Shown here: piece by piece, positions 1 to 64,000 of the stretch
Numbering within the stretch: the stretch's first letter is position 1
How the letters are laid out: each line of letters starts with the position of its first letter
Assembly (NCBI RefSeq): GCF_020217425.1
Contig: NZ_CP084090.1
Location: 2,728,001-2,792,000 of the forward strand
Length of the DNA: 64,000 nucleotides
From: Halomicrobium urmianum
Lineage (GTDB): Archaea; Halobacteriota; Halobacteria; Halobacteriales; Haloarculaceae
Reading direction: 5' to 3'
Notes under the pieces: model-generated
Database searches by the model: none
Seen by the model: the letters and a program-made list of their open reading frames with translations, nothing else
What the model was told of the DNA's origin: nothing
Position numbers and translations under genes: made by a program

Positions 1-275
1 TGGCTGCGCTCGCTCTCGAAGGTCAGGTCGGGATCGCCCCGGCCAGTCACGGTCGCACGCTCGCCGCCGGCCTCGATCGTGGCCGTGATGGTGGCGTCGG
101 GGTCCCGACAGGCCGCGACGAACTCCGGATCGAAGTCGGCGGGGACGCGGTCGGCCTCGACGGCCAGGATGCAGTCCCCGGCCGGCGTCAGGTAGTCGTC
201 TCCGGTCACCTCGAGCGTGCTCGCGTGCTCGGCGCTGACGTGTTCGTGGCCGCGCGCGCGGACGGCTTCTTCCAT
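1..275 (-). CDS. DUF371 family protein (3' end cut by window)
   Basis: The ATG lies at 273-275 and the frame is open to the window edge. The product begins MEEAVRARGHEHVSAEHAST and continues with LEVTGDDYLTPAGDCILAVE. The G-H-E-H-V-S-A-x-H plus LT.AGDCI.AV pattern is what I know from the small archaeal DUF371 family (about 130-140 residues), so roughly two thirds are visible. The function of the family is not established. The next minus-strand gene starts 194 bases upstream at 469, so the two could be co-transcribed. Confidence 0.75.
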   Translation of the reverse strand, partial: MEEAVRARGHEHVSAEHASTLEVTGDDYLTPAGDCILAVEADRVPADFDPEFVAACRDPDATITATIEAGGERATVTGRGDPDLTFESERS

Positions 276-301
276 ACCACGCCCTTTCCGACACCCGTAC
301 T

Positions 302-469
302 TCAACGAGTCGACTCGGACGCGACGGTCACCGTGACAGCGCCGCAGGGGCACTCGTAGGCCCGGCGCTCGCCGGCCGCCGTCCGGTAGACGAGCGCCGG
401 TTCGTCCAGGGTGCGGTCGCAGCCGGCCGCCTCGCACGTGATCGCCTCGCCGCCGAGTTTCTCGATCAT
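302..469 (-). CDS. small Cys-containing protein (55 aa), possible zinc-binding
   Basis: A 55-residue frame starts with ATG at 467-469 (MIEKLGGEAITCEAAGCDRT) and ends with TGA at 302-304. Four cysteines form two pairs: C-x4-C near residues 12-17 and C-P-C near residues 40-42 (YECPCGAVTVTV). Such an arrangement could bind one zinc ion, as in the many single-zinc-ribbon proteins of haloarchaea. It precedes the DUF371 gene on the same strand with 26 bases between them, which suggests an operon. Codon bias favours this frame (GC-ending codons). I do not recognise the family; function unknown. Confidence 0.6.
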   Translation of the reverse strand: MIEKLGGEAITCEAAGCDRTLDEPALVYRTAAGERRAYECPCGAVTVTVASESTR

Positions 470-573
470 GGTTCACCGTCCGTGCCGGACACACGTCAAG
501 GCGAGCCAACCGCGCGGTGAAAGTGAAAGTGGCGGGCGCAAAGGATTTGACGACGGAGCACACCCGGGTACAC

Positions 574-2403
574 ATGTCGCTTTCGTGGCGGGGAGCGGCG
601 GTCGATCCGGGGAACGGTATCCCGACGGCCGCCGAGTGGCAGCCCGTGGAACTGCCGGGCCGACCGGCGGCGTTCGCCGGCGCGGACGCGGTCGCCTACC
701 GGACCGAATTCGCCGATCCGCGCGGGCCCAGGGAGGACCACGCCGCGATCGAACTCGACGGCGTGTACGCTCACGCGCGCGTGTGGTGTAACGGCGAGCA
801 GGTCGCCGAGCACGACGCCTACTTCGAGCCGCTCCGCGTGGACCTCCCCGTCGAGGACGACAACGAGGTGATCGTCGAGTGCCGCCGCCCGGAGGACCGA
901 TTCGGCGGCGTCCACGCCACCGACGAGGTCCCCGATGCGGCTGCAGTTCCCGGAGTCTGGTGGGGTGCGAGCCTCGAGACGTATCCGGACCCGTACGTCG
1001 AGTCGCTGACGGCGGCTCCGCGCATCGACGACGAGGACGACGCGTCCGTGGACGTGGCCGCCACGGTCGTCACCGACGAACCGCTCGACGACCGGCTCAC
1101 CCTCTCGCTCCGACCCGAGGGCGACGCCCGCGGCGGCGGTACGATGAACCGCGCGAGCGTGGAGACGGACCCGGGACGCGCCACCGTCACCGGCAGACTG
1201 GACGTCCGGAACCCCTCGCTGTGGTGGCCCCACGACCTGGGCGACCAGCCGCGGTACGCCGTCCGGGCCAAGCTGGACGACGCGGTCCGGACGACCGTGA
1301 CGGGCCTGCGGTCGGTCGAGTGGGCGGACGGCCTCGCGATCAACGGACAGCGGGCCCCCGCCCGCGGCGTGAACCTCGTGGACGGGACTCCCGCGGACGT
1401 CGAGCGCGCCGTCGAGGCCAACGCGAACCTCGTCCGTGCACACGCGCACGTCCTCTCACCGGCCGTCTACGAGGCCTGCGACGAGGCGGGCGTGCTCGTC
1501 TGGCAGGACCTCCCGCTGACCGGTCCCGGCGAGTTCGACGCCGAACGCGGCCGTGAACTCGCGGAGCGCCTCGAGCGGACGCGGCGTCGTCACCCGAGCC
1601 TGGCGGCCGTGTCGGTTCACGACGACCCCGTGCCGGCCTACGCGGAGGGACTGGGGTCGGGGCTAATCGACCGGCTCCGCTTCCGGTGGCGCGCCTGGCG
1701 GGCCGGCTACGACCACGAACCGGCCGAGTCGGTGGCCGACGCCGTGAGCGAGGTGCCGACGGTGCCCGTCGTCGGTCGGCCGGGCGTCGAGCCCGACGCC
1801 GCGACGCTGTACCCCGGCTGGGAGTTCGGCGACGTCGGTGACCTCGACTGGATCCGCGACCGCTACGGACTGGGCGCGGTCGTCGCCGAGTTCGGTGCCG
1901 GCGCACCGGCCGACGAGAACCCCCCCGGGGACGCCGCCGACGGAGAACCGCGCCCGGCACGCGCCGACGGCGGGGTCGGGGCGGCACAGTCGACGCAGGC
2001 GACCGTCGTGGGGCGGACGGCGGAAGCGCTGCGCCGGCGCGACGCCGACGCGCTCGCAGCCTACGCGCTCCGCGACGTCGGCGACTCCGAGATGGGTCTC
2101 CTCGGGCCAGACCGAGCGGACAAGCCCGCTTTCGAGCGCCTTCGACGGGCATACGAACCGGTCCAGGCGGTGTTGGCCGACCCCACGCCGGGCGAGAGCG
2201 ACCTCGTGGTACTCCACGACCGCCCCACCGGGTCGACGCTGACCGTCGAGTGGGACGTCGATGGCGAGCGGGAACAGACCGAAGTGGCCGTCGACGCCTA
2301 CGGCCGGGCGACGGTGACGACCCTGTCGCTGTCGGCCGGCGACGACGTGACCCTCGCCGTGGCCGTCGAGGACGACGTCGCCCGCAACAGCTACGCTATT
2401 TAA
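574..2403 (+). CDS. glycoside hydrolase family 2-like protein with altered catalytic motif
   Basis: 609 residues from ATG 574 (MSLSWRGAAVDPGNG). Residues 1-130 look like the sugar-binding jelly-roll domain of GH2 enzymes (beta-galactosidase/glucuronidase type; YRTEF...AAIELDGVYAHARVWCNGE), 150-260 like the Ig-like domain (VRNPSLWWPHDLGDQPRYAV), and the rest like a TIM barrel (RAPARGVNLVDGTPADVERAVEAN, ANLVRAHAHVLSPAVYEACDE, GVLVWQDLPL). Family members normally carry Asn-Glu as acid/base after a 'HPSI..WSLGNE' stretch; here the same place reads HPSLAAVSVHDDP, so the Glu is missing. A possible nucleophile remains in VVAEFGAGAP. It may be non-catalytic or use a changed mechanism. An upstream in-frame GTG at 517 is possible but the ATG fits better with the family start. 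The gene stands alone on its strand. Confidence 0.75.
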   Translation: MSLSWRGAAVDPGNGIPTAAEWQPVELPGRPAAFAGADAVAYRTEFADPRGPREDHAAIELDGVYAHARVWCNGEQVAEHDAYFEPLRVDLPVEDDNEVIVECRRPEDRFGGVHATDEVPDAAAVPGVWWGASLETYPDPYVESLTAAPRIDDEDDASVDVAATVVTDEPLDDRLTLSLRPEGDARGGGTMNRASVETDPGRATVTGRLDVRNPSLWWPHDLGDQPRYAVRAKLDDAVRTTVTGLRSVEWADGLAINGQRAPARGVNLVDGTPADVERAVEANANLVRAHAHVLSPAVYEACDEAGVLVWQDLPLTGPGEFDAERGRELAERLERTRRRHPSLAAVSVHDDPVPAYAEGLGSGLIDRLRFRWRAWRAGYDHEPAESVADAVSEVPTVPVVGRPGVEPDAATLYPGWEFGDVGDLDWIRDRYGLGAVVAEFGAGAPADENPPGDAADGEPRPARADGGVGAAQSTQATVVGRTAEALRRRDADALAAYALRDVGDSEMGLLGPDRADKPAFERLRRAYEPVQAVLADPTPGESDLVVLHDRPTGSTLTVEWDVDGEREQTEVAVDAYGRATVTTLSLSAGDDVTLAVAVEDDVARNSYAI

Positions 2404-2484
2404 GTCGCCTCGGATCCATGTTACTATCTCACGTCCCACCGTCAGGGCGTGTGACACCGATCCACGCGTTCAGGGTGACCGGAA

Positions 2485-2653
2485 CGTTTAAAACACTCCC
2501 GCTCCAATCAGTAGTCACCAGAACGCTTCGGCGTTCGGGCAGTATCGCTTACGCCCAGCATGACAGGGAACCCTTGTTATCGGTGGCAGCCCATCATCGG
2601 TAGGCACCCGACTGTTCCGCGCCGGGGCGGCATGGCATAGAGGCTTGACAAAC
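2485..2653 (+). promoter_or_regulatory. promoter and long, structured leader of the coiled-coil gene
   Basis: A TATA-like GTTTAAAAC lies at 2486-2494. A start about 25 bases on would give a leader of about 140 bases, unusual in a genome of mostly [11 protein letters not shown]RNAs. The leader contains a perfect hairpin GAACGC-TTCG-GCGTTC (2521-2536, stable UUCG loop), then GGGC...GCCC (about 2537-2556), and a second domain in which GGAAC (2567-2571) can pair with GTTCC (2614-2618) around GGTG...CACC. Two TGACA boxes occur at 2561-2565 and 2646-2650. This could be an untranslated regulatory leader or an independent small RNA; the sequence alone does not decide. Confidence 0.4.
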
Positions 2654-3544
2654 ATGGCAGACTCGATAGACGAATCAAAGAACGTAGAACTCACCGAAGA
2701 GGACCTCGAAAACAAGTCGAAGGGCGAGCTCATCAAGCTCGCCGGGCAGCTCCGCGATCGACGAAACGAGCTGAACCAGCTCGCGTCCGAGCGGGCGTCC
2801 GATCGCGACGACCTGAACGCAAAGACTCGCGAGAAGGTCGACGAGGCCCAGGAACACCGCGAGCAGCGCGACGAGCTCAACGAGCAGGTTCAGGAGCACA
2901 AGGAGAGCCGCAACGAGCTCAACGCCGAGGCCAACGAGCTGTTCGACAAGGTCGACAAGCTCAAGAACGACCTTGAACTCGACGAGGGCAAGTCCATCGA
3001 GGAGCTCGAGGACGAAATCGAAGACCTCGAGTTCAAGCAGCAGACCGAGGTCCTCTCCAGCGAGGACGAGCGCGAGCTCATCGAGAAGATCGAGACCAAG
3101 CGCGAGAAGCTCGCCGAGAAGAAGGAGAAGCTCGATCAGACCGACGACCTCGAGGAACTCAAGGAGGAGGCCGAGGAGGTCCGCTCCGAGGCGAGCCAGC
3201 ACCACCAGAAGGTGACGGAGCTGGCAGACGAGGCCCAGAAGCACCACAACCAGATGATCGAGGCCTATCGCGAGGCCGACGAGATCCGCGACGAGGCCGA
3301 CGAGATGCACGAGAAGTTCGTGGAGGCCCAGGAGGCCGCCGACCGCCACCACGAGGACTTCGTCCGCGTCCAGAAGCGCCTGCGCGAACTCGACAAGAAG
3401 GAGGAGGCCGAAGAGCGCTCCCAGCGCGAGGAAGAGCAGGAGGCCGCCCGCGAGGAGGCCGAGGAGATCTACCAGAAGTTCAAGGAAGGCGAGACCCTCG
3501 ACACCGAGGACCTGATGAAGCTGCAGAAAGCCGGCAAGCTCTAA
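2654..3544 (+). CDS. conserved archaeal coiled-coil protein
   Basis: 296 residues from ATG 2654 (MADSIDESKNVELTEEDLEN); a TTG nine bases upstream is a weaker start. Almost the entire protein is predicted coiled coil with heptads rich in Glu, Lys and Arg (LRDRRNELNQLASERASDRD, later EKREKLAEKKEKLDQTDDLE), a histidine-rich section (SQHHQKVTELADEAQKHHNQ) and a short C-terminal tail (YQKFKEGETLDTEDLMKLQK). Proteins of this type are widespread in archaea and are often mislabelled phosphoserine phosphatase; no phosphatase (HAD) motif DxDxT is present here. The size (about 300) is that of the family. Function unknown to me; a ribosome- or nucleoid-associated role would be speculation. Confidence 0.85.
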   Translation: MADSIDESKNVELTEEDLENKSKGELIKLAGQLRDRRNELNQLASERASDRDDLNAKTREKVDEAQEHREQRDELNEQVQEHKESRNELNAEANELFDKVDKLKNDLELDEGKSIEELEDEIEDLEFKQQTEVLSSEDERELIEKIETKREKLAEKKEKLDQTDDLEELKEEAEEVRSEASQHHQKVTELADEAQKHHNQMIEAYREADEIRDEADEMHEKFVEAQEAADRHHEDFVRVQKRLRELDKKEEAEERSQREEEQEAAREEAEEIYQKFKEGETLDTEDLMKLQKAGKL

Positions 3545-3545
3545 G

Positions 3546-3580
3546 TCGGCGTCTCTTCTCCCCGTTTTCTCCGTTCTCTA
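3546..3580 (+). terminator. pyrimidine-rich terminator after the coiled-coil gene
   Basis: Immediately after the stop at 3544 the coding strand reads CTCTTCTCCCCGTTTTCTCCG with a T4 tract. Archaeal termination depends on U-rich tracts without a needed hairpin, so this is a reasonable terminator for a gene expected to be well expressed. Confidence 0.4.
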
Positions 3581-3653
3581 GCGGCTGCACCGTCGGTTCT
3601 CGTACGTAGCGGTAACCGCAACAGCTTTGTCGCGGGACTTTCCCGCGTGTACT

Positions 3654-3887
3654 ATGACAGGCTGGTCCCCGCCTCGCCCCTCCCCGCGAGCGGTCGCGGC
3701 CGCGGTCGCGCTGTACGCGCTCGTGCTCGCCTACGCGCTGCTCGTCGTTCAGCAGGTACTGCTCGGCGTTCTGTTCGGAGTCTTCTTCGTCGGTCTCTAC
3801 TTCGCCTGGCGGCTCCTCCGCGCGGTGGAGGCCATCGCCGACGCCCAGCAGCGGATGGCCGACCGCCGGGAGTACCGCGACGGATAG
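3654..3887 (+). CDS. small membrane protein, two TM segments
   Basis: 77 residues from ATG 3654 (MTGWSPPRPSPRAVAAAVAL). Hydrophobic stretches at about residues 12-32 (AVAAAVALYALVLAYALLVV) and 34-52 (VLLGVLFGVFFVGLYFAW) would give a hairpin membrane protein; the tail is charged (AQQRMADRREYRDG). The upstream sequence GCAACAGCTTTGTCGC may serve as promoter about 30 bases before the ATG. It precedes lysE-type gene by 39 bases. No family recognised beyond 'haloarchaeal hypothetical membrane protein'. Confidence 0.7.
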   Translation: MTGWSPPRPSPRAVAAAVALYALVLAYALLVVQQVLLGVLFGVFFVGLYFAWRLLRAVEAIADAQQRMADRREYRDG

Positions 3888-3926
3888 CCGCGACCTATAT
3901 GGCGGTCCGACACAGAGACGCCACCG

Positions 3927-4598
3927 ATGGGACTGGTCGCGACGATAACGGGCGGTGTCGTCTTCGGACTGGCGCTGGCTGCCCCGCCGGGCCCGATGAA
4001 CGCGGTCATCGCCGAGGAGAGCGCACTCCGCGGGTGGGGGGCCGGCTTCCGAGCGGGGCTCGGCGCGATGGTCGCCGACGCGTGCTTCTTCGTACTGGCG
4101 CTTCTGGGTGTCGTCGCCGTCGTGGATCGGACGCCGGCGCTGCGGACGGCGATGGTCGCCGTCGGCGGAGTGCTCATGCTGTACTTCGCGGTCGACGCGG
4201 CCCGCGCTGCGGGACCGTTCCTCGGCGACGGCGTCGATGCGACCGGCGAGTCGAAGGGATTCAGGAAGGCGTTCGCGCTGGCCATCACGAACCCCTACCA
4301 GATCGTCTTCTGGCTGGCCGTCGGCGTCAAACTGCTCGAACCGGGGCAACTCGACGTGCTGGCGCCGCTGCCGGTCGTCGGCGATCAGGTGGCGGGCGCG
4401 TTCGTCGTCGAGACGGGGAGCCCGGCGCTACTCGGCGGCCTGTTCGGCGGGATCGGGCTCTGGATCGTCGGGTTCCCGGCGACGATCGCGGTCGCCAGGC
4501 GCCGCGTCGAGGGGGCCGCACAGCTGATCGCGTGGCTCTCCGCGGCCGTCCTCGCGGCCTTCGGCGTGCTGTTCCTGTGGGACGCGCTTCCGGTCTAG
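3927..4598 (+). CDS. LysE family exporter
   Basis: 223 residues. The N-terminus GLALAAPPGPMNAVIAEESA carries the LysE/RhtB signature (PPGPMN close to the N-terminus), followed by a segment with charged GWGAGFRAGLGAMVADACFF and a total of about six hydrophobic segments. NPYQIVFWLAVG in the middle is also typical (LysE: NP...FW). The family exports amino acids or other small solutes; the substrate cannot be told. The stop codon TAG (4596-4598) overlaps the stop of the convergent HD gene within a shared CTAG. Confidence 0.88.
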   Translation: MGLVATITGGVVFGLALAAPPGPMNAVIAEESALRGWGAGFRAGLGAMVADACFFVLALLGVVAVVDRTPALRTAMVAVGGVLMLYFAVDAARAAGPFLGDGVDATGESKGFRKAFALAITNPYQIVFWLAVGVKLLEPGQLDVLAPLPVVGDQVAGAFVVETGSPALLGGLFGGIGLWIVGFPATIAVARRRVEGAAQLIAWLSAAVLAAFGVLFLWDALPV

Positions 4599-5302
4599 GG
4601 ACCGGTGGGCGCGTCGTCGAGGTCAGTGCCGGCGTCTATCTCGGCGACCTCCTCCTCGAGCCACTCCCGGAACCAGCGAACGCGCTTGAGGCGCCGGTGG
4701 ACGATGGAGTGCGCCGCGTCGCTGACGATCCGCTCGCGCGCGTCCTCGCCCCGCTCGACGACGCGACCGACCATGTCGGCGGCGTCCATGTGCGAGCGAG
4801 CCTCGTAGCCCATTCGCAGGAGCATCAGAGCGGTCCCGTTCGCGCCGACCTTGTCGAGGATGTCCGCCTCGATGAGACACTGAGTCTCAAGGGGAAGGTC
4901 GCGGAGGTCGCCCTGATAGGAGTGGTCGCTGACGGCCTGGTGGACCTGCTGGACGAACGACTCGGGATAGTCGCCGTGCGTCTCGAGGTACTCGCGGGCG
5001 ATGGTCGCCCCCGCCTCGGCGTGGGCGTCCTGTTCGGCCTCGAGCTTGGCGATGTCGTGAAAGAGGGCCGCAACTCTGGTGACGTCCACGTTGGCGCCCT
5101 CCTTGCGTGCGATCGTCTCGCCGAGTTCCACGACGTTCAGGATGTGGTTGAACCGGTACTCGGCGGAGTGCCAGGGGTACCACCGCATTCGACCGCCTTC
5201 GTCCTCGTTCTCGACGCTGGCCGCGAGATAGTCGTGGACGAACTCCTTCATAGCCTCGAACTCCCCGTCCGAAACCGGTGACTCACGGATCTCGACGCCC
5301 AC
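4595..5302 (-). CDS. HD superfamily metal-dependent phosphohydrolase
   Basis: 235 residues from ATG at 5300-5302. The HD signature is visible: H in AEYRFNHILNVVELGETIAR, the HD pair in RVAALFHDIAKLEAEQDAHA, H...H in a later helix (HQAVSDHSYQGD) and an Asp in IEADILDKVGANGTALMLLR. HD proteins hydrolyse phosphate esters such as nucleotides or cyclic nucleotides with a metal pair. The substrate is unknown. Its last four bases overlap the convergent LysE gene. An HD protein of this architecture (WYPWHSAEYRFNH, then HDIAK) is common in haloarchaea. Confidence 0.85.
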   Translation of the reverse strand: MGVEIRESPVSDGEFEAMKEFVHDYLAASVENEDEGGRMRWYPWHSAEYRFNHILNVVELGETIARKEGANVDVTRVAALFHDIAKLEAEQDAHAEAGATIAREYLETHGDYPESFVQQVHQAVSDHSYQGDLRDLPLETQCLIEADILDKVGANGTALMLLRMGYEARSHMDAADMVGRVVERGEDARERIVSDAAHSIVHRRLKRVRWFREWLEEEVAEIDAGTDLDDAPTGP

Positions 5303-5856
5303 GGAACCACCTCCATCGTCGCGATTCGATATTCATCTTACGGATAAGATGGTTCGTTCGGGCCTTTAGCGTTACGACGCACCGAACGTCGAAACTACCC
5401 GGAAAAACGATCCAGCGCGACAGACGTCCCGTCGCTGAAGCGGAGTAACGCTCGGTTCAGATACGCTAATCGTGGCTTACGATACCGTTAAACATAGTTT
5501 ACGCGAATTTAATTGCGATCGATCGCGCGTCGGGAGGAGAACACGGTCGGTGATCCGGAGTGGTTGAGCGACGGATCCGACCGCGCGCCAGGGGGTAGTA
5601 TGCCCGTGCGAGTGACGACCGCGTCGGGCAGCCGCTGCGGTCGCCGAGCTGTACGGACAACCGGGAATCTTCCGTGACATCCGATTCCTCGGCGATATAG
5701 TGGACGATATCGTCATTATTAAGAGTTTGTCCGAACGTCCTTAAAGAATTGATACGGTTTGGTGGATACACATCAAATGATATTCGAACTGGACGCACGT
5801 CCGATTCGTGACATTCGAGTGAAGTATTAAGGCACTGGTCGTCGTCCACTGCGCGT
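5303..5856. other. 554-base gene-free, relatively AT-rich spacer
   Basis: This stretch separates two genes that point away from each other (HD gene minus, GNAT gene plus) and so must hold both promoters. It is clearly richer in A/T than its surroundings (for example around 5465-5520 and 5695-5830) and contains short palindromes such as GACGATATCGTC near 5703-5715. An open frame on the minus strand (about 5499-5849) has no codon bias typical of this genome, and I recognise no family in it. It may be a decayed gene or only regulatory DNA. Confidence 0.5.
5824..5831 (+). promoter_or_regulatory. TATA box of the GNAT-zinc finger gene
   Basis: GTATTAAG is centred about 29 bases before the ATG at 5857, the spacing expected for a haloarchaeal [20 protein letters not shown]. 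Confidence 0.5.
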
Positions 5857-6579
5857 ATGGACGTCAGACCAGCCGAACACGCTGATCGACCCGCGATCAG
5901 GGACGTGGCGCGGCGCTCGCTGCAGGCCTCCTACTCTCTGGAGCCGCGTGCGATCACCACCGCTATCGAGGAGTGGTACGACGAGGACCGGCTGGCGCAG
6001 ACGCTGGAGGACGAGAACCGCTCCCTGCTCGTCGCAGAGTGGGACGGACAGGTCGTGGCATTCACGGAGAGCACCCTGACCGGTGACGACGTCGGAACCA
6101 TCCTCTGGATCCACGTCGACCCCGCCCACCGCGGCCGCGGCATCGGAACCGACCTCTTCGAGGCGACCCGCGACCACCTCGCCGAACGGGGTACGACCCG
6201 ACTCCAGGGTCGGGTCCTGGCCGACAACGCGGTCGGCAACGCCTTCTACCACGAGCAGGGCTTCGAGGAGGCCGGCCAGCAGGAAGTCGACATCGCCGGC
6301 CGCACGTACGTCGAGAACCGCTACGTCGAGAGCGACTCCGGCCGCGAGGCCATCCCCGTCGACGACCGTACCGTCTACGTCGACCACGACGTCACCGAGG
6401 AGGGCTCCATCGCCCCCTTCAAAGTGGTCTACGCCGACGACGACGGCGAAGGGAAGTACGGCTTCTACTGCTCGAACTGCCGGACCGTCGCTAACGCCAT
6501 GGACGCCATGGGCCGCATCGAGTGCGACGAGTGCGGAAACGCCCGCAAGCCCACGCGATGGGACGCGTCCTACCTCTGA
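5857..6579 (+). CDS. GNAT acetyltransferase fused to a C-terminal DUF5816-type zinc domain
   Basis: 240 residues. Residues 1-150 form a GNAT fold: N-terminal MDVRPAEHADRPAIRDVARR, acetyl-CoA loop VDPAHRGRGIGTDLFEATRD (R/Q-x-x-G-x-G/A) and the terminal AVGNAFYHEQGFEEAG. Residues about 165-240 (RTVYVDHDVTEEGSIAPFKV, then YCSNCRTVANAMDAMGRIEC, DECGNARKP) resemble the haloarchaeal DUF5816 module with four cysteines (CxxC...CxxC) that likely bind zinc. In other haloarchaea I know that module mainly as a separate small protein, so the fusion is of interest. Substrate unknown. The 3' end overlaps a minus-strand mini-gene by 10 bases. Confidence 0.87.
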   Translation: MDVRPAEHADRPAIRDVARRSLQASYSLEPRAITTAIEEWYDEDRLAQTLEDENRSLLVAEWDGQVVAFTESTLTGDDVGTILWIHVDPAHRGRGIGTDLFEATRDHLAERGTTRLQGRVLADNAVGNAFYHEQGFEEAGQQEVDIAGRTYVENRYVESDSGREAIPVDDRTVYVDHDVTEEGSIAPFKVVYADDDGEGKYGFYCSNCRTVANAMDAMGRIECDECGNARKPTRWDASYL

Positions 6580-6731
6580 GACCCGGCCCGCCGCAGTACC
6601 AGCGCGTAGTAGAGGGCGAACAGCACCACTGCGATCGTCACTCCGACGACCGTGTCCGCCACGAGGGTCTCGATGGACGTCGCGTGCGCCAGGTAGGCAC
6701 CACTCGAGAGCAGTGTGAAACCTGATTCCAT
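6570..6731 (-). CDS. 53-residue single-span membrane protein
   Basis: ATG at 6729-6731, TAG at 6570-6572. The product starts MESGFTLLSSGAYLAHATSI and has one clear membrane segment (VVGVTIAVVLFALYYALVL, about residues 28-47) followed by a positive tail RRAGSQR, which predicts an outside N-terminus. A TATA element sits at the right distance upstream. Small one-span proteins like this are common and badly annotated in haloarchaea. No function can be given. Confidence 0.6.
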   Translation of the reverse strand: MESGFTLLSSGAYLAHATSIETLVADTVVGVTIAVVLFALYYALVLRRAGSQR

Positions 6732-6756
6732 CGTCACGTGTTTATTCGCCGCCTGT

Positions 6757-6765
6757 CACTTAAAG
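6757..6765 (-). promoter_or_regulatory. TATA box of the 53-residue membrane protein gene
   Basis: Read on the minus strand the element is CTTTAAGTG, about 30 bases before the ATG at 6731. It supports the reality of the small gene and a [11 protein letters not shown]RNA. Confidence 0.5.
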
Positions 6766-6820
6766 CGAACCGGGCGTTCCCAGCAGGTGGGAGCGGTCGA
6801 AACATGCAAGATGTTTTATA

Positions 6821-6920
6821 TAGTCCCGGGCGGATTCGAACCTCGAAGGCTCGAATCCTCTCGCCTTCTGCTTCGAATCCGCGGGGATACCTGCTGCTCA
6901 CGGATTTGTTCGCAGCAGGA
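6821..6920 (-). repeat. duplicated tRNA-Gln 3' end and hairpin-rich spacer (integration scar)
   Basis: The 22 bases at 6821-6842 are identical to the 3'-terminal 22 bases of the tRNA-Gln gene (6921-6942), exactly 100 bases away and in the same orientation; they comprise half of the T arm, the acceptor strand and the discriminator base. Such a pair is the usual footprint of a tRNA-targeting integrase (attL/attR core). Between them lie two inverted repeats: GCGGATTCGAA/TTCGAATCCGC (6830-6840 with 6872-6882, inner AAGGC/GCCTT) and CCTGCTGC/GCAGCAGG (6890-6897 with about 6911-6918). The 'element' left between the cores is too short to code for anything. Confidence 0.6.
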
Positions 6921-7037
6921 TAGTCCCGGGCGGATTCGAACCGCCGTCATGGGCTTTCCTCGTGGCAAACTCATTACAATTGGTGTCGAGTATGTCACTC
7001 CAAAGGCCCATATGATTGGCCACTACACCACGGGACT
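6921..7037 (-). tRNA. tRNA-Gln (anticodon UUG) with a 43-base intron
   Basis: On the minus strand the acceptor AGTCCCG (5') pairs with CGGGACT plus discriminator A. The D arm is in TGGTGTAGTGGCCAATCA, the anticodon stem is TGGGC/GCCCA, the loop begins CTTTGG with anticodon TTG, and the T arm is GGCGG-TTCGAAT-CCGCC. About 43 bases (from AGTGACATAC to GCCACGAGGA) interrupt the loop just 3' of the anticodon, at the canonical 37/38 position, leaving a mature tRNA of about 74 bases. Haloarchaea are known to carry an intron in tRNA-Gln(UUG); the one in Haloferax is shorter (31). Splicing needs the tRNA endonuclease and RtcB-type ligase. CCA is not encoded. Confidence 0.9.
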
Positions 7038-7062
7038 TCTCACTACGGCATTGCAGTCACGC

Positions 7063-7071
7063 TGTTTTATT
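7063..7071 (-). promoter_or_regulatory. probable TATA box of tRNA-Gln
   Basis: Minus-strand AATAAAACA is centred about 30 bases before the tRNA 5' end at 7037. It overlaps the stop codon of the HNH fragment (CAA TAA), so the tRNA promoter lies within the end of that broken gene. Confidence 0.45.
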
Positions 7072-7261
7072 GGTTTCGGGACTCGTCGGCACTCCTCGGT
7101 TTGATCTCAGAGTCCGGGATATTTCCCCACTCTGCGTTGCTGTGGCACTTCGGACATAGCGCTACCAGATTATCCATTGTGTGTGCCTCTTGCGGGTCGT
7201 CAAACTCCCGAACCAGTGTGATGTGGTGAACGTCCGGTTCTTGTCCGATGTTCCCCTTATA
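7067..7261 (-). pseudogene. C-terminal fragment of an HNH endonuclease gene
   Basis: The minus-strand frame between an upstream in-frame TAA (7262-7264) and the TAA at 7067-7069 translates to YKGNIGQEPDVHHITLVREF, then DDPQEAHTMDNLVALCPKCH, SNAEWGNI and a polar tail. This is the C-terminal half of a haloarchaeal HNH nuclease: HH, then MDNLVxLCxxCH with the zinc cysteines and last H/N. The N-terminal half (including the first CxxC pair) is absent and there is no start before the internal ATG, so the gene is broken. The neighbouring sirR stop is 24 bases upstream. HNH genes of this type often travel with mobile DNA, in keeping with the scar at the adjacent tRNA. Confidence 0.7.
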
Positions 7262-7285
7262 TTATCGGCCGCTGCCGCGAAGAAA

Positions 7286-7717
7286 TCAGTCCGAGGCTTC
7301 CAGCTCCGGTTCGAGTAGGCCGCAGACGTCGCCCTCGGCGTCGAAGCAGTCGGGACACTGAGGTTCGCGGTCGATGATGGTGTCCAGCCGCTCGGCGACC
7401 GTCTCGTCGATGACGCCCTCAAGTTGCTTGGCCTCCTCGCGGAACTCCTCGACCTCCAGGACCTCCAGCAGGAAGCGCTCGATGATGCAGTAGTTCTGGA
7501 GCGCCTCGCGGGCGCGTCGGATGCCCTCGTCGGTGAGGTCGACGCCCTTGTACTTCTCGTGATCGAGCAGCTCCTCCTCCTCGAGCTTGCCGATCATCTC
7601 GTTGGCGCTGGCCGGGCTGACCTCGAGCATGTCCGCGACGTCGCCGGTCGAGGCGGGGCCGTCGTCCTGTTCCTGCACCAGATAGATCGCCTTGAGATAT
7701 TGGTCTGCCGTGTTCAT
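7286..7717 (-). CDS. sirR: SirR/DtxR-family metal-dependent transcription regulator
   Basis: 143 residues from ATG 7715-7717. The N-terminal winged helix is that of DtxR/MntR/IdeR proteins (MNTADQYLKAIYLVQEQDDG, DVADMLEVSPASANEMIGKL, YKGVDLTDEGIRRAREALQN), followed by a dimerisation and metal-binding part (IERFLLEVLEVEEFREEAKQ, LEGVIDETVAERLD) and a C-terminal pair of cysteines (PQCPDCFDAEGDVCGLLEP). No SH3-like third domain is present, as in MntR-type members. The family represses metal uptake when Fe2+ or Mn2+ is bound. The position next to a ferritin-like gene and suf genes fits iron control. Confidence 0.88.
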   Translation of the reverse strand: MNTADQYLKAIYLVQEQDDGPASTGDVADMLEVSPASANEMIGKLEEEELLDHEKYKGVDLTDEGIRRAREALQNYCIIERFLLEVLEVEEFREEAKQLEGVIDETVAERLDTIIDREPQCPDCFDAEGDVCGLLEPELEASD

Positions 7718-7731
7718 GCGAGGGACCTCCC

Positions 7732-7768
7732 GATGACGAGCGTGGGCTCGTCGCGCGCTTTGCGCGCT
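7732..7768. repeat. two intergenic hairpins between sirR and the ferritin-like gene
   Basis: GACGAGC-gtgg-GCTCGTC is directly followed by GCGCGC-TTT-GCGCGC. The first hairpin is preceded by AT, giving the same ATGACGAG start as hairpins at 25115 and 38611, although the stems differ. On the minus strand they lie between the two genes and could mark the end of the upstream message or protect it. Confidence 0.5.
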
Positions 7769-7837
7769 ACGGTGGTGAGTCGAGCGCTGCGAGACGAATC
7801 TCGTCGGAACGGTGTTTCGACGGCGTTCATGCGAGCA

Positions 7838-8320
7838 TCACTCCCGGTCCTCCATCAGTCGCGTCACGTCCTCGGCGCCCTCGGCCTCCTCCTCGCGAAT
7901 CTCGGAGAGCGTCTCGATCAGTCGGTCGCGGTCGACGCCGAACTCGACGTCCGACGCCCGGATGGCGCCGATCAGGTCGTCGTAGAACTTGTAGGCCGTC
8001 TCCTCGTTGGCCAGCTGGTCGTACAGCACGCCGTCCGTGTCGCGGTCGGTCTCGTACTGGGCTGCCACGAGCGTCTGGATCTCCTCGAAGGGCACCGTCT
8101 CGGCGTCGAGTTCGTCGATGAGCGACTCCAGACGGTCGCGGTGCTCGGCCGACTCCTCGACGGCCTCGTCCAGCAGGTCCCGCAGTTCGGGGTCGGCGAC
8201 GTCGTCGGTGAGCTGGGCGTGCTGGTCGGCCCGCGCCTCGACGACTTCCTCCAGGACGACCCCGATCTGGAGCAGGCGGGCGAGCTGGTGATCCGATCCC
8301 ACCGGCCGCTGGAGGCTCAC
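7838..8320 (-). CDS. ferritin-like four-helix protein
   Basis: About 160 residues from a GTG start; GTG at 8318-8320 has a GGGGG tract 6-7 bases upstream, while GTG at 8327-8329 is an alternative three codons longer. The product (SLQRPVGSDHQLARLLQIGV, VLEEVVEARADQHAQLTDDV, AVEESAEHRDRLESLIDELD, LYDQLANEETAYKFYDDLIG) is all helix with E..E.. and ExxH-like motifs (AEHRDR) typical of ferritin-like/rubrerythrin domains, which bind a di-iron centre. It lies between sirR and suf, where it is also found in Haloferax as I recall. A role in iron handling is inferred. A TATA-like CTTAAGTC is at about 8380-8387. Confidence 0.8.
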   Translation of the reverse strand: MSLQRPVGSDHQLARLLQIGVVLEEVVEARADQHAQLTDDVADPELRDLLDEAVEESAEHRDRLESLIDELDAETVPFEEIQTLVAAQYETDRDTDGVLYDQLANEETAYKFYDDLIGAIRASDVEFGVDRDRLIETLSEIREEEAEGAEDVTRLMEDRE

Positions 8321-8507
8321 CGGCGACACCCCCGACAGTCGCGGCCCGCTACAGTCATGGTGCGTTCTCGGGGAGGCGTCGACTTAAGCGGTTCCCTCCT
8401 CCTCGTCGGGTTCGTCGTATTCGTGCCGCCGGCCGGGGAAGGCGACGGGCGCCGCTCGCGCGACATCGAAGAGAGGGAGAAACTGCGAAACCGAGGCTAC
8501 CGCGCTG

Positions 8508-9716
8508 CTACCGGAGCCGCGCGGCGATCAGCTCTTCGAGGTCCTCGCGGAGTTCGTCGACCGCGACTTCCTCGAGGACGGGGCGGAAGAAGCCTTCCAC
8601 GAGCATGTTCTCGGCGCTCTCGGGGTCGACGCCGCGGGAGGTCATGTAGAACATGTCCTCCTCGGAGACCTGCCCGACCGTCGCGGAGTGGGAGGCCTCG
8701 GTGTCGTGGTTGTTGATGATCAGCTTCGGGGAGGCGTCGGCCTCGGACTCGTCTGAGAGCATCAGCGTGTTCTCCCGCTGATAGGAGTTGGTGTCCCACG
8801 CCTCGCGGCCGACGTCCTGGACGCCCTCGTAGACGGAGCGGGCCTCGTCGTCGAGGACGCCGCGGGTCACGAGGTCGGCCGTGGTGTGTTCGGCCTCGTG
8901 CCAGACGCGGCTGCCGAGGTCGAAGTGCTGATCCTCGTGGCCGAAGAAGGCGCCGACGATCTTCGATTCCGAGGAGTCGCCCAGCAGGCGTGTCTCGACG
9001 CTGGTCTTGCTCAGTCGGGAGCCGATGTTGCCCTCGATCCAGTTGATCGTCGCGTACTGGTCGGTGTGGCCGCGCTTGACCTGGAAGTTGTAGGTGTCCT
9101 CGGCCAGGTTCTGCAGCGCGCCGTACTGGACGTGGGCGTTCTCGCCGGCGACGGCCTCGACGACGCCGGAGTAGTACTGGTCGCCATCGACGTTCTCGCC
9201 GGTGGACTGGCGCTCGAGGATGGTCACCGAGGACGATTCCTCGGCGACGACCAGCGTGTAGTTGAACAGCGACCGGCTGTTCATCGTCGTCCGGATCTTC
9301 ACGTCCTCGGCGTCGACGCCCTCGGGGACGTAGACGAGAGTACCGGCCGAGAACAGCGCGGTCGACAGCGCGGTGAGGTAGTCGCGCTGGGGGTCGACGA
9401 CGCTACCGAAGTGCTGCTCGACGATGTCGCCGTGCTGCTCGACGGCCTCGTCCCAGGCGAGGACGTCGACGCCCTCGGCCTCGACGCGGTCCTTCTCCTG
9501 CTCCCACTCGAGGGGATCGACCAGCGCCTCGTAGTCGAGCGCGTCGAGGTTGGTCCACTGGCGCCCGGGCGTCCGGATGACCTCGGGCATGTCCAGGTCC
9601 TGGAGCGCGTCGAGCGCTTCCAGCCGGGTCTCGAGGAGCCACTCGGGCTCGTCGAGCTCGTCGCTGATCTGCTGTACCTGCTCCTCCGTGAGGTTCGCGT
9701 GTACCTGCGTGCTCAT
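8508..9716 (-). CDS. sufD: Fe-S cluster assembly protein SufD
   Basis: 402 residues from ATG 9714-9716 (MSTQVHANLTEEQVQQISDE); a GTG three codons upstream is also in frame. The C-terminal two thirds form the SufBD beta-helix core (TLVYVPEGVDAEDVKI, YTLVVAEESSSVTILERQST, VEAVAGENAHVQYGALQNLA, LGDSSESKIVGAFFGHEDQH) with the end motif HDTEASHSATVGQVSEEDMF, YMTSRGVDPESAENMLVEGF. In other organisms SufD pairs with SufB on SufC and helps acquire iron. It is last of the sufC-sufB-sufD order, 15 bases after sufB, so clearly an operon. Confidence 0.93.
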   Translation of the reverse strand: MSTQVHANLTEEQVQQISDELDEPEWLLETRLEALDALQDLDMPEVIRTPGRQWTNLDALDYEALVDPLEWEQEKDRVEAEGVDVLAWDEAVEQHGDIVEQHFGSVVDPQRDYLTALSTALFSAGTLVYVPEGVDAEDVKIRTTMNSRSLFNYTLVVAEESSSVTILERQSTGENVDGDQYYSGVVEAVAGENAHVQYGALQNLAEDTYNFQVKRGHTDQYATINWIEGNIGSRLSKTSVETRLLGDSSESKIVGAFFGHEDQHFDLGSRVWHEAEHTTADLVTRGVLDDEARSVYEGVQDVGREAWDTNSYQRENTLMLSDESEADASPKLIINNHDTEASHSATVGQVSEEDMFYMTSRGVDPESAENMLVEGFFRPVLEEVAVDELREDLEELIAARLR

Positions 9717-9731
9717 GGTAGTCACCGGGGG

Positions 9732-11162
9732 TTACCCGAGCGAGCCCTCCATCTCGAGTTCGATGAGGCGGTTGAGCTCGACGGCGTACTCGATGGGCAG
9801 TTCCTCGGTGATCGGCTCGATGAAGCCGGCGACGATCATCTGCTTGGCGTCGTCGTCGTCCAGGCCGCGGCTCTGGAGGTAGAAGACGTCCTCGTCGCCG
9901 ATCTTGCCGACGGTCGCCTCGTGGGCGACGTCCACCTGGTTCTCCTGGATCTCCATGTACGGCATGGTGTCCGACGTCGACTCGTTGTCGAACATCAGCG
10001 CGTCGCACTCGACCGACGTCGAGGAGTCCTCGGCGCCGTCGGAGATGTGGACGAGACCGCGGTAGTTGGTGCGGCCGCCGTCCTTGGAGATGGACTTGGA
10101 CTCGATGGTCGACTTCGTGTCGGGCGCGTTGTGGTAGACCTTCGCGCCGGTGTCGATGTTCTGGCCCTCGCCCGCGAACGCGATGGTGATGTGGTTGTCC
10201 GTCGCGCCGGGGCCCTTGAGGACGGTGGAGGGGTACAGCATCGTGGCCTTCGATCCCATGCTGCCGGAGACCCACTCCATCGTGCCGTCCGCCTCGACGA
10301 TGGCGCGCTTGGTGTTGAGGTTGTATGTGTTCTTCGACCAGTTCTGCACCGTCGAGTACTGGACGTGCGCGCCCTCGCCGACGAACACCTCGACGCCGCC
10401 GGAGTGGAGGTTGTGGGTGGCGTACTGGGGCGCGGAGCAGCCCTCGATGTAGTGCACTTCGGAGTTCTCCTCGGCGACGATGAGCGTGTGCTCGAACTGG
10501 CCCATCCCCTCGGAGTTCATCCGGAAGTACGCCTGGATGGGCATCTCGACCGTGACGCCCTCCGGGACGTACACGAACGAGCCGCCCGACCAGACTGCGC
10601 CGTGCAGCGCGGCGAACTTGTTGTCGCTCGGAGGGACGCACTTCGTCATGAAGTGCTCCTTGACGATCTCCTCGTGCTCACGGACGGCCTCGTCCATGTC
10701 GCAGAAGATGACGCCCTTCTCCTCCCACTGCTCCTGCATGTTCTGGTAGACGATCTCCGACTCGTACTGGGCGCCGACGCCGGAGAGGGCGTTCTTCTCC
10801 GCCTCCGGGATGCCGAGCTTGTCGAAGGTGTCCTGGATCTCCTCGGGGAGATCCTCCCAGGACTCGGCCCCGCCGCGGGTCTCGATGTCCGGGCGGATGT
10901 AGGGCACGATCTGCTCGATGTCGATCTCCGAGAGGTCCGGCTGGCCGGGCCAGTCGGTCGGCATCGGCATCTGCTGGAACTGTTCGAGCGCGCGGAGGCG
11001 GCGCTCGAGCATCCAGTCGGGCTCGTCCTTGTCTTCCGAGATGACCCGGACGGTCTCCTCGGTCAGGCCGGCCTCGGTCTCGAAGGCGGAGCTCTCCTCC
11101 TTCTTGAACTCGAAGCGGGCCTCGGTGTCGGTCTCTTTGAGGTGGTCTTGATCGGAACTCAT
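9732..11162 (-). CDS. sufB: Fe-S cluster scaffold protein SufB
   Basis: 476 residues, full length for the family (MSSDQDHLKETDTEARFEFK). Typical blocks: DWMLERRLRALEQFQQMPMP, WSGGSFVYVPEGVTVEMPIQ, AYFRMNSEGMGQFEHTLIVA, HYIEGCSAPQYATHNLHSGG, the C-terminal VDVAHEATVGKIGDEDVFYL and QSRGLDDDDAKQMIVAGFIE. The Cys in EGCSAP is in the conserved region of SufB. It builds Fe-S clusters on the SufBC2D complex for delivery to apoproteins. It starts 55 bases after sufC. Confidence 0.95.
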   Translation of the reverse strand: MSSDQDHLKETDTEARFEFKKEESSAFETEAGLTEETVRVISEDKDEPDWMLERRLRALEQFQQMPMPTDWPGQPDLSEIDIEQIVPYIRPDIETRGGAESWEDLPEEIQDTFDKLGIPEAEKNALSGVGAQYESEIVYQNMQEQWEEKGVIFCDMDEAVREHEEIVKEHFMTKCVPPSDNKFAALHGAVWSGGSFVYVPEGVTVEMPIQAYFRMNSEGMGQFEHTLIVAEENSEVHYIEGCSAPQYATHNLHSGGVEVFVGEGAHVQYSTVQNWSKNTYNLNTKRAIVEADGTMEWVSGSMGSKATMLYPSTVLKGPGATDNHITIAFAGEGQNIDTGAKVYHNAPDTKSTIESKSISKDGGRTNYRGLVHISDGAEDSSTSVECDALMFDNESTSDTMPYMEIQENQVDVAHEATVGKIGDEDVFYLQSRGLDDDDAKQMIVAGFIEPITEELPIEYAVELNRLIELEMEGSLG

Positions 11163-11217
11163 AGTTCGTTAGGTGTCGCTTGACGCTCTGTGGTTATACG
11201 GGTTGGGACGGCCGGGG

Positions 11218-12132
11218 TCACGCTGCCTCGTAAACCTCCTCGCGGACCCAGTCGTAGCCCTCGTCCTCGAGCTGTTCGGCCAGTTCGGCGCCGCCGGACT
11301 TGGCGATCTCGCCGTCGAGCATCACGTGGACGTGATCGGGCTCGACGTAGTCGAGGATCCGCTGGTAGTGGGTGATCTGGAGGATGCCGGCGCCCTGCTC
11401 GTCGCGCAGCGCGTTGATGCCGTTGGAGACGTCCTGCAGGCGGTCGATGTCCAGCCCGGAGTCGATCTCGTCGAGCACGGCGATCGAAGGCTCCAGGATC
11501 GCGGCCTGGAGGACCTCGTTTTGCTTCTTCTCGCCGCCGGAGAAGCCGGCGTTGAGATAGCGGTTGGCGAACTTCTCGTCCATGTCCAGCTGCTCCATCT
11601 TCTCCTGGAGGATCTGCTGGAACTCGGCGACGCCGATCTCGCCCTCGTCGGCGGGGCCCTCCATCGGGGAGGTCTCGTAGCCCTCTTCGTCGTCGGCCTC
11701 AGTCTCCTCCTCTTCCTCGTCCTCGAAGAGCTCCTCGCGCTCCTCGAGCTTGGCGTTGAGCGCCGTGCGGAGGAAGTTCACCATCGTGACGCCCTCGATC
11801 TCGGCGGGGTACTGGAAGCCGAGGAAGACGCCGAGCGCGGCACGCTCGTTCGGTTCGAGGTCCAGCAGGTCCCAGGTACGCATGTCGTCGGGGATCTCGA
11901 CGTCCTCGCCGAACTCGTCGTCCTCGAGGTGGATGAGGACCTCGCCCTCGGTGACCTCGTAGGCGGGGTGACCCGCGATGACCTTCGCGGTCGTCGACTT
12001 GCCCGATCCGTTGGGACCCATCAGCGCGTGGATCTCGCCCGACTCGACCTCGAGGTCGACGCCCTGCAGGATCTGCTCACCGCCCTCTTCGGCCACTTCA
12101 GCGTGTAGATTGTTGATTTCGAGTACTGCCAT
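11218..12132 (-). CDS. sufC: Fe-S assembly ATPase SufC
   Basis: 304 residues from ATG 12130-12132 ([20 protein letters not shown]). ABC ATPase motifs are complete: Walker [10 protein letters not shown], signature [11 protein letters not shown], Walker [14 protein letters not shown] and the H-loop in QITHYQRIL. An in-frame ATG six codons upstream (12150) is a possible start. A strongly acidic insert (around residues 145-180, with [16 protein letters not shown]) makes it longer than the roughly 250-residue bacterial SufC; haloarchaeal proteins often carry such inserts. First gene of the suf operon. Confidence 0.95.
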
Positions 12133-12255
12133 GGTAGTTACTTCAGTCATGAGAAAGGAGGGTAGTTCCACCCATGAAGCTTTCGCATTCCTGTGTCAAC
12201 GTTTTGCGAACCCAGAACGAAAGTTTTCGCTACCGGAACGTCCGCCGAGCGGCGG

Positions 12256-14985
12256 TCACGTGAACTGGCCGAGGCCGGTCTGCTCCTGGCCGGCCTTGAC
12301 CTCGTCCCAGGAGACGCCCATGGCCTCGAGGATGCGAGCGATCGGGCCCTTCAGGGTCTTGTCGAGCATCTTGTCCCAGTCGACCTCGAACTCCTCCGGG
12401 ATCTGGTCGGCGAACTCGAAGCAGATGACGTCCGGGTCCCGCCGGAACTCACTGTACAGCGGGTCCTCGGCGGGGTCGAGGCCCTTCTCTTCCTCGACCC
12501 GCTGGAAGAAGTCGTCGTGGACCCGCTTCAGGTAGAGCCGCTTGGGCTTCGATCCGCTCTGGAAGTTCGTCCCCAGCAGGAGGTTGGCGTACTTCGCGCC
12601 GCGGACCTGCGCGGTGTCCGTGTCGTAGTTGTCCAGTTTCTTCCCGATGCCGCCGGGGATGCCGACGTCCTCGGGGTCGACGTTGCCCGCCTGGAAGTCC
12701 TCGATGACGTCGTGGACGTAGGTCTTGACGTCGTCGATGTCCTCGCCGTGGACGATCATCTCGATGACGCGGTGCTGGACCCGCTTGGTGATCGGCGCGA
12801 TGTCCGAGCGCTGGTACTCGAAGCCGGTGATGTCGATGTCGTCGACCTTCTTGCCCTCCGACCAGACGATGTGGCCGGCGTAGCGCTTCTTTTTGCCCGC
12901 CTGGAAGAACCGCCGGTAGAGCTTCTCGAACTCGATCTGGAAGCGGTGCTCCTCGGCGTTGAGCTCCTCTCGGGCGAAGTCGTCGTACGACTCGTTGATG
13001 TGTTCCTCGAGCTCGAAGGACTGCTCGATGGCCTCCTCCTTCTCGACGTCGGGGCCGAGTTCGAGCATGACGCTGTCGGTGTCGCCGTAGACGACCTCGT
13101 GGCCAACCTCGTTGGCGGCCTGCTCGGTGAACTCGATGACCTCCCGGCCCGTCGCGGTCACGGCGGCGCCCATCTCCTTGTCGTAGAGGCGGAAGCGGTC
13201 CCATCCCAAGACCCCATATAAAGAGTTCATAATTACCTTGACAGCTGCTTGCTGCCGGTCGTAGCGCTCGTACTCGTCGGAATCAGGGTCGTTATCGTTT
13301 CGGAGGGACTTCTTCTCCTCGCGCTCGGAGAGGAGTTCGTCGACCATCTCCCGGATGACGCCGTCCGGTTCCTTCCGGAAGTGGGTCCCGTTGGGCGCGC
13401 GGTAGGTCTCGCCGTCGTAGGCATCGGGGTCGACCTTGGTCTCCGGGCTGGCGTTCGTGGTCACCATGCACATCGGGTACAGGCTCTTCAGGTCGAGCAC
13501 GGTGACGTTCTCCTTGACGCCGGTGATGGGGTCGAAGACGGCGCCGCCCTCGTAGTCCTCGCCCTCCTGCTGACCCTTCGAGGGGAGGGCGAACTCCCCG
13601 TGGAGCTTGTGGAGGACGTACATGTCCACCGCGTCGCCGGGCGTGGTGGCGTCCTCGAGTTTGCAGCCGACGAACGTGCGGACCTCGTCCCAGAAGGGGA
13701 TGATGTTCTGGTCGCGGTCCAGTTCGACGCACAGCTCCACGTCGCGGAGGTTGTACTCCAGCAGGCGCTCGGGGTCGTCCTCCCAGAGGTCGCCGATGTC
13801 GCCGGGGTAGCGCTCCTTGCCGACGCCGAGTTCCGCCTCGCCGACGGCGTCCAGCCGGTAGGAGTCCAGTTCGCTGAACTGCGTGCGCTGGTAGGCGTAC
13901 AGGAGGTCGAAGACGACCCGGCCCTTGATGTCCGGGCCGCCCCAGCCGCCGTCCCAGACCTCGTTCACGCGGGAGAGCCGGTCGGCGTCGAGGTCGTAGT
14001 CGTGGTGCGGGCCGGCCAGTTCGTCGAGGCGGTCGACGAGGTAGGGGGCGTCGAAGTCATCGAAGTTCCAGCCAGAGAGAACATCTACGTCGGTTTCTTC
14101 GATGTAATCGAGGAATGCGTCGAGCATCGCTTCCTCCTCCTCGAAGACGCGGACGTCGGCCTCGAAGTCCTCTCGAATCGGTTCGTAGCGCTCCAGTGCT
14201 TCCGGACCGTTCACGCCGTCGGGCGACTCGTAGAGCCAGGCGACGTACTCGTCGCGGTAGGAGTCGTGGGAGGTGAGACAGACGATCGGCTCCTCTCCGT
14301 CCTCGGGGAATCCGTGCCGGTCGTCGACCTCGATGTCGAAGATATTGATCCGGGGTTCGGCGCTCATCTCGACCGGTTCGACCTCGCTGTGGTGGACCCG
14401 CAGGGCGTCGCCGTCGTCGTCGTCGGCCTCGCGGACGGGCAGGCGCACGCCGCTGGTGATCCCCTTGTCGATCAGGAAGCGGTTGGGGAAGAGGATGTCA
14501 GCCTCGTAGTGGTCGAAGTCGTCGCGGATCCGGCCCACGTCGCGGGGCGTCTGCCCGAAGATCTTGACCAGGCGCTCCCCGCGGATGGACTCGTAGGGCT
14601 CGCCGTCGTCGTCGCTTTCCTCCCAGCCCGTGATGCTGTCGTACTGGCGGAGGCGGTCGGCATCCACGTTCTCGGCAGGCGCGTAGAAGTAGGGTTTGAA
14701 GTCGTACACGCGCGCGTGGACGGCCTCCTCGTCGTCGGTCCGCCCGAAGACGTGCATGACGGGGTACTCGTCGTCCCCCGAGCCCTCGATGGTGTAGTCG
14801 ACCTGCGTGACTGCGATCTCGACGCTGTCGTCGACCTCCGGGAAGAGGTGGTCGCTGGCGTCGACGACGTCGGCGGCGCCGCCGCCGTCGCCGGCCACGG
14901 CACGGGCCTCCTCGGCCACGTCCCGCCCGTCGTCCCCGCCGTCGTCGACGAACGCGTCCAGGCCCTGCTGGCCCTCGTCGGTCAT
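12256..14985 (-). CDS. polB: B-family replicative DNA polymerase (no intein)
   Basis: 909 residues from ATG 14983-14985 (MTDEGQQGLDAFVDDGGDDG); the frame stays open further upstream but without typical protein. The exonuclease motifs are FDIEVDD (ExoI), LSGWNFDDFDAPYL (ExoII) and YNLRDVELCVEL (ExoIII, Y-x3-D). The polymerase motifs are DLKSLYPMCMVT (A), KVIMNSLYGVLGW (B) and YGDTDSVMLE (C). All three places that often hold inteins in archaeal PolB are uninterrupted. Codons around motif B (13201-13320) are unusually AT-ending compared with the rest, as is a milder stretch at 14055-14200. C-terminal end QEQTGLGQFT. The enzyme copies DNA with 3'-5' proofreading. The gene is upstream of suf on the same strand. 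Confidence 0.96.
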   Translation of the reverse strand: MTDEGQQGLDAFVDDGGDDGRDVAEEARAVAGDGGGAADVVDASDHLFPEVDDSVEIAVTQVDYTIEGSGDDEYPVMHVFGRTDDEEAVHARVYDFKPYFYAPAENVDADRLRQYDSITGWEESDDDGEPYESIRGERLVKIFGQTPRDVGRIRDDFDHYEADILFPNRFLIDKGITSGVRLPVREADDDDGDALRVHHSEVEPVEMSAEPRINIFDIEVDDRHGFPEDGEEPIVCLTSHDSYRDEYVAWLYESPDGVNGPEALERYEPIREDFEADVRVFEEEEAMLDAFLDYIEETDVDVLSGWNFDDFDAPYLVDRLDELAGPHHDYDLDADRLSRVNEVWDGGWGGPDIKGRVVFDLLYAYQRTQFSELDSYRLDAVGEAELGVGKERYPGDIGDLWEDDPERLLEYNLRDVELCVELDRDQNIIPFWDEVRTFVGCKLEDATTPGDAVDMYVLHKLHGEFALPSKGQQEGEDYEGGAVFDPITGVKENVTVLDLKSLYPMCMVTTNASPETKVDPDAYDGETYRAPNGTHFRKEPDGVIREMVDELLSEREEKKSLRNDNDPDSDEYERYDRQQAAVKVIMNSLYGVLGWDRFRLYDKEMGAAVTATGREVIEFTEQAANEVGHEVVYGDTDSVMLELGPDVEKEEAIEQSFELEEHINESYDDFAREELNAEEHRFQIEFEKLYRRFFQAGKKKRYAGHIVWSEGKKVDDIDITGFEYQRSDIAPITKRVQHRVIEMIVHGEDIDDVKTYVHDVIEDFQAGNVDPEDVGIPGGIGKKLDNYDTDTAQVRGAKYANLLLGTNFQSGSKPKRLYLKRVHDDFFQRVEEEKGLDPAEDPLYSEFRRDPDVICFEFADQIPEEFEVDWDKMLDKTLKGPIARILEAMGVSWDEVKAGQEQTGLGQFT

Positions 14986-15093
14986 AACGTGGCGTCGTTC
15001 GGGATGCCCGATAAAAACAGCGACGGTCCGGCGAGCCCCGCCGAAGCCAGAAGGTATTTGGTAACTCATGTCATACCATCGGTCGACGTCCCC

Positions 15094-15276
15094 ATGTCGA
15101 ACCACGCACGAGCCGACGACGAGGCGGAGGAACTGCGCTCCGAACCCAGCCTGCCGAGCGCGGTCGAGTCGACCGAGACCTACGAGACCGACGAGGGGAC
15201 AGTGTTCTACGACGCCGAGAACCCGATGGCCTGGATCCAGGCCGAGTCGCCGGTGGCGCTGGACGACGTCGCCTGA
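15094..15276 (+). CDS. small haloarchaeal protein (DUF7331-type)
   Basis: 60 residues (MSNHARADDEAEELRSEPSL ... VFYDAENPMAWIQAESPVAL). The C-terminal half with ENPxAWIxAD/ES is the hallmark of a small family that haloarchaea place next to polB; I remember it as DUF7331. The gene is divergent from polB with 108 bases between the starts. No known function; the sequence is soluble and acidic. Confidence 0.75.
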   Translation: MSNHARADDEAEELRSEPSLPSAVESTETYETDEGTVFYDAENPMAWIQAESPVALDDVA

Positions 15277-15336
15277 CGGCGTCCGTGCGGCCGGCGGAAC
15301 GTGACGCCTTTGCCGCGAGGGCACATACCGGCGGAC

Positions 15337-15699
15337 GTGCTTCCAGATGGCGACGGGGACCGATCGCCCCACGAGCCCGAGGAGTTCGATCCGAACAGCC
15401 TGGGGCCCGACGCGCCGTCCGCGCCGGGGACCGGGTCGCCCGCCGACGACGTGGCGCCCGAGGTCCCGTCCGCGCCGGAGCTCGACCCGAGCGCCGCGGA
15501 CCCCGACACCGCTCGCCTGTTCTGGTCGCTCGTCGCCCTGTTCAACGTCGCGCTGCTCGGGCTCTCGATCGGACCCATGATCGGCGTCTTCCTCGGCGAC
15601 TGGGACCTCGGCCTGCGCGTGTTCCTCGTCGGCCTCCTGACAGGGGGGTACGGGGCGATCAAGTACTATCGGTTCAGGGAGGACGATGCGGCCGACTGA
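15337..15699 (+). CDS. small membrane protein (DUF7322-type)
   Basis: 120 residues from GTG 15337 (MLPDGDGDRSPHEPEEFDPN); an in-frame GTG at 15301 is further from a sensible promoter spacing. The first 65 residues are acidic and disordered (Pro/Asp-rich); two membrane segments follow (LFWSLVALFNVALLGLSIGP, then DLGLRVFLVGLLTGGYGAIK). The order polB, this gene, next gene, rad50, mre11 is conserved as I recall in Haloferax. Function unknown. Confidence 0.7.
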   Translation: MLPDGDGDRSPHEPEEFDPNSLGPDAPSAPGTGSPADDVAPEVPSAPELDPSAADPDTARLFWSLVALFNVALLGLSIGPMIGVFLGDWDLGLRVFLVGLLTGGYGAIKYYRFREDDAAD

Positions 15700-15753
15700 G
15701 CCGCCCCGGCGGCATCGGAACGGCTAACCGCCGTCGCCCGTTACCCGGACTCG

Positions 15754-16176
15754 ATGCGAACCGTCGAGGGCCCCGACGGCGACCGATACTTGCTCGTCAA
15801 GGAGTCCGGCGAGTCCAGTCTCGTTCGCGACCCGGAGACCGGCGCGGAGCGACATCTCCCCAACGACGACCTCGAGCCCGTCGCCGGCGAGTCGCCGCTG
15901 GTCACCGCCGCGGGCGCCGTCGACGAGCCGCTCCGGCGAGTCCTGACGGCCGTCCCCGACGAGCGGGCGCTCGGACTCCTGCTCGAACTCGACGAGCGGG
16001 GGCCGCTGGACGTCCACGTGCTGCTCGACGCCTACGACCTCTGCGAGAGCGACCTGCACGGCCTCGTGGCCGAGTTCCGGGCCGCCGGGCTGGTCGCGGA
16101 GGCCGACGTCGCCGGGCGACGCGGCTACCGGACGACCGACGAGGCCAGCGAGGCGCTGGACCGGCTGCGGGAGTAG
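15754..16176 (+). CDS. haloarchaeal conserved protein (DUF7346-type), likely winged helix
   Basis: 140 residues (MRTVEGPDGDRYLLVKESGE). The N-terminal 45 residues look like a small beta domain; the rest (RVLTAVPDERALGLLLELDE, LDAYDLCESDLHGLVAEFRA, RGYRTTDEASEALDRLRE) has the helix-helix-wing look of a HTH domain. It runs towards rad50 (convergent, 21 bases apart). No known function. Confidence 0.7.
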   Translation: MRTVEGPDGDRYLLVKESGESSLVRDPETGAERHLPNDDLEPVAGESPLVTAAGAVDEPLRRVLTAVPDERALGLLLELDERGPLDVHVLLDAYDLCESDLHGLVAEFRAAGLVAEADVAGRRGYRTTDEASEALDRLRE

Positions 16177-16197
16177 CGGCCGGGAAAATAGCCGCGG

Positions 16198-18873
16198 TCA
16201 GTCGGCCAGTTCCGCCAGGGCGCCGGCCCCGACGCGCTCGACCGACGAGCGGTTCGTAGTCGCGTCCTTCTCCACGCGGACCAGGGCGTCCGCCGCGCCC
16301 ACGAGCTCCTCGTCGTGACTGACGACCACGATCTGCTCGACGCCGACCTCGTCGCGCATGTACTCGATCAGGTCCAGCAGCTGCGAGACGTGGCCGGAGT
16401 CGAGGAAGACCGTCGGCTCGTCGAGGATCAGCGGCGGCATCGGTGCGGACCCCTCGATCCCCTCCGCGAGCAGCCGGTAGATGGCGCACCGCAGGCTGAG
16501 GTTGAACAGGGCGCGCTCGCCCCCGGAGAGCTGCTCGGGGTCCAGCTCCTCGCCGTCCTTCTGGTAGACCGTCAGCCGGTACTCCCCGTCCAGCTCGATG
16601 CGGGCGTAGGAGTCGTTCTGGTACACCAGATCGAACGTCTCGTTGAGCATCCGCTCCAGCGTCTCGACGTTGCGCTGGCGCAGTTCGGCACGGAGGGAGC
16701 CGTACATCCGCTCTAAGTCCTCCGCCTCCTCGTACAGCGAGTCGAGGCGCTCGACGGCGTCGGCCAGCGCGTCGCGGCGCTCGCGTAGCTCCTCCAGCTC
16801 CTCGATCTCGTTCTCGACGGCGCCGTGCTGGTTCTGTAGCTCGTTGCGCCGCGCTTCGAGCTCCTCCAGCTTCTCGTCGGCCTGCGCGACGTAGTTCTCG
16901 GCGCGTTCCTTCTCCTGCCGGGCCTGGTCGATCTTGTCGTCGTCGAACTCGTCCTCGAGAGTCTGTTTCCGCTCGCGCTTGTCCGCCAGCCGCTGGCGGC
17001 GCTCGTCGTTGACCTCGCCCTTTTGCTCGCGCTGCTCGCGCAGGCGCTCGAGGGCGTCCTCCAGCGAGTCGACGGCGTCGATCAGGTCGTCGACGCGCTC
17101 CAGCCGGTCGCGGCGCTCCCGGAGGTCCTGGAGCTTCTGGTTGCACTCCGCGACGGTGCTCCGACAGTCCTCGGCCTTCTCTTCGGCCTCGGCCGCGGAC
17201 TCGCGCTTCTCCTCGGCCACCGCTTCGCGCTCTTCGGCCTCCTCGCGGAGCCGCTCGATCCGCTCCTCGTCGTCCGCCAGCCCGGACTCGCGCTCCTCGA
17301 TCAGCTGCTCGACGTTGTCGCGGTTGCTCTCCAGCTGGTCGAGCTTCGTCGCGGCCTCCGCGAGTTCCTCGGCGCGTTCGAGCCGCTCTTCCGCCGCCTC
17401 GACCGCCTCGCGGGCGTCCGAGAGCTCGGATTCGAGGTCCTCGATCTCGTCCGTCAGGTCGCCGATCCGATCGACGTGGGGCGACCCGTCGACGTCCTGG
17501 CCGCACTCCGGGCACCTGCCCTTCTCCCGAAGCTCCGTCGCCTCCTGCAGGCTTTCGCGCTCGTTGTCCAGCTTCGCCTCGAGTTCGGTGACGTGCTCTT
17601 TCGCCGCCTGGAGGTCCGCGGCGGCCTGCTCGCGGAACTCGGCCACGCCGTCGCGGTCGATCGGCGCGTCCTCGAAGCGTGCCTCTAGCTCCGCTATCTG
17701 TTCGTCGAGGTCGGACAGTTGCTCGCGGCGCTCTGCGAGGCTCTCGCGGGTCTCCGTCAGATCATCTTCCGTCTGTGCCGCCTCCTCGCGCTCGTCCTCG
17801 GCGCGCGACTCGAGGTCCTCGGCGCTCTCGCGGAGGTTCTCGGCCTCGCCCTCGTGTTCCTTCGCCTCGACGCTGGCCTCCCTGATCCGCTCCTGGAGCT
17901 CGTCCTCGCGCTCGTCGAGGTCGTCGATCCGCGTCGCGACGGCGTCGGGGTCGGCCTCGTCGAGGTCGCTCTCGGCGACGGCCGACTCGAGTTCCGACCG
18001 CCGCTCCGAGAGCGTCTCGCGCCTCTCGCGGACCCGTTCGTCGAGCTGGTCGCGTTCCTGCTCGGTCTCGGCGATAGTCTCGCGGAGGTCGGCGATCTCC
18101 GCGTTCAGGTCGTCGAGCTCCTCGCGCTTCTCCTCGTACTCCTCGAGGACCGACTCGGCGTCTGAGAGCGTCGAGACGGCGCGCTCGCGCTGCGCTTCGA
18201 TGCGTTCGATATCGGACTCCACCTCGTTGATCTGGCCGCCGAGCGCGTTGAGGCGGTCGTGGAGGTCCTTCTCCTCTTTCTCCTCGATCTGGTCGTCCAG
18301 TTGCGAGAGGGCGCCCTGTTTGTCGTCGCGCACGCGACCGACGCCCACGCGGGCGTCGCTGGCTCGCTCGCGGTACTCCTCCAGTCTGCCCAGCTGGAGG
18401 AGGTCGTCGAGCATGTCCTGACGGTCGCCCGGCGAGGCGTTGATGAGCTTGTTCACCTCGCCCTGGCGGACGTAGGCGCAGTTGACGAACGCCTCGTGGT
18501 CCATCCGCAGCAGGTCGGTCACGTGGCTCCGGACGGCGCGTGCGCCCTCGACGGTGCCGTTGGGCGTCTCCAGGACGCACTTGGCCGTCGTGGCGCGCTC
18601 GCCCGTCGCGCGCACGCGCCGTTCGACGTGGTAGTCCGCGCCCGCGTGCGTGAACCACAGTTCCACCTCGGCGTCGTCGGCCCCGAGCGAGACGACCTCG
18701 TCGAGCGTCTCGTCGAGCGCCTTCGCACCGTAGAGGGCGAAGAAGCAGGCCTCGAGTAGCGTGGACTTGCCGCTGCCGTTCAGCCCGTGGATGACGGTCA
18801 CGCCGCGGTCCAGTCGCAGGTCGGCGTCGGCGTAGCACTTGAAGTTCTCGAGCCTGACGCGCTCGAACCTCAT
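16198..18873 (-). CDS. rad50: DNA double-strand break repair ATPase Rad50
   Basis: 891 residues. N-terminal ATPase half: [20 protein letters not shown], Walker [16 protein letters not shown]-loop [11 protein letters not shown]. Two long antiparallel coiled coils surround the zinc hook CPECGQDV (about residue 450), where two Rad50 molecules join through a shared zinc. The C-terminal half carries the signature [20 protein letters not shown], Walker [12 protein letters not shown] and a D/H loop region [14 protein letters not shown]. Works with Mre11, whose gene ends 13 bases upstream, so the pair is one operon. Confidence 0.97.
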
Positions 18874-18886
18874 CGTCGTCCCTCCA

Positions 18887-20245
18887 TCAGAAGAACTCCT
18901 CCATGGTCGACTGGTCCTCCGGGTCCTCGGCCGGCGCGTCGCCGGCGCTCTCCGGGCCGCCGTCGCCGGCGACCGACTGTTCTGTCTCGTCCGGGCCGTC
19001 GTCCGTCGACTCCGTCCCGCCGTCGGCGGCCTCCGCCGCGTCGCCGCCAGCGTCGATCAGTTCGTCGCCGGTCGCCGTCGCGGCCTCGTCTCCAGCCGTG
19101 TCACCGCCCTCGTCGATCCCGTCCTCCGCCGGAGCGGGCTCGAAGGCGTCGGCGTCGCCCTCGTCGACCAGCTCCCGGACGCGGTTCTCGACGGCGTCGG
19201 CGACGTTGGCGTCGGCGACCTTGGAGGCGCGGATCGTCTCGTCGAGGTCGCGGGCGGCCTCGCTCAGGCCGAGTTCGCGGACGCGCTCGCGGACGGCGTC
19301 GTCGGGGTCGGCGAAGCTCACCTCGGTGGCGCCCTCGTCGGCGAACTCGCGGTGGTCGGTGACGCGGGCGACCAGCGCGCCCCGGTCGAGGGCGAACTCC
19401 TCGACGGCGGCGGGGGTGATCGGGTCGCCCGCGCCGTCGACGTGGACGATCACGACGGCGTCCTCGAGGTCGTATTGGCCCACGCGCTCGCGCACGCGAT
19501 CGACGCCCTCGCCCTCGGCGAGGTCGGCCTCGACGTAGACGAACTCGCGGGTGTCTAGCCCGCGGCGGGCGATGGCGACGTCGCCCTCGAAGGTGACGAC
19601 GTTGTACCCGCGGTCGTCGCGCTCGTCGGCGCTGGCCCGCTCGGTCGACCCGCAGTAGGTGAGCCAGGTGTCCTCGACCTGCTTCGTCTCGGCGGCGTGC
19701 TCGTCGCCCAGCAGGAGCGCGTCGAAGTCGACGGTCGCCTCCGCGACGATCGCCTCGGCGTCCCAGGTGCCGTAGTCGAAGGGCTTGAACTGGCCGTGCG
19801 TCACCAGCGCCGCGTGGTCGGCATCGTGGGGCGCGAAGTCGTACGCCAGCGCGTCCCGCTGGGAGCGGGGCACGTAGTCGAGTCCGTAGAAGGCGACGTC
19901 GCCGACGACGGTGGGCTCGTCGTCGAGTCGCGTCGCCAGCCCCATCGAGGCGAAGAGGTCGAGCCACTGGGCGTCGCGCTTGGCCTCGTGGTTGCCGACG
20001 ACGGCCAGGAAGGGCACGTCGGCGTCGTCCAGCGTCCGGAGGACCTCCAGCGTGTCGAGGACGTCGGTCAGCGTCGGCCGGCGGTCGTGGAAGAGGTCGC
20101 CGGCGTGGACCACGGCGTCGACGTCCCCGTCGGCGGCGTCCGCCGCCACCTGTCGAAACGCCGCCATGAAGTCCTCGCGGCGCTCGGGGACGTGGTACTG
20201 CTGGTACCCCAGGTGCGTGTCCCCGGTGTGTATCACCCGCGTCAT
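18887..20245 (-). CDS. mre11: DNA double-strand break repair nuclease Mre11
   Basis: 452 residues. The calcineurin-like phosphoesterase motifs are in order: [13 protein letters not shown] (I), [14 protein letters not shown] (II), [11 protein letters not shown] (III), TH in [15 protein letters not shown], and the later GDEHAA and YCGSTERAS. The last 130 residues are a low-complexity acidic tail ([19 protein letters not shown]) that ends with STMEEFF, a conserved-looking tip. Mn2+-dependent 3'-5' exonuclease and endonuclease acting with Rad50. Confidence 0.96.
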
Positions 20246-20378
20246 TTTCCTCCCGCTTGGTCACCGCCGCCTAAAGAGGTTCCGCGACCGCGGTGAAACT
20301 GTAGCGGCGGCTGAATCCGAGGTCGGATCGGATCGTTCGCGGCCCGCCGGGCGACGCGAGGCGGCGGAAACCCCGTCA

Positions 20379-20696
20379 TCAGTCTCTGCTCGCGGCTCGC
20401 GTGTCGTTCGCGCCACCGCTGCCGGCGACCTCGCGGAACTCCCGGAACGCCGACAGGGCAGCTCTGCCGTCGCTCGCGGTCGCGCTGAGGTCCGTCTCTG
20501 CTCGCGCCACCGCTCGTTCGAGTTCGGCCAGCCCGACGTCCTCGACGAAGGCGGCCGCCGCATCCAGGTCGTCGACGGCGGCGTCGGCACGCTCGATCGT
20601 CTCCCGGTACTCGCCCCCGTCGTCGTCCGTCGACGGTTCCTCGCGGCCGCCGGCCAGAGATCGCAGGGCCCGCTTGACTGTCGCTTCGTCAGGCAC
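20379..20696 (-). CDS. small helical/coiled-coil protein upstream of mre11
   Basis: 105 residues from a GTG start at 20694-20696 (MPDEATVKRALRSLAGGREE). The helices REYRETIERADAAVDDLDAA and LAELERAVARAETDLSATAS predict a short coiled coil. A TATA element is placed correctly for a [11 protein letters not shown]RNA. A DUF7310-type coiled-coil gene sits at this place next to mre11 in Haloferax as I recall. Same strand as mre11-rad50, separated by 133 bases; a link to recombination is only an inference from position. Confidence 0.7.
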   Translation of the reverse strand: MPDEATVKRALRSLAGGREEPSTDDDGGEYRETIERADAAVDDLDAAAAFVEDVGLAELERAVARAETDLSATASDGRAALSAFREFREVAGSGGANDTRAASRD

Positions 20697-20716
20697 GGGC
20701 GCGACTGTCGCCCGAT

Positions 20717-20726
20717 GGGTTAAAAA
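20717..20726 (-). promoter_or_regulatory. TATA box upstream of the coiled-coil/mre11/rad50 cluster
   Basis: Minus-strand GTTTTTAACC is centred about 26 bases before the GTG start at 20696. Confidence 0.5.
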
Positions 20727-20782
20727 CGTCAGCGTCGACGGGGCGGTGGCGTGGCGGCGAGGCGACGAGAACTAGAGTCGCG

Positions 20783-21052
20783 CTACGACTCGATCGTTAG
20801 CGTGTAGACGCGCTTGCGGGCGTCCGCGAAGGAGAATCGCGAGTCGACGACGCCGACCTCTTCGAGGCGGTTGAGGGCGTACCGGACCGTGCGGGCCGGC
20901 AGCAGCGTCTCGTCGGCAAGCTGGCTCTGGGTCAGGGTGTCCTCGTACTCCAGCACCTTCGCGACGAGCTTCGCGCTCGGGGGCAAGTCGCTGACGGCGT
21001 CCCAGCCGTCCTCGGGCGCCTCGGACGTACCGGAGAGTTCGGTCGCGCTCAT
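20783..21052 (-). CDS. winged-helix transcription regulator
   Basis: 89 residues from ATG 21050-21052 (MSATELSGTSEAPEDGWDAV); an upstream frame extension lacks codon bias. The winged helix is clear: SAKLVAKVLEYEDTLTQSQL, ADETLLPARTVRYALNRLEE, VGVVDSRFSFADARKRVYTL. MarR/TrmB-like haloarchaeal regulators of this size are common. An AT-rich promoter (minus-strand AATATTATTAG at about 21081-21091) lies upstream. It is divergent from the PAN gene with 188 bases between the starts. The target is unknown. Confidence 0.8.
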   Translation of the reverse strand: MSATELSGTSEAPEDGWDAVSDLPPSAKLVAKVLEYEDTLTQSQLADETLLPARTVRYALNRLEEVGVVDSRFSFADARKRVYTLTIES

Positions 21053-21240
21053 GGTACCTCCCCGTACCGGATACAGACTAATAATATTTCCCGTTCTAGA
21101 ATATGCACCCCAAGAATCTCTCGGCAAAGTACGTCACCGTTTCCGTCCGATTCAGCCGACCTTTATTGCCGGTAGTTCGGTCGAGACAGAAACTGACCCC
21201 ACCCGAAGCCTCATAACGACTCCCCCGCTAGCCGGGTGTA

Positions 21241-22455
21241 ATGACTGACACCGTCGACGACGTCGATCTGCCGTACGACGACGACGCGTCGCAGCAAGAG
21301 AAAATCGAGGCGTTACAGGAACGCCTCGAGGTGCTGGAGGATCAGAACGAGGAGATGCGGGACAAGCTCCTCGACGCCAACGCCGAGAACAACAAGTACC
21401 AGCAGAAGCTCGAGCGGCTCACCCACGAGAACAAGAAGCTCAAGCAGTCGCCGCTGTTCGTCGCCACCGTCCAGGAGCTGACCGAGGACGGCGTCGTCAT
21501 CAAGCAGCACGGCAACAATCAGGAGGCCCTGACGGAGGTCACCGACGAGATGCGGGACGGCCTCGAACCCGACGACCGCGTCGCGGTCAACAACTCCCTC
21601 TCCATCGTCAAGAGCCTCGACGACGAGACGGACGTCCGCGCCCGCGTGATGCAGGTCGACCGCAGCCCCGACGTCACCTACGCCGACATCGGCGGCATCG
21701 AGGAGCAGATGGAGGAGGTCCGCGAGACCGTCGAGCTCCCCCTCAAGAGCCCCGGGATGTTCGAGGAGGTCGGCATCGACCCGCCGTCGGGCGTCCTGCT
21801 GCACGGCCCGCCGGGCACGGGCAAGACGATGCTGGCCAAGGCCGTGGCCAACCAGACCGACGCCACCTTCATCAAGATGGCCGGCTCCGAGCTGGTCCAC
21901 AAGTTCATCGGCGAGGGCGCCAAGCTCGTCCGCGACCTCTTCGAGCTGGCCCGCCAGCACGAGCCCGCCGTCATCTTCATCGACGAGATCGACGCCATCG
22001 CGGCCAAGCGGACCGAATCGAAGACCTCCGGCGACGCCGAGGTCCAGCGGACGATGATGCAGCTGCTGTCGGAGATGGACGGCTTCGACGAGCGCGGTGA
22101 AATCAGGATCATCGCCGCCACCAACCGCTTCGACATGCTCGACCGCGCCATCCTGCGTCCGGGCCGCTTCGACCGCCTCATCGAGGTCCCCAAGCCCGAC
22201 CGCGACGGTCGCGTCCAGATCCTCAAGATCCACACCCGCGACATGAACGTCGCCGACGACGTCGACTACGAGGTCCTCGCCGACGTCGCCGAGGAGGCCT
22301 CCGGCGCGGACATCAAGGCCCTCTGCACCGAGGCCGGCATGTTCGCCATCCGCGACGACCGCACCGAGGTCGCGATGCAGGACTTCGAGGACGCCTGGGA
22401 GAAGATCCAGGACGAGGAGTCCGAGGACGAGGACGTCTCCAAGACGTTCGCCTGA
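21241..22455 (+). CDS. pan: proteasome-activating nucleotidase (PAN)
   Basis: 404 residues. An N-terminal coiled coil (about 18-65, EKIEALQERLEVLEDQNEEM), then the OB domain (FVATVQELTEDGVVIKQHGN), then the AAA module: DIGGIEEQMEEVRETVELPL, Walker A GPPGTGKTMLAKA, Walker B IFIDEIDAIA, sensor 1 IIAATNRFDML and arginine fingers in ILRPGRFDRLIEV. It unfolds substrates for the 20S proteasome. The C-terminus ends KTFA; a classic HbYX tail with Tyr is missing, only Phe is in that place. A repeat/terminator module begins at the stop codon. Confidence 0.95.
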   Translation: MTDTVDDVDLPYDDDASQQEKIEALQERLEVLEDQNEEMRDKLLDANAENNKYQQKLERLTHENKKLKQSPLFVATVQELTEDGVVIKQHGNNQEALTEVTDEMRDGLEPDDRVAVNNSLSIVKSLDDETDVRARVMQVDRSPDVTYADIGGIEEQMEEVRETVELPLKSPGMFEEVGIDPPSGVLLHGPPGTGKTMLAKAVANQTDATFIKMAGSELVHKFIGEGAKLVRDLFELARQHEPAVIFIDEIDAIAAKRTESKTSGDAEVQRTMMQLLSEMDGFDERGEIRIIAATNRFDMLDRAILRPGRFDRLIEVPKPDRDGRVQILKIHTRDMNVADDVDYEVLADVAEEASGADIKALCTEAGMFAIRDDRTEVAMQDFEDAWEKIQDEESEDEDVSKTFA

Positions 22456-22582
22456 CCACCTTTTTACTTCGAGGGGTCGCCTGCGGCGACCCCTCTCGCA
22501 AAAACGTGGGCGAAAAACGCTCTTCTCGCTCGGCTTCGCCTCGCGAGAAGTGAACCGCGCTCGCTCCGCTCGCGCGGATGCT
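22456..22582 (+). repeat. stop-codon-linked repeat/terminator module, copy A
   Basis: Directly after the PAN stop: CCACCTTTTTACTTC, then a perfect 11-base inverted repeat GAGGGGTCGCC-tgc-GGCGACCCCTC (22471-22495), then TCGCAAAAACGTGGGCGAAA, a second hairpin CTTCTCGC...GCGAGAAG and finally TGAACCGCGCTCGCT...GCGCGGATGCT. The same order of parts is found after the stop codons of korB (copy C, minus strand) and the ferredoxin-reductase-like gene (copy B). T5 lies on the coding strand next to the stop, and two T5 tracts lie on the other strand, as a two-way U-tract terminator would need. Confidence 0.65.
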
Positions 22583-22600
22583 GGGTCACCTCATTCTTTC

Positions 22601-22628
22601 CTGTCCTACCGACTGAGCTATTGCGCCC
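22601..22628 (-). other. tRNA-like 5' half (possible tRNA remnant)
   Basis: On the minus strand the stretch reads GGGCGCAATAGCTCAGTCGG and continues TAGGACAG, which matches a tRNA acceptor strand plus the D arm (TAGCTCAGTCGGTAG). No anticodon stem or T arm follows in the next 60 bases. It may be a relic of a tRNA gene or chance. It lies just beyond repeat copy A. Confidence 0.35.
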
Positions 22629-22676
22629 TCGTTCCGCAGTAACTGGAATCGCTACAGTCCAGCAGTCACCCGACGA

Positions 22677-23465
22677 TCACTCCTCCTCGGCCTCGTAGGT
22701 CACCTGGACGTCGGCGCGGACGGTGATCGGGCCGCTGTCGATGGTCGTGCCGGCGTCGGCCTGCTCGAGGGCGACGGCTCCGCCGCCGTCGTAGAACTGC
22801 TGGCTGGTCGAGATGGACTCGACGCCGGTGATGGTGAGGCCCTCGGTACCGGCGAGCGTCTCGGCCTCGGTGCGGGCCTGCTCCATCGCGCGCTGGAGGG
22901 CCTGCTGGCGGAGGGCCTCGCGGTCTTCGTCGGCGAGGCGGAACTGGACGCCGCCGATGGAGGTGGCGCCGTTCGCGACGGCGACGTCGACGAGTTCGCC
23001 CACGCGGCTCCTGTCGTCGACGACGAGTTCGAACGACTGGCTGGCGCGGTAGGTCACGGCCGACCGGTTCGTTCCGTTCGCCGGCTGCTGGATCACGGGT
23101 CGGTCCGGTTCGTCGGGACGGATTCGCTGGAGATTGTATCCCGTCGTCCGGAACTGGTCCTCGCTGACGTTGGCGTCAGTAAGCGCAGCGCGCAGTTCAG
23201 TGACGTTCTGCGCGAGCGCGGTCGTCGCTTCTGCGGGCGTGTCGCCGGTGGCGGCCGATTCGACGTACACCACTGCGGTCGTCGGCTCGCCGGCGGCCTG
23301 GCCCGGCGCGGAGACGGAGATGGCCGTACCGGAGACGTTGGCATCGGTACTGGCGTCGTTACCGGCGTCCTGCGCGACCGCGGGCGCCGCGGGAGCGACC
23401 GCGAGGACCGCGACGGCGACGGCGGCAAGTACGAGTCCGAGAAGTCGCTGACGGTGGACGTCCAT
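22677..23465 (-). CDS. secreted SIMPL (DUF541) domain protein
   Basis: 262 residues. A signal peptide is evident (MDVHRQRLLGLVLAAVAVAV ... APAVAQDAGN), probably Sec type with cleavage after AQA/VAQ. The mature part holds the SIMPL/DUF541 fold: ISVSAPGQAAGEPTTAVVYV, VTELRAALTDANVSEDQFRT, YNLQRIRPDEP, FELVVDDRSRVGELVDVAVA, LRQQALQRAMEQARTEAETL and a final beta strand ITVRADVQVTYEAEEE. The family is periplasmic or surface-exposed; its role (stress tolerance in bacteria, BP26-like channels) is unclear in archaea. Confidence 0.9.
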   Translation of the reverse strand: MDVHRQRLLGLVLAAVAVAVLAVAPAAPAVAQDAGNDASTDANVSGTAISVSAPGQAAGEPTTAVVYVESAATGDTPAEATTALAQNVTELRAALTDANVSEDQFRTTGYNLQRIRPDEPDRPVIQQPANGTNRSAVTYRASQSFELVVDDRSRVGELVDVAVANGATSIGGVQFRLADEDREALRQQALQRAMEQARTEAETLAGTEGLTITGVESISTSQQFYDGGGAVALEQADAGTTIDSGPITVRADVQVTYEAEEE

Positions 23466-23620
23466 ACAGCCGTACCGGCGGCCGGGGGCTTTGTTACGCG
23501 GCGGCCGCTCGGCGGTAATCGCGACTAGTCTCGGCCGTGATCTGGTAAGCTCGTGTTACCGATCGAGTCCGGCCGAGCGAAGCGAGGCTGCCGGTGGTGC
23601 GGACGAGGACCGGGAGGGGT

Positions 23621-24034
23621 TCACTCGCGGGCCGGGCGAGGCGCGTTCTCGTACTTGACCATCTTGTCGGGCTTGTCGGAGATGGTGTCGTAGATCTGCC
23701 GGAGCGTCTCCTCCGCGGCGAGGAGGTTGTGGTCCTCCAGGAACGCCCGTCCCTCGTCGGTGAGGCCGTAGAACTTCCAGGGGTAGCCCTGTCGCCGGCC
23801 GTCCTCGTCGAGCGCGACCTCCTCGACGACGCCGGCGTCGATCAGCTTCTGGACGTGCTTGTAGACGGTGGCGTCGCTGACGCTCGGGTTGAGCTGTTCG
23901 AGTTCGTACATCGAGGGGAGCTGCTCGGGGTGCTGGAGGATGTTGCCCACGATGGCGAAGCGCGTCTCCTGGGTGACGAAGTGGAGCAGTTCCCGCGCCG
24001 CCGTCCCCTCGGCCGTCCGCAGGTCGGTGCTCAT
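23621..24034 (-). CDS. winged-helix regulator (PadR/ArsR-like)
   Basis: 137 residues from ATG 24032-24034 (MSTDLRTAEGTAARELLHFV). Winged helix: ETRFAIVGNILQHPEQLPSM, YELEQLNPSVSDATVYKHVQ, KLIDAGVVEEVALDEDGRRQ, then a C-terminal helix TDEGRAFLEDHNLLAAEETL. The N-terminus TRFAIVGNILQHP is typical of a large haloarchaeal HTH family. A perfect palindrome (24061-24086) overlaps its core promoter, which points to autoregulation. The divergent gene at 24174 may be controlled by the same site. Confidence 0.85.
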   Translation of the reverse strand: MSTDLRTAEGTAARELLHFVTQETRFAIVGNILQHPEQLPSMYELEQLNPSVSDATVYKHVQKLIDAGVVEEVALDEDGRRQGYPWKFYGLTDEGRAFLEDHNLLAAEETLRQIYDTISDKPDKMVKYENAPRPARE

Positions 24035-24060
24035 ATCGCTCTCTATGCGACGAGGAGGCA

Positions 24061-24110
24061 AGTAGTTTACCTCTGAGTAAACTACTCCAGAGTGAATTAC
24101 CACAGGGTAA
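24061..24110. promoter_or_regulatory. double palindromic operator between the regulator and the divergent gene
   Basis: Site 1 is a perfect inverted repeat AGTAGTTTAC-ctctga-GTAAACTACT (24061-24086). Site 2 is TTACC-acag-GGTAA (24097-24110, extended by AC). The centres are 30 bases apart, close to three helical turns, so two dimers would sit on the same face. Site 1 ends 27 bases before the regulator ATG, at the TATA position of a [14 protein letters not shown]. Confidence 0.6.
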
Positions 24111-24173
24111 ACCGCTGGCACGAGGTGCGGTCCGGACACAAACCATTTCTTCCGGAGGGCAGATGGGAACAAC

Positions 24174-24722
24174 ATGGAAGGCGAGACGTCGCCAGTTCCG
24201 GACGAGGTGCTGACCAGCGCGAAGGAGCGACTGGAGGGGGAGGACGTCTCGCTGGCGGACAACGAGGAGATACTACACGCCCTGAGCGAACTCACGCCGG
24301 TGTACGAGAACGACCGGTCGTACTTCGTGCTCGGGAACTACGACAGGGGACCGATCCGTCGGCTGAACATCGTCGTCGACCGGTTGAACCGCCGGACGGA
24401 CGCCTACGCCTTCCGGATGGTGGACGTCCGCGGCGAGTGGGACAACAGCATCCAGAAGTTCTGCCTGATCGCGGACGTCGTGACGTACCTCGTCGGAGTG
24501 GCTGAGAAGGAACCCAGCGACTTCCTCGTCGAACAGGGCCTGCTCGTCGGGACGGTCGAGTACTTCTCGAAGAGCCACGTCCTCAAGCGGGAGTACGAGG
24601 ACGAGGACCACCCGTTCGGATGGATGCAGGACGGCGTCTTCGACCTCTTCGAGCGCGAGGGCCGCCTGTACCGCTGGCGGGCGGAGGCGGACCTCGTCGA
24701 GGCGACCGGCGAGTTGCCGTAG
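24174..24722 (+). CDS. haloarchaeal protein of unknown function
   Basis: 182 residues (MEGETSPVPDEVLTSAKERL). No family recognised. Visible traits: mixed alpha/beta, soluble, acidic N-terminus; NDRSYFVLGNYDRGPIRRLN, IVVDRLNRRTDAYAFRMVDV and GEWDNSIQKFCLIADVVTYL resemble strand-helix turns of a nucleotide-binding fold; the C-terminal part has WMQDGVFDLFEREGRLYRWR. It starts 139 bases from a divergent HTH regulator with a double operator between them, so the two probably form a regulatory pair. Confidence 0.65.
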   Translation: MEGETSPVPDEVLTSAKERLEGEDVSLADNEEILHALSELTPVYENDRSYFVLGNYDRGPIRRLNIVVDRLNRRTDAYAFRMVDVRGEWDNSIQKFCLIADVVTYLVGVAEKEPSDFLVEQGLLVGTVEYFSKSHVLKREYEDEDHPFGWMQDGVFDLFEREGRLYRWRAEADLVEATGELP

Positions 24723-24749
24723 CCGGTCGCTCGCGTGCTGTCCGCCGGG

Positions 24750-25031
24750 CTACATCCCCATGTCTTCAGCTGGCTCCGGGACGGGGAGGTCGTACTGGCT
24801 CACCCCGAGCAGTTCGGCGGCGTGATCCATCGCCATGTCGAACCCGTAGTACCGCTCCAGTTCGTCCCCGTCAGGTTCGGGGCGGACTTTCAGCATCGCG
24901 TACCCCTCCCGGTTCTGTGCGACGGCGGCCGTCGCGCCGTCCCGTTCGAAGGCCAGCACGCGCTCGGTCTCGGTCTCGTAGTAGCGGGCCGTGATCCCGT
25001 CCTCGGTCAGCGTGACCTCCTCGTCGGTCAT
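24750..25031 (-). CDS. small haloarchaeal conserved protein (DUF7111-like)
   Basis: 93 residues from ATG 25029-25031 (MTDEEVTLTEDGITARYYET). The pattern ITARYYETETERVLAFERDG, TAAVAQNREGYAMLKVRPEP, ERYYGFDMAMDHAAELLGVS is that of a small haloarchaeal family (DUF7111 as I recall). The tip PVPEPAEDMGM is characteristic. Possibly an alpha/beta single-domain protein. Convergent with the gene at 24174 (27 bases between the ends). Function unknown. Confidence 0.7.
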   Translation of the reverse strand: MTDEEVTLTEDGITARYYETETERVLAFERDGATAAVAQNREGYAMLKVRPEPDGDELERYYGFDMAMDHAAELLGVSQYDLPVPEPAEDMGM

Positions 25032-25114
25032 CGGTCGGGGTTCGGAGTGGCGACAGTCGAAGGTGTCGATATTCGCGTGAGCGGTGTCCTCCGATGAGCG
25101 TTCGCGCTCCTCGT

Positions 25115-25145
25115 GATGACGAGAGAGCTTTGGTCTCTCGAACCG
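25115..25145. repeat. intergenic hairpin, ATGACGAG...CGAACC family
   Basis: ATGACGAGAGAGC-tttg-GTCTCTCGAACC. The same outer sequence with another loop is found at 38611-38639 (ATGACGAGAGAGCgaaGCTC, then TCTCGAACC). It lies in the region between the divergent genes at 25031 and 25249. Confidence 0.55.
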
Positions 25146-25248
25146 TGAGGACGGGCTCGGTGACACGCGACGGGGGCGGTGTATCACTTGCAACTGTGGT
25201 GGGGGCTCCAAAGCTTATGCCGGCGACGACGAAACCACGACGCAACCG

Positions 25249-26356
25249 ATGGGGCGGCGGGGGGACGAGAGCGGAGTGGGCAAGCGCCTGACGAGCGCGC
25301 TCGCGGATCGACTGGGCGTCGACATCCGCGCTCTGGCGGCGTTCCGCGTCGCGCTGGGAGCGACGCTGCTGGCCGACTACCTCCGCCGCTCGGCCGACCT
25401 GACGGCGTTCTACTCGGACGCCGGCGTCCTGCCGCGGGACGTCCTCGCGGCGCTGTATCCGTCGCTCGCCGGGCTGTCCGTCCACGCGCTGTCGGGATCG
25501 TCACTGGTCCAGGCGCTCCTGTTCGTCACCGGGGGCGCGTTCGCCGCAGCGCTGCTGGTCGGGTACCGGACGCGGCTCGCGACCGCCGGCCTCCTGCTGC
25601 AGGTCGTCCTCGTCTACGCCGCCAACGCGGCGTTCAAACTCAGGCACGACGCGTGGCTCTCGGGCGAGGCGCTCCAGTACGCCCTCTCGCTGGACCGGTA
25701 CGTGACGGATTCGGGGCGCTGATCGCCGGATGGCCGGCGCTGACCGCGCTGCTGACCTGGGGGTGGCTGGGACTGGTCGTCTGCTCGCCGCTCCTGCTCG
25801 TCCTGACGGACACCCGTCGCGCGGCCCTGACGGGCGCGTTCGCGGCGGTCCGCCTCGGGATGGTCCCGGCGATGAAACTGGGCGTCTTCCCGCTGGTCTG
25901 CCTGACGGGCCTCCTCCCGTTCCTGTCGGCCGTCGTCTGGGACCGCCTCCCGGTACCGGACTCGGGGATCACCGCTCGCCTCGCGTCGCGGCTCCCGACG
26001 GCGACGTTCGGGTTCGTCGCGATCCTCCTCGTGAACGCGATGAGCCTCGGCTACGTCGACACCCCCGACGGGGTGCCCGACGCGGTGGCGGAGAAGTCCT
26101 GGAACATGTTCTCGAACCCGCCGCGCGACGACGGCTGGTTCGCCATACCGGTCACGCTGGAGTCAGGCGAGCGCGTGGACGCGCTCCGGGGGACCGCCGC
26201 TCGCTCGCGGCCTACCAGTGTCGGCGCTGGAACGGGGCGCGCGAGGACGGCGCGGTCAGCGTTCGCCTCGTCTGGGTCGAACGACCGCTCGACGCCCCGG
26301 GGACCGGTGACAGGGTGACGCTGGGGACCTACGACTGCGGCAGGGTGACCCGCTGA
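25249..26356 (+). pseudogene. broken HTTM-domain membrane protein gene
   Basis: Frame 1 from ATG 25249 encodes the N-terminal part of an HTTM (vitamin-K carboxylase-like) protein: LGVDIRALAAFRVALGATLL, SDAGVLPRDVLAALYPSLAG, KLRHDAWLSGEALQYALSLD, and stops at 25722. The continuation is in another frame (IAGWPALTALLTWGWLGLVV, GMVPAMKLGVFPLVCLTGLL, EKSWNMFSNPPRDDGWFAIP), and the last 50 residues (SLAAYQCRRWNGAREDGAVS) in a third frame to 26356. Intact relatives in haloarchaea are a single chain of nearly 500 residues, so there is a frameshift near 25705-25720 and an internal deletion with frame change near 26190-26215. Confidence 0.75.
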
Positions 26357-26406
26357 CGTCGGCCGGCACCGAAAGCGGCAAGAGCGCCCGCCGCGCCGTC
26401 TCGGAC

Positions 26407-26685
26407 ATGGCGAAGTGGTTCCAGAGCGGCCGGCGGCGGGACCTCAGCGTGATCCTGGCCGGCGAGGGCGAGCTATCGGGTCAGAAGCTCAAGACGCGGC
26501 TGGAGCGCCGCTACGACGAGCGCATCGAGCCCCGGAGCTTCTACGGGGCGCTGTCGTCGATGAAGGACGCCGGTTTCGTCGAGACGCGGACTGAGGGCGT
26601 CGCGGACCTCTACTCGCTGACGGAGGCCGGGAAGGAGCGCGTCCGCGAGCAGTTCGAGTGGATGCGCGAGCACGTGGAGGAGTGA
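26407..26685 (+). CDS. PadR-like winged-helix regulator
   Basis: 92 residues (MAKWFQSGRRRDLSVILAGE). Typical PadR N-terminal domain: GELSGQKLKTRLERRYDERI, EPRSFYGALSSMKDAGFVET, RTEGVADLYSLTEAGKERVR. No C-terminal dimerisation helix beyond residue 92, so a small one-domain member. The target is unknown. Next gene is 77 bases downstream. Confidence 0.85.
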   Translation: MAKWFQSGRRRDLSVILAGEGELSGQKLKTRLERRYDERIEPRSFYGALSSMKDAGFVETRTEGVADLYSLTEAGKERVREQFEWMREHVEE

Positions 26686-26762
26686 GGAACGGGCCGCGGA
26701 CGGCCGCCCGTGGGCGTACCGGCCGGGACAGGCTTTTGTTCGCGCGCGCTGAGCGGGAACGC

Positions 26763-27014
26763 GTGAGCGCCCGAAGCGCCCTCATAGCCTGCCTCGATGC
26801 GCTCCCGTTCGCCGTCCTCGCGGCCGTCGCCGCGGTCGCCTCCGGTCGCGCCGGCGGTCTGGCGACGACGCTGATCGGCGCGATCGCTGCGGCCGTCGGA
26901 GTCGCGGTCCTCACGGTGCTGGCGACGATGAGCGCGAACCGGTACCGCGAGGACGGACGGGCGTTCTACTTCACGCGAGCGGTCGTCGTCGAGGGCCTCC
27001 TCTCGCTCCCCTGA
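26763..27014 (+). CDS. small two-span membrane protein
   Basis: 83 residues from GTG 26763 (MSARSALIACLDALPFAVLA). Membrane segments at about 7-28 (LIACLDALPFAVLAAVAAVA) and 32-55 (LATTLIGAIAAAVGVAVLTV), then a charged stretch SANRYREDGRAFYFTRAVVV. A CTTTTG promoter-like element sits about 30 bases upstream. Unknown function. Confidence 0.6.
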   Translation: MSARSALIACLDALPFAVLAAVAAVASGRAGGLATTLIGAIAAAVGVAVLTVLATMSANRYREDGRAFYFTRAVVVEGLLSLP

Positions 27015-27068
27015 GTGTGGCCTGCCGCTAGACCGACCTTTTTCGCTGTGGAGTCGCACCGGTCCAGT

Positions 27069-28055
27069 ATGGAACAGCGACCGCTCGGTTCGACGGGGTA
27101 CGACGTATCGGCCATCGGGCTGGGAACGTGGAACGTGGGGCCGGTGTGGGCCGACGCGAGCGACGAGCAGGCCCGCGAGGCCATCCGCACGGCGCTGGAC
27201 GCCGGCGTGAACCTCGTGGACACGGCAGAGGTGTACGGCGAGGGCCGCGCCGAGCGACTCATCGGCGACGTGCTGGAGGGGCGCGACGAGCGGGTCTACG
27301 TGCCCACGAAGGCGGCGCCCGACGAGGACGAGCGCCACTCCGAGGAGGGGCTGCGCGAGTCCGTCGCCGGCTCGCAGGAGCGACTGGGCGTCGACTCGCT
27401 GGACCTGATCCAGCTGCACTGTCCGGAGACGGCGGCCTTCTACGAGCCGGAGACCTTCGACGTGCTGGAGGACCTGAAGGCGGAGGGGGAGATCGATCAC
27501 GCCGGCGTCAGCGTCGAGAAGGTCGAGGAGGCCCGCAAGGCCATCGAGTACGACGTCGTCGAGACGGTCCAGATCATCTTCAACCCGCTGCGCCAGCGCC
27601 CGGCCGAGCGGTTCTTCGACGAGGCCGAGCGCGAGGACGTGGGGGTCATCGTCCGCGTCCCACTGGCCTCGGGACTGCTGGCCGACGCCTTCGACGGCGA
27701 CGAGGAGTTCGACGACGACGACCACCGAAAGTGGGCGGTCGAGGACGGCGTCGAGGCCGGCGTCGGCCGCAAAGGTGGCGAGACGTTCGCCGGCGTCCCC
27801 TTCGAGGACGGCCTGGCCGCCGTCGACGACATGCGCCGGCTGGTCCCCGAGGACGCCACCATGGCGCAGTTCACGCTGCGGTGGATCCTGGACCACGACG
27901 CCGTCTCGACGGTCATCCCCGGCTCGACGTCGCCCGAGCACGTCGAGGAGAACGCGGCGGCCGCGGATCTGGAGCCCCTCTCGCACGAGACCCACGGGGC
28001 CGTCCGCGACGCCTACGAGGCCCACGTCGCCGACTACGTCCACCACCGCTGGTGA
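27069..28055 (+). CDS. aldo/keto reductase
   Basis: 328 residues (MEQRPLGSTGYDVSAIGLGT). AKR signatures: GVNLVDTAEVYGEGRAERLI with the catalytic Asp and Tyr (NxxDTAExYG), Lys in VYVPTKAAPDED, His in LIQLHCPETAAF, and the cofactor-binding C-terminal AVSTVIPGSTSPEHVEENAA. NAD(P)H-dependent reduction of an aldehyde or ketone; the substrate is not predictable. The gene is on its own with a probable promoter in CGACCTTTTTCGC, about 28 bases upstream. Confidence 0.9.
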   Translation: MEQRPLGSTGYDVSAIGLGTWNVGPVWADASDEQAREAIRTALDAGVNLVDTAEVYGEGRAERLIGDVLEGRDERVYVPTKAAPDEDERHSEEGLRESVAGSQERLGVDSLDLIQLHCPETAAFYEPETFDVLEDLKAEGEIDHAGVSVEKVEEARKAIEYDVVETVQIIFNPLRQRPAERFFDEAEREDVGVIVRVPLASGLLADAFDGDEEFDDDDHRKWAVEDGVEAGVGRKGGETFAGVPFEDGLAAVDDMRRLVPEDATMAQFTLRWILDHDAVSTVIPGSTSPEHVEENAAAADLEPLSHETHGAVRDAYEAHVADYVHHRW

Positions 28056-28328
28056 GCGAGGCTGCGGGGGCGTCGGGCCCCGCCAGTCGGACTCGAAGCA
28101 CCTGGACCCCGTCTTCTCGCCGAAGTCGCCGACGACGGGTGCGCGACACTTTCCACATCCAACACGTCCGACAGCCCGCCAGCGGTGCCACTGGTCGCTA
28201 CCTGGTACCGAACCGCGCCCCGGCTCGCCCGTTCCCGGCAAGTCCGTCCCCTTCGAGCGACGATTTACTCGGTTCGTAGTAAGTGTCAGGAATAAGATAC
28301 TTATGGGTGCCACGGGTACGACAATCCG
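28056..28328 (+). promoter_or_regulatory. 273-base spacer with the fba promoter
   Basis: No gene seen. Near its end, AGATACTTATGGG (28295-28307) provides a TATA box about 27 bases before the ATG at 28329, so fba is likely [10 protein letters not shown]. A frame on the minus strand that includes CGKCRAPVVGDFGEK has no start or family match and was not called. Confidence 0.5.
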
Positions 28329-29117
28329 ATGCGGCCCATCGACGCGACACCACTGGCGCGGGACGGCAAAGTGCTCATTCTGGCCTACGATCACGGCCTC
28401 GAGCACGGCCCGACTGACTTCACCGAACGGCCGGAGAGCGCGGACCCCGAAGAGGTCTTCCGGACAGCGACGCACGACGCGGTGACCGCGCTGGCGGTCC
28501 AGAAGGGCGTCGGTGAGGCGTACTACCCCTCCTACGAGGACGAGGTGACGCTGCTCGCGAAGGTCAACGGCACGTCGAACCTCTGGACCGGCGAGCCCGA
28601 CTCGTCGGTCAACTGCTCGGTCGAGTACGCCGCGACCGAGCTGGAGGCCGACGCCGTCGGGTTCACGGTCTACCCCGGCTCGAACCACGAAGTCGAGATG
28701 GCAGAGGAGTTCCGCGAGGTCCAGGAGACCGCGCGCGAGTACGACATGCCCGTCGTCCTGTGGTCCTATCCCCGCGGCCAGGGCGTCAAGAACGACACGA
28801 AAGACGACACCATCGCCTACGCCGCCCGGCTCGGACTGGAGCTGGGCGCGGACGTGACGAAGGTGAAGTACCCCGGCAGCAAGGAGGGCATGGAGCAGGC
28901 CGTCCGGATGGCCGGCAAGTCGAAGGTGGTCATGAGCGGCGGGTCGAAGGTCTCCGACGAGGCCTTCCTCGAGAGCGTCCGCGCGGTCATGGACGCCGGC
29001 GGCGCCGGACTCGCCGTCGGACGGAACGTCTGGCAGCGCGAGCAGCCCGAACGCCTCCTCGACGCACTGGACGACGTCATCTACGACGGTGCCTCCGTCG
29101 ACGCAGCACTACAATGA
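28329..29117 (+). CDS. fba: class I fructose-bisphosphate aldolase (archaeal DhnA type)
   Basis: 262 residues. TIM-barrel aldolase of the archaeal DhnA/FbaB group: LILAYDHGLEHGPTDF, GFTVYPGSNHEVEMAEEFRE, VVLWSYPRGQGVKNDTKDDT, and ADVTKVKYPGSKEGMEQAVR with the Schiff-base lysine in VKYPGS, then VVMSGGSKVSDEAFLESVRA and GGAGLAVGRNVWQRE (phosphate-binding loops). Splits fructose 1,6-bisphosphate or makes it in gluconeogenesis; some relatives form a precursor for aromatic amino acids instead, but the direct link with FBPase argues for the sugar pathway. The stop overlaps the ATG of fbp (ATGA). Confidence 0.9.
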   Translation: MRPIDATPLARDGKVLILAYDHGLEHGPTDFTERPESADPEEVFRTATHDAVTALAVQKGVGEAYYPSYEDEVTLLAKVNGTSNLWTGEPDSSVNCSVEYAATELEADAVGFTVYPGSNHEVEMAEEFREVQETAREYDMPVVLWSYPRGQGVKNDTKDDTIAYAARLGLELGADVTKVKYPGSKEGMEQAVRMAGKSKVVMSGGSKVSDEAFLESVRAVMDAGGAGLAVGRNVWQREQPERLLDALDDVIYDGASVDAALQ

Positions 29118-29989
29118 GCAAGACGATAGACCTCTCGGTCGGCAGCACGGACAGGACGGTCAACGAAGTCGTGGACACCGTCGCCCGGGCGACGCCGGAG
29201 ATCAGGCACGCCATCGCGAACCACCGCGACGCCGTCGACGGCTACAATCCCAGCGGCGAGGAGCAGCTGGCGGCCGACGTCCGGGCGGACCAGATCCTCG
29301 AAGAGCGGCTGCTCGCCATCGACGGCGTCGCGACCTACGCCAGCGAGGAGCGGGAGACCATCGCGACGACCGACGGCCGTCTCCACGTGGCCGTCGACCC
29401 GCTGGACGGCTCGTCGAACCTCAGTCCCAACGCGCCGATGGGGACGATCTTCGGCGTGTACGACGTTCGCCCGCCGACGCCCGGGCGGAACCTCGTGGCG
29501 GCCGGGTTCGTCGTGTACGGCCCGGTCACGTCGATGATCGTCGCCCGCGGCGACACCGTCAGGGAGTACGTCATCCACGACGGCGAGTCCCGCGTGGTCG
29601 ACGACGACGTGACGCTCCCGGACGACCCCACCGTGTACGGGTTCGGCGGCAGCGACGACGCCTGGCCCGACGAGTTCGCTGCGTTCGCCGACGACACCCG
29701 CGAGGACCTGAAGCTCCGGTACGGCGGCGCCATGGTCGCCGACATCAATCAGGTGCTCTCCTACGGCGGCGTCTTCTCCTATCCCGCCCTGGAGGACCGC
29801 CCGCGGGGGAAGCTCCGGATCCAGTTCGAGGGCCAGCCGATGGGGTACGTCGTCGAGGCCGCCGGCGGCCGCTCCTCCGACGGCGAGCGGTCGCTGCTCG
29901 ACGTCGGAACCACCGGCCTCCACCAGCGCACGCCGATCCACCTCGGCGACGAGGACCTGATCGACCGGCTCGAAGCGCACCTCGACTGA
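29114..29989 (+). CDS. fbp: fructose-1,6-bisphosphatase, class I
   Basis: 291 residues from ATG 29114. The class I FBPase signatures are: YASEERETIATTDGRLHVAV with EE metal ligands, the central VDPLDGSSNLSPNAPMGTIF (DPLDGSS metal-binding), and the C-terminal RYGGAMVADINQVLSYGGVF, PMGYVVEAAGGRSSDGERSL. Removes the 1-phosphate in gluconeogenesis. Translationally coupled to fba through a four-base overlap; the pair makes fructose 6-phosphate. Confidence 0.93.
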   Translation: MSKTIDLSVGSTDRTVNEVVDTVARATPEIRHAIANHRDAVDGYNPSGEEQLAADVRADQILEERLLAIDGVATYASEERETIATTDGRLHVAVDPLDGSSNLSPNAPMGTIFGVYDVRPPTPGRNLVAAGFVVYGPVTSMIVARGDTVREYVIHDGESRVVDDDVTLPDDPTVYGFGGSDDAWPDEFAAFADDTREDLKLRYGGAMVADINQVLSYGGVFSYPALEDRPRGKLRIQFEGQPMGYVVEAAGGRSSDGERSLLDVGTTGLHQRTPIHLGDEDLIDRLEAHLD

Positions 29990-30084
29990 TCGACGGGCTA
30001 CCGTCGCCGACTCCGATACATCGCCGGACTCCGTCGCCGAGTTTGCACAAATACCGCCGTTTCACCGCACGAAAGAATGGGTAG

Positions 30085-30092
30085 TTTTTTTT
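30085..30092 (+). terminator. T8 tract behind the fba-fbp operon
   Basis: A run of eight T residues follows GGGTAG about 95 bases after the fbp stop. An uninterrupted T8 is rare in this GC-rich DNA and fits a U-tract terminator. Confidence 0.45.
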
Positions 30093-30167
30093 GACTGATA
30101 CGTTCGATACGCCGCCTGGACCACGCGACACCGGGGTGGGGGCCACGGTGGCTGTGGTCCGCGACAC

Positions 30168-30536
30168 ATGGACGTGCACGACGACGGGGAGCCGTACCAG
30201 TGGGTGGAGGGTTCCCTGCACGAGTGGGTGGACTCGCTCGGCATCGACGCGACCGCGGTCGAGTGCCAACTGTGGCTGCTCGCCGCGGTGGCGTTCGTCG
30301 CCGACGTACAGTTTACGCACGCCGGACTCCAGCACGGCCTCACCGAGGGCAACCCCCTCATGCGCTGGGCCATCGGTGTGGGTGGCATCACCGCGCTCGC
30401 CCTCGCGAAGGGGGCCGTGCTCGGCATCGCCGCGCTCGTACGCGCAGCGTTCCCGCGCTACGGGCCGGTCGTCCCCCTCGGCGTGGCGGTCCCGTGGCTC
30501 GCGGCGGTCGACATCAACGCCGCGCTCCTGGTCTGA
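30168..30536 (+). CDS. DUF5658-like membrane protein
   Basis: 122 residues (MDVHDDGEPYQWVEGSLHEW). Three hydrophobic segments: LWLLAAVAFVADVQFTHAGL, AIGVGGITALALAKGAVLGI and VVPLGVAVPWLAAVDINAAL. The section VQFTHAGLQHGLTEGNPLMR matches the 'T.YGL.xGxxExNP.MR' pattern of DUF5658. The family has no known role. Hairpins follow the stop. Confidence 0.7.
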   Translation: MDVHDDGEPYQWVEGSLHEWVDSLGIDATAVECQLWLLAAVAFVADVQFTHAGLQHGLTEGNPLMRWAIGVGGITALALAKGAVLGIAALVRAAFPRYGPVVPLGVAVPWLAAVDINAALLV

Positions 30537-30548
30537 CCGCCCGCCGGG

Positions 30549-30658
30549 TACTGGCGGACGGACGGTGCGATCCCGCTCGCCGATGGGAGCGGGCGCGCTC
30601 GTACCGGCTCTCGTCCGCCAGTAACGACTCCCTCACGGTTTCGCTCGTCGACGAGCGA
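30549..30658. repeat. nested hairpin plus an 18-base palindrome
   Basis: TACTGGCGGAC (30549-30559) is the exact complement of GTCCGCCAGTA (30613-30623); inside is CCCGCTC...GAGCGGG. Further on is the perfect palindrome TCGCTCGTCGACGAGCGA (30641-30658). The block fills the gap between two plus-strand genes and may be the end of the DUF5658 message or a small structured RNA. Confidence 0.55.
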
Positions 30659-30753
30659 CGGCGTACTCGGACGCCAGACCCGGTAGATTGCGCCCGGACA
30701 GCGACGGGTCAGTTCCCGGGGGAACTTTGTTCGGTCGCCACCACTTTCCGGAC

Positions 30754-31233
30754 GTGCCACGCTACGAGCGCTCGGTCCGGGTCGCGGCGGACTTCGAAGA
30801 CGTCTGGGAGTTCCACTCGCGGGGCGAGGGGCTGGTCGCGCTGACCCCCGACTGGTTCGATCTGCGGATCGAGGCGACCTACGGGCCCGACGGCGACCCC
30901 GATCCGGAAGTGCTCGAGGAGGGCGCGGTGATCCACTCGTCGGTGCGGCCGTTCGGCGTCGGCCCGCGCCAGCGGTGGACCTCGGAGATCGTCGAGCGCC
31001 GGCGGGAGGACGGCCGGGCGCTGTTCCGCGACCGGATGGTCGACGGGCCGTTCCCCCGCTGGGAGCACACCCACCGGTTCGTCGAGGAGGGCACGGGCAC
31101 GCGAGTGGAGGACCGCGTCGAGTACGAACTCCCCGGTGGCCCGGTCGGACGGGCCCTCGGCCCCCTCGGCGTCGTGGGCTTCGAGCCGATGTTCCGGTAC
31201 CGCCACCGGCGGACGCGAGACCTCCTGGAGTGA
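30754..31233 (+). CDS. SRPBCC/START-like ligand-binding protein
   Basis: 159 residues from GTG 30754 (MPRYERSVRVAADFEDVWEF); upstream GGAACTTTGTTCGG gives a promoter about 30 bases before. Polyketide cyclase/coenzyme Q-binding-like (SRPBCC) fold: FEDVWEFHSRGEGLVALTPD, IHSSVRPFGVGPRQRWTSEI, FRDRMVDGPFPRWEHTHRFV, TRVEDRVEYELPGGPVGRAL and a C-terminal helix FEPMFRYRHRRTRDLLE. Presumed binding of a hydrophobic ligand; no catalytic role can be stated. Confidence 0.82.
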   Translation: MPRYERSVRVAADFEDVWEFHSRGEGLVALTPDWFDLRIEATYGPDGDPDPEVLEEGAVIHSSVRPFGVGPRQRWTSEIVERRREDGRALFRDRMVDGPFPRWEHTHRFVEEGTGTRVEDRVEYELPGGPVGRALGPLGVVGFEPMFRYRHRRTRDLLE

Positions 31234-31333
31234 GAGTCACGCGGCCACCACGACTGTTCGGACCGGCGCGTCGTCACCCGGTTCGGTGCGTGTTACCACC
31301 CTCTTTTTGATCGATGCTTTCGTACCGGATGAC

Positions 31334-31888
31334 ATGACGGACGTCCTGGTCGTCGGCGGCGGTCCCGCCGGCCTCAGCGCGGCACTGTTCACGGCGAAAA
31401 ACGGTCTCGACACCGTCGTCTTCGACGCGGACGAGACCTGGATGCACAAGGCCTACCTGGTCAACTACCTCGGAATCGAGGAGATCGACGGGACGGAGTT
31501 CATGGAGGTGGCCCGCGACCAGGTTGAGGAGTTCGACCCCGAGATGCGCGACGCCGAGGTGACCGGCGTGGAGTCGACCGACGACGGGTTCCGCGTCACG
31601 ACGGACGGCGACGAGACGGAGGAGGGCCGCTACCTGATCCTGGCGACCGGCGCGAACCGGGACCTCGCGGAGGACCTGGGCTGTGAGTTCGACGGCGACG
31701 TTGTCGACGTGAACGTCTCGATGGAGACCAGCGTCGACGACGCCTACGCCACCGGGGGAATGGTCCGCGACCAGGAGTGGCAGGCGATCATCTCCGCCGG
31801 CGACGGTGGGGCCGCGGCGCTGGACCTCCTCTCGAAGGAGGAGGGCGAGCACTTCCACGACTTCGACGTGCCGGACGACTTCGAGTAG
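31334..31888 (+). CDS. small FAD/NAD(P)-dependent oxidoreductase (thioredoxin-reductase-like)
   Basis: 184 residues (MTDVLVVGGGPAGLSAALFT). FAD-binding GxGxxG in VVGGGPAGLSAALFTAKNG, a second Gly-rich site ATGANRD and the second FAD contact region VDVNVSMETSVDDAYATGGM. It is half the size of thioredoxin reductase: the NAD(P) domain and the CxxC pair are missing. Haloarchaeal genomes carry several of these single-domain proteins. Physiological partner unknown. Confidence 0.85.
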   Translation: MTDVLVVGGGPAGLSAALFTAKNGLDTVVFDADETWMHKAYLVNYLGIEEIDGTEFMEVARDQVEEFDPEMRDAEVTGVESTDDGFRVTTDGDETEEGRYLILATGANRDLAEDLGCEFDGDVVDVNVSMETSVDDAYATGGMVRDQEWQAIISAGDGGAAALDLLSKEEGEHFHDFDVPDDFE

Positions 31889-31936
31889 ACTCGCCGAATC
31901 GGCGGCCCTTTTGCCGTCGCGTCCCCGTCACCGTCC

Positions 31937-32821
31937 GTGACGGAGCCACGCGTCAGCCCGCGCGTCGCCCTCGGGGTCGCCGTCCTCGCCGTCTCGACGA
32001 GCGCGATTCTCGTCCGGTGGAGCGAGGCGCCCTCGGCCGTCGCCGCCTTCTACCGGGTGCTGTTCACGACGGTGCTCGTGGCGCCCGCGGCGACGCTGCG
32101 GCGGCCGGGCTGGCACCGCCGCCTCTCGGGGCGACGATTCGCCGCGGCGACGCTGGCCGGCCTGGCGCTCGCGGTCCACTTCGCGGCGTGGTTCGAGAGC
32201 CTGTCCTGGACCAGCGTCGCCGCCAGCGTCACGCTCGTTCAGGCACAGCCCCTCTTCGTCGTCGCGGGCGCCGCGCTCGTGCTCGACGAGCGGGTCACTC
32301 GGTGGACCGTCGCCGGCGTCGCCGTCGCGCTCGCCGGGACGGTCGCGATGTCGCTGGGCGACCTGCTGTCCGGTGGCGCGGTGGGCCCCCGGCCGCTGTA
32401 CGGGAACGGGCTGGCGCTGCTGGGCGCCGTGGCAGCGGCGGCCTACGTCCTCGCCGGCCGCTCGCTGCGCCAGCGCCTGCCGCTGCTCCCCTACGTCACC
32501 GTCGTCTACGCGGTTGCGGCGGCCGGCCTGCTTGCCGTCGTCCTGGCGAGCGGCCACCGACTCGCGGGCTACGCCGCGCGGGAGTGGGTGCTCTTCGCGG
32601 GCATGGCCGTCGGGCCCGGGATACTGGGGCACACGCTGGTCAACTGGTCGCTCGCGCACGTCCGGTCCAGCCTCGTGAGCGTGACGCTGCTGGGCGAGCC
32701 CGTCGGGAGCGCGTTGCTGGCGCTGGTCCTGCTGTCGGAGGTGCCGGGAGTCTGGACCGTCGCCGGCGGCGCCGTCGTGCTCGTCGGCATCGTCGTGACT
32801 GCGTCCAGCCGAACTGCGTGA
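31937..32821 (+). CDS. EamA/DMT family transporter
   Basis: 294 residues from GTG 31937. Ten hydrophobic segments in two EamA repeats: first SPRVALGVAVLAVSTSAILV, SAVAAFYRVLFTTVLVAPAA ... LDERVTRWTVAGVAVALAGT; second NGLALLGAVAAAAYVLAGRS ... LGEPVGSALLALVLLSEVPG, VWTVAGGAVVLVGIVVTASS. Export of metabolites or drugs is typical. The end of the gene is convergent with a kinase gene; a hairpin lies between. Confidence 0.88.
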   Translation: MTEPRVSPRVALGVAVLAVSTSAILVRWSEAPSAVAAFYRVLFTTVLVAPAATLRRPGWHRRLSGRRFAAATLAGLALAVHFAAWFESLSWTSVAASVTLVQAQPLFVVAGAALVLDERVTRWTVAGVAVALAGTVAMSLGDLLSGGAVGPRPLYGNGLALLGAVAAAAYVLAGRSLRQRLPLLPYVTVVYAVAAAGLLAVVLASGHRLAGYAAREWVLFAGMAVGPGILGHTLVNWSLAHVRSSLVSVTLLGEPVGSALLALVLLSEVPGVWTVAGGAVVLVGIVVTASSRTA

Positions 32822-32830
32822 GGCTGGGCT

Positions 32831-32857
32831 CGAAAGGCGAGCGTAGCGAGCCTTTCG
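32831..32857. terminator. hairpin between convergent genes
   Basis: CGAAAGGC (32831-32838) pairs with GCCTTTCG (32850-32857) around GAGCGTAGCGA. The stop codons of the two converging genes lie on each side, so the structure may end both messages. Confidence 0.45.
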
Positions 32858-32893
32858 GCGCGGAGCCGGCCGCAGTCGGGCGGCTGAGACGGC

Positions 32894-33691
32894 TCAGCTC
32901 GCCCGCTTCTCGATCTCGCCGCGGAGCGTCGCGGCGTCGAAGTCGTGGTCCGGTCGGATGTTGACGAAGTCGAGGAACTCCTCGGCGGACAGCAACTCCT
33001 CGGGCGAGTAGTGCTCCGCCGCCGCGTCGACGGCCGCCTTCGCCCCGACGATCGGCGTCAGCGCCCCCAGCGCACAGGCGAGGTCGTACGAGCGGGCGTC
33101 CTCGATGCCGTCCTCGCGGACGTTGGTCGCGTCGATGAAGTACAGTTCGCCGCCGGCGACGAGGACGTTCTCGCTGCGGAAGTCGCCGTGAGCGATGCCG
33201 GCGTCGTGCATCCGCCGGAGGTAGTCGAAGACTGTCGGTGCGTGGGCGGCGACCGCGCTGGGCGGGAGGTCGTCGAGCGTCTCGAAGTCGTCCAGATACT
33301 CCAGCACGAGTACGCCCAGCTCCTCGTACTCGAAGGCCTCGACTGGCTCCGGAGTCCTGACGCCGATCTCGCGCATCGACGCCAGCGCCTCCAGTTCGTG
33401 CTCGGCCATCTGGTAGGGCGTGCCGAAGTGCTCGAAGAAGCCCTCCCGGCCGGAGGAGAAGGCCCCGAGGTTCCGCCCGGCCGTCAGCAGCGCGTGGACC
33501 AGCGAGTTCTGCGGCGTGACGACCTTGATGAACCACCGGTCGTCGACGGACATCGGCGTCGAGAGCCAGTTGTCGGCGTCGAGGAATACCACGTGGGCGC
33601 GTTCCTCGCCGTAGCGGTCCAGCACCTCCGCGACGACGCCCTCCAGCGTTTCCCAGGGTACGCGCCCACGAAGCAGTCGACGAAACGCCAT
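32894..33691 (-). CDS. RIO-like protein kinase
   Basis: 265 residues. Kinase features: RWFIKVVTPQNSLVHALLTA (strand with Lys), MAEHELEALASMREIGVRTP (helix with Glu), hinge LGVLVLEYLDDFETL, catalytic loop MHDAGIAHGDFRSENVLVAG (HGDxxxxN) and metal-binding IDATN in ELYFIDATNVRED. The short catalytic domain and 'HGDFRSEN' are like RIO1/Bud32 kinases rather than eukaryotic-type Ser/Thr kinases. The N-terminal 45 residues are an extra region. Substrate unknown. Confidence 0.82.
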   Translation of the reverse strand: MAFRRLLRGRVPWETLEGVVAEVLDRYGEERAHVVFLDADNWLSTPMSVDDRWFIKVVTPQNSLVHALLTAGRNLGAFSSGREGFFEHFGTPYQMAEHELEALASMREIGVRTPEPVEAFEYEELGVLVLEYLDDFETLDDLPPSAVAAHAPTVFDYLRRMHDAGIAHGDFRSENVLVAGGELYFIDATNVREDGIEDARSYDLACALGALTPIVGAKAAVDAAAEHYSPEELLSAEEFLDFVNIRPDHDFDAATLRGEIEKRAS

Positions 33692-33774
33692 CCGCTAGAC
33701 GGACGAGCGGGTCACTCATAGGAGTTCGGTACCGCGGCGGAGCGGTACGGTCGGCGCAGCGACTCCCGCCCGGC

Positions 33775-35229
33775 CTACTCCCGCGCCTTCAGGTTGTGGA
33801 CGGGCTCCAGCCAGTCGACGACCTCGGCGGTCGGTTCGACGGCCTCGGCGATGGCCTCGGCGGGCTTGTACGCCATCGGGGCCTCGTCGCGGACGGACTC
33901 GACGACGGACTCGGAGTAGACGCCGTCCATGGCGTCCTCGAAGGCGTCCATGTCGACGGTCTCGTGGGCCTCGCGGCGGCCCATGGTGCGACCGGCGCCG
34001 TGCGGGGCCGTCTCGTGGTACTCACCGTTGCCCCTCCCGCGGGCGAGCAGCGACCCCTCAGCCATGTTGAACGGGATGACCAGGCGCTGGCCCTCGCGGG
34101 CGGGCGTGGCGCCCTTCCGGATCGTCAGGTCGCGGAAGTCGACGTAGTTGTGGATCGACTGGAACCGCTCGACGGGGTCGACGCCCAGCGCCTCGCAGAT
34201 CCGGTCGGCCATCACGGCGCGGTTCCAGCGGGCGTACTGCTGGGCGAACAGCATGTCGACGAGGTAGCCGTGGGCCTCCCTGCCGTCGAGGTACGCCAGG
34301 TCGTCATCGGGCGCGTGCCAGTCGCCGCCACCGGGCCCGACGCTGGACAGCGCGTCGAAGGCGTCCTCGATCTCCGCCCCCTCGAAGTCCTCGCGGACGG
34401 CGTCCTTCCGAATGTGCGACTCGCCCTTGCCGCCGGTGACCCAGGCGTACAGGTCCCCGTCGTCGACCGTCTCGGGATCGAACTTCAGGTAGTCGGCGTA
34501 CTCGTCGGGGATCCCCTCGCGGATGGCGTCGGTCGCGCGGCGGTCCGCGGCCGTCGACTGCCAGTACTCGGCGACGGACTTGCCGAGGTAGCGCGAGCCG
34601 CTGTGGATCACGAGCCAGTAGTCGCCGGACTCGCTGGCGCGGGCGAACTCGACGAAGTGGTTGCCGCCGCCGAGCGTCCCGACCGAACGGATGACGTAAC
34701 CCATGCTCTGGGCCTGGTCGGCGAGCACGCGGTCGCAGAGGCCCTCGAAGTACTCGCCGTCGTAGCCGTCGAAGTCGAACTCGACGGGATCGATGGGCTC
34801 GCCGAACTGCTCCTCGTGGGCGGCGGCGAACTGCTCGAAGACGTCGTTGGCGCGCTCGAAGGGGAACTCGTCGACGAGGTGGACGCTGTCGTCGTACTCG
34901 TGGACGGTCTGGCCCATCGGGACGGCGTCGCGCACGCGCCGCTCGCGCTCCGCGTCCGCGAGCGGGAGGGCGTCGCCGAGGTTCGTCGCGCACATCCCGC
35001 AGCCCACGTCCACCCCGACGACGTTCGGGACCACTCGCTCCCCCAGCGGCATCGTGAAGCCGATGGGCGCGCCGGCGCCCCAGTGCGTGTCGGGCTGAAC
35101 CACCACCGGCTCGGTGAACGCCGGGTGGTCGATCAGCTCCTGGATCTGGTCCAGCGCCGACTGCTCGACCAGCGACTCGTCGTCGACCATCACGCGCGCG
35201 TCGGTGTGCGCGCCCGTCAACTCGATCAT
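33775..35229 (-). CDS. rtcB: RtcB-family RNA ligase
   Basis: 484 residues. RtcB motifs: PVVVQPDTHWGAGAPIGFTM, VGVDVGCGMCATNLG (metal-binding Cys), TLGGGNHFVEFAR (GGGNHF), VIHSGSRYLGKSVA, and the guanylated His context in YHETAPHGAGRTMGRREAHE. RtcB joins 2',3'-cyclic phosphate and 5'-OH ends in tRNA splicing using GTP and Mn2+. The VQPDTHWGAGAPIG...VGVDVGCGM version looks closer to bacterial or secondary RtcB types than to the archaeal housekeeping one (which has 'MPDGHQGYGFPIGGVAA'). Possibly a second RtcB with a repair role. Confidence 0.87.
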   Translation of the reverse strand: MIELTGAHTDARVMVDDESLVEQSALDQIQELIDHPAFTEPVVVQPDTHWGAGAPIGFTMPLGERVVPNVVGVDVGCGMCATNLGDALPLADAERERRVRDAVPMGQTVHEYDDSVHLVDEFPFERANDVFEQFAAAHEEQFGEPIDPVEFDFDGYDGEYFEGLCDRVLADQAQSMGYVIRSVGTLGGGNHFVEFARASESGDYWLVIHSGSRYLGKSVAEYWQSTAADRRATDAIREGIPDEYADYLKFDPETVDDGDLYAWVTGGKGESHIRKDAVREDFEGAEIEDAFDALSSVGPGGGDWHAPDDDLAYLDGREAHGYLVDMLFAQQYARWNRAVMADRICEALGVDPVERFQSIHNYVDFRDLTIRKGATPAREGQRLVIPFNMAEGSLLARGRGNGEYHETAPHGAGRTMGRREAHETVDMDAFEDAMDGVYSESVVESVRDEAPMAYKPAEAIAEAVEPTAEVVDWLEPVHNLKARE

Positions 35230-35401
35230 GAGTGCGTGATAGCCGGAGCCGGCTGTTGAACCTCACGGTGCCGTGAGCGCCCGTCCCACGTCGGCGGAAG
35301 CGTATAAACCGCCAGTCGAACGCAGTCCGTCCCCGATCCCCGCGATTCTCGGCGTTCTCGGGCCCGTGGAACAGTTCCCGGCTCGCGGGAACGCGCTCCC
35401 G

Positions 35402-35408
35402 TTTATAT
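35402..35408 (+). promoter_or_regulatory. TATA box of the doxX operon
   Basis: TTTATAT with CCCG just ahead lies 40-46 bases before the ATG at 35448. The short leader includes GAGGTGAC (35436-35443), a good Shine-Dalgarno match. Confidence 0.5.
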
Positions 35409-35447
35409 CGGTATCCGGCACTCAGGTTCACGTGTGAGGTGACACAG

Positions 35448-35972
35448 ATGGCATACCGAGCCGCGGACCCCACGGCGAACGAGTTCGACCTCGCGCCGCA
35501 GGGGACCTGGACGGGGTACTGGCTGGCGATCCTGCGCGTCGTCACCGGCTGGTGGTTCTTCCACGCCGGCGTGACGAAGCTCATCGAGGACGGGCTGGCG
35601 TACAGCTACGGGCCGATGTACCTCCAGGAGATGACGGGCACGGCGCTGGGCCCCATTCCGGTGTGGATGGGCGAGAACCTGGGCTGGGCGATCCAGGCGC
35701 TGGTCCCGCTGGGCGAGACCCTCATCGGGCTGGCGCTGATGGCCGGCGCCCTCGTCAGACTCGCCGCGGCCGCCGGGGCGTTCTTCATGACCCTGTTCTG
35801 GGTCGGGAACGCCGGATTCGGTCACGGCCTGGTCAACAGCGACCTGATGGGGCTACTGCTGTTCGTGACCATGATCGTGCTGGCGACCGGCCGCTACTAC
35901 GGCCTCGACGCCATCGTCGAGAAGACGGAGTTCGTGAAACAGCGTCCGCGGCTGCGGTACCTGCTGGGCTGA
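35448..35972 (+). CDS. DoxX family membrane protein
   Basis: 174 residues (MAYRAADPTANEFDLAPQGT). Four hydrophobic segments: WLAILRVVTGWWFFHAGVTK, IQALVPLGETLIGLALMAGA, RLAAAAGAFFMTLFWVGNAG and DLMGLLLFVTMIVLATGRYY. The pattern of the first helix (RxxxGxxFxxxGxxKL) is that of DoxX/DoxD, which in archaea is the small part of thiosulfate:quinone oxidoreductase. The next gene begins 15 bases on with a similar GAGGTGAC site, so the two form one operon. Confidence 0.85.
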   Translation: MAYRAADPTANEFDLAPQGTWTGYWLAILRVVTGWWFFHAGVTKLIEDGLAYSYGPMYLQEMTGTALGPIPVWMGENLGWAIQALVPLGETLIGLALMAGALVRLAAAAGAFFMTLFWVGNAGFGHGLVNSDLMGLLLFVTMIVLATGRYYGLDAIVEKTEFVKQRPRLRYLLG

Positions 35973-35987
35973 CCGAGGTGACAAACA

Positions 35988-36281
35988 ATGGAACACAACG
36001 CCACCGTCGACCGCATCGCCGCGGGCCTGGGCAGCGGCCTCGTGCTGCTCGGGGTCGTCGTGCTCGGGCTCGTCGAGACCCTCGCGGGCAAGCCGTACGG
36101 CGCGGCACCGCTGACCAACGACGCCGGCGAGGTCATCGCCACGCCGCTGATCGACCCGACGCTGCGGACCGGGCTGGTGATCGCCGGACTGGTCGTGCTG
36201 GGGCTGTACGCGCTCTACCGGATCGCGACGCCCGAACCGGGGACCGGGGACGACGCGGCCGCCGAAGTCGTCGCTGACTGA
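35988..36281 (+). CDS. two-span membrane protein encoded with DoxX
   Basis: 97 residues (MEHNATVDRIAAGLGSGLVL). Two membrane segments at about 13-31 (GLGSGLVLLGVVVLGLVETL) and 62-82 (TGLVIAGLVVLGLYALYRIA) with an outside loop (PYGAAPLTNDAGEVIATPLI). A Shine-Dalgarno GAGGTGAC precedes the ATG. Probably the partner of the DoxX protein in the membrane; role unknown. Confidence 0.75.
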   Translation: MEHNATVDRIAAGLGSGLVLLGVVVLGLVETLAGKPYGAAPLTNDAGEVIATPLIDPTLRTGLVIAGLVVLGLYALYRIATPEPGTGDDAAAEVVAD

Positions 36282-36433
36282 CCAGGCCGGGTCCGGCCGC
36301 CGGTGACGCCGGCGTCGGACCGCACCGTCCGTCGCGGCGCTCTCAGTACCCGAGGCGCGCCCGAAGGGCGGGCCTCGCCACGCGACGATTCCGTCGGCGC
36401 TTTGTTCGCACTCCCGAGTGAACGCACCGCCGC

Positions 36434-36958
36434 CTACTTCCGCCACTCGTCGACCAGCAGTCCGAACTCCAGCAGGTCGACGTACTCGCCGTCGACGAAG
36501 GCGTGGCTCCGGCGGCGGCCCTCCTGCTCGAACCCGACCTTCTCCAGCACGCGCTGTGACCCCTCGTTGGTGGCGAAGGCGTCGGCGACGACCTTGTTGA
36601 GCCGGCGCTCCTCGAAGCCGTGGCGGACGACCGCCCGGGCGGCGTCCGTCGCGTATCCGCAGTCCCAGTGGTCGGGATGGATCGAGTATCCGAGTTCGGC
36701 GAGTCCCCACGGGTGGTCGTCGAGGACGAGGCCGACGGTCCCGACGCGATCGCCGTCGGCCCGGACAACGAACGAGAGGTCGGCCTCGTCGAGGCCCTCG
36801 TACCACTCGCGCTCGTCGGCCGTCGTGAAGGGCCGGTAGCTCCCGACGCTCTCGCGCACCCGCGGTTCGTTCATCAGGTCCCGCAGGAAGGGGAGGTCAT
36901 CCTCGTCGACCGGGTGCAGCGTCACCGCGTCGCCGCGGAGGAAAGCTCCGGGTGGCAT
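36434..36958 (-). CDS. GNAT acetyltransferase, RimJ/RimL type
   Basis: 174 residues (MPPGAFLRGDAVTLHPVDED). RimJ/RimL-like features: LHPVDEDDLPFLRDLMNEPR, VGTVGLVLDDHPWGLAELGY, IHPDHWDCGYATDAARAVVR (acetyl-CoA loop), and RLNKVVADAFATNEGSQRVL, EKVGFEQEGRRRSHAFVDGE. Acetylates an amine, e.g. N-terminal residue or a small molecule; not predictable. Divergent from the next gene by 106 bases. Confidence 0.9.
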   Translation of the reverse strand: MPPGAFLRGDAVTLHPVDEDDLPFLRDLMNEPRVRESVGSYRPFTTADEREWYEGLDEADLSFVVRADGDRVGTVGLVLDDHPWGLAELGYSIHPDHWDCGYATDAARAVVRHGFEERRLNKVVADAFATNEGSQRVLEKVGFEQEGRRRSHAFVDGEYVDLLEFGLLVDEWRK

Positions 36959-37064
36959 GCCCGCGAGTGGCGACGGGCGGGAAGTTCACTGTTCCCCTGG
37001 TGTGCGACGAGTTATCGTGGCCGCGCTCCGCACGCTTTTTCAGCGCCGCTGCCGACGTGCCGGT

Positions 37065-37532
37065 ATGCTCACCGAGGGCGATCCCGCGCCCGACTTCGAC
37101 CTCCCCCGGCCGGCGACCGGCGGGGACGAGACCTATCGCCTCTCCGCCGCGGCCCGCGAGGGCCCCGTCGTCGTGGCCTTCTACCCGCTCGCGGACGTCG
37201 ACGGCGCGGCCGACCTGCTGACGGTGCTGGCCGAGGCGGACTGGTCGGGCGCCGCCGACCGGCTGGCCGCGTTCGGCGTCGGCGTGGGCGAGCGCGCCGA
37301 CCACGAGCGCCTCGCAGCGCGGGCTGACGTGGGGTTCCCGCTGCTGCTGGACCGCGACGGGTACTTCGCCGACCGCTACGGCCTCCTCGAACCGGCCGGC
37401 GGCGACGCCGTGGCGATGACGCCCGCGCTCTACCTCGTCGACGGCGACTGCGTCGTCCGGTTCGCCCGGCGACTCGACGGCGGCGAGTCACCGCCGATTG
37501 AAGCCCTCCGGGACGCACTGGCGTCGCTGTAG
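37065..37532 (+). CDS. peroxiredoxin-like thioredoxin-fold protein without peroxidatic Cys
   Basis: 155 residues from ATG 37065 (MLTEGDPAPDFDLPRPATGG), with ACGCTTTTTC as promoter about 30 bases ahead. AhpC/TSA-type fold: APDFDLPRPATGGDETYRLS, GPVVVAFYPLADVDGAADLL, FGVGVGERADHERLAARADV, FPLLLDRDGYFADRYGLLEP, TPALYLVDGDCVVRFARRLD. In active enzymes the segment after FYP contains T-x-x-C; here it is ADVDGAAD, so the peroxidatic cysteine is absent and the one Cys is far away. Likely not a peroxidase. Confidence 0.8.
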   Translation: MLTEGDPAPDFDLPRPATGGDETYRLSAAAREGPVVVAFYPLADVDGAADLLTVLAEADWSGAADRLAAFGVGVGERADHERLAARADVGFPLLLDRDGYFADRYGLLEPAGGDAVAMTPALYLVDGDCVVRFARRLDGGESPPIEALRDALASL

Positions 37533-37609
37533 ACCGGCAGCTAGCTGCGGTCGCTTCCCGCGCGCCTGGAGTCGAACCGCTCAAGCCCGCCCCGTCGTAA
37601 CGACGGCCC

Positions 37610-38296
37610 ATGGGAACGCCGCTGGACTCGCGCGAGGCGCAGGCCGAGGAAGTGATCGACCGCCTCCACGAGGAGTACCCCGACTCCACGATCTCGCTGA
37701 ACTTCTCGAACCGGCTGGAGCTGCTCGTCGCCGTCGTCCTCTCCGCGCAGTGCACCGACGAGCGCGTCAACGGGGTCACCGCCGACCTCTTCGAGACGTA
37801 CCAGTCCGCCGCCGACTACGCCGACGCGGACGAGGAGGAGCTGGCCGAGGACATCTACGGCATCACCTTCCACAACAACAAGGCCGGCTACCTGACGGAG
37901 GCCGGCCAGATCATGGTCGACGAGTACGACGGCGAGGTCCCCGACACCATGTCCGGGCTGACCGACCTCCCCGGCGTCGGCCGCAAGACCGCCAACGTCG
38001 TCCTCCAGCACGGCCACGATGTCGTCGAGGGCATCGTCGTCGACACCCACGTCCAGCGGCTCACTCGCCGGCTCGGGATCACCGAAGAGGAGCGCCCCGG
38101 GGCCATCGAGGCGGACCTGATGCCCGTCGTTCCCGAGACGGAGTGGCAGCAGTTCACCCACCTCCTCATCGACCACGGACGCGCCGTCTGCACCGCCCGG
38201 AATCCGGAGTGCGAGGAGTGCGTGCTCGCCGATCTGTGTCCCTCCGCGAAGATGGACAGCGACGTCGACCTCGCCGCTGGCGAACCCTGGGGCTAG
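37610..38296 (+). CDS. nth: endonuclease III (Nth)
   Basis: 228 residues. DNA glycosylase/AP lyase: LELLVAVVLSAQCTDERVNG, ITFHNNKAGYLTEAGQIMVD, the HhH motif LTDLPGVGRKTANVVLQHGH with the catalytic Lys in LPGVGRKTA and Asp in IVVDTHVQRLTRRLGI, and the [4Fe-4S] loop C-x6-C-x2-C-x5-C (CTARNPECEECVLADLC). Removes oxidised pyrimidines. The gene converges on a repeat-filled spacer. Confidence 0.95.
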   Translation: MGTPLDSREAQAEEVIDRLHEEYPDSTISLNFSNRLELLVAVVLSAQCTDERVNGVTADLFETYQSAADYADADEEELAEDIYGITFHNNKAGYLTEAGQIMVDEYDGEVPDTMSGLTDLPGVGRKTANVVLQHGHDVVEGIVVDTHVQRLTRRLGITEEERPGAIEADLMPVVPETEWQQFTHLLIDHGRAVCTARNPECEECVLADLCPSAKMDSDVDLAAGEPWG

Positions 38297-39130
38297 GAAC
38301 CGTCGTCTCGACGTTTTCGGTCGTCCCTGTCGCTCTCGGCGCTGTCACTGTCTGAGGCGGTCTCAAATCGCTCTCGAGAACGGGAGACAACGCCCAGAAA
38401 GCCCTCGGCCCGCTCTCCTGAACCGCTACTGACGGCGACAGCGAGACGCCGAAAGCCCTCGGCTCGCTCGCGGGATCTGTGCGGGATATCCTCGCCTCGC
38501 TCGGATAGTGCCCGCGCACATCCCGCGACCGTGCCTCGCCCTTTCATCCACCGAAAGACTCGCTTCGCTCGTCTTTCGAGCCCTGTGCTCGAAAATCGAA
38601 GATTTTCGGCATGACGAGAGAGCGAAGCTCTCTCGAACCACCTCGCTCCGCTCGGCAGGACGCCAGGTCGCAACCGCAGCCCTGCCTTTCCCCGGGTCGC
38701 GCGATGAACGCGCTCCCGGCCGACCGCAGGCGCGCGCTGGCGCTCGTTTCATCGAGCGCCTGAGTAGTGCGAGGTCTTCGCGAGCGCAGCGAGCGAAGGC
38801 TCGTCAGAGCTTGCTCTGACGGTGGACGACGGAGCGAACGGAGTGAGCGACGGAGTCGGCTGGGGAGGACGTGGGACGGTGCGGTCCTGGCGGATGAAAG
38901 GGCGAGGGCCGCTCGCGCCGGAGGGTCGTCGCTGGGCGACCTCTATCCGAGCGCAGCGAGGATATGTCGGCCAGCGGCCGCGAGCGGGCCGAGGGCTTTC
39001 TGGTCGTTCGAAGTCGTTGCGGTCGTTCCAGAGAGCGGACCGAGGGCTTGCTGGTCGTTCTGTATTCGCCACGAACGGTATTTAATACCGTAAATGGTGC
39101 GAAATGTAATACAATGGTAGAAAATACCAC
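38297..39130. repeat. 834-base gene-free block with a four-part inverted repeat
   Basis: No gene seen on either strand. Left arm blocks: AGAAAGCCCTCGGCCCGCTC (38396-38415), GAAAGCCCTCGGCTCGCTCG (38451-38470), ATATCCTCGCCTCGCTCGGA (38486-38505), CTCGCCCTTTCATCC (38535-38549). Right arm, as complements in reverse order: GGATGAAAGGGCGAG (38892-38906), CTATCCGAGCGCAGCGAGGA (38943-38962), GAGCGGGCCGAGGGCTTTCT (38982-39001), GAGCGGACCGAGGGCTTGCT (39032-39051). The centre has short perfect hairpins: CGAAAGAC/GTCTTTCG, CGAAAATC-gaa-GATTTTCG, GAGAGAGC-gaa-GCTCTCTC and CGTCAGAGC-tt-GCTCTGACG. Confidence 0.65.
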
Positions 39131-39619
39131 CTACAGCACGTACCGAATCCCGAATCGGATCACACCCACGATATAGGCCAGCAGCCAGAAGATGACGTAG
39201 CCGAAGACGCCGATGCGCAGGCGGGAGCGCCAGTGGCCCATGCGCTCGCCGCCGATCTCGTCGAGCAGGACGTCCTGGTCGTAGTCGTTGTAGAGGTCGT
39301 GCTCGTACTTCGCGCGGAAGATGCGGACGATACCGGTCATGGCAAAGAGCAGCATGGCGTAGGCCTGGAGTCCGAGGACGGCGTGGATGGCGGAGAGGCC
39401 GCCGAACTGGTCGGGGAGGCGGGGCGCCATCCAGAACACGACGGGGACGGTCGTCAACACGAGCCCGGTGAGGACGAACTTCAGGTGGTAGACGAGCACG
39501 TCCCAGGTGACCGGCTCGGTCTCGATGATGTACCAGGCACCGTAGAGGAAGCAGGGGAGGCTGAGGGTCACGGCGACGAGCGCGATCGTAGCGACGACAC
39601 CCGTCGGCAGTCCCGGCAT
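39131..39619 (-). CDS. membrane protein near the halocyanin operon (DUF7321-type)
   Basis: 162 residues, four membrane segments: VVATIALVAVTLSLPCFLYG, LKFVLTGLVLTTVPVVFWMA, IHAVLGLQAYAMLLFAMTGI and IGVFGYVIFWLLAYIVGVIR. Histidines in VYHLKF and IHAV inside the helices could bind haem, as in small cytochrome-like proteins, but this is only a possibility. The family (DUF7321 as I recall) is found beside the bc1-like operon in haloarchaea, which lies 0.8 kb away on the other strand. Confidence 0.75.
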   Translation of the reverse strand: MPGLPTGVVATIALVAVTLSLPCFLYGAWYIIETEPVTWDVLVYHLKFVLTGLVLTTVPVVFWMAPRLPDQFGGLSAIHAVLGLQAYAMLLFAMTGIVRIFRAKYEHDLYNDYDQDVLLDEIGGERMGHWRSRLRIGVFGYVIFWLLAYIVGVIRFGIRYVL

Positions 39620-39703
39620 AGCGGACGCTAGGGAAAGGCGTCGCTAAAGCGTGCCGGACGCGACCGACGAGCGGGCGTCTCAGGCTGTACGGTCGCGTCA
39701 CTG

Positions 39704-40168
39704 TCACTCCTCCAGATCCCGCCGGCATCGGCGGAGGAACGCACCGACGTCGAGCGGTTCGCGCTCCCGGGCGAACTCGAGGTAGGGCTCCAGCCCCTCG
39801 CCCGCGTCCGTCAGCGTCACCGCGCCGGAGTCGCTGTCGTAGGTGACCAGCCCGCGCTCGGCGAGCTTCGGGACGTCGGCGTGGTGGAGGCGCGCGCGGA
39901 CGCGCTCCTCCGTCTTCGGCGTGAGCGACTCGCTGGTCGTCTCGTTCTCGATGGCCGCCAGGTGCGGGGCGAGCTCGTCGAGCGTCATCGTACCGCCGCG
40001 CTCGTAAAGCACGTAGAGGAGAAAGCGTGGCCGTCTGTCGGCCAGCAACCCGAAGATCGCGCTCGGCGTCAGCGGGACGTCGGGACGCTCCGCGGGACCG
40101 GACGACTCGCCGTCCGCCGGTTGCTCCCCGTCCGACCCCTCGTCGTGACAGTCGTTACCCATTACCAT
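39704..40168 (-). CDS. winged-helix protein (DUF7344-type)
   Basis: 154 residues from ATG 40166-40168 (a second ATG two codons on). The body TPSAIFGLLADRRPRFLLYV, LYERGGTMTLDELAPHLAAI, RVRARLHHADVPKLAERGLV, TYDSDSGAVTLTDAGEGLEP is the well known haloarchaeal HTH domain called DUF7344. The N-terminal 35 residues are disordered and acidic. A regulator of unknown target, perhaps of the adjacent respiratory operon. Confidence 0.82.
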   Translation of the reverse strand: MVMGNDCHDEGSDGEQPADGESSGPAERPDVPLTPSAIFGLLADRRPRFLLYVLYERGGTMTLDELAPHLAAIENETTSESLTPKTEERVRARLHHADVPKLAERGLVTYDSDSGAVTLTDAGEGLEPYLEFAREREPLDVGAFLRRCRRDLEE

Positions 40169-40186
40169 ACAACAGGACAGGGAGCC

Positions 40187-40197
40187 AATTAATACTC
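40187..40197 (-). promoter_or_regulatory. TATA box of the DUF7344-type regulator gene
   Basis: Minus-strand AGTATTAATTG is centred about 25 bases before the ATG at 40168, [17 protein letters not shown]. Confidence 0.5.
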
Positions 40198-40381
40198 CGG
40201 GTCGATCCGCGGGGTGGAACCGTATAGATACCTTCTAGATGGTCGTACGGCTGGGTTTCGAGCGATACAGTCCCGGCTTCGCGGGGAGCGGAGACAGTCA
40301 GTCGCATCCAGCGGGCGAGGGCGCGGACCGATCGGTACGACGTCGCGGCGCTTATGCGGCTCGCGGTATCAGTGTCGGACG

Positions 40382-41176
40382 ATGAGCGACGCCGAGGACG
40401 AGCGGGCCGGCGACTCCCCGGGGGCGGACGGGGACGGCGAGTCCCTCCAGGCGCTGCGCGAGCGGGTCGAGACCGAGTACGACTTCGAGAACTTCGGCCC
40501 GGCGGACATGGCCGAGATGAGCGCCGACGAGTGGGAGGCCGCCTTCGATCCGGACACCTGGATCACGGGGCAAGAGCTGCTGGATCGGGTCGAGGCCGAC
40601 CTCCGCTCCCGCGTGGCCGACCGGGACGTGTTCGCCCGCGTGGAGCGCCACGAGGACCCGCCGCGGGTCCTGGCCTACTCCGAGTCCTCCTACGCGCTGG
40701 TGTATCCCGACGGGAGCGTCGAGGGGGAGGGGACCGTGCTCCGCGACGTGAAGCCGACGGTGGCGCTGGCCTCGATGGAGTCCTACGACGTCCCCGACGC
40801 ACCCGAGGGGCGGATCCTCCCGTCGCCGGGCGACGTCCCGGAGGGCGGCGGCGAACTCGGTAACACCGTCATCCAGGTCATCGCCGTCGCACAGGGGATC
40901 GCCGGCCTCCTGCTCCTCGGTGCCGGCGTTTTCAGCTACGGGGAGACCGGTTCGAACGCGGTCGGAATGGCCGTCGCCGGCCTCGCCTTCCTCGCGGTGG
41001 CCGTCGTCCTCTTCGTCGTCGTCGCCAACGCGCGGCTCTCCGACAAGTTCCGCGCCGAGGAGTACCGGGAGCGGCTCCGCGCCGTCGGCCTCGAGGACGG
41101 CGAGCGGCCCGACTTCTTGCCCCCGCTCGAGGCCGACGGCGAGAGCGGGGCGGACGAGGGCGAACGGGAGGCGTAG
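40382..41176 (+). CDS. membrane protein of the halocyanin operon (DUF7319-type)
   Basis: 264 residues (MSDAEDERAGDSPGADGDGE). A soluble N-terminal domain (FENFGPADMAEMSADEWEAA, ITGQELLDRVEADLRSRVAD, SESSYALVYPDGSVEGEGTV) is followed by two membrane segments (VIQVIAVAQGIAGLLLLGAG and AVGMAVAGLAFLAVAVVLFV) and a charged tail. I recall this family as DUF7319, always before halocyanin. It may help assemble the complex. Confidence 0.75.
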   Translation: MSDAEDERAGDSPGADGDGESLQALRERVETEYDFENFGPADMAEMSADEWEAAFDPDTWITGQELLDRVEADLRSRVADRDVFARVERHEDPPRVLAYSESSYALVYPDGSVEGEGTVLRDVKPTVALASMESYDVPDAPEGRILPSPGDVPEGGGELGNTVIQVIAVAQGIAGLLLLGAGVFSYGETGSNAVGMAVAGLAFLAVAVVLFVVVANARLSDKFRAEEYRERLRAVGLEDGERPDFLPPLEADGESGADEGEREA

Positions 41177-41203
41177 CGGTGCCTGCACGCGGTCTTCGGT
41201 GGG

Positions 41204-41210
41204 TTTATAC
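41204..41210 (+). promoter_or_regulatory. TATA box of the halocyanin/bc1-like operon
   Basis: TTTATAC lies 28-34 bases before the ATG at 41238, within GGGTTTATACAAA. The element looks strong and would give a nearly [16 protein letters not shown] mRNA that begins with halocyanin. Confidence 0.55.
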
Positions 41211-41237
41211 AAACTCGGTCCTGAGTTCCGGACGTCT

Positions 41238-41906
41238 ATGAACAGGCGGGAGTTCGTCCGGACCGCCGGCGGGGTCGCGGGTGGAACCGCGGCCCTCAGC
41301 GCCTCCGGCGCCGCGGTCGCCCAGGAGGGCGGCAACGAGAGCGGCGGCGGCGGTGGCGGCGGACAACCGGACTTCGGCGGGTTTCTGGACGACGTCGGTA
41401 ACTACGACGGATCGGTCACGGACGCGACCGGGCAGGACTCGGTCACGGTGGCCGTCGGCGCCCAGGGCAACGGCGGCGCCTACGCCTTCGATCCGCCGGC
41501 CGTCCACGTGGACAACGGCGCGACCGTCCAGTGGGAATGGACCGGCGAGGGCGGCGGCCACAACGTCGTCTCCGACGGCGACGGACCGCTGGGGTCGGAC
41601 ACCTACAGCGAGGCCGGCGTCAACTACGAACACACCTTCGAGGAGGACGGCATCTACCCCTACATCTGCGAGCCCCACGTGGGCATGGGGATGAAAGGTG
41701 CCATCGTCGTCGGCTCCGACTACCCCACCGCCGACACCGGCGGTGAGGGAGCCGTCGAGACGCTGGCACCCGAGGAGGCCGGCGTGCCGATCCAGCCCCA
41801 CTTCGTCGGCATCGCGACCGGGCTGGCCATCATCGTCTCGCTGATCTTCACGTTCTTCACGCTGAAGTACGGTGAATCGCCTCACACCAGCGGAGGGAAC
41901 GACTGA
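41238..41906 (+). CDS. halocyanin (membrane-anchored blue copper protein)
   Basis: 222 residues. Tat signal MNRREFVRTAGGVAGGTAAL, then a Gly-rich linker and the cupredoxin domain: AYAFDPPAVHVDNGATVQWE, GGHNVVSDGDGPLGSDTYSE, ICEPHVGMGMKGAIVVGSDY; ligands His (GGHN), Cys, His and Met are all present. Unlike lipid-anchored halocyanins, it has a C-terminal membrane helix FVGIATGLAIIVSLIFTFFT. First of a tightly packed operon with Rieske protein and cytochrome b; likely takes electrons from the complex. Confidence 0.92.
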   Translation: MNRREFVRTAGGVAGGTAALSASGAAVAQEGGNESGGGGGGGQPDFGGFLDDVGNYDGSVTDATGQDSVTVAVGAQGNGGAYAFDPPAVHVDNGATVQWEWTGEGGGHNVVSDGDGPLGSDTYSEAGVNYEHTFEEDGIYPYICEPHVGMGMKGAIVVGSDYPTADTGGEGAVETLAPEEAGVPIQPHFVGIATGLAIIVSLIFTFFTLKYGESPHTSGGND

Positions 41907-42340
41907 TGTCCTCGACAGGCTCCACGTACGGTGACATCCACCGCTACGAACAGCCCCGAGAGAGCACGGCCGCCGCGCTGGCCATCGTCGTGCTGACGAT
42001 CATCGAGGTGGTGTTCGTCGGACTGTTCACCTACGGCATGCTGGCGGGCTGGGCGTCCGGTACCGGTACCGGGCTCACGCCGGGTCTCGTCAACGCCAAC
42101 ATGTTCCTCGGCGGCGTGCTGACGGTCATCTTCGTCGACCTCGCCTTCATTCTGCTACTGTACCGCAAGGAGTTCCTCCCCGACGTGATGATCGTCAAGA
42201 AGCGCCGCCGCAAATGGGAGGACCTCTACGTCCGCGAGGACGATGTCGACGGGACGTCGATCGCCGGCGGCGACGGCGACGGCGACGGCGGACCGTGGGA
42301 GAACTTCAAACACGCAGTGTACCCCTACTACAAGAAGTAA
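41906..42340 (+). CDS. membrane protein of the bc1-like operon (DUF7318-type)
   Basis: 144 residues (MSSTGSTYGDIHRYEQPRES). Two membrane segments AAALAIVVLTIIEVVFVGLF and NMFLGGVLTVIFVDLAFILL, then a basic stretch KKRRRKWEDLYVREDDVDGT. The ATG overlaps the halocyanin stop (TGATG), so translation is coupled. Family DUF7318 as I recall, specific to this operon; structural subunit suspected. Confidence 0.78.
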   Translation: MSSTGSTYGDIHRYEQPRESTAAALAIVVLTIIEVVFVGLFTYGMLAGWASGTGTGLTPGLVNANMFLGGVLTVIFVDLAFILLLYRKEFLPDVMIVKKRRRKWEDLYVREDDVDGTSIAGGDGDGDGGPWENFKHAVYPYYKK

Positions 42341-42342
42341 CA

Positions 42343-43194
42343 ATGCCAGTTGACGAAGACAAGTATCCGGCAGAATCGGGACGGCGTCGCTTCGTGAAGG
42401 GCGTGGTCGGCAGCGCGGCGCTCTCGAGCGTCGGCGCCGGCGGCGCAGCAGCGCTCGACACGGTCACTCAGGAGGCCGGGTCCGGCGGCGGACAGACGCA
42501 GTACGTCGCCATCGAGAACACGGCCGGCCCGGCACCTCGCGGGATGCCGCTCATCCCGCTGGAGATCCAGGACGGGGAACTGTACGGCGTGTGGCCCGAG
42601 TACAACTCCGAACAGGACCTCGCCGTCGCCGAGGACTTCGGCGGGAGCGGGATCACCTACTCGTCGGCCTGGTTCCAGTACTGCGGGCTCCAGTCGGCCC
42701 AGGGCGTCGATCCCCAGGCGGACGCGAACAACGCCTTCATCTCCTCGCCGTCCTACACCTGGCAGGAGGAGCAGGAGTCGGGCGTTCCGCTACAGGTCAG
42801 TTGGTTCGACGACTACGAGTCGTGGGGCAACGGCATCGGGACCGACGGCGTCGGCAAGCCCGCCACCGCCAACTGGCGGTCCGAGGAGGCGAGCACGAAG
42901 ATCACGGTTCAGGTCCTCCGCTCGCCGCGGGTCACCCAGATGGCCAACGGAGAGGGTCCCTTCTCCGACCTGCCCGGCCAGGTCCAGCAGTTCATCGACG
43001 CTGCTACGGCGCAGGACTTCATGGCCTGGACGAACAAGTGCACGCACTTCTGCTGCGTGCCCGGCTGGAAGACGAACGAGGGCGCCGAGAACTACGACGC
43101 CGGCGACGACGTCTACTGCCAGTGTCACCAGTCCGTCTACGACCCGTTCAGTCCCGTCCTGAAAACCTTCACCGCGCTACCGCGCCCCAACTGA
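42343..43194 (+). CDS. Rieske iron-sulfur protein of the bc1-like complex
   Basis: 283 residues. Twin-arginine start ESGRRRFVKGVVGSAALSSV (anchor), a long middle domain and the 2Fe-2S site at the C-terminus: NKCTHFCCVPGWKT (C-x-H) and DVYCQCHQSVYDPFSPV (C-x-x-H); the additional cysteines FCC and CQC can form the Rieske disulfide. Transfers electrons from quinol at the b subunit to a copper or haem protein. The middle insert of about 120 residues (SSPSYTWQEEQESGVPLQVS) is larger than in typical Rieske proteins. Confidence 0.92.
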   Translation: MPVDEDKYPAESGRRRFVKGVVGSAALSSVGAGGAAALDTVTQEAGSGGGQTQYVAIENTAGPAPRGMPLIPLEIQDGELYGVWPEYNSEQDLAVAEDFGGSGITYSSAWFQYCGLQSAQGVDPQADANNAFISSPSYTWQEEQESGVPLQVSWFDDYESWGNGIGTDGVGKPATANWRSEEASTKITVQVLRSPRVTQMANGEGPFSDLPGQVQQFIDAATAQDFMAWTNKCTHFCCVPGWKTNEGAENYDAGDDVYCQCHQSVYDPFSPVLKTFTALPRPN

Positions 43195-43197
43195 CCC

Positions 43198-44001
43198 ATG
43201 AGCCTGGAACGCAAGGAGGAACACGACCGCGACGCGTGGATGGAGTCCCGGGACCTGACGCCGCTGGAGTCCATCTACCTCACGACGCTGATGTGGCTCG
43301 ACAAGCGGCTGCGGGTGGTTGACTACCTCGAGCTGCTCGAGGACATGTACTACAAGGTCAACCTCCAGATGCCCAAGAGCCACACCGAGCAGTACAACCT
43401 CGACAACAAGTTCTGGTACTGGTACCCGCTGTACGCGCTCGGGTCGTTCTCGACGCTGGCGTACATCGTCGCGGCCGTCTCCGGCGCGTTGCTGGGGTTC
43501 TACTACGCCCCCGCCGCGGCGGCCTCCGACGGCTCGGTCACCGTCGCCTACGAGTCGGTCCAGCTCATCATGGGCCAGCTCAACCTGGGCTACTTCCTGC
43601 GGTCGGTCCACCGCTGGGCCGCCCAGGTGATGGTCGCCGCCGTGTTCCTGCACATGCTGCGGGTCTACTTCACGGGCGCGTACAAGGAGCCCCGCGAACT
43701 CAACTGGATCATCGGGATCGTCCTGATCTCGCTGACCATGGTCTTCGGGTACACGGGCTACCTGCTGCCCTGGAGCCAGCTGAGCTACTGGGCGGGCCAG
43801 ATCGGCGTCGAGATGGCGCTGTCGATCCCGCTGATCGGCGAGTGGGTCGCACAGCTCATATTCGGCGGCTTCACGCTGGGGCAGTCGACGCTGATGCGGA
43901 TGTACATCCTGCACGTGTTCTTCCTGCCCTTCATCACCACCGCCATCATCGCGGTCCACATCGGCATCGTCTGGATGCAAGGCATCGCTGAACCCCACTA
44001 A
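43198..44001 (+). CDS. cytochrome b, N-terminal (b6-like) subunit
   Basis: 267 residues. Four membrane helices with haem ligands: SVHRWAAQVMVAAVFLHMLR (H...H in helix II) and LHVFFLPFITTAIIAVHIGI (helix IV); quinone-site helix with LISLTMVFGYTGYLLPWSQL (GYLLPW). The first 70 residues are soluble (LTTLMWLDKRLRVVDYLELL). Forms the core of the quinol-oxidising complex with the next gene product. Confidence 0.94.
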   Translation: MSLERKEEHDRDAWMESRDLTPLESIYLTTLMWLDKRLRVVDYLELLEDMYYKVNLQMPKSHTEQYNLDNKFWYWYPLYALGSFSTLAYIVAAVSGALLGFYYAPAAAASDGSVTVAYESVQLIMGQLNLGYFLRSVHRWAAQVMVAAVFLHMLRVYFTGAYKEPRELNWIIGIVLISLTMVFGYTGYLLPWSQLSYWAGQIGVEMALSIPLIGEWVAQLIFGGFTLGQSTLMRMYILHVFFLPFITTAIIAVHIGIVWMQGIAEPH

Positions 44002-44003
44002 CC

Positions 44004-44771
44004 ATGACCGACGACACAGACTCCGAGGACGTCCGCACCGACGGATCCGGTCCAGGCATCGTCCCGCCGGACGACGAGACCCCGACGTGGAGCGAGCGCA
44101 AGGAGCGCACGCAGGGGCTCTCCCGGCTGACCTACGAGTACTTCGAGCGGGCCCGCCGCGAGGATCAGGACCTGCGCCAGCAGTCCGACTACGTCGAGCG
44201 CGACGTGCTGGGCTTCCCGGCCTGGCCCCACGAGATGATCCGCAACCTGGCGCTGACGACGTTCTTCGTCGGGATGATCCTGTTCCTGTCGGCCGCGCTG
44301 CCGCCGGAGATGCCCGCCCCGGCCAACGCCAACACGACGCCGCAGATCATCCTGCCGGACTGGTACCTCTACTGGTCGTTCGGCCTGCTGAAGCTGTCGC
44401 CGCTGAACCCCCAGCTCAGCATCCTCGGCGGCCAGAAGCTGATGGCCGACCGGATGTACGGCGTGCTGGCGAACCTGGTCGTCGTCGGCGCCATCGCCAT
44501 CGTCCCCTTCCTGAACAAGGGATCGGCGCGGCGCCCCGTCGAGAACCCGTTCTGGGCCGCCATCGGTATGGGCGGCGTGGTGTTCAGCATGACCATCGCC
44601 GCGCTGTCCGTCCAGAACCTCATCCCGATGAGCGCCTCGCTCCTGCTGGACATTACGTTCCTGCTCCCGCTGGTCTCCGGCACGATCACCTACGCCGTGC
44701 TCCGGACGATGCGGGAGGGGTACATGTTCAACCTCAACCGGCGGTACTACCGGCTTCGGCCACCGAAGTGA
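44004..44771 (+). CDS. cytochrome b, C-terminal (subunit IV-like) subunit
   Basis: 255 residues. The first 75 are soluble; the membrane part starts at IRNLALTTFFVGMILFLSAA and carries the quinol-site motif as PDWYLYWSFGLLKL (PEWY in other organisms, here PDWY). Further helices MYGVLANLVVVGAIAIVPFL, AIGMGGVVFSMTIAALSVQN and LLLDITFLLPLVSGTITYAV. Two bases separate it from the b subunit gene. The split is like plastid cyt b6/subunit IV. Confidence 0.93.
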   Translation: MTDDTDSEDVRTDGSGPGIVPPDDETPTWSERKERTQGLSRLTYEYFERARREDQDLRQQSDYVERDVLGFPAWPHEMIRNLALTTFFVGMILFLSAALPPEMPAPANANTTPQIILPDWYLYWSFGLLKLSPLNPQLSILGGQKLMADRMYGVLANLVVVGAIAIVPFLNKGSARRPVENPFWAAIGMGGVVFSMTIAALSVQNLIPMSASLLLDITFLLPLVSGTITYAVLRTMREGYMFNLNRRYYRLRPPK

Positions 44772-44949
44772 CCGGCAGCCCCGAACCGCCCGAACCGCAT
44801 CCAGCGTCGCTTTCCGCCCTCCGTTCTCGCCGCCCGTTATCGATGTCGCCGTCCGCTGACTCCCGCGTCTCGCTGCCCGTGCAGACCGTCGAGGCGGTCG
44901 TCCGTCCCGACTCGCTGCAGTAAAGTACGCCCGGTCGCTAGACCCGACG

Positions 44950-45246
44950 ATGACAGACGACGGGCCCGGCGGGCGCGAGGTAGAGGTCCCGATGCGGGTC
45001 TACAAGGCCGTGACGGTCTTCTCGACGTTGTTCGCCGTGGTCTGCGTCGTCGGGGGCTTCGTGTTGCTCGACGAGGCGACGAACCGCGCGCGGCTCCCGG
45101 CGTCTGAAGTCGACCCCGTCGTGGCCCTGGCCGGCATCGCCGTCATTGTCCTCGGGGCGGCGACCTACGCCTTCTCGACTCGATTCCGGACTTCGGAAAT
45201 GGGAAAGTCTAAAGACGACGCTGTCGAAGGATCCGACAATGGCTGA
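44950..45246 (+). CDS. two-span membrane protein of the bc1-like operon (DUF7315-type)
   Basis: 98 residues (MTDDGPGGREVEVPMRVYKA). Membrane helices VTVFSTLFAVVCVVGGFVLL and PVVALAGIAVIVLGAATYAF; the soluble end TSEMGKSKDDAVEGSDNG overlaps the start of the following gene by 8 bases. I recall the family as DUF7315. Probably a small subunit of, or partner to, the respiratory complex. Confidence 0.75.
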   Translation: MTDDGPGGREVEVPMRVYKAVTVFSTLFAVVCVVGGFVLLDEATNRARLPASEVDPVVALAGIAVIVLGAATYAFSTRFRTSEMGKSKDDAVEGSDNG

Positions 45247-45511
45247 CGAATTCATCAAGGGGCTGAGCGCCCTCATGGTCGGCGGACTGGGCTGGATGAC
45301 GCTGGCCGGCTGGTACCGCACTCACCACTTCGAGGGGCGACAGCTGACGGCCGAGATCACGGTCGAGAACCCGACGGTGTACGACCAGATCGGCTTCTTC
45401 CTGATGGACGCCTTCTTCTGGTTCGCCATCCTCGGCGCCCTGACCTTCTGGGTGCTCCTCCCCGCGATCGAGGAGGCCCGCGAGGCGTGGGCCGCCCGCC
45501 AGTCGGAGTAA
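45239..45511 (+). CDS. two-span membrane protein of the bc1-like operon (DUF7314-type)
   Basis: 90 residues from ATG 45239 (MADEFIKGLSALMVGGLGWM). Helices FIKGLSALMVGGLGWMTLAG and FFLMDAFFWFAILGALTFWV, then an amphipathic end LPAIEEAREAWAARQSE. Coupled to the gene before it by an 8-base overlap. Family DUF7314 as I recall; role unknown but always in this operon. Confidence 0.75.
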   Translation: MADEFIKGLSALMVGGLGWMTLAGWYRTHHFEGRQLTAEITVENPTVYDQIGFFLMDAFFWFAILGALTFWVLLPAIEEAREAWAARQSE

Positions 45512-45922
45512 CGCCGCGAGACCGAATCGGCCGCTTCTTCTTCGCGACCGGACAACTGTGAGTGCCGATAGCGTTCAGGCGGACACGCAGCGAGGAGCGT
45601 CAGTTCCGAATCGCCGGCCGTCTCCGGACCGACGGCCGCCCTGGATCGACGCCTATCAGTGAGCCATCCGCGACGGCGTGACGTCCGGAAGGAGCGTCGC
45701 GGGCCGGTTCTCCCGCGCGCCGCTGTCGGCTCAATGACGGCGTGAGAACGGCGTCGGGCGCGGAAACGAACTGGAACCGGTGACGGACGACGGCGTCCCC
45801 TCGGAGTCGCTCGGTCGAGACGTGCGCGAGAGGCGAGTGGGAGACGAGAGAGACTGGCAGGAGAGAGAGACGCGAGAGATCGACGGACAGGTCCGGACGG
45901 GACGAGCGGAGAAGGGCGGCGA
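45512..45922. other. 411-base spacer with a purine-rich strand
   Basis: No gene seen. Between convergent genes. From about 45820 to 45910 the plus strand is nearly all purine with many GAGA units (GAGAGAGACTGGCAGGAGAG, GAGACGCGAGAGATCGACGG). The complement, pyrimidine-rich, is downstream of the minus-strand gene that ends at 45923 and could be its termination region. Confidence 0.45.
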
Positions 45923-46384
45923 TCAGACGACCGCCGACCAGTAGCCCTGGACGAGCCAGAAGATGCTCTGGAAGGCGGCGTACATGAGCACGAGGACGGC
46001 GGCGACGAGCGACGCCTTCGGCCGCTCGAGGTCCAGCTCGCGGCGCGCCTCGACCTTGCGGGACTCGAACTCGAAGAAGTCGGTGAGGAACAGCCCCAGC
46101 ACGAGCATCGAGAGCACGATGCCGCCGTGCTGCTCGACTGTCGTGTAGTAGAACGAGGCGAGCACGAGGAGCACGTTCATGACCTCGTGGGGGAGGTAGC
46201 GGCTGACCTCCGCGGCGCCGCCCTCGCGGTACTGCAGCACGTGGTTGTCGTGGGCGAGCTTCCGTGTCACGAAGTTCGCGAGCACGAGCGCGAGCAGGAC
46301 GTACTCGATGACGCGGACGCCCCCGAACACCTCCGGTGCGAGCAGGGCATCGAGCGGCCCGAACAGATTCACGAACGCCTGCAT
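45923..46384 (-). CDS. multi-span membrane protein (DUF7313-type)
   Basis: 153 residues, four membrane segments: VRVIEYVLLALVLANFVTRK, EVMNVLLVLASFYYTTVEQH, GIVLSMLVLGLFLTDFFEFE and SLVAAVLVLMYAAFQSIFWL. I recall this family as DUF7313, linked with the bc1-like cluster in haloarchaea. The gene is on the other strand and 0.4 kb from the operon. Unknown function. Confidence 0.75.
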   Translation of the reverse strand: MQAFVNLFGPLDALLAPEVFGGVRVIEYVLLALVLANFVTRKLAHDNHVLQYREGGAAEVSRYLPHEVMNVLLVLASFYYTTVEQHGGIVLSMLVLGLFLTDFFEFESRKVEARRELDLERPKASLVAAVLVLMYAAFQSIFWLVQGYWSAVV

Positions 46385-46426
46385 ACCCGACTCTGTGTTC
46401 GACGCCCATTAGTGTCTTTCCAATCG

Positions 46427-47164
46427 CTACGGGAAGCGCGGCGCGCTGGCGGCCGTTACCGCAATCTCGACGGCTCCAGTCGGCCGGAGGTCGATCGGAT
46501 CGTCGACGCCGATCGAGGCCACGTCCTCGCCGTCGGCCACCAGCGTCACCGGGGCCTCGTCGCGCTCGACGCGCAAGCGCAGCGAGGCCAGCGGGAGGAC
46601 CCACTGGTCGGGGTCGGTGGCGAAGGGCGCGATGGGCGCTACGGCGGCCACGCCGGTGTCGGGCGCGACCACGGGCGCGTCGATCCGGCGGGCGTAGCCG
46701 GTCGAGCCGGCCGGCGTCGCGACGACGACGCCGTCGGCGCGGACCTGGGCCACGTCGACGTCACCGGCGGCGATCGAGAACTCGGAGATGCGGGCGGCCT
46801 CCGCGGCGACCAGCGTCACGTCGGTCAGCGCCTCCGCGACGCGCTCGCCGCCCAGGTCGACAGCGAGCAGCGGGTGGCGCTCGACGTCCCACTCGCCGGC
46901 CGCGAGCGCGTCGGCGACGCCCGGCAGGTCGTCGACGGGGACCGAGCGGAGACCGCGGCCGGCGTCGACGGGGAGGATCGGCGTCCCCGGCGCCCGGTAC
47001 GCGACGTCGAGCGCGGACTGCTCACCGACGGCCACGACGATCGACGGGTCCGCCGAGAGGACTGTCTCGGGATCACCCGTGACGACCGCGGCGCCCGCCA
47101 CCTCGAGCGCGTCGGCGAGTCCCGGCGCTTCGCCGACGACGCCGACCACGGACTGCTCGTCCAT
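46427..47164 (-). CDS. NAD kinase-like protein lacking the GGDGT motif
   Basis: 245 residues (MDEQSVVGVVGEAPGLADAL). The C-terminal half is NAD-kinase-like: VDVAQVRADGVVVATPAGST with GSTGYARRIDAPVV, and LPLASLRLRVERDEAPVTLV. The N-terminal motif that should be GGDGT reads VAVGEQSALDVA; that motif binds ATP/metal in true kinases. The protein may have lost kinase activity or bind another ligand. It is conserved in haloarchaea next to DUF7313 as far as I remember. Sits 42 bases upstream of the DUF7313 gene on the same strand. Confidence 0.78.
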   Translation of the reverse strand: MDEQSVVGVVGEAPGLADALEVAGAAVVTGDPETVLSADPSIVVAVGEQSALDVAYRAPGTPILPVDAGRGLRSVPVDDLPGVADALAAGEWDVERHPLLAVDLGGERVAEALTDVTLVAAEAARISEFSIAAGDVDVAQVRADGVVVATPAGSTGYARRIDAPVVAPDTGVAAVAPIAPFATDPDQWVLPLASLRLRVERDEAPVTLVADGEDVASIGVDDPIDLRPTGAVEIAVTAASAPRFP

Positions 47165-47291
47165 ACCACGGGGTCCGTCCCGGCGGAGAAAAAAGCCCCG
47201 ACAGCGATCCAGACGGACTGTCGTAGGTCGGTGCCGGTATGGCCGCCCGTCATCGGGCGACCGAACCCGAACACAGCTACGACAGTCCGTA

Positions 47292-48521
47292 TCACTCCCG
47301 CAGTCGCTGGCGGACGTACCGCGCGAGGATCGGCAGGTCGTCGAGGTGCAGCAGCTTCCGCATCGCCAGCTTGTTCCCCTTGTTGACCTCGGCGAGCGTG
47401 TCGTCGGCGGCGGCCCGCAGATCGGCCATCAACTGGTCGTAGCGCTCGTTGGGCGCGAGGTACAGCAGGTCGGTCATCAGCAGGCGCGTCTCGGCGCGCG
47501 GGGCGACGTCGCGGTGCCAGAGGTCGTCGTAGACGGACACCGCCTCCGCCGAGACGTCACGCTGGCCAGTGAGACAGGCGTCGACGGTCGCAGCCGCCGC
47601 GCGGGCCGACTTCATGCCCTTGTGGATCCCCTCGCCCCACAGCGGGTCGATCGACGGCACGGTGTCGCCGATGGCCATGAAGCCGTCCGTACTCAGCGAC
47701 CCCGGCGGCTGGATGTGGGCCGAGCCGCGGTGCTGCTTGCCCGCCAGACGGGTCGCGTCGGCGAACCGGGGATCCCGGTCGAGCCAGTACTCGAGGTAGT
47801 CGTCGATGGCCATCCCGTCCCGGCCGTACTCGCGGTGGGAGTCGTTCTGGATGTAACAGATCCCGACCTTCGCCGTGTCGCCGCCGGTGTGGAAGATCCA
47901 GGAGTAGCCGCCCGGCGCGAGGTCGTGGTCCAGACGCAGCATCATCGCGTCCGTGAGGTCAGCGTAGTCGGGGTGGTCCACCTCGACGCCCTCCAGCTCG
48001 TACTCGATCCCGATGGCCTGGCGCTCGCGCCTGAGGTCGGTGACGCCCAGCTCCTTCGCCAGAGGCGCTGACGGCCCGGTGGCGTCGACGATGATATCGC
48101 CGTACACCTCCTCGTCCCCGTCGTAGCGGACGCCGGCGATCGACCCGTCCTCGACGATGGGCGCGGAGACGCGGGAGTCGAAGCGGTACTCGGCGCCCTC
48201 CGCGCGTCCCTCGGCGACGAGCCACCGCTTGAAGTCCGCGAACTCCAGGACGGCGCCGGGCTGTTCCCGGACGAAGTGGTTGTTGGGCGACTCGAGGACG
48301 ACGTCGTCGGTGTAGTTCATGACGACGTCGTCGGGCACGTTGAACGCCGCCATCATCGACGGGAAGGTGCCGGCGGTCGATTTGTTGCTCTGACGTGGGA
48401 ACTCGTCTTCCGGTTCGGTCTCGAGGACGACGACGTCGTACCCTCTCGCGGCCACGTCCCGGGCACACTGGGCCCCGGCCGGCCCGGCCCCGGCGATCAC
48501 CACGTCAAAGCGGTCGCGCAT
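47292..48521 (-). CDS. geranylgeranyl reductase-type FAD oxidoreductase
   Basis: 409 residues from ATG 48519-48521 (MRDRFDVVIAGAGPAGAQCA). FAD site GAGPAGAQCARDVAARGYDV, E/D in VLETEPEDEFPRQSNKSTAG, the GD motif GFMAIGDTVPSIDPLWGEGI (GDA-like; P..G.GI) and the lipid reductase-like DIIVDATGPSAPLAKELGVT. The PRQSNKSTAGTF variant differs from the usual P...CGEG motif of digeranylgeranylglycerolipid reductase. Reduction of isoprenoid double bonds is inferred. It is divergent from the Asp-rich helical gene; the two promoters share 159 bases. Confidence 0.82.
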   Translation of the reverse strand: MRDRFDVVIAGAGPAGAQCARDVAARGYDVVVLETEPEDEFPRQSNKSTAGTFPSMMAAFNVPDDVVMNYTDDVVLESPNNHFVREQPGAVLEFADFKRWLVAEGRAEGAEYRFDSRVSAPIVEDGSIAGVRYDGDEEVYGDIIVDATGPSAPLAKELGVTDLRRERQAIGIEYELEGVEVDHPDYADLTDAMMLRLDHDLAPGGYSWIFHTGGDTAKVGICYIQNDSHREYGRDGMAIDDYLEYWLDRDPRFADATRLAGKQHRGSAHIQPPGSLSTDGFMAIGDTVPSIDPLWGEGIHKGMKSARAAAATVDACLTGQRDVSAEAVSVYDDLWHRDVAPRAETRLLMTDLLYLAPNERYDQLMADLRAAADDTLAEVNKGNKLAMRKLLHLDDLPILARYVRQRLRE

Positions 48522-48680
48522 ACTCGCTGGTGGCACCTCCGCGTAATCAACCTTGCTGAACTAACCGCACCGGTGTGATGCGTTTCCGATACGTACCCGG
48601 CGACGAGTTGCCTCTCGAAAGGGTAAAGCCGCCCCCGAACACAGAACCGGGGGACGCGGGCATTCCCGCGGGTGGATCAC

Positions 48681-49841
48681 ATGCTCAAGACAGGTGCAGG
48701 GCGGCTCGCCGACAGCGGGCGGCTCCCGACGGCGCTGCGCGCGGTGCTGGGCTACTACGCCGACGCCGGCGTGTTCGACTACGGGAGCCTCGCGCTGAAA
48801 CGCGCAGTCGACGACCGGACCGAGCGGATGATCGACGGCGTGTTCGCAATCGTCGAGGGAGCGCTGGCCGAGGAGTTCGATCGCGAGGCCGTCGACTTCG
48901 ACTACGACACCAAGCTCGTCCTGCCCGCGCAACTGACGCTCGGCTACGTCTACCGCCAGGCCCGCCAGGACGCCGACGGCGACCCCGTGACCGACGGGAT
49001 CGCCACCGGCGTCCCCGGGGTCAGCGAGGACGCCCTCGAACTCGGGCCCGACCAATCGCTGTCGCCCCGCGAGCGCGTCGTCCGCGCCGAGCAGATGACC
49101 CGCCTGTCGATCGAGGCGCTAATCGACGGCGACATGCGCGACGCCGTCAACGACGACGAGTTCGAGGACTTCGAGGTCGACTTCCGGGCCGACATGCGCC
49201 GCGTGGCCGAGACCGCTCAGCAGGCCCTGCAGGCCGACCTCCAGGCCACGCTGGATGGCCTCCCGCCCGTCGTCGAAGAGACCTACCAGTGGGCCGTCGA
49301 CTACAGCGAGGCCCACCAGGATCGCGACGAGCACTTCCGGGCGCTGATGACCGCCGCGGAGAACGACGAGACGGACTCCCTGCCGGACGTCCGCGAGCAG
49401 TACAAGTTCGCCGACTTCGACGAGCCGCCGGAGGGCTTCTCCGATGCGGAGATCGACCTGCCCTACTTCAAGACGCAGTACGCTCGCGTCGGCGTCCTCT
49501 ACGACGGCATGCTCGACCTCTACCGGTTGGCCGGCCTCGACGTCAGCGACGACTTCGCGAAGGCCATCGTCCTCGCGATCATCGGCGCCCAGATCTGGCT
49601 CGACGACGTCGACGACTACGCGGACGACCGTCGCGAGGGCCAGTTGACGCCCGTCACCGCCGAGTACCTGCTCGCGCCGGACGACGAGGCCGGCTACCGC
49701 CGCGTCGTCGACATCACCGAGCAGTACCTCGACCTCGCCAAGGAGTACGCCACTCGCGCGGACTCGCCGCTGACGGGGGTCGCGGTGGAGTACATCTACC
49801 GGTCCGGCGAGCCCGAGGTGTTGCCCGGGGCGCCGAAGTAG
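48681..49841 (+). CDS. helical protein with DDxDDxxDD motif, possible isoprenoid-synthase fold
   Basis: 386 residues from ATG 48681 with GGTGG just upstream; a GTG at 48672 is also possible. All-helical. Near residue 310, IVLAIIGAQIWLDDVDDYAD and DRREGQLTPVTAEYLLAPDD resemble the aspartate-rich metal-binding motif and following turn of class I terpenoid synthases. An earlier DYDTKLVLPAQLTLGYVYRQ may match the helix with the other Asp/Asn site. I do not recognise the family. The divergent geranylgeranyl-reductase-type flavoprotein supports an isoprenoid role, but both points are inference. Confidence 0.65.
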   Translation: MLKTGAGRLADSGRLPTALRAVLGYYADAGVFDYGSLALKRAVDDRTERMIDGVFAIVEGALAEEFDREAVDFDYDTKLVLPAQLTLGYVYRQARQDADGDPVTDGIATGVPGVSEDALELGPDQSLSPRERVVRAEQMTRLSIEALIDGDMRDAVNDDEFEDFEVDFRADMRRVAETAQQALQADLQATLDGLPPVVEETYQWAVDYSEAHQDRDEHFRALMTAAENDETDSLPDVREQYKFADFDEPPEGFSDAEIDLPYFKTQYARVGVLYDGMLDLYRLAGLDVSDDFAKAIVLAIIGAQIWLDDVDDYADDRREGQLTPVTAEYLLAPDDEAGYRRVVDITEQYLDLAKEYATRADSPLTGVAVEYIYRSGEPEVLPGAPK

Positions 49842-49871
49842 GACCGGTGGATATCGGAGGGTCGAGACGGG

Positions 49872-50525
49872 CTACGCCCGGCGTCGGTGATCGCTCCCCG
49901 GACGCCCGTCCGCGACGGGGCGCTCGGCGCCCGAGGCCGCCGGCGTCGCCCGCTTCGACGGCTCCGCGCCCGAGAGCCACACGAGCGCCTCCGGATTCTG
50001 GAACGGTTCGACGACGATTCGACCGTCGAGCCGCGCGTCCCTGACGAGGCTCGCCGCCGTCGGCTGGTCGAGGTCGCCGAGGACGACCATCGCCTCGACC
50101 AGCGTGGCCTTCGGGACCGCCGGCAGCGGTCCGTCCGGGCCGACGCTCCGGGCGGCCGCGAGGTCCTGCCTGATGACGTCGACGTACGGGGCCGGGTCGC
50201 GAACGCCGGCGAGTTCACGGTGCCACCGGGCCGGATAGACGCTCACCCGTCCGGGCGCGACCTCGAAGAGCGCATGGGGGACCCACATGTCGAGGTCCGT
50301 CACGCGCCCGTCGAGCAGTCGCTCGAAGCGCTGGAGCGTGTAGGGCGCTCTCGGACCGAGGCGCCGGAGCACTTCCGCGACGTACTCCGTGACGAGCGTC
50401 CGCGGCACGCCCGGCCCCTCGACGGTGTGGAAGCGCTCGATGACGTTGACGACGTCTGGCGGGTAGAGGTAGCGTCCGCGGTGGAGTAACTCGTGGAGCG
50501 TACGGTCGTGAAGTTGTCCACTCAT
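49872..50525 (-). CDS. haloarchaeal protein of unknown function
   Basis: 217 residues from ATG 50523-50525 (MSGQLHDRTLHELLHRGRYL). Helical N-terminal domain (YPPDVVNVIERFHTVEGPGV, VTEYVAEVLRRLGPRAPYTL), then ALFEVAPGRVSVYPARWHRE and a domain like a small beta repeat with LVEAMVVLGDLDQPTAASLV. C-terminal 30 residues are low-complexity (SKRATPAASGAERPVADGRP). Family not recognised. Convergent with the helical protein gene. Confidence 0.65.
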   Translation of the reverse strand: MSGQLHDRTLHELLHRGRYLYPPDVVNVIERFHTVEGPGVPRTLVTEYVAEVLRRLGPRAPYTLQRFERLLDGRVTDLDMWVPHALFEVAPGRVSVYPARWHRELAGVRDPAPYVDVIRQDLAAARSVGPDGPLPAVPKATLVEAMVVLGDLDQPTAASLVRDARLDGRIVVEPFQNPEALVWLSGAEPSKRATPAASGAERPVADGRPGSDHRRRA

Positions 50526-50647
50526 GACAGGAATTGCTTCGGCCGGCGCGAAGATAAAGGACCGCCCGGGCCGCCCCGGAATCGGGAGTCCCCCCCCCCG
50601 CGTCAGTGCGTCACCGAAGGTCCGGGCAGCGGTAACACAGGAGGACG

Positions 50648-51049
50648 TCAGTCGTCCGCCGGTGCCGGTTCCTGGTCTCTGACGTAGTCGAAGACCTCGT
50701 CCGTCTCGGAGATGAAGTGATCCTCGTCGACCTCGTTGCCGTGGAGCAGCGTCGAGAAGTACGACGTCTCGCCGGCCAGGTTCACCGCCTCCTTGATCTC
50801 GTCGTCCGTCATCCCCGCCAGTCGCGCCTCCTCCTTGTGGAAGTAGGTGCAGTAGGGACACTTCATCACGGCCGCCGCGCTCACGCCGACGAGCGCCTTC
50901 TCCCGCGCGGACAGTTCCGTCTCGCCGAGCAGGAGGTCGCGGAAGATGCCCCAGCTGTGGTCGGCCGCCGGCTCACTGAGGACGCCCATCCAGTCGGGCA
51001 CCTGCCCGAGTGTGTCCTCGATTTCTCGCTGTGTTTGCTCTGATACCAT
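50648..51049 (-). CDS. carboxymuconolactone decarboxylase/AhpD-like protein
   Basis: 133 residues (MVSEQTQREIEDTLGQVPDW). The AhpD core is present: ETELSAREKALVGVSAAAVM, KCPYCTYFHKEEARLAGMTD with C-x-x-C-x3-H, DEIKEAVNLAGETSYFSTLL. Such proteins are thiol-dependent peroxidase partners or reductases of unknown substrate. C-terminal 25 residues are acidic and variable. Confidence 0.88.
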   Translation of the reverse strand: MVSEQTQREIEDTLGQVPDWMGVLSEPAADHSWGIFRDLLLGETELSAREKALVGVSAAAVMKCPYCTYFHKEEARLAGMTDDEIKEAVNLAGETSYFSTLLHGNEVDEDHFISETDEVFDYVRDQEPAPADD

Positions 51050-51376
51050 GGTTGTCTCCGCCTCTCCATCTGCACGCTCTGCGAAGATTCAGAGAGAGGC
51101 AATTGCGTACCTTCGCGACCGAAGGACAAAGCCGTAGTCGGAGGGTGTTGTCCACTCCACAGAGCTTGGTCACTGGCTGTACGGCTTCATGTGAAGTGAC
51201 ACTTTCATTATGGGTCCCATTTTGTGCAGTGATGACCAGAGGCAGCTGTCACTCGCGTATAATTACGATAGATTGTAACCGAACTTATCTTGCGCGCACC
51301 CTCTTTTTCTCGTACTAACAACCTCGACAGCTATGTCCGCCCAAACACTATTAGCCGGTGATAAGCGTTATCGGCT
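51050..51376. other. 327-base AT-rich spacer with a hairpin before the broken zinc-finger gene
   Basis: No gene seen. The base composition shifts to AT from about 51170 onward. Just before the ATG at 51377 is an inverted repeat with arms TAGCCGGTGATAA and TTATCGGCTA (51352-51376); one small bulge interrupts it. This is a possible operator or leader hairpin of the next gene. Confidence 0.45.
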
Positions 51377-51782
51377 ATGGCAGAGTGCGCTCGCTGCGGG
51401 GACTTCACAGATAATTCTGCGGAGGGAGAATACCATTACTGCGAGGATTGTCTGGGAAGGTTTGGTGAAGTAGAGTCTTCGGGTGTCGTGATAGAGCAGG
51501 GTAATGACGGTGAGCATCACGTGATAGTAACCGACGACACGGCTTCACTCGACGGAGGGACCGAACAGTCACAGGTCGATGCGCTTGCCCGTGGAAAATG
51601 TATTGTCGACGAATGTGGATTAGAGGCAGTGTTTAAATATGATAAAACGTGATCGAAGTGGATCCTCGATGAGTATCTCCACGCTCACCCCCGAAATCCG
51701 TCAAGACGTCCATAAGCGACTTCGTCGGGTACCGGAGCAGGCTTCTGGTGGGTTTCTGAGCCGAATTAAAAATCTGCTGTGA
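51377..51782 (+). pseudogene. broken small zinc-finger protein gene
   Basis: The first 91 codons (MAECARCGDFTDNSAEGEYH, YCEDCLGRFGEVESSGVVIE) include CxxC...CxxC of a single zinc finger found in many haloarchaeal genes and end at TGA 51650-51652 after VFKYDKT. In the same frame the text continues SKWILDEYLHAH, and after an extra C in the run at 51688-51692 it continues in another frame with PEIRQDVHKRLRRVPEQASG, GFLSRIKNLL and a stop at 51780-51782. This is the expected C-terminus, so the gene has one nonsense codon (probably GGA to TGA) and one frameshift. Codons are AT-rich, unlike neighbours. Confidence 0.7.
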
Positions 51783-51855
51783 GATTGTAATCTGCGATAC
51801 CATTAGGTACTGTAGTAGTTCCAAGTAGAACATTGGAGGCTGTCGTCTGTCACAA

Positions 51856-51997
51856 GCATCCGCGCGAGCGAAGCGAGCGCGGTTCACTGGACGCGAACGT
51901 GGTGAGCGTCCGGGTGTTTTTCGCCCACGTTTTTGCAAGCGGGGGTTCCCGCAGCGAGCGAAGCGAGCGAGGAAACCCCCCGCCGCAAAAAGGTGGT
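51856..51997 (-). repeat. stop-codon-linked repeat/terminator module, copy C
   Basis: On the minus strand, directly after the korB stop: ACCACCTTTTTGCGGCGGGG, a hairpin whose arms GGGGGTTTCC and GGGAACCCCC enclose TCGCTCGCTTCGCTCGC, then TTGCAAAAACGTGGGCGAAA, and TGAACCGCGCTCGCTTCGCT followed by CGCGCGGATGC. Parts and order match copy A. Confidence 0.65.
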
Positions 51998-52861
51998 CTA
52001 GTAGAACTCGCGGACCAGGTCCATCGCGTCCTCGGGCGCGCCGTCGGGGATGTCGGCCATGCTCTCCTCGATGCCCTCGCGCTGCTCGAAGGGCACGGAG
52101 TTGTCGTCCCTGTAGAGGACGCCCTGGTACTCCTTGTCGGCCTCGAGGATCTTCTCCTTGGCCGCGTCGCGGTCGGTCGGGTCGTGGTCCTCTTCGTCGA
52201 GGTCGACGATGGTGTCGCGGAAGTAGTCGTAGGTGTCGACGTCGTTGAACGTCACGCACGGCGAGTAGACGTTCACGAAGCCGAACCCGTCGTGCTCGAT
52301 GGCCTCCTGGACCAGTTCGGCGTGGCGCTGGGAGTTCGAGGAGAACGACTGGGCGATGAAGGTGCCGCCCGCGGCCAGCGCGAGCGCCTTGGGGTTGACC
52401 GGGGGCTGCTGGGGGCCCTCGGGCGTCGTCGAGGTCTCGAAGTCCTCACGCGAGGTCGGCGAGGCCTGGCCCTTGGTGAGGCCGTAGATGCGGTTGTCCA
52501 TGACCACGTAGGTCATGTCGACGTTGCGGCGGACGGCGTGGATGAAGTGGCCGGCCCCGATGGAGTAGCCGTCGCCGTCGCCGCCGGCGACCATCACTTC
52601 GAGGTTCGGGTTGGCCATTTTGACGCCGATGCCGACCGGCAGCGCGCGACCGTGGACCCCGTGCAGCGCGTAGCTGTGCATGTAGGTCCCGATCTTGCCG
52701 GAACAGCCGATGCCGGCGACGACGAACGTGTCGTCGGGGCTGTTGCCGGTCTCGGCCAGGGCCTTCATCATGCCGTTCATCGTCCCGAAGTCGCCGCATC
52801 CGGGACACCAGGTCGGTTGCTTGTCGGACTTGAAGTCCGTGAATCTGACGTCTGAGCTCAT
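51998..52861 (-). CDS. korB: 2-oxoacid:ferredoxin oxidoreductase, beta subunit
   Basis: 287 residues (MSSDVRFTDFKSDKQPTWCP). The thiamine pyrophosphate site is clear: TWCPGCGDFGTMNGMMKALA, GIGCSGKIGTYMHSYALHGV, VMVAGGDGDGYSIGAGHFIH (GDGD ... N in the next segment VVMDNRIYGLTKGQASPTSR). Cysteines WCPGC and GCSG with a later VYSPCVTF hold the [4Fe-4S] cluster. Oxidises 2-oxoacids (pyruvate or 2-oxoglutarate) to acyl-CoA and CO2 with ferredoxin as acceptor. Its ATG overlaps the korA stop. Confidence 0.93.
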   Translation of the reverse strand: MSSDVRFTDFKSDKQPTWCPGCGDFGTMNGMMKALAETGNSPDDTFVVAGIGCSGKIGTYMHSYALHGVHGRALPVGIGVKMANPNLEVMVAGGDGDGYSIGAGHFIHAVRRNVDMTYVVMDNRIYGLTKGQASPTSREDFETSTTPEGPQQPPVNPKALALAAGGTFIAQSFSSNSQRHAELVQEAIEHDGFGFVNVYSPCVTFNDVDTYDYFRDTIVDLDEEDHDPTDRDAAKEKILEADKEYQGVLYRDDNSVPFEQREGIEESMADIPDGAPEDAMDLVREFY

Positions 52862-54621
52862 GCTGTAACCTCCGCCTCGGAGATCTTCTCCTTGATTTCC
52901 TCTGCGAGTTCGTCGGCCTTGAACCGCACGCCGTTGTACTTGTTCACGCGGTCGACCCGCTCGAGGACGTCGTGCTCGATGACGTCGGCGAACTGGCCGG
53001 TGGCGTTACACTCGACGACGATGGTCTGCTCGGCCTCCTCGATCTCCTCGCTGAGGTCCGGGCGCGGGAAGATGTAGGGCACCGAGATGAAGCGGACGTC
53101 GATGTCCTCCTCCTCGAGGAACGCCAGGCCCTCGCGCATGGCGCCCTCGTTGGAACCCCAGGAGATGACGAGCGTGTCCGCGTCGGGGTTACCGTACTCG
53201 CGGTAGTCCCAGTCCTCCTCCTCGCGCGCAGTCTCGACCTTCTGCTGGCGCTTCTCGACCTGCTCCTGACGGATCTCCGTGTCCTCGGTCCGGCGGCCGA
53301 GCGCGTCGTGCTCCAGTCCGGTCGTCATGTGCGCGCCGTCGACGGTGCCAGGGAACGCGCGCGGCGAGATGCCGTCGGCGGCCGGGAAGTGCGGCTGGAA
53401 CTGGCCCTTCTCGTTGGTCCAGGAGTCGAGTTCGTCCTCGTCGACGACCTTGCCGCGCTCGATCTCGACCTCGTCCATGTCGAACTCCTCGGGCGGGAAC
53501 GTCTGCTCGGTGACCGCCATCGCGAGGTCCGAGACCAGGAAGACCGGCGTCTGGTACTTCTCCGCGTAGTTGAACGCCTCGACGGTCTTCCAGAAGCACT
53601 CCGAGACCGTCGTGGGCGCGACGACGAACCGCGGGATCTCGCCGTGGCCGCCGTACAGCGTCATGTTGAGGTCGCCCTGCTCCTGCTTGGTCGGCATCCC
53701 GGTCGAAGGACCGGAGCGCATCACGTCGCAGATGACCAGCGGCGTCTCGGACTGGGCGACCAGGCCGAACGTCTCGGTCATCAGGTCGATACCGGGCCCG
53801 GAGGTGGCCGTCATGGCGCGCGCGCCGGCGCGGGCCGCACCCAGCGCCATGTTGATCGCGGCGAGCTCGTCCTCGGCCTGGACGACCTTGCCGCCGTACT
53901 GGTCGATCCGGCCGGTGAGGTACTCCATCACGTCCGTTGCAGGGGTGATGGGATAGCCCGAGTAGAACCGGCAGCCGGCGGCGAGGGCACCCATGCCGAT
54001 GGCCTGGTCGCCGTTGAGGAGGACGTAGTCCTCGTCGGTCGTCTCCATGTCGTAACCGAAGTCGTCCTGCTCGTATTCCTCCTGGACGAACTGCTGGCCC
54101 TTCCGGGCGGCCTCCTTGTTGTTCTCCACGATGGCCTCGCCCTTGTCGCCGAAGCGCTTCTCCAGCGACTCGTCGAGGTTCTCGATGGGGAAGTTCGTCA
54201 CTTCGCAGGCGGCACCGAGCGCGACCACGTTGGCCATGATGGCACCGCCGGCCTCCTCGGCCAGGCGCTGGAGCGGCACCTCGAGGCCGATCATCTCGTC
54301 GGGGATTTCCACGTTCTGCATCGTGGTCCGCTCCCCATCGTAGATGATGACCGAGCCCTCGTGGAGCTCGTCCATGTTCTCGTCGATGGTCCGCTCGGTG
54401 AGCGCGATCAGCACGTCGAGTCTGTCGACGACACTCTCGACGCGGTCGACGGACGTCCGGACCTTGTACGCGGTGTACCCGCCGCGGATGCGCGACGCGA
54501 AGTCCTTGGACGTGAAGACGTGTCGACCTGCCCGCGAGAGTGCCTGGGCGAAGATTTTCCCGGTGGAGTCGATCCCATCGCCGGCCTCGCCGCCGATGGC
54601 CCAGTTGAGGTCGTCGGGCAT
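52858..54621 (-). CDS. korA: 2-oxoacid:ferredoxin oxidoreductase, gamma-alpha fused subunit
   Basis: 587 residues from ATG 54619-54621 (MPDDLNWAIGGEAGDGIDST). Residues 1-190 are the gamma domain (GGEAGDGIDSTGKIFAQALS, SKDFASRIRGGYTAYKVRTS); from about 200 the alpha domain: VLLNGDQAIGMGALAAGCRF, YSGYPITPATDVMEYLTGRI, QAEDELAAINMALGAARAGA, MTATSGPGIDLMTETFGLVA (YPITPSTP and SGPGI motifs). The C-terminal transketolase-like part has VISWGSNEGAMREGLAFLEE. The substrate (pyruvate or 2-oxoglutarate) cannot be told from this. Confidence 0.92.
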   Translation of the reverse strand: MPDDLNWAIGGEAGDGIDSTGKIFAQALSRAGRHVFTSKDFASRIRGGYTAYKVRTSVDRVESVVDRLDVLIALTERTIDENMDELHEGSVIIYDGERTTMQNVEIPDEMIGLEVPLQRLAEEAGGAIMANVVALGAACEVTNFPIENLDESLEKRFGDKGEAIVENNKEAARKGQQFVQEEYEQDDFGYDMETTDEDYVLLNGDQAIGMGALAAGCRFYSGYPITPATDVMEYLTGRIDQYGGKVVQAEDELAAINMALGAARAGARAMTATSGPGIDLMTETFGLVAQSETPLVICDVMRSGPSTGMPTKQEQGDLNMTLYGGHGEIPRFVVAPTTVSECFWKTVEAFNYAEKYQTPVFLVSDLAMAVTEQTFPPEEFDMDEVEIERGKVVDEDELDSWTNEKGQFQPHFPAADGISPRAFPGTVDGAHMTTGLEHDALGRRTEDTEIRQEQVEKRQQKVETAREEEDWDYREYGNPDADTLVISWGSNEGAMREGLAFLEEEDIDVRFISVPYIFPRPDLSEEIEEAEQTIVVECNATGQFADVIEHDVLERVDRVNKYNGVRFKADELAEEIKEKISEAEVTA

Positions 54622-54789
54622 TCTAGAGCGTGGTATCCGTCGCCGATGGAAAAACCTTCTGTATACCGGCCGAACCCCAGCAAAGAGCGGGTTTTGCCGC
54701 ATTTTCGGCCACGGATTTACTCGCAACCCAGTACCAATTTTCAGGCGGTGACCGAAACCACCTTCCCCCACTTGACCCAACGGCCGAAC

Positions 54790-55434
54790 ATGGACGACAC
54801 ACCGTGTCGCGTCGCCGCGGTCCGCGACGTCGGCCCCGACGCCGTGGCCATCGACGTCGAGTCGCCCGTCGAGTTCGACGCCGACCCCGGCCAGTTCGTG
54901 AAGCTCACCTTCGAGGTCGACGGCGAGGCCGAGTCGCGCTTCTACACGATCTCCTCGCCCGACGTCGACGACACCTTCGAGATTACGGTCGGCATCGACC
55001 CCGACGGTACCGTGGCCCCGATCCTAGCCGACCTCGCGGCCGGCGACGAACTGACCGTCTCCGGCCCCTTCGGCAACGACTACTACGATGGCGAGCCCTT
55101 CGCCGTCGTCCTCGCGGGCGGCCCCGGCGTCGGCCCCGCCGTCGGCATCGCCGAGCGCGCTCTCGACGAGGGCAACGAGGCCGCCGTCGTGTATCGCGAC
55201 GACGAGCCCATGCACGAGGCTCGGCTCGACGTGCTCGAAGACCGAGGTGCGTTCGTCCGCCTCCTCGACGCCGATCAGAGCCTCGACGCCGCCACCGCCG
55301 ACGCGCTGGCCGCCGCCGACGCCGACTCCCAGCTGTTCGTCTACGGCTTCGCCGACTTCGTCGACGCCGCCACCGACGCCGCAACGGCCGCCGGCGGCGA
55401 CGCCGAGGGCGCGAAGATCGAGAACTTCGGCTGA
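54790..55434 (+). CDS. FAD-binding ferredoxin-NADP+ reductase-like protein
   Basis: 214 residues (MDDTPCRVAAVRDVGPDAVA). FNR fold: SRFYTISSPDVDDTFEITVG (RxYS/T flavin-binding, here RFYT), GDELTVSGPFGNDYY, then NAD(P) domain with VVLAGGPGVGPAVGIAERAL (GGxGxxP), VVYRDDEPMHEARLDVLEDR and YGFADFVDAATDAATAAGGD, end IENFG. Couples NAD(P)H to a one-electron carrier such as ferredoxin. The gene lies divergent from korA, whose product reduces ferredoxin; a working link is plausible. Repeat copy B begins at the stop. Confidence 0.85.
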   Translation: MDDTPCRVAAVRDVGPDAVAIDVESPVEFDADPGQFVKLTFEVDGEAESRFYTISSPDVDDTFEITVGIDPDGTVAPILADLAAGDELTVSGPFGNDYYDGEPFAVVLAGGPGVGPAVGIAERALDEGNEAAVVYRDDEPMHEARLDVLEDRGAFVRLLDADQSLDAATADALAAADADSQLFVYGFADFVDAATDAATAAGGDAEGAKIENFG

Positions 55435-55535
55435 ACCTTTTTACTTCAGGGGGTCGCCTCCGGCGACCCCCCCTCGCAAAAACGTTCGCGAAAAACGACC
55501 TCGCGAGCACCGACGGCGCTCGCGCGGTATGCTCG
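55435..55535 (+). repeat. stop-codon-linked repeat/terminator module, copy B
   Basis: After the stop: ACCTTTTTACTTCA, then a perfect 10-base inverted repeat GGGGGTCGCC-tcc-GGCGACCCCC (55449-55471), then TCGCAAAAACGTTCGCGAAA, and a GCGAGCACCGACGGCGCTCG part ending CGCGCGGTATGCTC. It differs from copy A by compensating changes in the stem (GAGGGG/CCCCTC versus GGGGG/CCCCC). Confidence 0.65.
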
Positions 55536-55575
55536 TGCTGGAACCGCACGGCGTCGCCGCACCGTCCCGCGACAA

Positions 55576-55584
55576 AACATATAG
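55576..55584 (+). promoter_or_regulatory. TATA box of the HTH/zinc-ribbon gene
   Basis: AACATATAG within GACAAAACATATAGGCG is centred about 27 bases before the ATG at 55607; [17 protein letters not shown]. Confidence 0.5.
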
Positions 55585-55606
55585 GCGAGCCCTGCCAACT
55601 GCTGGC

Positions 55607-55897
55607 ATGCGCGAGGCAAGTCGGACGACGCGCCAGCGCATCGCCGACCGTCTGCGCGAGGAGGCACTCCCCGTCAGTGCCATCGCTCGCGAGTTCGACG
55701 TCCGGTCCGGCGAGGCGCTGAGCCACGTGGAGCACATCTCACAGTCCCTCGAGTCCACCGACGAGCAGGTGCTGGTGGCGCCGCCGACCTGCGATGACTG
55801 CGGGTTCGGGGACTTCGACGACCTGACGAACCTGCCCAGTCGCTGTCCGGAGTGCAAGAGCGAGAGCGTGAGCGAGCCGACCTACCGGATCGACTGA
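55607..55897 (+). CDS. HTH domain fused to a zinc ribbon, predicted transcription regulator
   Basis: 96 residues (MREASRTTRQRIADRLREEA). Helix-turn-helix: LPVSAIAREFDVRSGEALSH, then VEHISQSLESTDEQVLVAPP and a zinc ribbon with CDDCGFGDFDDLTNLPSRCP, ECKSES (C-x2-C...C-x2-C). Small archaeal proteins with this architecture (COG3357) are regarded as transcription regulators. Target unknown. Convergent with the Rieske gene. Confidence 0.85.
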   Translation: MREASRTTRQRIADRLREEALPVSAIAREFDVRSGEALSHVEHISQSLESTDEQVLVAPPTCDDCGFGDFDDLTNLPSRCPECKSESVSEPTYRID

Positions 55898-55923
55898 ACC
55901 AGGGCCGACTTGACGGCGCGCGC

Positions 55924-56373
55924 TCAGACGCCGCCGAAGCCGATGCGGCCGCCGCCAGAGCGGTTCCCACGGCCGCCGTCGCCGTCGGGGCCGTGGTCGT
56001 CGTCCTCCGCGGGGCCGAGACCGGCGAACTCGTAGTCGTCGTCGGTCAGGTAGACGGCGCCGTCGACCGCCTCGACGTCGATCTCCGAGAGGACGGCCCC
56101 CTCGCAGGGACCGAAGTTGCAGTAGCCGCTGTCGGTCTCGAAGGTGGCGCCGTGCTTCTCGCAGACGATCTCGTCGTTGCGGACGGTTGCGCCGGAACCG
56201 GTGTCCAGGCGGACGTCGCGCCAGTGCGGACAGTAGTTCTCGAAGGCGGCGATGCCGTCGGCCAGGTCCAGCAAGACCGCCTCCTGTTCACCGTCGCAGT
56301 CAGTCACGGAGAACAGCACGGTCCCACCCTCGGGGACGTCTTCACGCCCGACGATCCGGCTGTCTGCGTCCAT
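55924..56373 (-). CDS. Rieske-type [2Fe-2S] ferredoxin
   Basis: 149 residues (MDADSRIVGREDVPEGGTVL). Rieske site: NYCPHWRDVRLDTGSG (C-x-H) and IVCEKHGATFETDSGYCNFG (C-x-x-H), then GPCEGAVLSEIDVEAVDGAV. The C-terminal 40 residues are a Gly/Asp-rich tail ending GRIGFGGV. Soluble carrier, e.g. for an oxygenase or reductase; no partner is next to it. Confidence 0.88.
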   Translation of the reverse strand: MDADSRIVGREDVPEGGTVLFSVTDCDGEQEAVLLDLADGIAAFENYCPHWRDVRLDTGSGATVRNDEIVCEKHGATFETDSGYCNFGPCEGAVLSEIDVEAVDGAVYLTDDDYEFAGLGPAEDDDHGPDGDGGRGNRSGGGRIGFGGV

Positions 56374-56401
56374 CTGCGCCTCCGTAGCGGCCGGCGTGGC
56401 T

Positions 56402-57082
56402 TCAATTCCGCGGTTTCCCCAGGTCCGGCACCACGTCGCTGATTCTGTCGAGTCCGGGGAGACCAGCGGCGCGTGGCGCTGCGACGAGCAGGAGCGCCGC
56501 GCCCCGCGGGTGCCACCCGTAGACGTGGTTCAGCATCACGTAGGTCACCAGTCCGAGAAAGAGGCTCACGCCCCAGGCGACGACGGCGATCCGGCCGACG
56601 CGGGCGTGGGCCGTCTCCCGGAGTTCTGCCGGCGTGTGCGTCAGACCGAGCACGACCGCGTGGAGGACGACGGGGACGGAGACGGCCGACAGGACGACGT
56701 GGACCGCCAGCATGGCGATGTACGCGCCCCAGACGAGGCCCGTCGCCTCGATCTCCTTCTCGAAGCCGCCGCCGACCTTCGTCAGGTACAGGGCGAGAAA
56801 GAGCAGGATCAGCGTGAACGCCGCCAGCATGGCCGTTCGGTGGCGCTCGACGTCGTCGTTGCGGATGAAGGAGACGCCGACCAGGATGGACGCCAGCGCG
56901 CAGGCGTTGACGACCGCGATGGCGTCACCGAGCAGGATCACCGCGTCGTCGCTGATCGTCGGGAGCGGGACGACGTCGGTGAACGCGACGACTACGAGGA
57001 GGTACCCCACCGCCGACAGGACTGCCGTGACCAGCCGCGGTCGGGCGCGAGCGCGCGACTGGAGGCGGTCTGCGACTGCCAT
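56402..57082 (-). CDS. DUF420 membrane protein
   Basis: 226 residues, six membrane segments: LVTAVLSAVGYLLVVVAFTD, VILLGDAIAVVNACALASIL, ERHRTAMLAAFTLILLFLAL, VWGAYIAMLAVHVVLSAVSV, AVVAWGVSLFLGLVTYVMLN. The pattern 'HRxxMLxAF...LFLxLY' and the later H...H are typical of DUF420, a family that is often near haem-copper oxidase genes (CtaM/YozB type). Histidines in the helices could bind metal. No oxidase genes are seen in this window. Confidence 0.85.
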   Translation of the reverse strand: MAVADRLQSRARARPRLVTAVLSAVGYLLVVVAFTDVVPLPTISDDAVILLGDAIAVVNACALASILVGVSFIRNDDVERHRTAMLAAFTLILLFLALYLTKVGGGFEKEIEATGLVWGAYIAMLAVHVVLSAVSVPVVLHAVVLGLTHTPAELRETAHARVGRIAVVAWGVSLFLGLVTYVMLNHVYGWHPRGAALLLVAAPRAAGLPGLDRISDVVPDLGKPRN

Positions 57083-57136
57083 TACAGTCTCTGTGCGGGC
57101 CTCCGTGTTTCGCTTTTCGATCCACGCACGGAGATT

Positions 57137-58012
57137 TCAGTCGTAGTGGCGCTCCTCGACGCGCTCGTCGAACAGCCGCGTGAGGAGCTTCGTCATCGGG
57201 CCGGCGCCCACCTCGATGCCGTCCACGGTCGAGATGGGTCTGATCTCCCAGATGGAGTTGGTGAGGAAGGCCTCGTCGGCCTCGCGGACGGCGTCGACGG
57301 AGTAGTGGCCCGTCTCGACGGGGAACTCCTCCTCCCACGCGAGGTCCATCACGACCGAGCGGGTCACGCCGGGCAGCAGGTCCAGGTCCTCGCTCGGCGT
57401 CCGGAGGCCGTTCTCGGTGACGAAGAAGAGGTTGCTCGTCGCGCCCTCGACGACGGTGCCGTCGACGTCCCGCATCAGGCACTCGTCCGCGCTGAACTCC
57501 GCAGTCGCGGCTCGTCGAAGTTCGAGGCGGCCGAGGATCCCGTTCAGGTAGTTGTGGGTCTTCGCGTCCGCCGGGAGCGCCTCGCCGGGGATCCGTCGGG
57601 TCTTGACCGTCTGGACGTCCGCCGGTTCGTCCCAGACCGACTCGCCGTCGCGGCCGCCGCGGGGGAGTGCTTTGACGACGACGACCACAGTCGGATCGAC
57701 GTTCTCGTCCGGGGTGAGCTTCCCCGGCTGGACGCCCCGCGTGACAGACAGGCGGACGTACGCCTCCGAGAGGTCGTTGGCGGCCAGCGTCTCGTCGACG
57801 CGCTCGCGGAGGTCGTCCGGGACCGCGTCGCCGAAGCCCAGCGTCTCCGCGGTCCGCTGGAGGCGCGCGCGGTGGGCGTCCCACTCGAAGGGCGCGCCGC
57901 CGTACGCGCGCAGCGTCTCGAAGGCGGCGTCGCCGTACATGAACCCCCGGTCGCGGACGGACACCGTCGCCTCGTCGGCGGGCACGAGGTCGCCGTTCAC
58001 GTGGTATTGCAT
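57137..58012 (-). CDS. pabC: aminodeoxychorismate lyase / class IV aminotransferase
   Basis: 291 residues from ATG 58010-58012 ([20 protein letters not shown]). PLP class IV fold: VSVRDRGFMYGDAAFETLRA, YVRLSVTRGVQPGKLTPDEN, KTHNYLNGILGRLELRRAAT with the PLP-binding Lys in DAKTHNYLN, and ECLMRDVDGTVVEGATSNLF. The fold is shared with branched-chain aminotransferase; the overlap with pabA (16 bases) supports PabC, which releases pyruvate to give p-aminobenzoate for folates. Confidence 0.87.
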   Translation of the reverse strand: MQYHVNGDLVPADEATVSVRDRGFMYGDAAFETLRAYGGAPFEWDAHRARLQRTAETLGFGDAVPDDLRERVDETLAANDLSEAYVRLSVTRGVQPGKLTPDENVDPTVVVVVKALPRGGRDGESVWDEPADVQTVKTRRIPGEALPADAKTHNYLNGILGRLELRRAATAEFSADECLMRDVDGTVVEGATSNLFFVTENGLRTPSEDLDLLPGVTRSVVMDLAWEEEFPVETGHYSVDAVREADEAFLTNSIWEIRPISTVDGIEVGAGPMTKLLTRLFDERVEERHYD

Positions 58013-58644
58013 AGCAGGCAGAAGTTCTCGACCAGCTGTTTGCCCGCGTCGGTCAGGATGCTCTCCGGGTGGAACTGGACGCCGACGTGCGGTCGCTCGC
58101 GGTGGCGGACGCCCATGACGACGCTGTCTTCGTCTTCGGTGTAGGCCGTCTCCGCCAGCGCGTCGGGCAGCTCCGCGCGCTCCACCGCCAGCGAGTGATA
58201 GCGCCCGACCTCTAGCGGTTCGGGGAGGCCCTCGAAGACGCCCTCGCCGTCGTGAGCCACCTGCGAGGACTTGCCGTGGACGACCGCCTCGGCGTGGCCG
58301 ACGGCGGCCCCGCTGGCGGCGCACAGCGCCTGGTGGCCGAGACAGACGCCCAGCGTCGGATAGGTCAGCTCCTCGAAGACGGGCATCGAGACGCCGGCTT
58401 CCGCCGGCGTGCCGGGGCCGGGCGAGACGACGACGCCGTCCGGATCGAGATCCCGGATTCCGCCGACGTCGACGGCGTCGTTGCGGTGGACGACCACGTT
58501 CTCCTCGCCGCCGCCGAGTCGCTCGACCACCTCGCCGACGTACTGGACGAGGTTGTACGCGAACGAGTCGTAGTTGTCGACGACCAGGATCGTCGGGGCG
58601 AGGTCAGGGCCGGATGCGGCGCCGGAGCCGTCCGTACCGTTCAT
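57997..58644 (-). CDS. pabA: glutamine amidotransferase, p-aminobenzoate/anthranilate synthase component II
   Basis: 215 residues. Class I amidotransferase: [40 protein letters not shown], nucleophile elbow [20 protein letters not shown], and the catalytic His/Glu in [20 protein letters not shown]. Provides NH3 to PabB. It overlaps pabB by 4 bases (ATGA) and pabC by 16. With pabC present, a PABA role is more likely than tryptophan synthesis, although TrpG has the same motifs. Confidence 0.88.
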
Positions 58645-60116
58645 CGCTGTCCCTCCACGGTCAGGTCAGTCCGCTCCCCGAGCGCCTCGTCCACCGCGGC
58701 GATCAGCGCCCGGCCCTTCGCTAGCGTCTCCTCGTACTCCCGCTCCGGGACGGAGTCGTGGACGATCCCCGCGCCCACGCGGAGGTAATAGCGGGACTCG
58801 TAGCGCACGAGCGTCCGGATCAGGATGTTCAGCGTCGCCCGGTCGTCGAAGCCGAACAGGCCGACGGAGCCGGTGTAGGGGCCGCGACGGGTCGACTCGA
58901 GTTCGTCGATGATCTCCATCGTCCGGGGCTTTGGCGCGCCCGTGATCGTGCCGCCCGGGAAGACGGCGGCGACGGCGTCGGTCAGGTCCGCCCCCTCGCG
59001 TAGGCGGCCCTCGACCTTCGAGACGAGGTGCATCACCTCCGAGTAGCGGTCGACGCGGCGGTAGTCGGTGACCTCGACGGAGCCGAACTCGGAGACCTTC
59101 CCGAGGTCGTTGCGCTCCAGGTCGACCAGCATCGCGTGCTCGGCCCGCTCCTTCTCGTCGTCCAGCAGTTCCGATTCGAGTCGCTCGTCCGCTTCGGACG
59201 TCTCGCCGCGCGGTCGCGTCCCGGCGATGGGCTCCGTAGCGACCCGGTCGCCCTCGCGCTCCAGCAGGAGTTCCGGGCTCGCGCTGACGAGGTCGACGCC
59301 GGGGAACTCCACGAGCGCGGAGTACGGCGCGGGATTGACCTCGCGGAGCGCGTCGAACGCCTCGACGGGGTGGACTGCGGCGGGGGCGACTAGCCGCTGG
59401 GAAACGTTCGCCTGGAAGGTGTCGCCCTCGCGGACGTACTCCCTGACCGCCCGGACGCGGTCGGCGTAGGCCTCGCGCGTGCAGTCGCTCTCGAACTCGG
59501 CGGTCTCGGCGTCGACCGGCGGGTCGTCGACGACGGGGTCGCCCTCGACCGCCGCGCGGGCGAACTCCAGCGCGTGTTGCTTCCCGAACTCGTAGGCGAC
59601 GCCGGGACGGTCGAGCTCGTCGACGCGCGGACAGGCCGTCACCCGGAGCGTGACTTCGTCGCCCCGGGGCTCCTCCCACGCGGCCATCCGGTCGTAGGTG
59701 GCCAGTTGCAGGCGGGGGAGCGCCCGGTCGTAGACGGCCGACTCAGGCAGGTCCTCGAGTTCGCGTGCGACGTCGTAGGAGAGCCACCCCACCGCGCCGC
59801 AGGGGTAGGGCACGTCGCAGTCCCCCCGCACGAGCGTCTCGTCGGCGACGGCGTCGGCCAGCGTCGCGAGCGTCCCGCCCTCCGCGGAGCGCACCTCCGT
59901 GAACGACGCCGGTGCCGTCGCGAAGTACCCCCACCCGGACTGGTCTCCGGTCGTGGCCAGGTAGACGCCGCCGGCCCCGTCCCCGTCGCGGGCCCGGCGG
60001 TAGGCGGCGAAGGGGTCATCGACGTCGACCCGAACCTCGACCGGCACGCGAGCCCCGACCGGGGCGCCCTCGACGGCGTCGAGGAAGGCGGCCCGCTCCG
60101 TGACGACTGTCGGCAT
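58641..60116 (-). CDS. pabB: aminodeoxychorismate synthase component I
   Basis: 491 residues ([20 protein letters not shown]). Chorismate-binding domain: [120 protein letters not shown] (all conserved blocks of TrpE/PabB). GTxxRG and GAPK with the catalytic Lys are present. Adds ammonia to chorismate at C4. First gene of pabB-pabA-pabC; all overlap. Confidence 0.9.
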
Positions 60117-60214
60117 TACGCGACCTGTAGCGTGCCGCGACTAATTCCCTTGCGGTTAAAACCCGCAGCGACCGGCGACGCCGATCGACGAGCGGTCGAG
60201 ACGGGAGAGGTCGG

Positions 60215-60853
60215 TCAGAACTCCTCGGCCTGTTCGATCCAGCCGGAGATGCGCGTCTCGGAGAGGTCGGTCTGGGACGCGAGCTCCGCCGCGTCGGCGG
60301 CGGCCAGCTCGGCGACGGTCTCGACGCCGACGTTGTTCAGTCGGTCGCCGTAGGCCGGTCCGATGCCGTTGATCTCCGTGACCGGCGGGCTGTCCGACGC
60401 CTCGTCGGCGTCGGATTCCGGTTCCGCTTCGCTTTCGGATTCGGATTCCTCCTCGTCCTCGGATTCCGGTTCCGCTTCGTCCACGAACTCGGTTCCGGCG
60501 GTCGACTCCGGTTCGGCGTCGGTCTCGGACCCGTCGTCAGTATCGGCCGCCGCGTCGGACTCGCCCTCCTGAACGATATCGGCACCGGATCCGGCCGACC
60601 CGGCGTCGGAGTCGGTCTCCGCGCCGACCGACCCGGTGGCGGGTGCGGCGGTCGGTTCGTCTCCCGTCTCCGAACTGGTCCCGACGGTCGACCCCGACGC
60701 CCCCGCCTCGGTTCCCTTGACCGCGTTCTCGGACTCGGTCGAGGGTTCTCGCTCGACGGTGACCCCCGTGTCACCGGTCGACGAGCCCCCCGAGCCCGCC
60801 GACCGCTCCCCGTCGAGTCCCAGCGCGGCCTTCAGTTTCTCAAGCAGACCCAT
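60215..60853 (-). CDS. acidic low-complexity protein with a C-terminal helix-hairpin-helix domain
   Basis: 212 residues. N-terminal tip MGLLEKLKAALGLDGERSAG (amphipathic helix), then about 130 residues of Ser/Glu/Asp repeats (ESEDEEESESESEAEPESDA), and a C-terminal HhH domain VTEINGIGPAYGDRLNNVGV, ETVAELAAADAAELASQTDL, SETRISGWIEQAEEF like the one in DNA polymerase beta and 'DUF4332/HhH_5'-type proteins. DNA binding is possible. Its promoter overlaps the 3' end of aroE (TTAAGTG on the minus strand at about 60877-60883). Confidence 0.82.
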   Translation of the reverse strand: MGLLEKLKAALGLDGERSAGSGGSSTGDTGVTVEREPSTESENAVKGTEAGASGSTVGTSSETGDEPTAAPATGSVGAETDSDAGSAGSGADIVQEGESDAAADTDDGSETDAEPESTAGTEFVDEAEPESEDEEESESESEAEPESDADEASDSPPVTEINGIGPAYGDRLNNVGVETVAELAAADAAELASQTDLSETRISGWIEQAEEF

Positions 60854-60878
60854 ACCGTGACCTATTTGGCGCCGACAC

Positions 60879-61685
60879 TTAATGTTGTTTCAGTCCGTCG
60901 CGTAGGGCGTCGTTCATGGCCGCCACCGGGGCCTCCTGGCCGGTCCAGATCTCGAAGGCCTCGACGCCCTGGAAGAGCAGCATCCACGCGCCGTCCACCG
61001 TCCGGGCGCCAGCAGTCTCGGCGTCCCGGAGTAATCTCGTCTTAACGGGCGCGTACACCGCGTCCAGCACCGCGAGGTTCCCGTGAAGCGCGTCCGCCGG
61101 CACCGGCGATCGATCCTCCTCCATGCCCACGCTCGTGCAGTTGACCAGCACGTCGGCACCCGCCAGCAGGTCCGGCAGCGCGTCCAGCCCGTGGCCGGTC
61201 GCGCCGGGGACCTCCTCCGCGAGGGATTCGGCCGTCTCGACCGTCCGGTTGGCAACGGCCACGTCCATCCCCTCGTCGGCGAGGCCGAAGGCGACCGCCC
61301 GCCCCGCGCCGCCGGCACCGACCACGACCGCGTCGCCCTCGACGGCCGCGTCGTGGTGCTTCAGCGCCCTGACCGCCCCGACCGCGTCCGTGTTGTACCC
61401 GCGGGGCTCCTCGCCGGTCAGGTCGACCGTGTTGACCGCGCCGATGCGCTCGGCCAGCGGGTCCAGTTCGACCGCGTCGAGCACGGCCTGCTTGAAGGGG
61501 ATCGTCACGTTGAGGCCGGCGACGCCCAGCGTCGCAGCGCTCTCGACTGCCGCGGCGCCGGCGTCTTCCGCGGGTTCGAGCGTGACGTAGCGCGCGTCCA
61601 GTCCGAGTTCCTCGTAGGCCGCCTCGTGCATGGGCGGCGACAGCGAGTGTTCGACCGGGTTGCCGATGAGGCCGTAGACGTCCAT
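60879..61685 (-). CDS. aroE: shikimate dehydrogenase
   Basis: 268 residues from ATG 61683-61685 ([20 protein letters not shown]). Substrate site NPVEHSLSP (SLS), [20 protein letters not shown] with the catalytic Lys in [22 protein letters not shown] site [40 protein letters not shown], and the final [20 protein letters not shown]. Reduces 3-dehydroshikimate with NADPH. Together with pabABC this is an aromatic pathway cluster. A longer N-terminus (ATG at about 61711) is in frame but less typical. Confidence 0.94.
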
Positions 61686-61807
61686 GTCCGGCAGGCCGGC
61701 CGCCGCCGACATTAACACGTCGGCTCCCGCCGGACGGCCGCTCGGGGACTGAACGACGGATACGGCGCGGTTACTTTGACGACTTCGCAAGATTTTCACC
61801 CCGACCG

Positions 61808-63211
61808 GTGCTGCGACACCGCATAGTGAGTCGCCTTAGCCACCCACTTACGTTGCTCGGCGCGGCGTTCGCGCTGACGGCCGGCTGGGTCGCCGTCTTC
61901 CTGTCGGGCACGACCCTCGGGGCCGTCTCGACCGTCGCCGTCAGTGGCATCGCCGTCCTGGGGGCATCGTTCCTGCTCGCGTGGGGTGCCGAGACGGCGG
62001 AGAAGGACGTCCCGCGAGCGTTCGCCATCGCCGTGCTCGCGGTGCTTGCGGTCGCCCCGGAGTACGCCGTCGACGCCCTCTACGCCTGGAATGCCGGTGC
62101 CGGCGGTGCAACGATCGAGGCCTGTTCGCAACTGACGCCCGCGGAGATCGAGGCCGGGGCGACGCCGCTGGCTGAGGCCTGTCACAGCGCCAACCTCGCC
62201 GTCGCCAACATGACCGGCGCCAACCGCATCCTCATCGGGATCGGCTGGGCGGGCATCGCCCTGTTCACCGTCTGGCGGGCGGCGCAGACACGGGATCCCG
62301 CCGTGATCGACCGCGACGGCGTGCTCGCCGACGCCGTCCGGCTCGACCGGGACATCGCCACCGAGGTCGCCTTCCTCTTCCTCGCGACCGGCTGGGCCTT
62401 CCTCGTCCCGCTGGGCGGCGGCATCGGGGCCGTCGATACGGCCTTCCTCGTCGGGCTGTACGTCGCCTACATCGGGATCATCATCAAGGGCGACATCGAG
62501 GCCGGCGAGGAACACGTGGGCGTCCCCCACTACCTCCAGTCGTGGGAGACGCCGCTGCGCCAGTTCGCGGTCCTCTTCCTGTTCTTCTACTCGGGCGCGA
62601 TGATCTTCACCGCCGTCGAGCCGTTCGCGCACGGCCTGGAGGAGATCGGCCTCCAGGCGGGGATCCCCTCCTTCTTCATGATCCAGTGGATCGCGCCGCT
62701 GGCCAGCGAATCCCCGGAGCTGATCGTCGTGGTCGTCCTCGTGAACAAGGCCCGCTCGACGGCCGGGTTCAACGCCCTGATCTCCTCGAAGCTCAACCAG
62801 TGGACGCTGCTGATCGGGACGCTGGCGGTCGTCTACTCGCTGTCGCTCGGCAGCTACAGCGTGCTCCCGTTCGACGCGAGGCAGTCCGCCGAGATCTGGA
62901 TTACGGCTGCACAGTCGTACTTCGCGCTGGCGCTGCTGGTCAACTTCGAGATCAGCGTCCGCGAGGCCGTCGTCCTGTTCGTCCTGTTCGTCTCGCAGGT
63001 CCTGCTCGAGTTCCTGCTCATACGGGATCTGATCGTGTTGCCGCTGTCCTCTCACGATCTGCTGCTCGCGTACGCCGGTCTGTACGGCGTCCTCGGGACG
63101 GCCCTGTTCGTCGCCCGTCGTGACGCGCTGAAGACGATGCTCGGGCTCGCCGCCGACGCCGCGCGGACGGCGTTCGGCCGAGAGCCGGTCCACGAGGAGT
63201 TCGCCGACTGA
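61808..63211 (+). CDS. Na+/Ca2+ exchanger family protein
   Basis: 467 residues from GTG 61808. About eleven membrane segments. The first alpha repeat is [20 protein letters not shown], the second in [20 protein letters not shown] (APxxSxxPE, Glu for ion binding) with [20 protein letters not shown]. An insert of hydrophilic residues is around [20 protein letters not shown]. The substrate ion is not certain (Ca2+ or others). The last codon overlaps the first ATG of dtdA (TGATG). Confidence 0.85.
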
Positions 63212-64000
63212 TGCTCGCCGTCGTCGTCTCCGAGGCGGACGAGGCCTCCGAGCGCATCGGCGAGCAGTTGCTCGACGTCGCCGACTGGCGGGAGGGGACC
63301 GACGACGACCGACCGCCAGCCGACGGCGGCGGGACCGTCTACCGCCGCGACGGCGTCGAACTGCGGACCTTCGAGAAGCTGCACATCTACCTCGACGACC
63401 CCGCAGACGCCTTCTCGGACCCGGACTTGCTGGTCTTTGCGTCGCGCCACGCCGGCGAGACCGGCCCGCTGCTGACCGCCCACCACACGGGGAACTTCGG
63501 ACCGGCCGAGTACGGCGGCGAGGACGGGGCGCTGGCGCGCGCCTGCCCCTACGCGCATCGGCGCGTCGTCAACGCGCTGGCCGAGCACGCGCCCGACGGC
63601 TACGAGGTCGGGATGGAGGCGACACACCACGGCCCCAGCGACGTGGGCGTCCCGTCGATGTTCGTCGAGGTCGGCAGCGGCGAGGACGAGTGGCGCGACC
63701 CCGGAGCGGCGCGAGCCGTCGCCCGAGCCATCCTCGACCTCGCGGACGTCCCGCCCGACGCGCCCCGAGAAAACGCCGTGGGACGGAGTCCCACGAGCTC
63801 TCGTTCGGGGGCTCACGAGAACGGGTCCCGCCGCCACCTCGTCGGCCTCGGCGGCGGCCACTACGCGGCGCGCTTCGAGCGCGTCGTGCGGGAGACCGAC
63901 TGGTCGGTCGGCCACGTCGCCCCGGACTGGGGGCTCGACGACATGGGCGACCCGCGTGAGAACACCGACGTGATCGAGCGGGCCTTCGAGGCGAGTGCGG
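63211..64000 (+). CDS. dtdA: D-aminoacyl-tRNA deacylase (archaeal DTD2 type), 3' end cut by window
   Basis: Open from ATG 63211 to the window end (263 codons). DTD2 signatures: VVVSEADEASERIGEQLLDV, FEKLHIYLDDPADAFSDPDL, LLVFASRHAGETGPLLTAHH, TGNFGPAEYGGEDG, VGMEATHHGPSDVGVPSMFV, EVGSGEDEWRDPGAARAVAR, HLVGLGGGHYAARFERVVRE. Zn2+ enzyme that frees tRNA from D-amino acids. Between DAPRE and RRHLVGLGGG is an extra segment of about 18 residues (NAVGRSPTSSRSGAHENGSR) encoded by palindromic DNA. Coupled to the exchanger gene by overlap. Confidence 0.92.
   Translation, partial: MLAVVVSEADEASERIGEQLLDVADWREGTDDDRPPADGGGTVYRRDGVELRTFEKLHIYLDDPADAFSDPDLLVFASRHAGETGPLLTAHHTGNFGPAEYGGEDGALARACPYAHRRVVNALAEHAPDGYEVGMEATHHGPSDVGVPSMFVEVGSGEDEWRDPGAARAVARAILDLADVPPDAPRENAVGRSPTSSRSGAHENGSRRHLVGLGGGHYAARFERVVRETDWSVGHVAPDWGLDDMGDPRENTDVIERAFEASA
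63777..63824. repeat. palindromic repeat inside the dtdA reading frame
   Basis: CGTGGGAC-gga-GTCCCACG (63777-63795) is followed by TCTCGT...ACGAGA. Such short-loop palindromes are otherwise seen here only between genes. The segment stays in frame. Confidence 0.6.

Follow-up and report, generated by a model that had tools for sequence, protein, structure and literature searches.

The nth–DUF7321 interval

The stretch of Halomicrobium urmianum DNA analysed here (64,000 nucleotides, hereafter the window) contains the endonuclease III gene nth at 37610–38296 on the plus strand, with Pfam matches to HhH-GPD (6e-23) and EndIII_4Fe-2S, and a DUF7321 gene at 39131–39619 on the minus strand, with a match to PF24007 (1.5e-77). 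The two genes are convergent and flank a repeat element that lies outside both of them. No coding-like ORF is present between nth and the DUF7321 gene. The gap measures 834 bp in the window, whereas the aligned gene ends are only about 27 bp apart in three relatives, G001 (Halomicrobium katesii DSM 19301, of the same genus as the window), G002, and G003 (probably H. mukohataei). The empty site that the sequence-only reading proposed to look for is thus found. In a further genome, G004, the aligned ends are 169 bp apart. The short gap in G001–G003 implies that the window lineage gained an insertion or, less simply, that the others lost it. G005 (archaeon HArc-gm2, again of the same genus) and G006 have about 2.7 kb of apparently coding DNA between the two genes (G005:C11:453242-455926 and G006:C2:885624-888306), which replaces the short gap or repeat element.

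The element consists of two long inverted arms. Local alignment of the left arm (38380–38552) with the reverse complement of the right arm (38889–39062) spans the whole arm and scores 79, against a mean of 16.3 (sd 2.9, maximum 30) in 1000 dinucleotide shuffles and a maximum of 34 in 637 control pairs of the same geometry from the rest of the window. The arms therefore do align, the point on which the sequence-only reading had made the repeat depend. Folding of the inverted repeat as single-stranded DNA gives z = -12.2. The four mirrored blocks that had been described are all present where they had been placed, complemented and in reverse order in the right arm. The block GAAAGCCCTCGG starts at 38397 and again at 38451 on the plus strand of the left arm, and its complements lie at 39033–39049 and 38989–39000. 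The block ATCCTCG..GCTCGGAT, at about 38488–38506, has its complement at about 38945–38963, and the block CTCGCCCTTTCATCC, at about 38537–38551, has its complement at 38893–38907.

The whole two-arm element occupies 38389–39060, aligns with itself in inverted orientation (38389–39059 against its own reverse complement, E 7e-45 by self-BLAST), and is common to the other copies in the genome. Its core comprises two palindromic units of about 100 nt, inverted around a centre of about 200 nt. The general layout of a unit is GAAAGCCCTCGG, an imperfect and variable palindrome, and CCTCGCCCTTTCATCCRCC, with a truncated unit outside each. Hairpin unit 1 (38451–38546, plus strand) is an imperfect palindrome that runs from GAAAGCCCTCGG to CCTCGCCCTTTCA and is followed by TCCACC. 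It was recognised by pattern match, fold, and covariation, and its RNA fold has z -4.8. The middle block, ATCCTCG..GCTCGGAT, is the loop part of the imperfect hairpin of about 100 nt that forms most of each arm. Hairpin unit 2 (38895–39000, minus strand) is inverted, was recognised by pattern match and alignment, and has an interior unlike that of unit 1.

The two AAAGCCCTCGG units of each arm had been read as a duplication. They are indeed repeats, but each arm has one full unit and one truncated outer copy, which corresponds to the first 19 nt or so of the full unit with its leader. The left truncated copy (38397–38415, plus strand) is 95% identical to 38451–38469 as direct repeat D4, and the right one (39033–39060, minus strand) belongs to direct repeat D1, at 93%. 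Tandem truncated copies outside the units are common in other genomes too. The short hairpins reported for the centre are also present, but part of them form a separate dispersed repeat nested inside the element. This run of short hairpins (38548–38661, plus strand, 114 nt) has a solitary copy of 96% identity at G000:C1:870462-870575, G000 being the window's own genome. The element copies L010 and L013 include it, but L014 (2091 kb) does not. The remaining centre (38662–38894) has conserved motifs broken by variable hairpins, as seen by comparison with the centres of L010, L013, L014, and the G005 elements. Between the right arm and the end of the DUF7321 gene, just outside the arm, lies an AT-rich palindrome, CGCCACGAACGGTATTTAATACCGTAAATGGTGCG (39060–39115), which is possibly another small repeat.

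Copies of the element and conservation of its hairpins

Two-arm copies occur at five loci of the own chromosome, near 1729, 1829–1830, 2031–2032, 2091, and 2766 kb, and single arms near 1507, 1928, and 2343 kb. The blocks might have been found singly all over the genome; their recurrences are mostly whole arms in the same paired arrangement. A pattern search detected 5 exact-end units in G000, 14 in G001, 10 in G002, 14 in G003, 113 in G005, and 99 in G006, and the control pattern, with the unit ends read backwards, gave 0 matches. Of the 391 genomes tested across the order, 55 have an exact-end unit, as do 23 of the 87 genera; these figures are lower bounds because exact ends were required. 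Pattern and BLAST searches that called for exact or near-exact ends underlie the genome-wide counts. Among the carriers named are Halosimplex, Halonotius, Haloparvum, Natronomonas, Halorussus, Halorubrum, Halapricum, and Saliphagus. The listing for G005 has 21 adjacent exact pairs, every one of them convergent (+ then -), with a spacing that is usually about 200 nt and reaches about 500. Phage records contain no match to the element, and a literature search for the strings GAAAGCCCTCGG and GTGTTCAGATAAG returned no relevant paper.

An inversion or duplication of intergenic repeats, of which the arms would be a relic, had been offered as one origin. Two unrelated intergenic repeats, joined in inverted orientation by a single local event, would suit the unlike interiors of units 1 and 2 and the truncated outer copies, which suggest local duplication. 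However, a pair inverted in this way, and composed of the same outer and inner parts, lies at five loci here and at many in sister genomes, and two adjacent exact units are always convergent. With the pair recurring in many genomes, the relic reading is not supported, and a one-off origin is extremely improbable.

Relative to the arms, the centre of the G005 elements can lie in either orientation (L077 compared with L080 and L081), which suggests inversion via recombination between the inverted units. The centre of L080 also contains an insert of about 250 bp, another MITE-like element nested in the core, which has the ends TGCTCTGTAGGATCGC and is apparently flanked by an 8-bp duplication, TTTCAGTC.

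The units are mostly 92–109 nt long and have the ends GAAAG..CTTTC, which were compared with IS6 elements only. The 212 distinct units include 167 non-redundant ones, in which a median of 65% of the bases are paired, compared to 45% with shuffled interiors. In 15 units of one interior class, 96% of the cells are paired versus 81.5% after shuffling, double changes are found in 17 of the 35 pairs, and the covariation score is 0.356 against 0.098 in shuffles. Slid controls score far lower, a comparison biased in favour of the hairpin by the derivation of its structure from the same alignment, and the shuffles and double changes are less affected. Pairing is maintained, whether the folded molecule is DNA or RNA.

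The strong covariation and the stable fold could also reflect a function in RNA, as a structured molecule or as a cis-acting signal such as a terminator or processing site, with selection on the transcript maintaining the hairpins. No Rfam family scores above its gathering threshold, however, and presence and absence of the element vary among sister species. The inverted pairs lie between genes in convergent, divergent, and tandem orientation, so that a terminator of convergent genes was rejected. The ratio of G.U to A.C is 99:93 in the units and 73:81 in the SRP RNA positive control, and has no power to separate RNA from DNA. A role in RNA is improbable.

The unit ends are identical across families, while flanks, centres, and interiors vary. 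The unit occurs in elements with differing ends, namely with IS6 TIRs (L210, L230, L242), with flanks of another kind in G005, and with no recognised ones in G000. The fixed ends would be explained by a process at the level of the hairpin, either its recognition by a protein or movement of the unit itself.

The family is mobile in sister species

The two-unit core of the G001 and G003 elements lies between GGYRGTGTTCAGATAAG and the complement of that sequence (GGYRGTGTTCAGATAAG..CTTATCTGAACACYRCC). The G001 elements with IS6-family terminal repeats are 320–322 bp long, non-coding, and too short for a transposase. Five G001 copies (L097, L103, L104, L106, and L108) have exact 8-bp target-site duplications (TSDs), with the sequences TTCGCGCC, GTTTCTTT, TGCGGAGT, AGGTGCGC, and GTGCAGTT, and further exact 8-bp TSDs are readable in L109, L111, L112, and L284. 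For the empty-site test, the flanks were joined at one copy of the target duplication and then matched to the sister genomes. The sites of L106, L108, and L104 are uninterrupted in G002, with 96, 87, and 88% identity for the three. The L106 site is uninterrupted in G003 as well (90%), where other sites are occupied. The family is mobile and of MITE type, since its copies in sister species have transposon ends, 8-bp TSDs, and empty sites in relatives.

The window's own genome has an IS6-family IS with the same two termini as the G001 and G003 elements (GGYRGTGTTCAGATAAG), plus 8-bp TSDs. Its transposase is 211 aa long (IS6 model NF033587, E 8e-59) and lies 289 bp from GTGTTCAGATAAG, a distance that is constant in forward copies. 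Because the ends are shared and the duplications are of the same length, the IS6 transposase probably mobilises the elements in trans. Some forms, L283 and L284, and L210, L230, and L242, have a single unit between ends that are the same or similar. In the two genomes richest in copies, G005 and G006, GTGTTCAGATAAG is absent, and a TIR and TSD search in 20 G005 elements gave nothing convincing. The lack of IS6 ends in these genomes calls for the assumption of another mobiliser or of long decay. The G005 copy L089 is absent from G006.

Origin of the window copy and related repeat systems

The window copy has no recognisable terminal repeats or target-site duplication, and no IS6 terminal repeat was found at 37.0–40.5 kb of the window. 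A TSD is not readable at this site because the sites of about 27 bp in the relatives have diverged too far. The non-coding, MITE-like mobile unit suggested by the sequence-only reading holds for the family, on account of its ends, TSDs, and empty sites, and the window copy fills a site that is about 27 bp in three relatives. As no such ends or TSD are recognisable in the window copy, the MITE reading is carried over to it from the relatives. The copy is best read as an old element that lost its ends or was moved by another transposase; its age is indicated by the missing ends and TSD and by the hairpin cassette nested in it.

Haloquadratum has three kinds of transposase-free mobile repeats, which are MITEs, PATEs, and SMRs of about 110 bp (PMC3119063). 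Haloarchaeal MITEs, such as those of Haloquadratum (PMC3119063), are similar to the present elements in being non-coding, shorter than 500 bp, intergenic, and present in many copies. They also share terminal repeats as in a resident IS family and a target duplication of the length typical of that family. The G001 and G003 elements are MITEs by this definition. In contrast to other haloarchaeal MITEs, they contain two hairpin units as a conserved inverted pair, which is also found in elements with other ends, and the window copy has lost its ends and duplication. The copies form a family of MITE-type elements whose conserved hairpin core is unusual.

The element in the window is probably old and decayed, a copy of a haloarchaeal mobile element of the MITE type that is non-coding and non-autonomous. 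An IS6-family transposase supplied in trans would bind the terminal repeats, and the bound element would be copied into intergenic DNA. The window copy may have arrived likewise or via another transposase, and would later have lost its ends. The arms would then have diverged, with hairpin interiors exchanged and unit ends kept. The strong conservation of the unit ends counts against plain MITE decay, which does not predict it.

A less probable account, and on balance an unlikely one, is REPIN-like: what replicates would be the hairpin unit, or else the inverted pair, and it would move as single-stranded hairpin DNA. The enzyme would read the fixed ends, and IS6-type MITEs would be merely one vehicle that the unit entered. 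In favour of this account, the same ends recur in many genera with different flanks, centres, and interiors, inverted doublets predominate in G005, the stem shows compensatory changes, and the unit is found with IS6 TIRs, with other flanks, and with none recognised. REPINs share the inverted-doublet layout with compensatory changes (PMC3116915). REPINs and BIMEs with RAYT (PMC3116915, PMC2817692) are also extragenic inverted palindrome doublets with conserved ends, about 100 copies, and a variable spacer with compensatory changes. However, the archaeal unit of about 100 nt is several times the length of a REP, and its ends are GAAAGCCCTCGG and CCTCGCCCTTTCA in place of a REP of 20–40 nt with a GTAG or CGTC tag. 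No insertion of the unit without surrounding sequence and no clean empty site at the unit level were seen, and the copies shown to be mobile here use IS6 ends. Five genomes gave 14 matches to Y1 (IS200/REP-type) transposases, and a unit lies within 1.5 kb of none of the 14. A link to IS605/RAYT was rejected, with no Y1 transposase beside any unit. As an archaeal counterpart of REPINs, the unit would be an independent, haloarchaea-wide hairpin replicon with a predicted enzyme that reads the fixed ends and moves it between MITE backbones, and with an interior that evolves freely while pairing; this is possible but doubtful.

Decay of a MITE-type element is the preferred reading for the window copy. 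Haloarchaeal intergenic regions are rich in palindromes, which are seldom annotated. For one large class of these palindromes, there is now an anatomy, a demonstrated vehicle in the form of IS6-type MITEs that make 8-bp target duplications, and a pattern by which to search for it. Fixed unit ends combined with covarying interiors suggest that the hairpin itself is the target of selection or repair. Such selection or repair is documented for bacterial REPINs, and the literature searched contains no case for archaea.

SMRs are the third system for comparison, and their mobilisation has been termed enigmatic (PMC3119063). SMR-A copies of Haloquadratum walsbyi are commonly >95% alike, have inverted ends that match no known IS, and insert into IS605 and PATE palindromes with no target duplication (PMC3119063). 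The unit resembles SMR-A in its size of about 100–110 bp, inverted ends, tens of copies, location inside other mobile elements, and unknown mobiliser (PMC3119063). It differs in its highly variable interior, as the 167 non-redundant interiors among the 212 distinct units are far from near-identical copies, and in its recognised hosts, which are IS6-type MITEs. The comparison with HqIRS42/43/55 is at the level of description.

Two other small repeats occur in or beside copies of the family. A palindromic repeat of about 82 nt, ATACGGACGGTTGTAGG..CCTACAACTTTCCGTAT, lies inside several MITEs of G001 (L110, L284, and L292) and resembles the Haloquadratum SMR category. A repeat of about 90 nt, CTATAGTAACAATTGAAA..TTTCAATTGTTACTATAG, is present in L285 and L292 of G001, with a variant in the 3' flank of L011 in G000. 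In the G001 copies, it is located inside the unit's own hairpin, and thus forms a small repeat within a palindrome.
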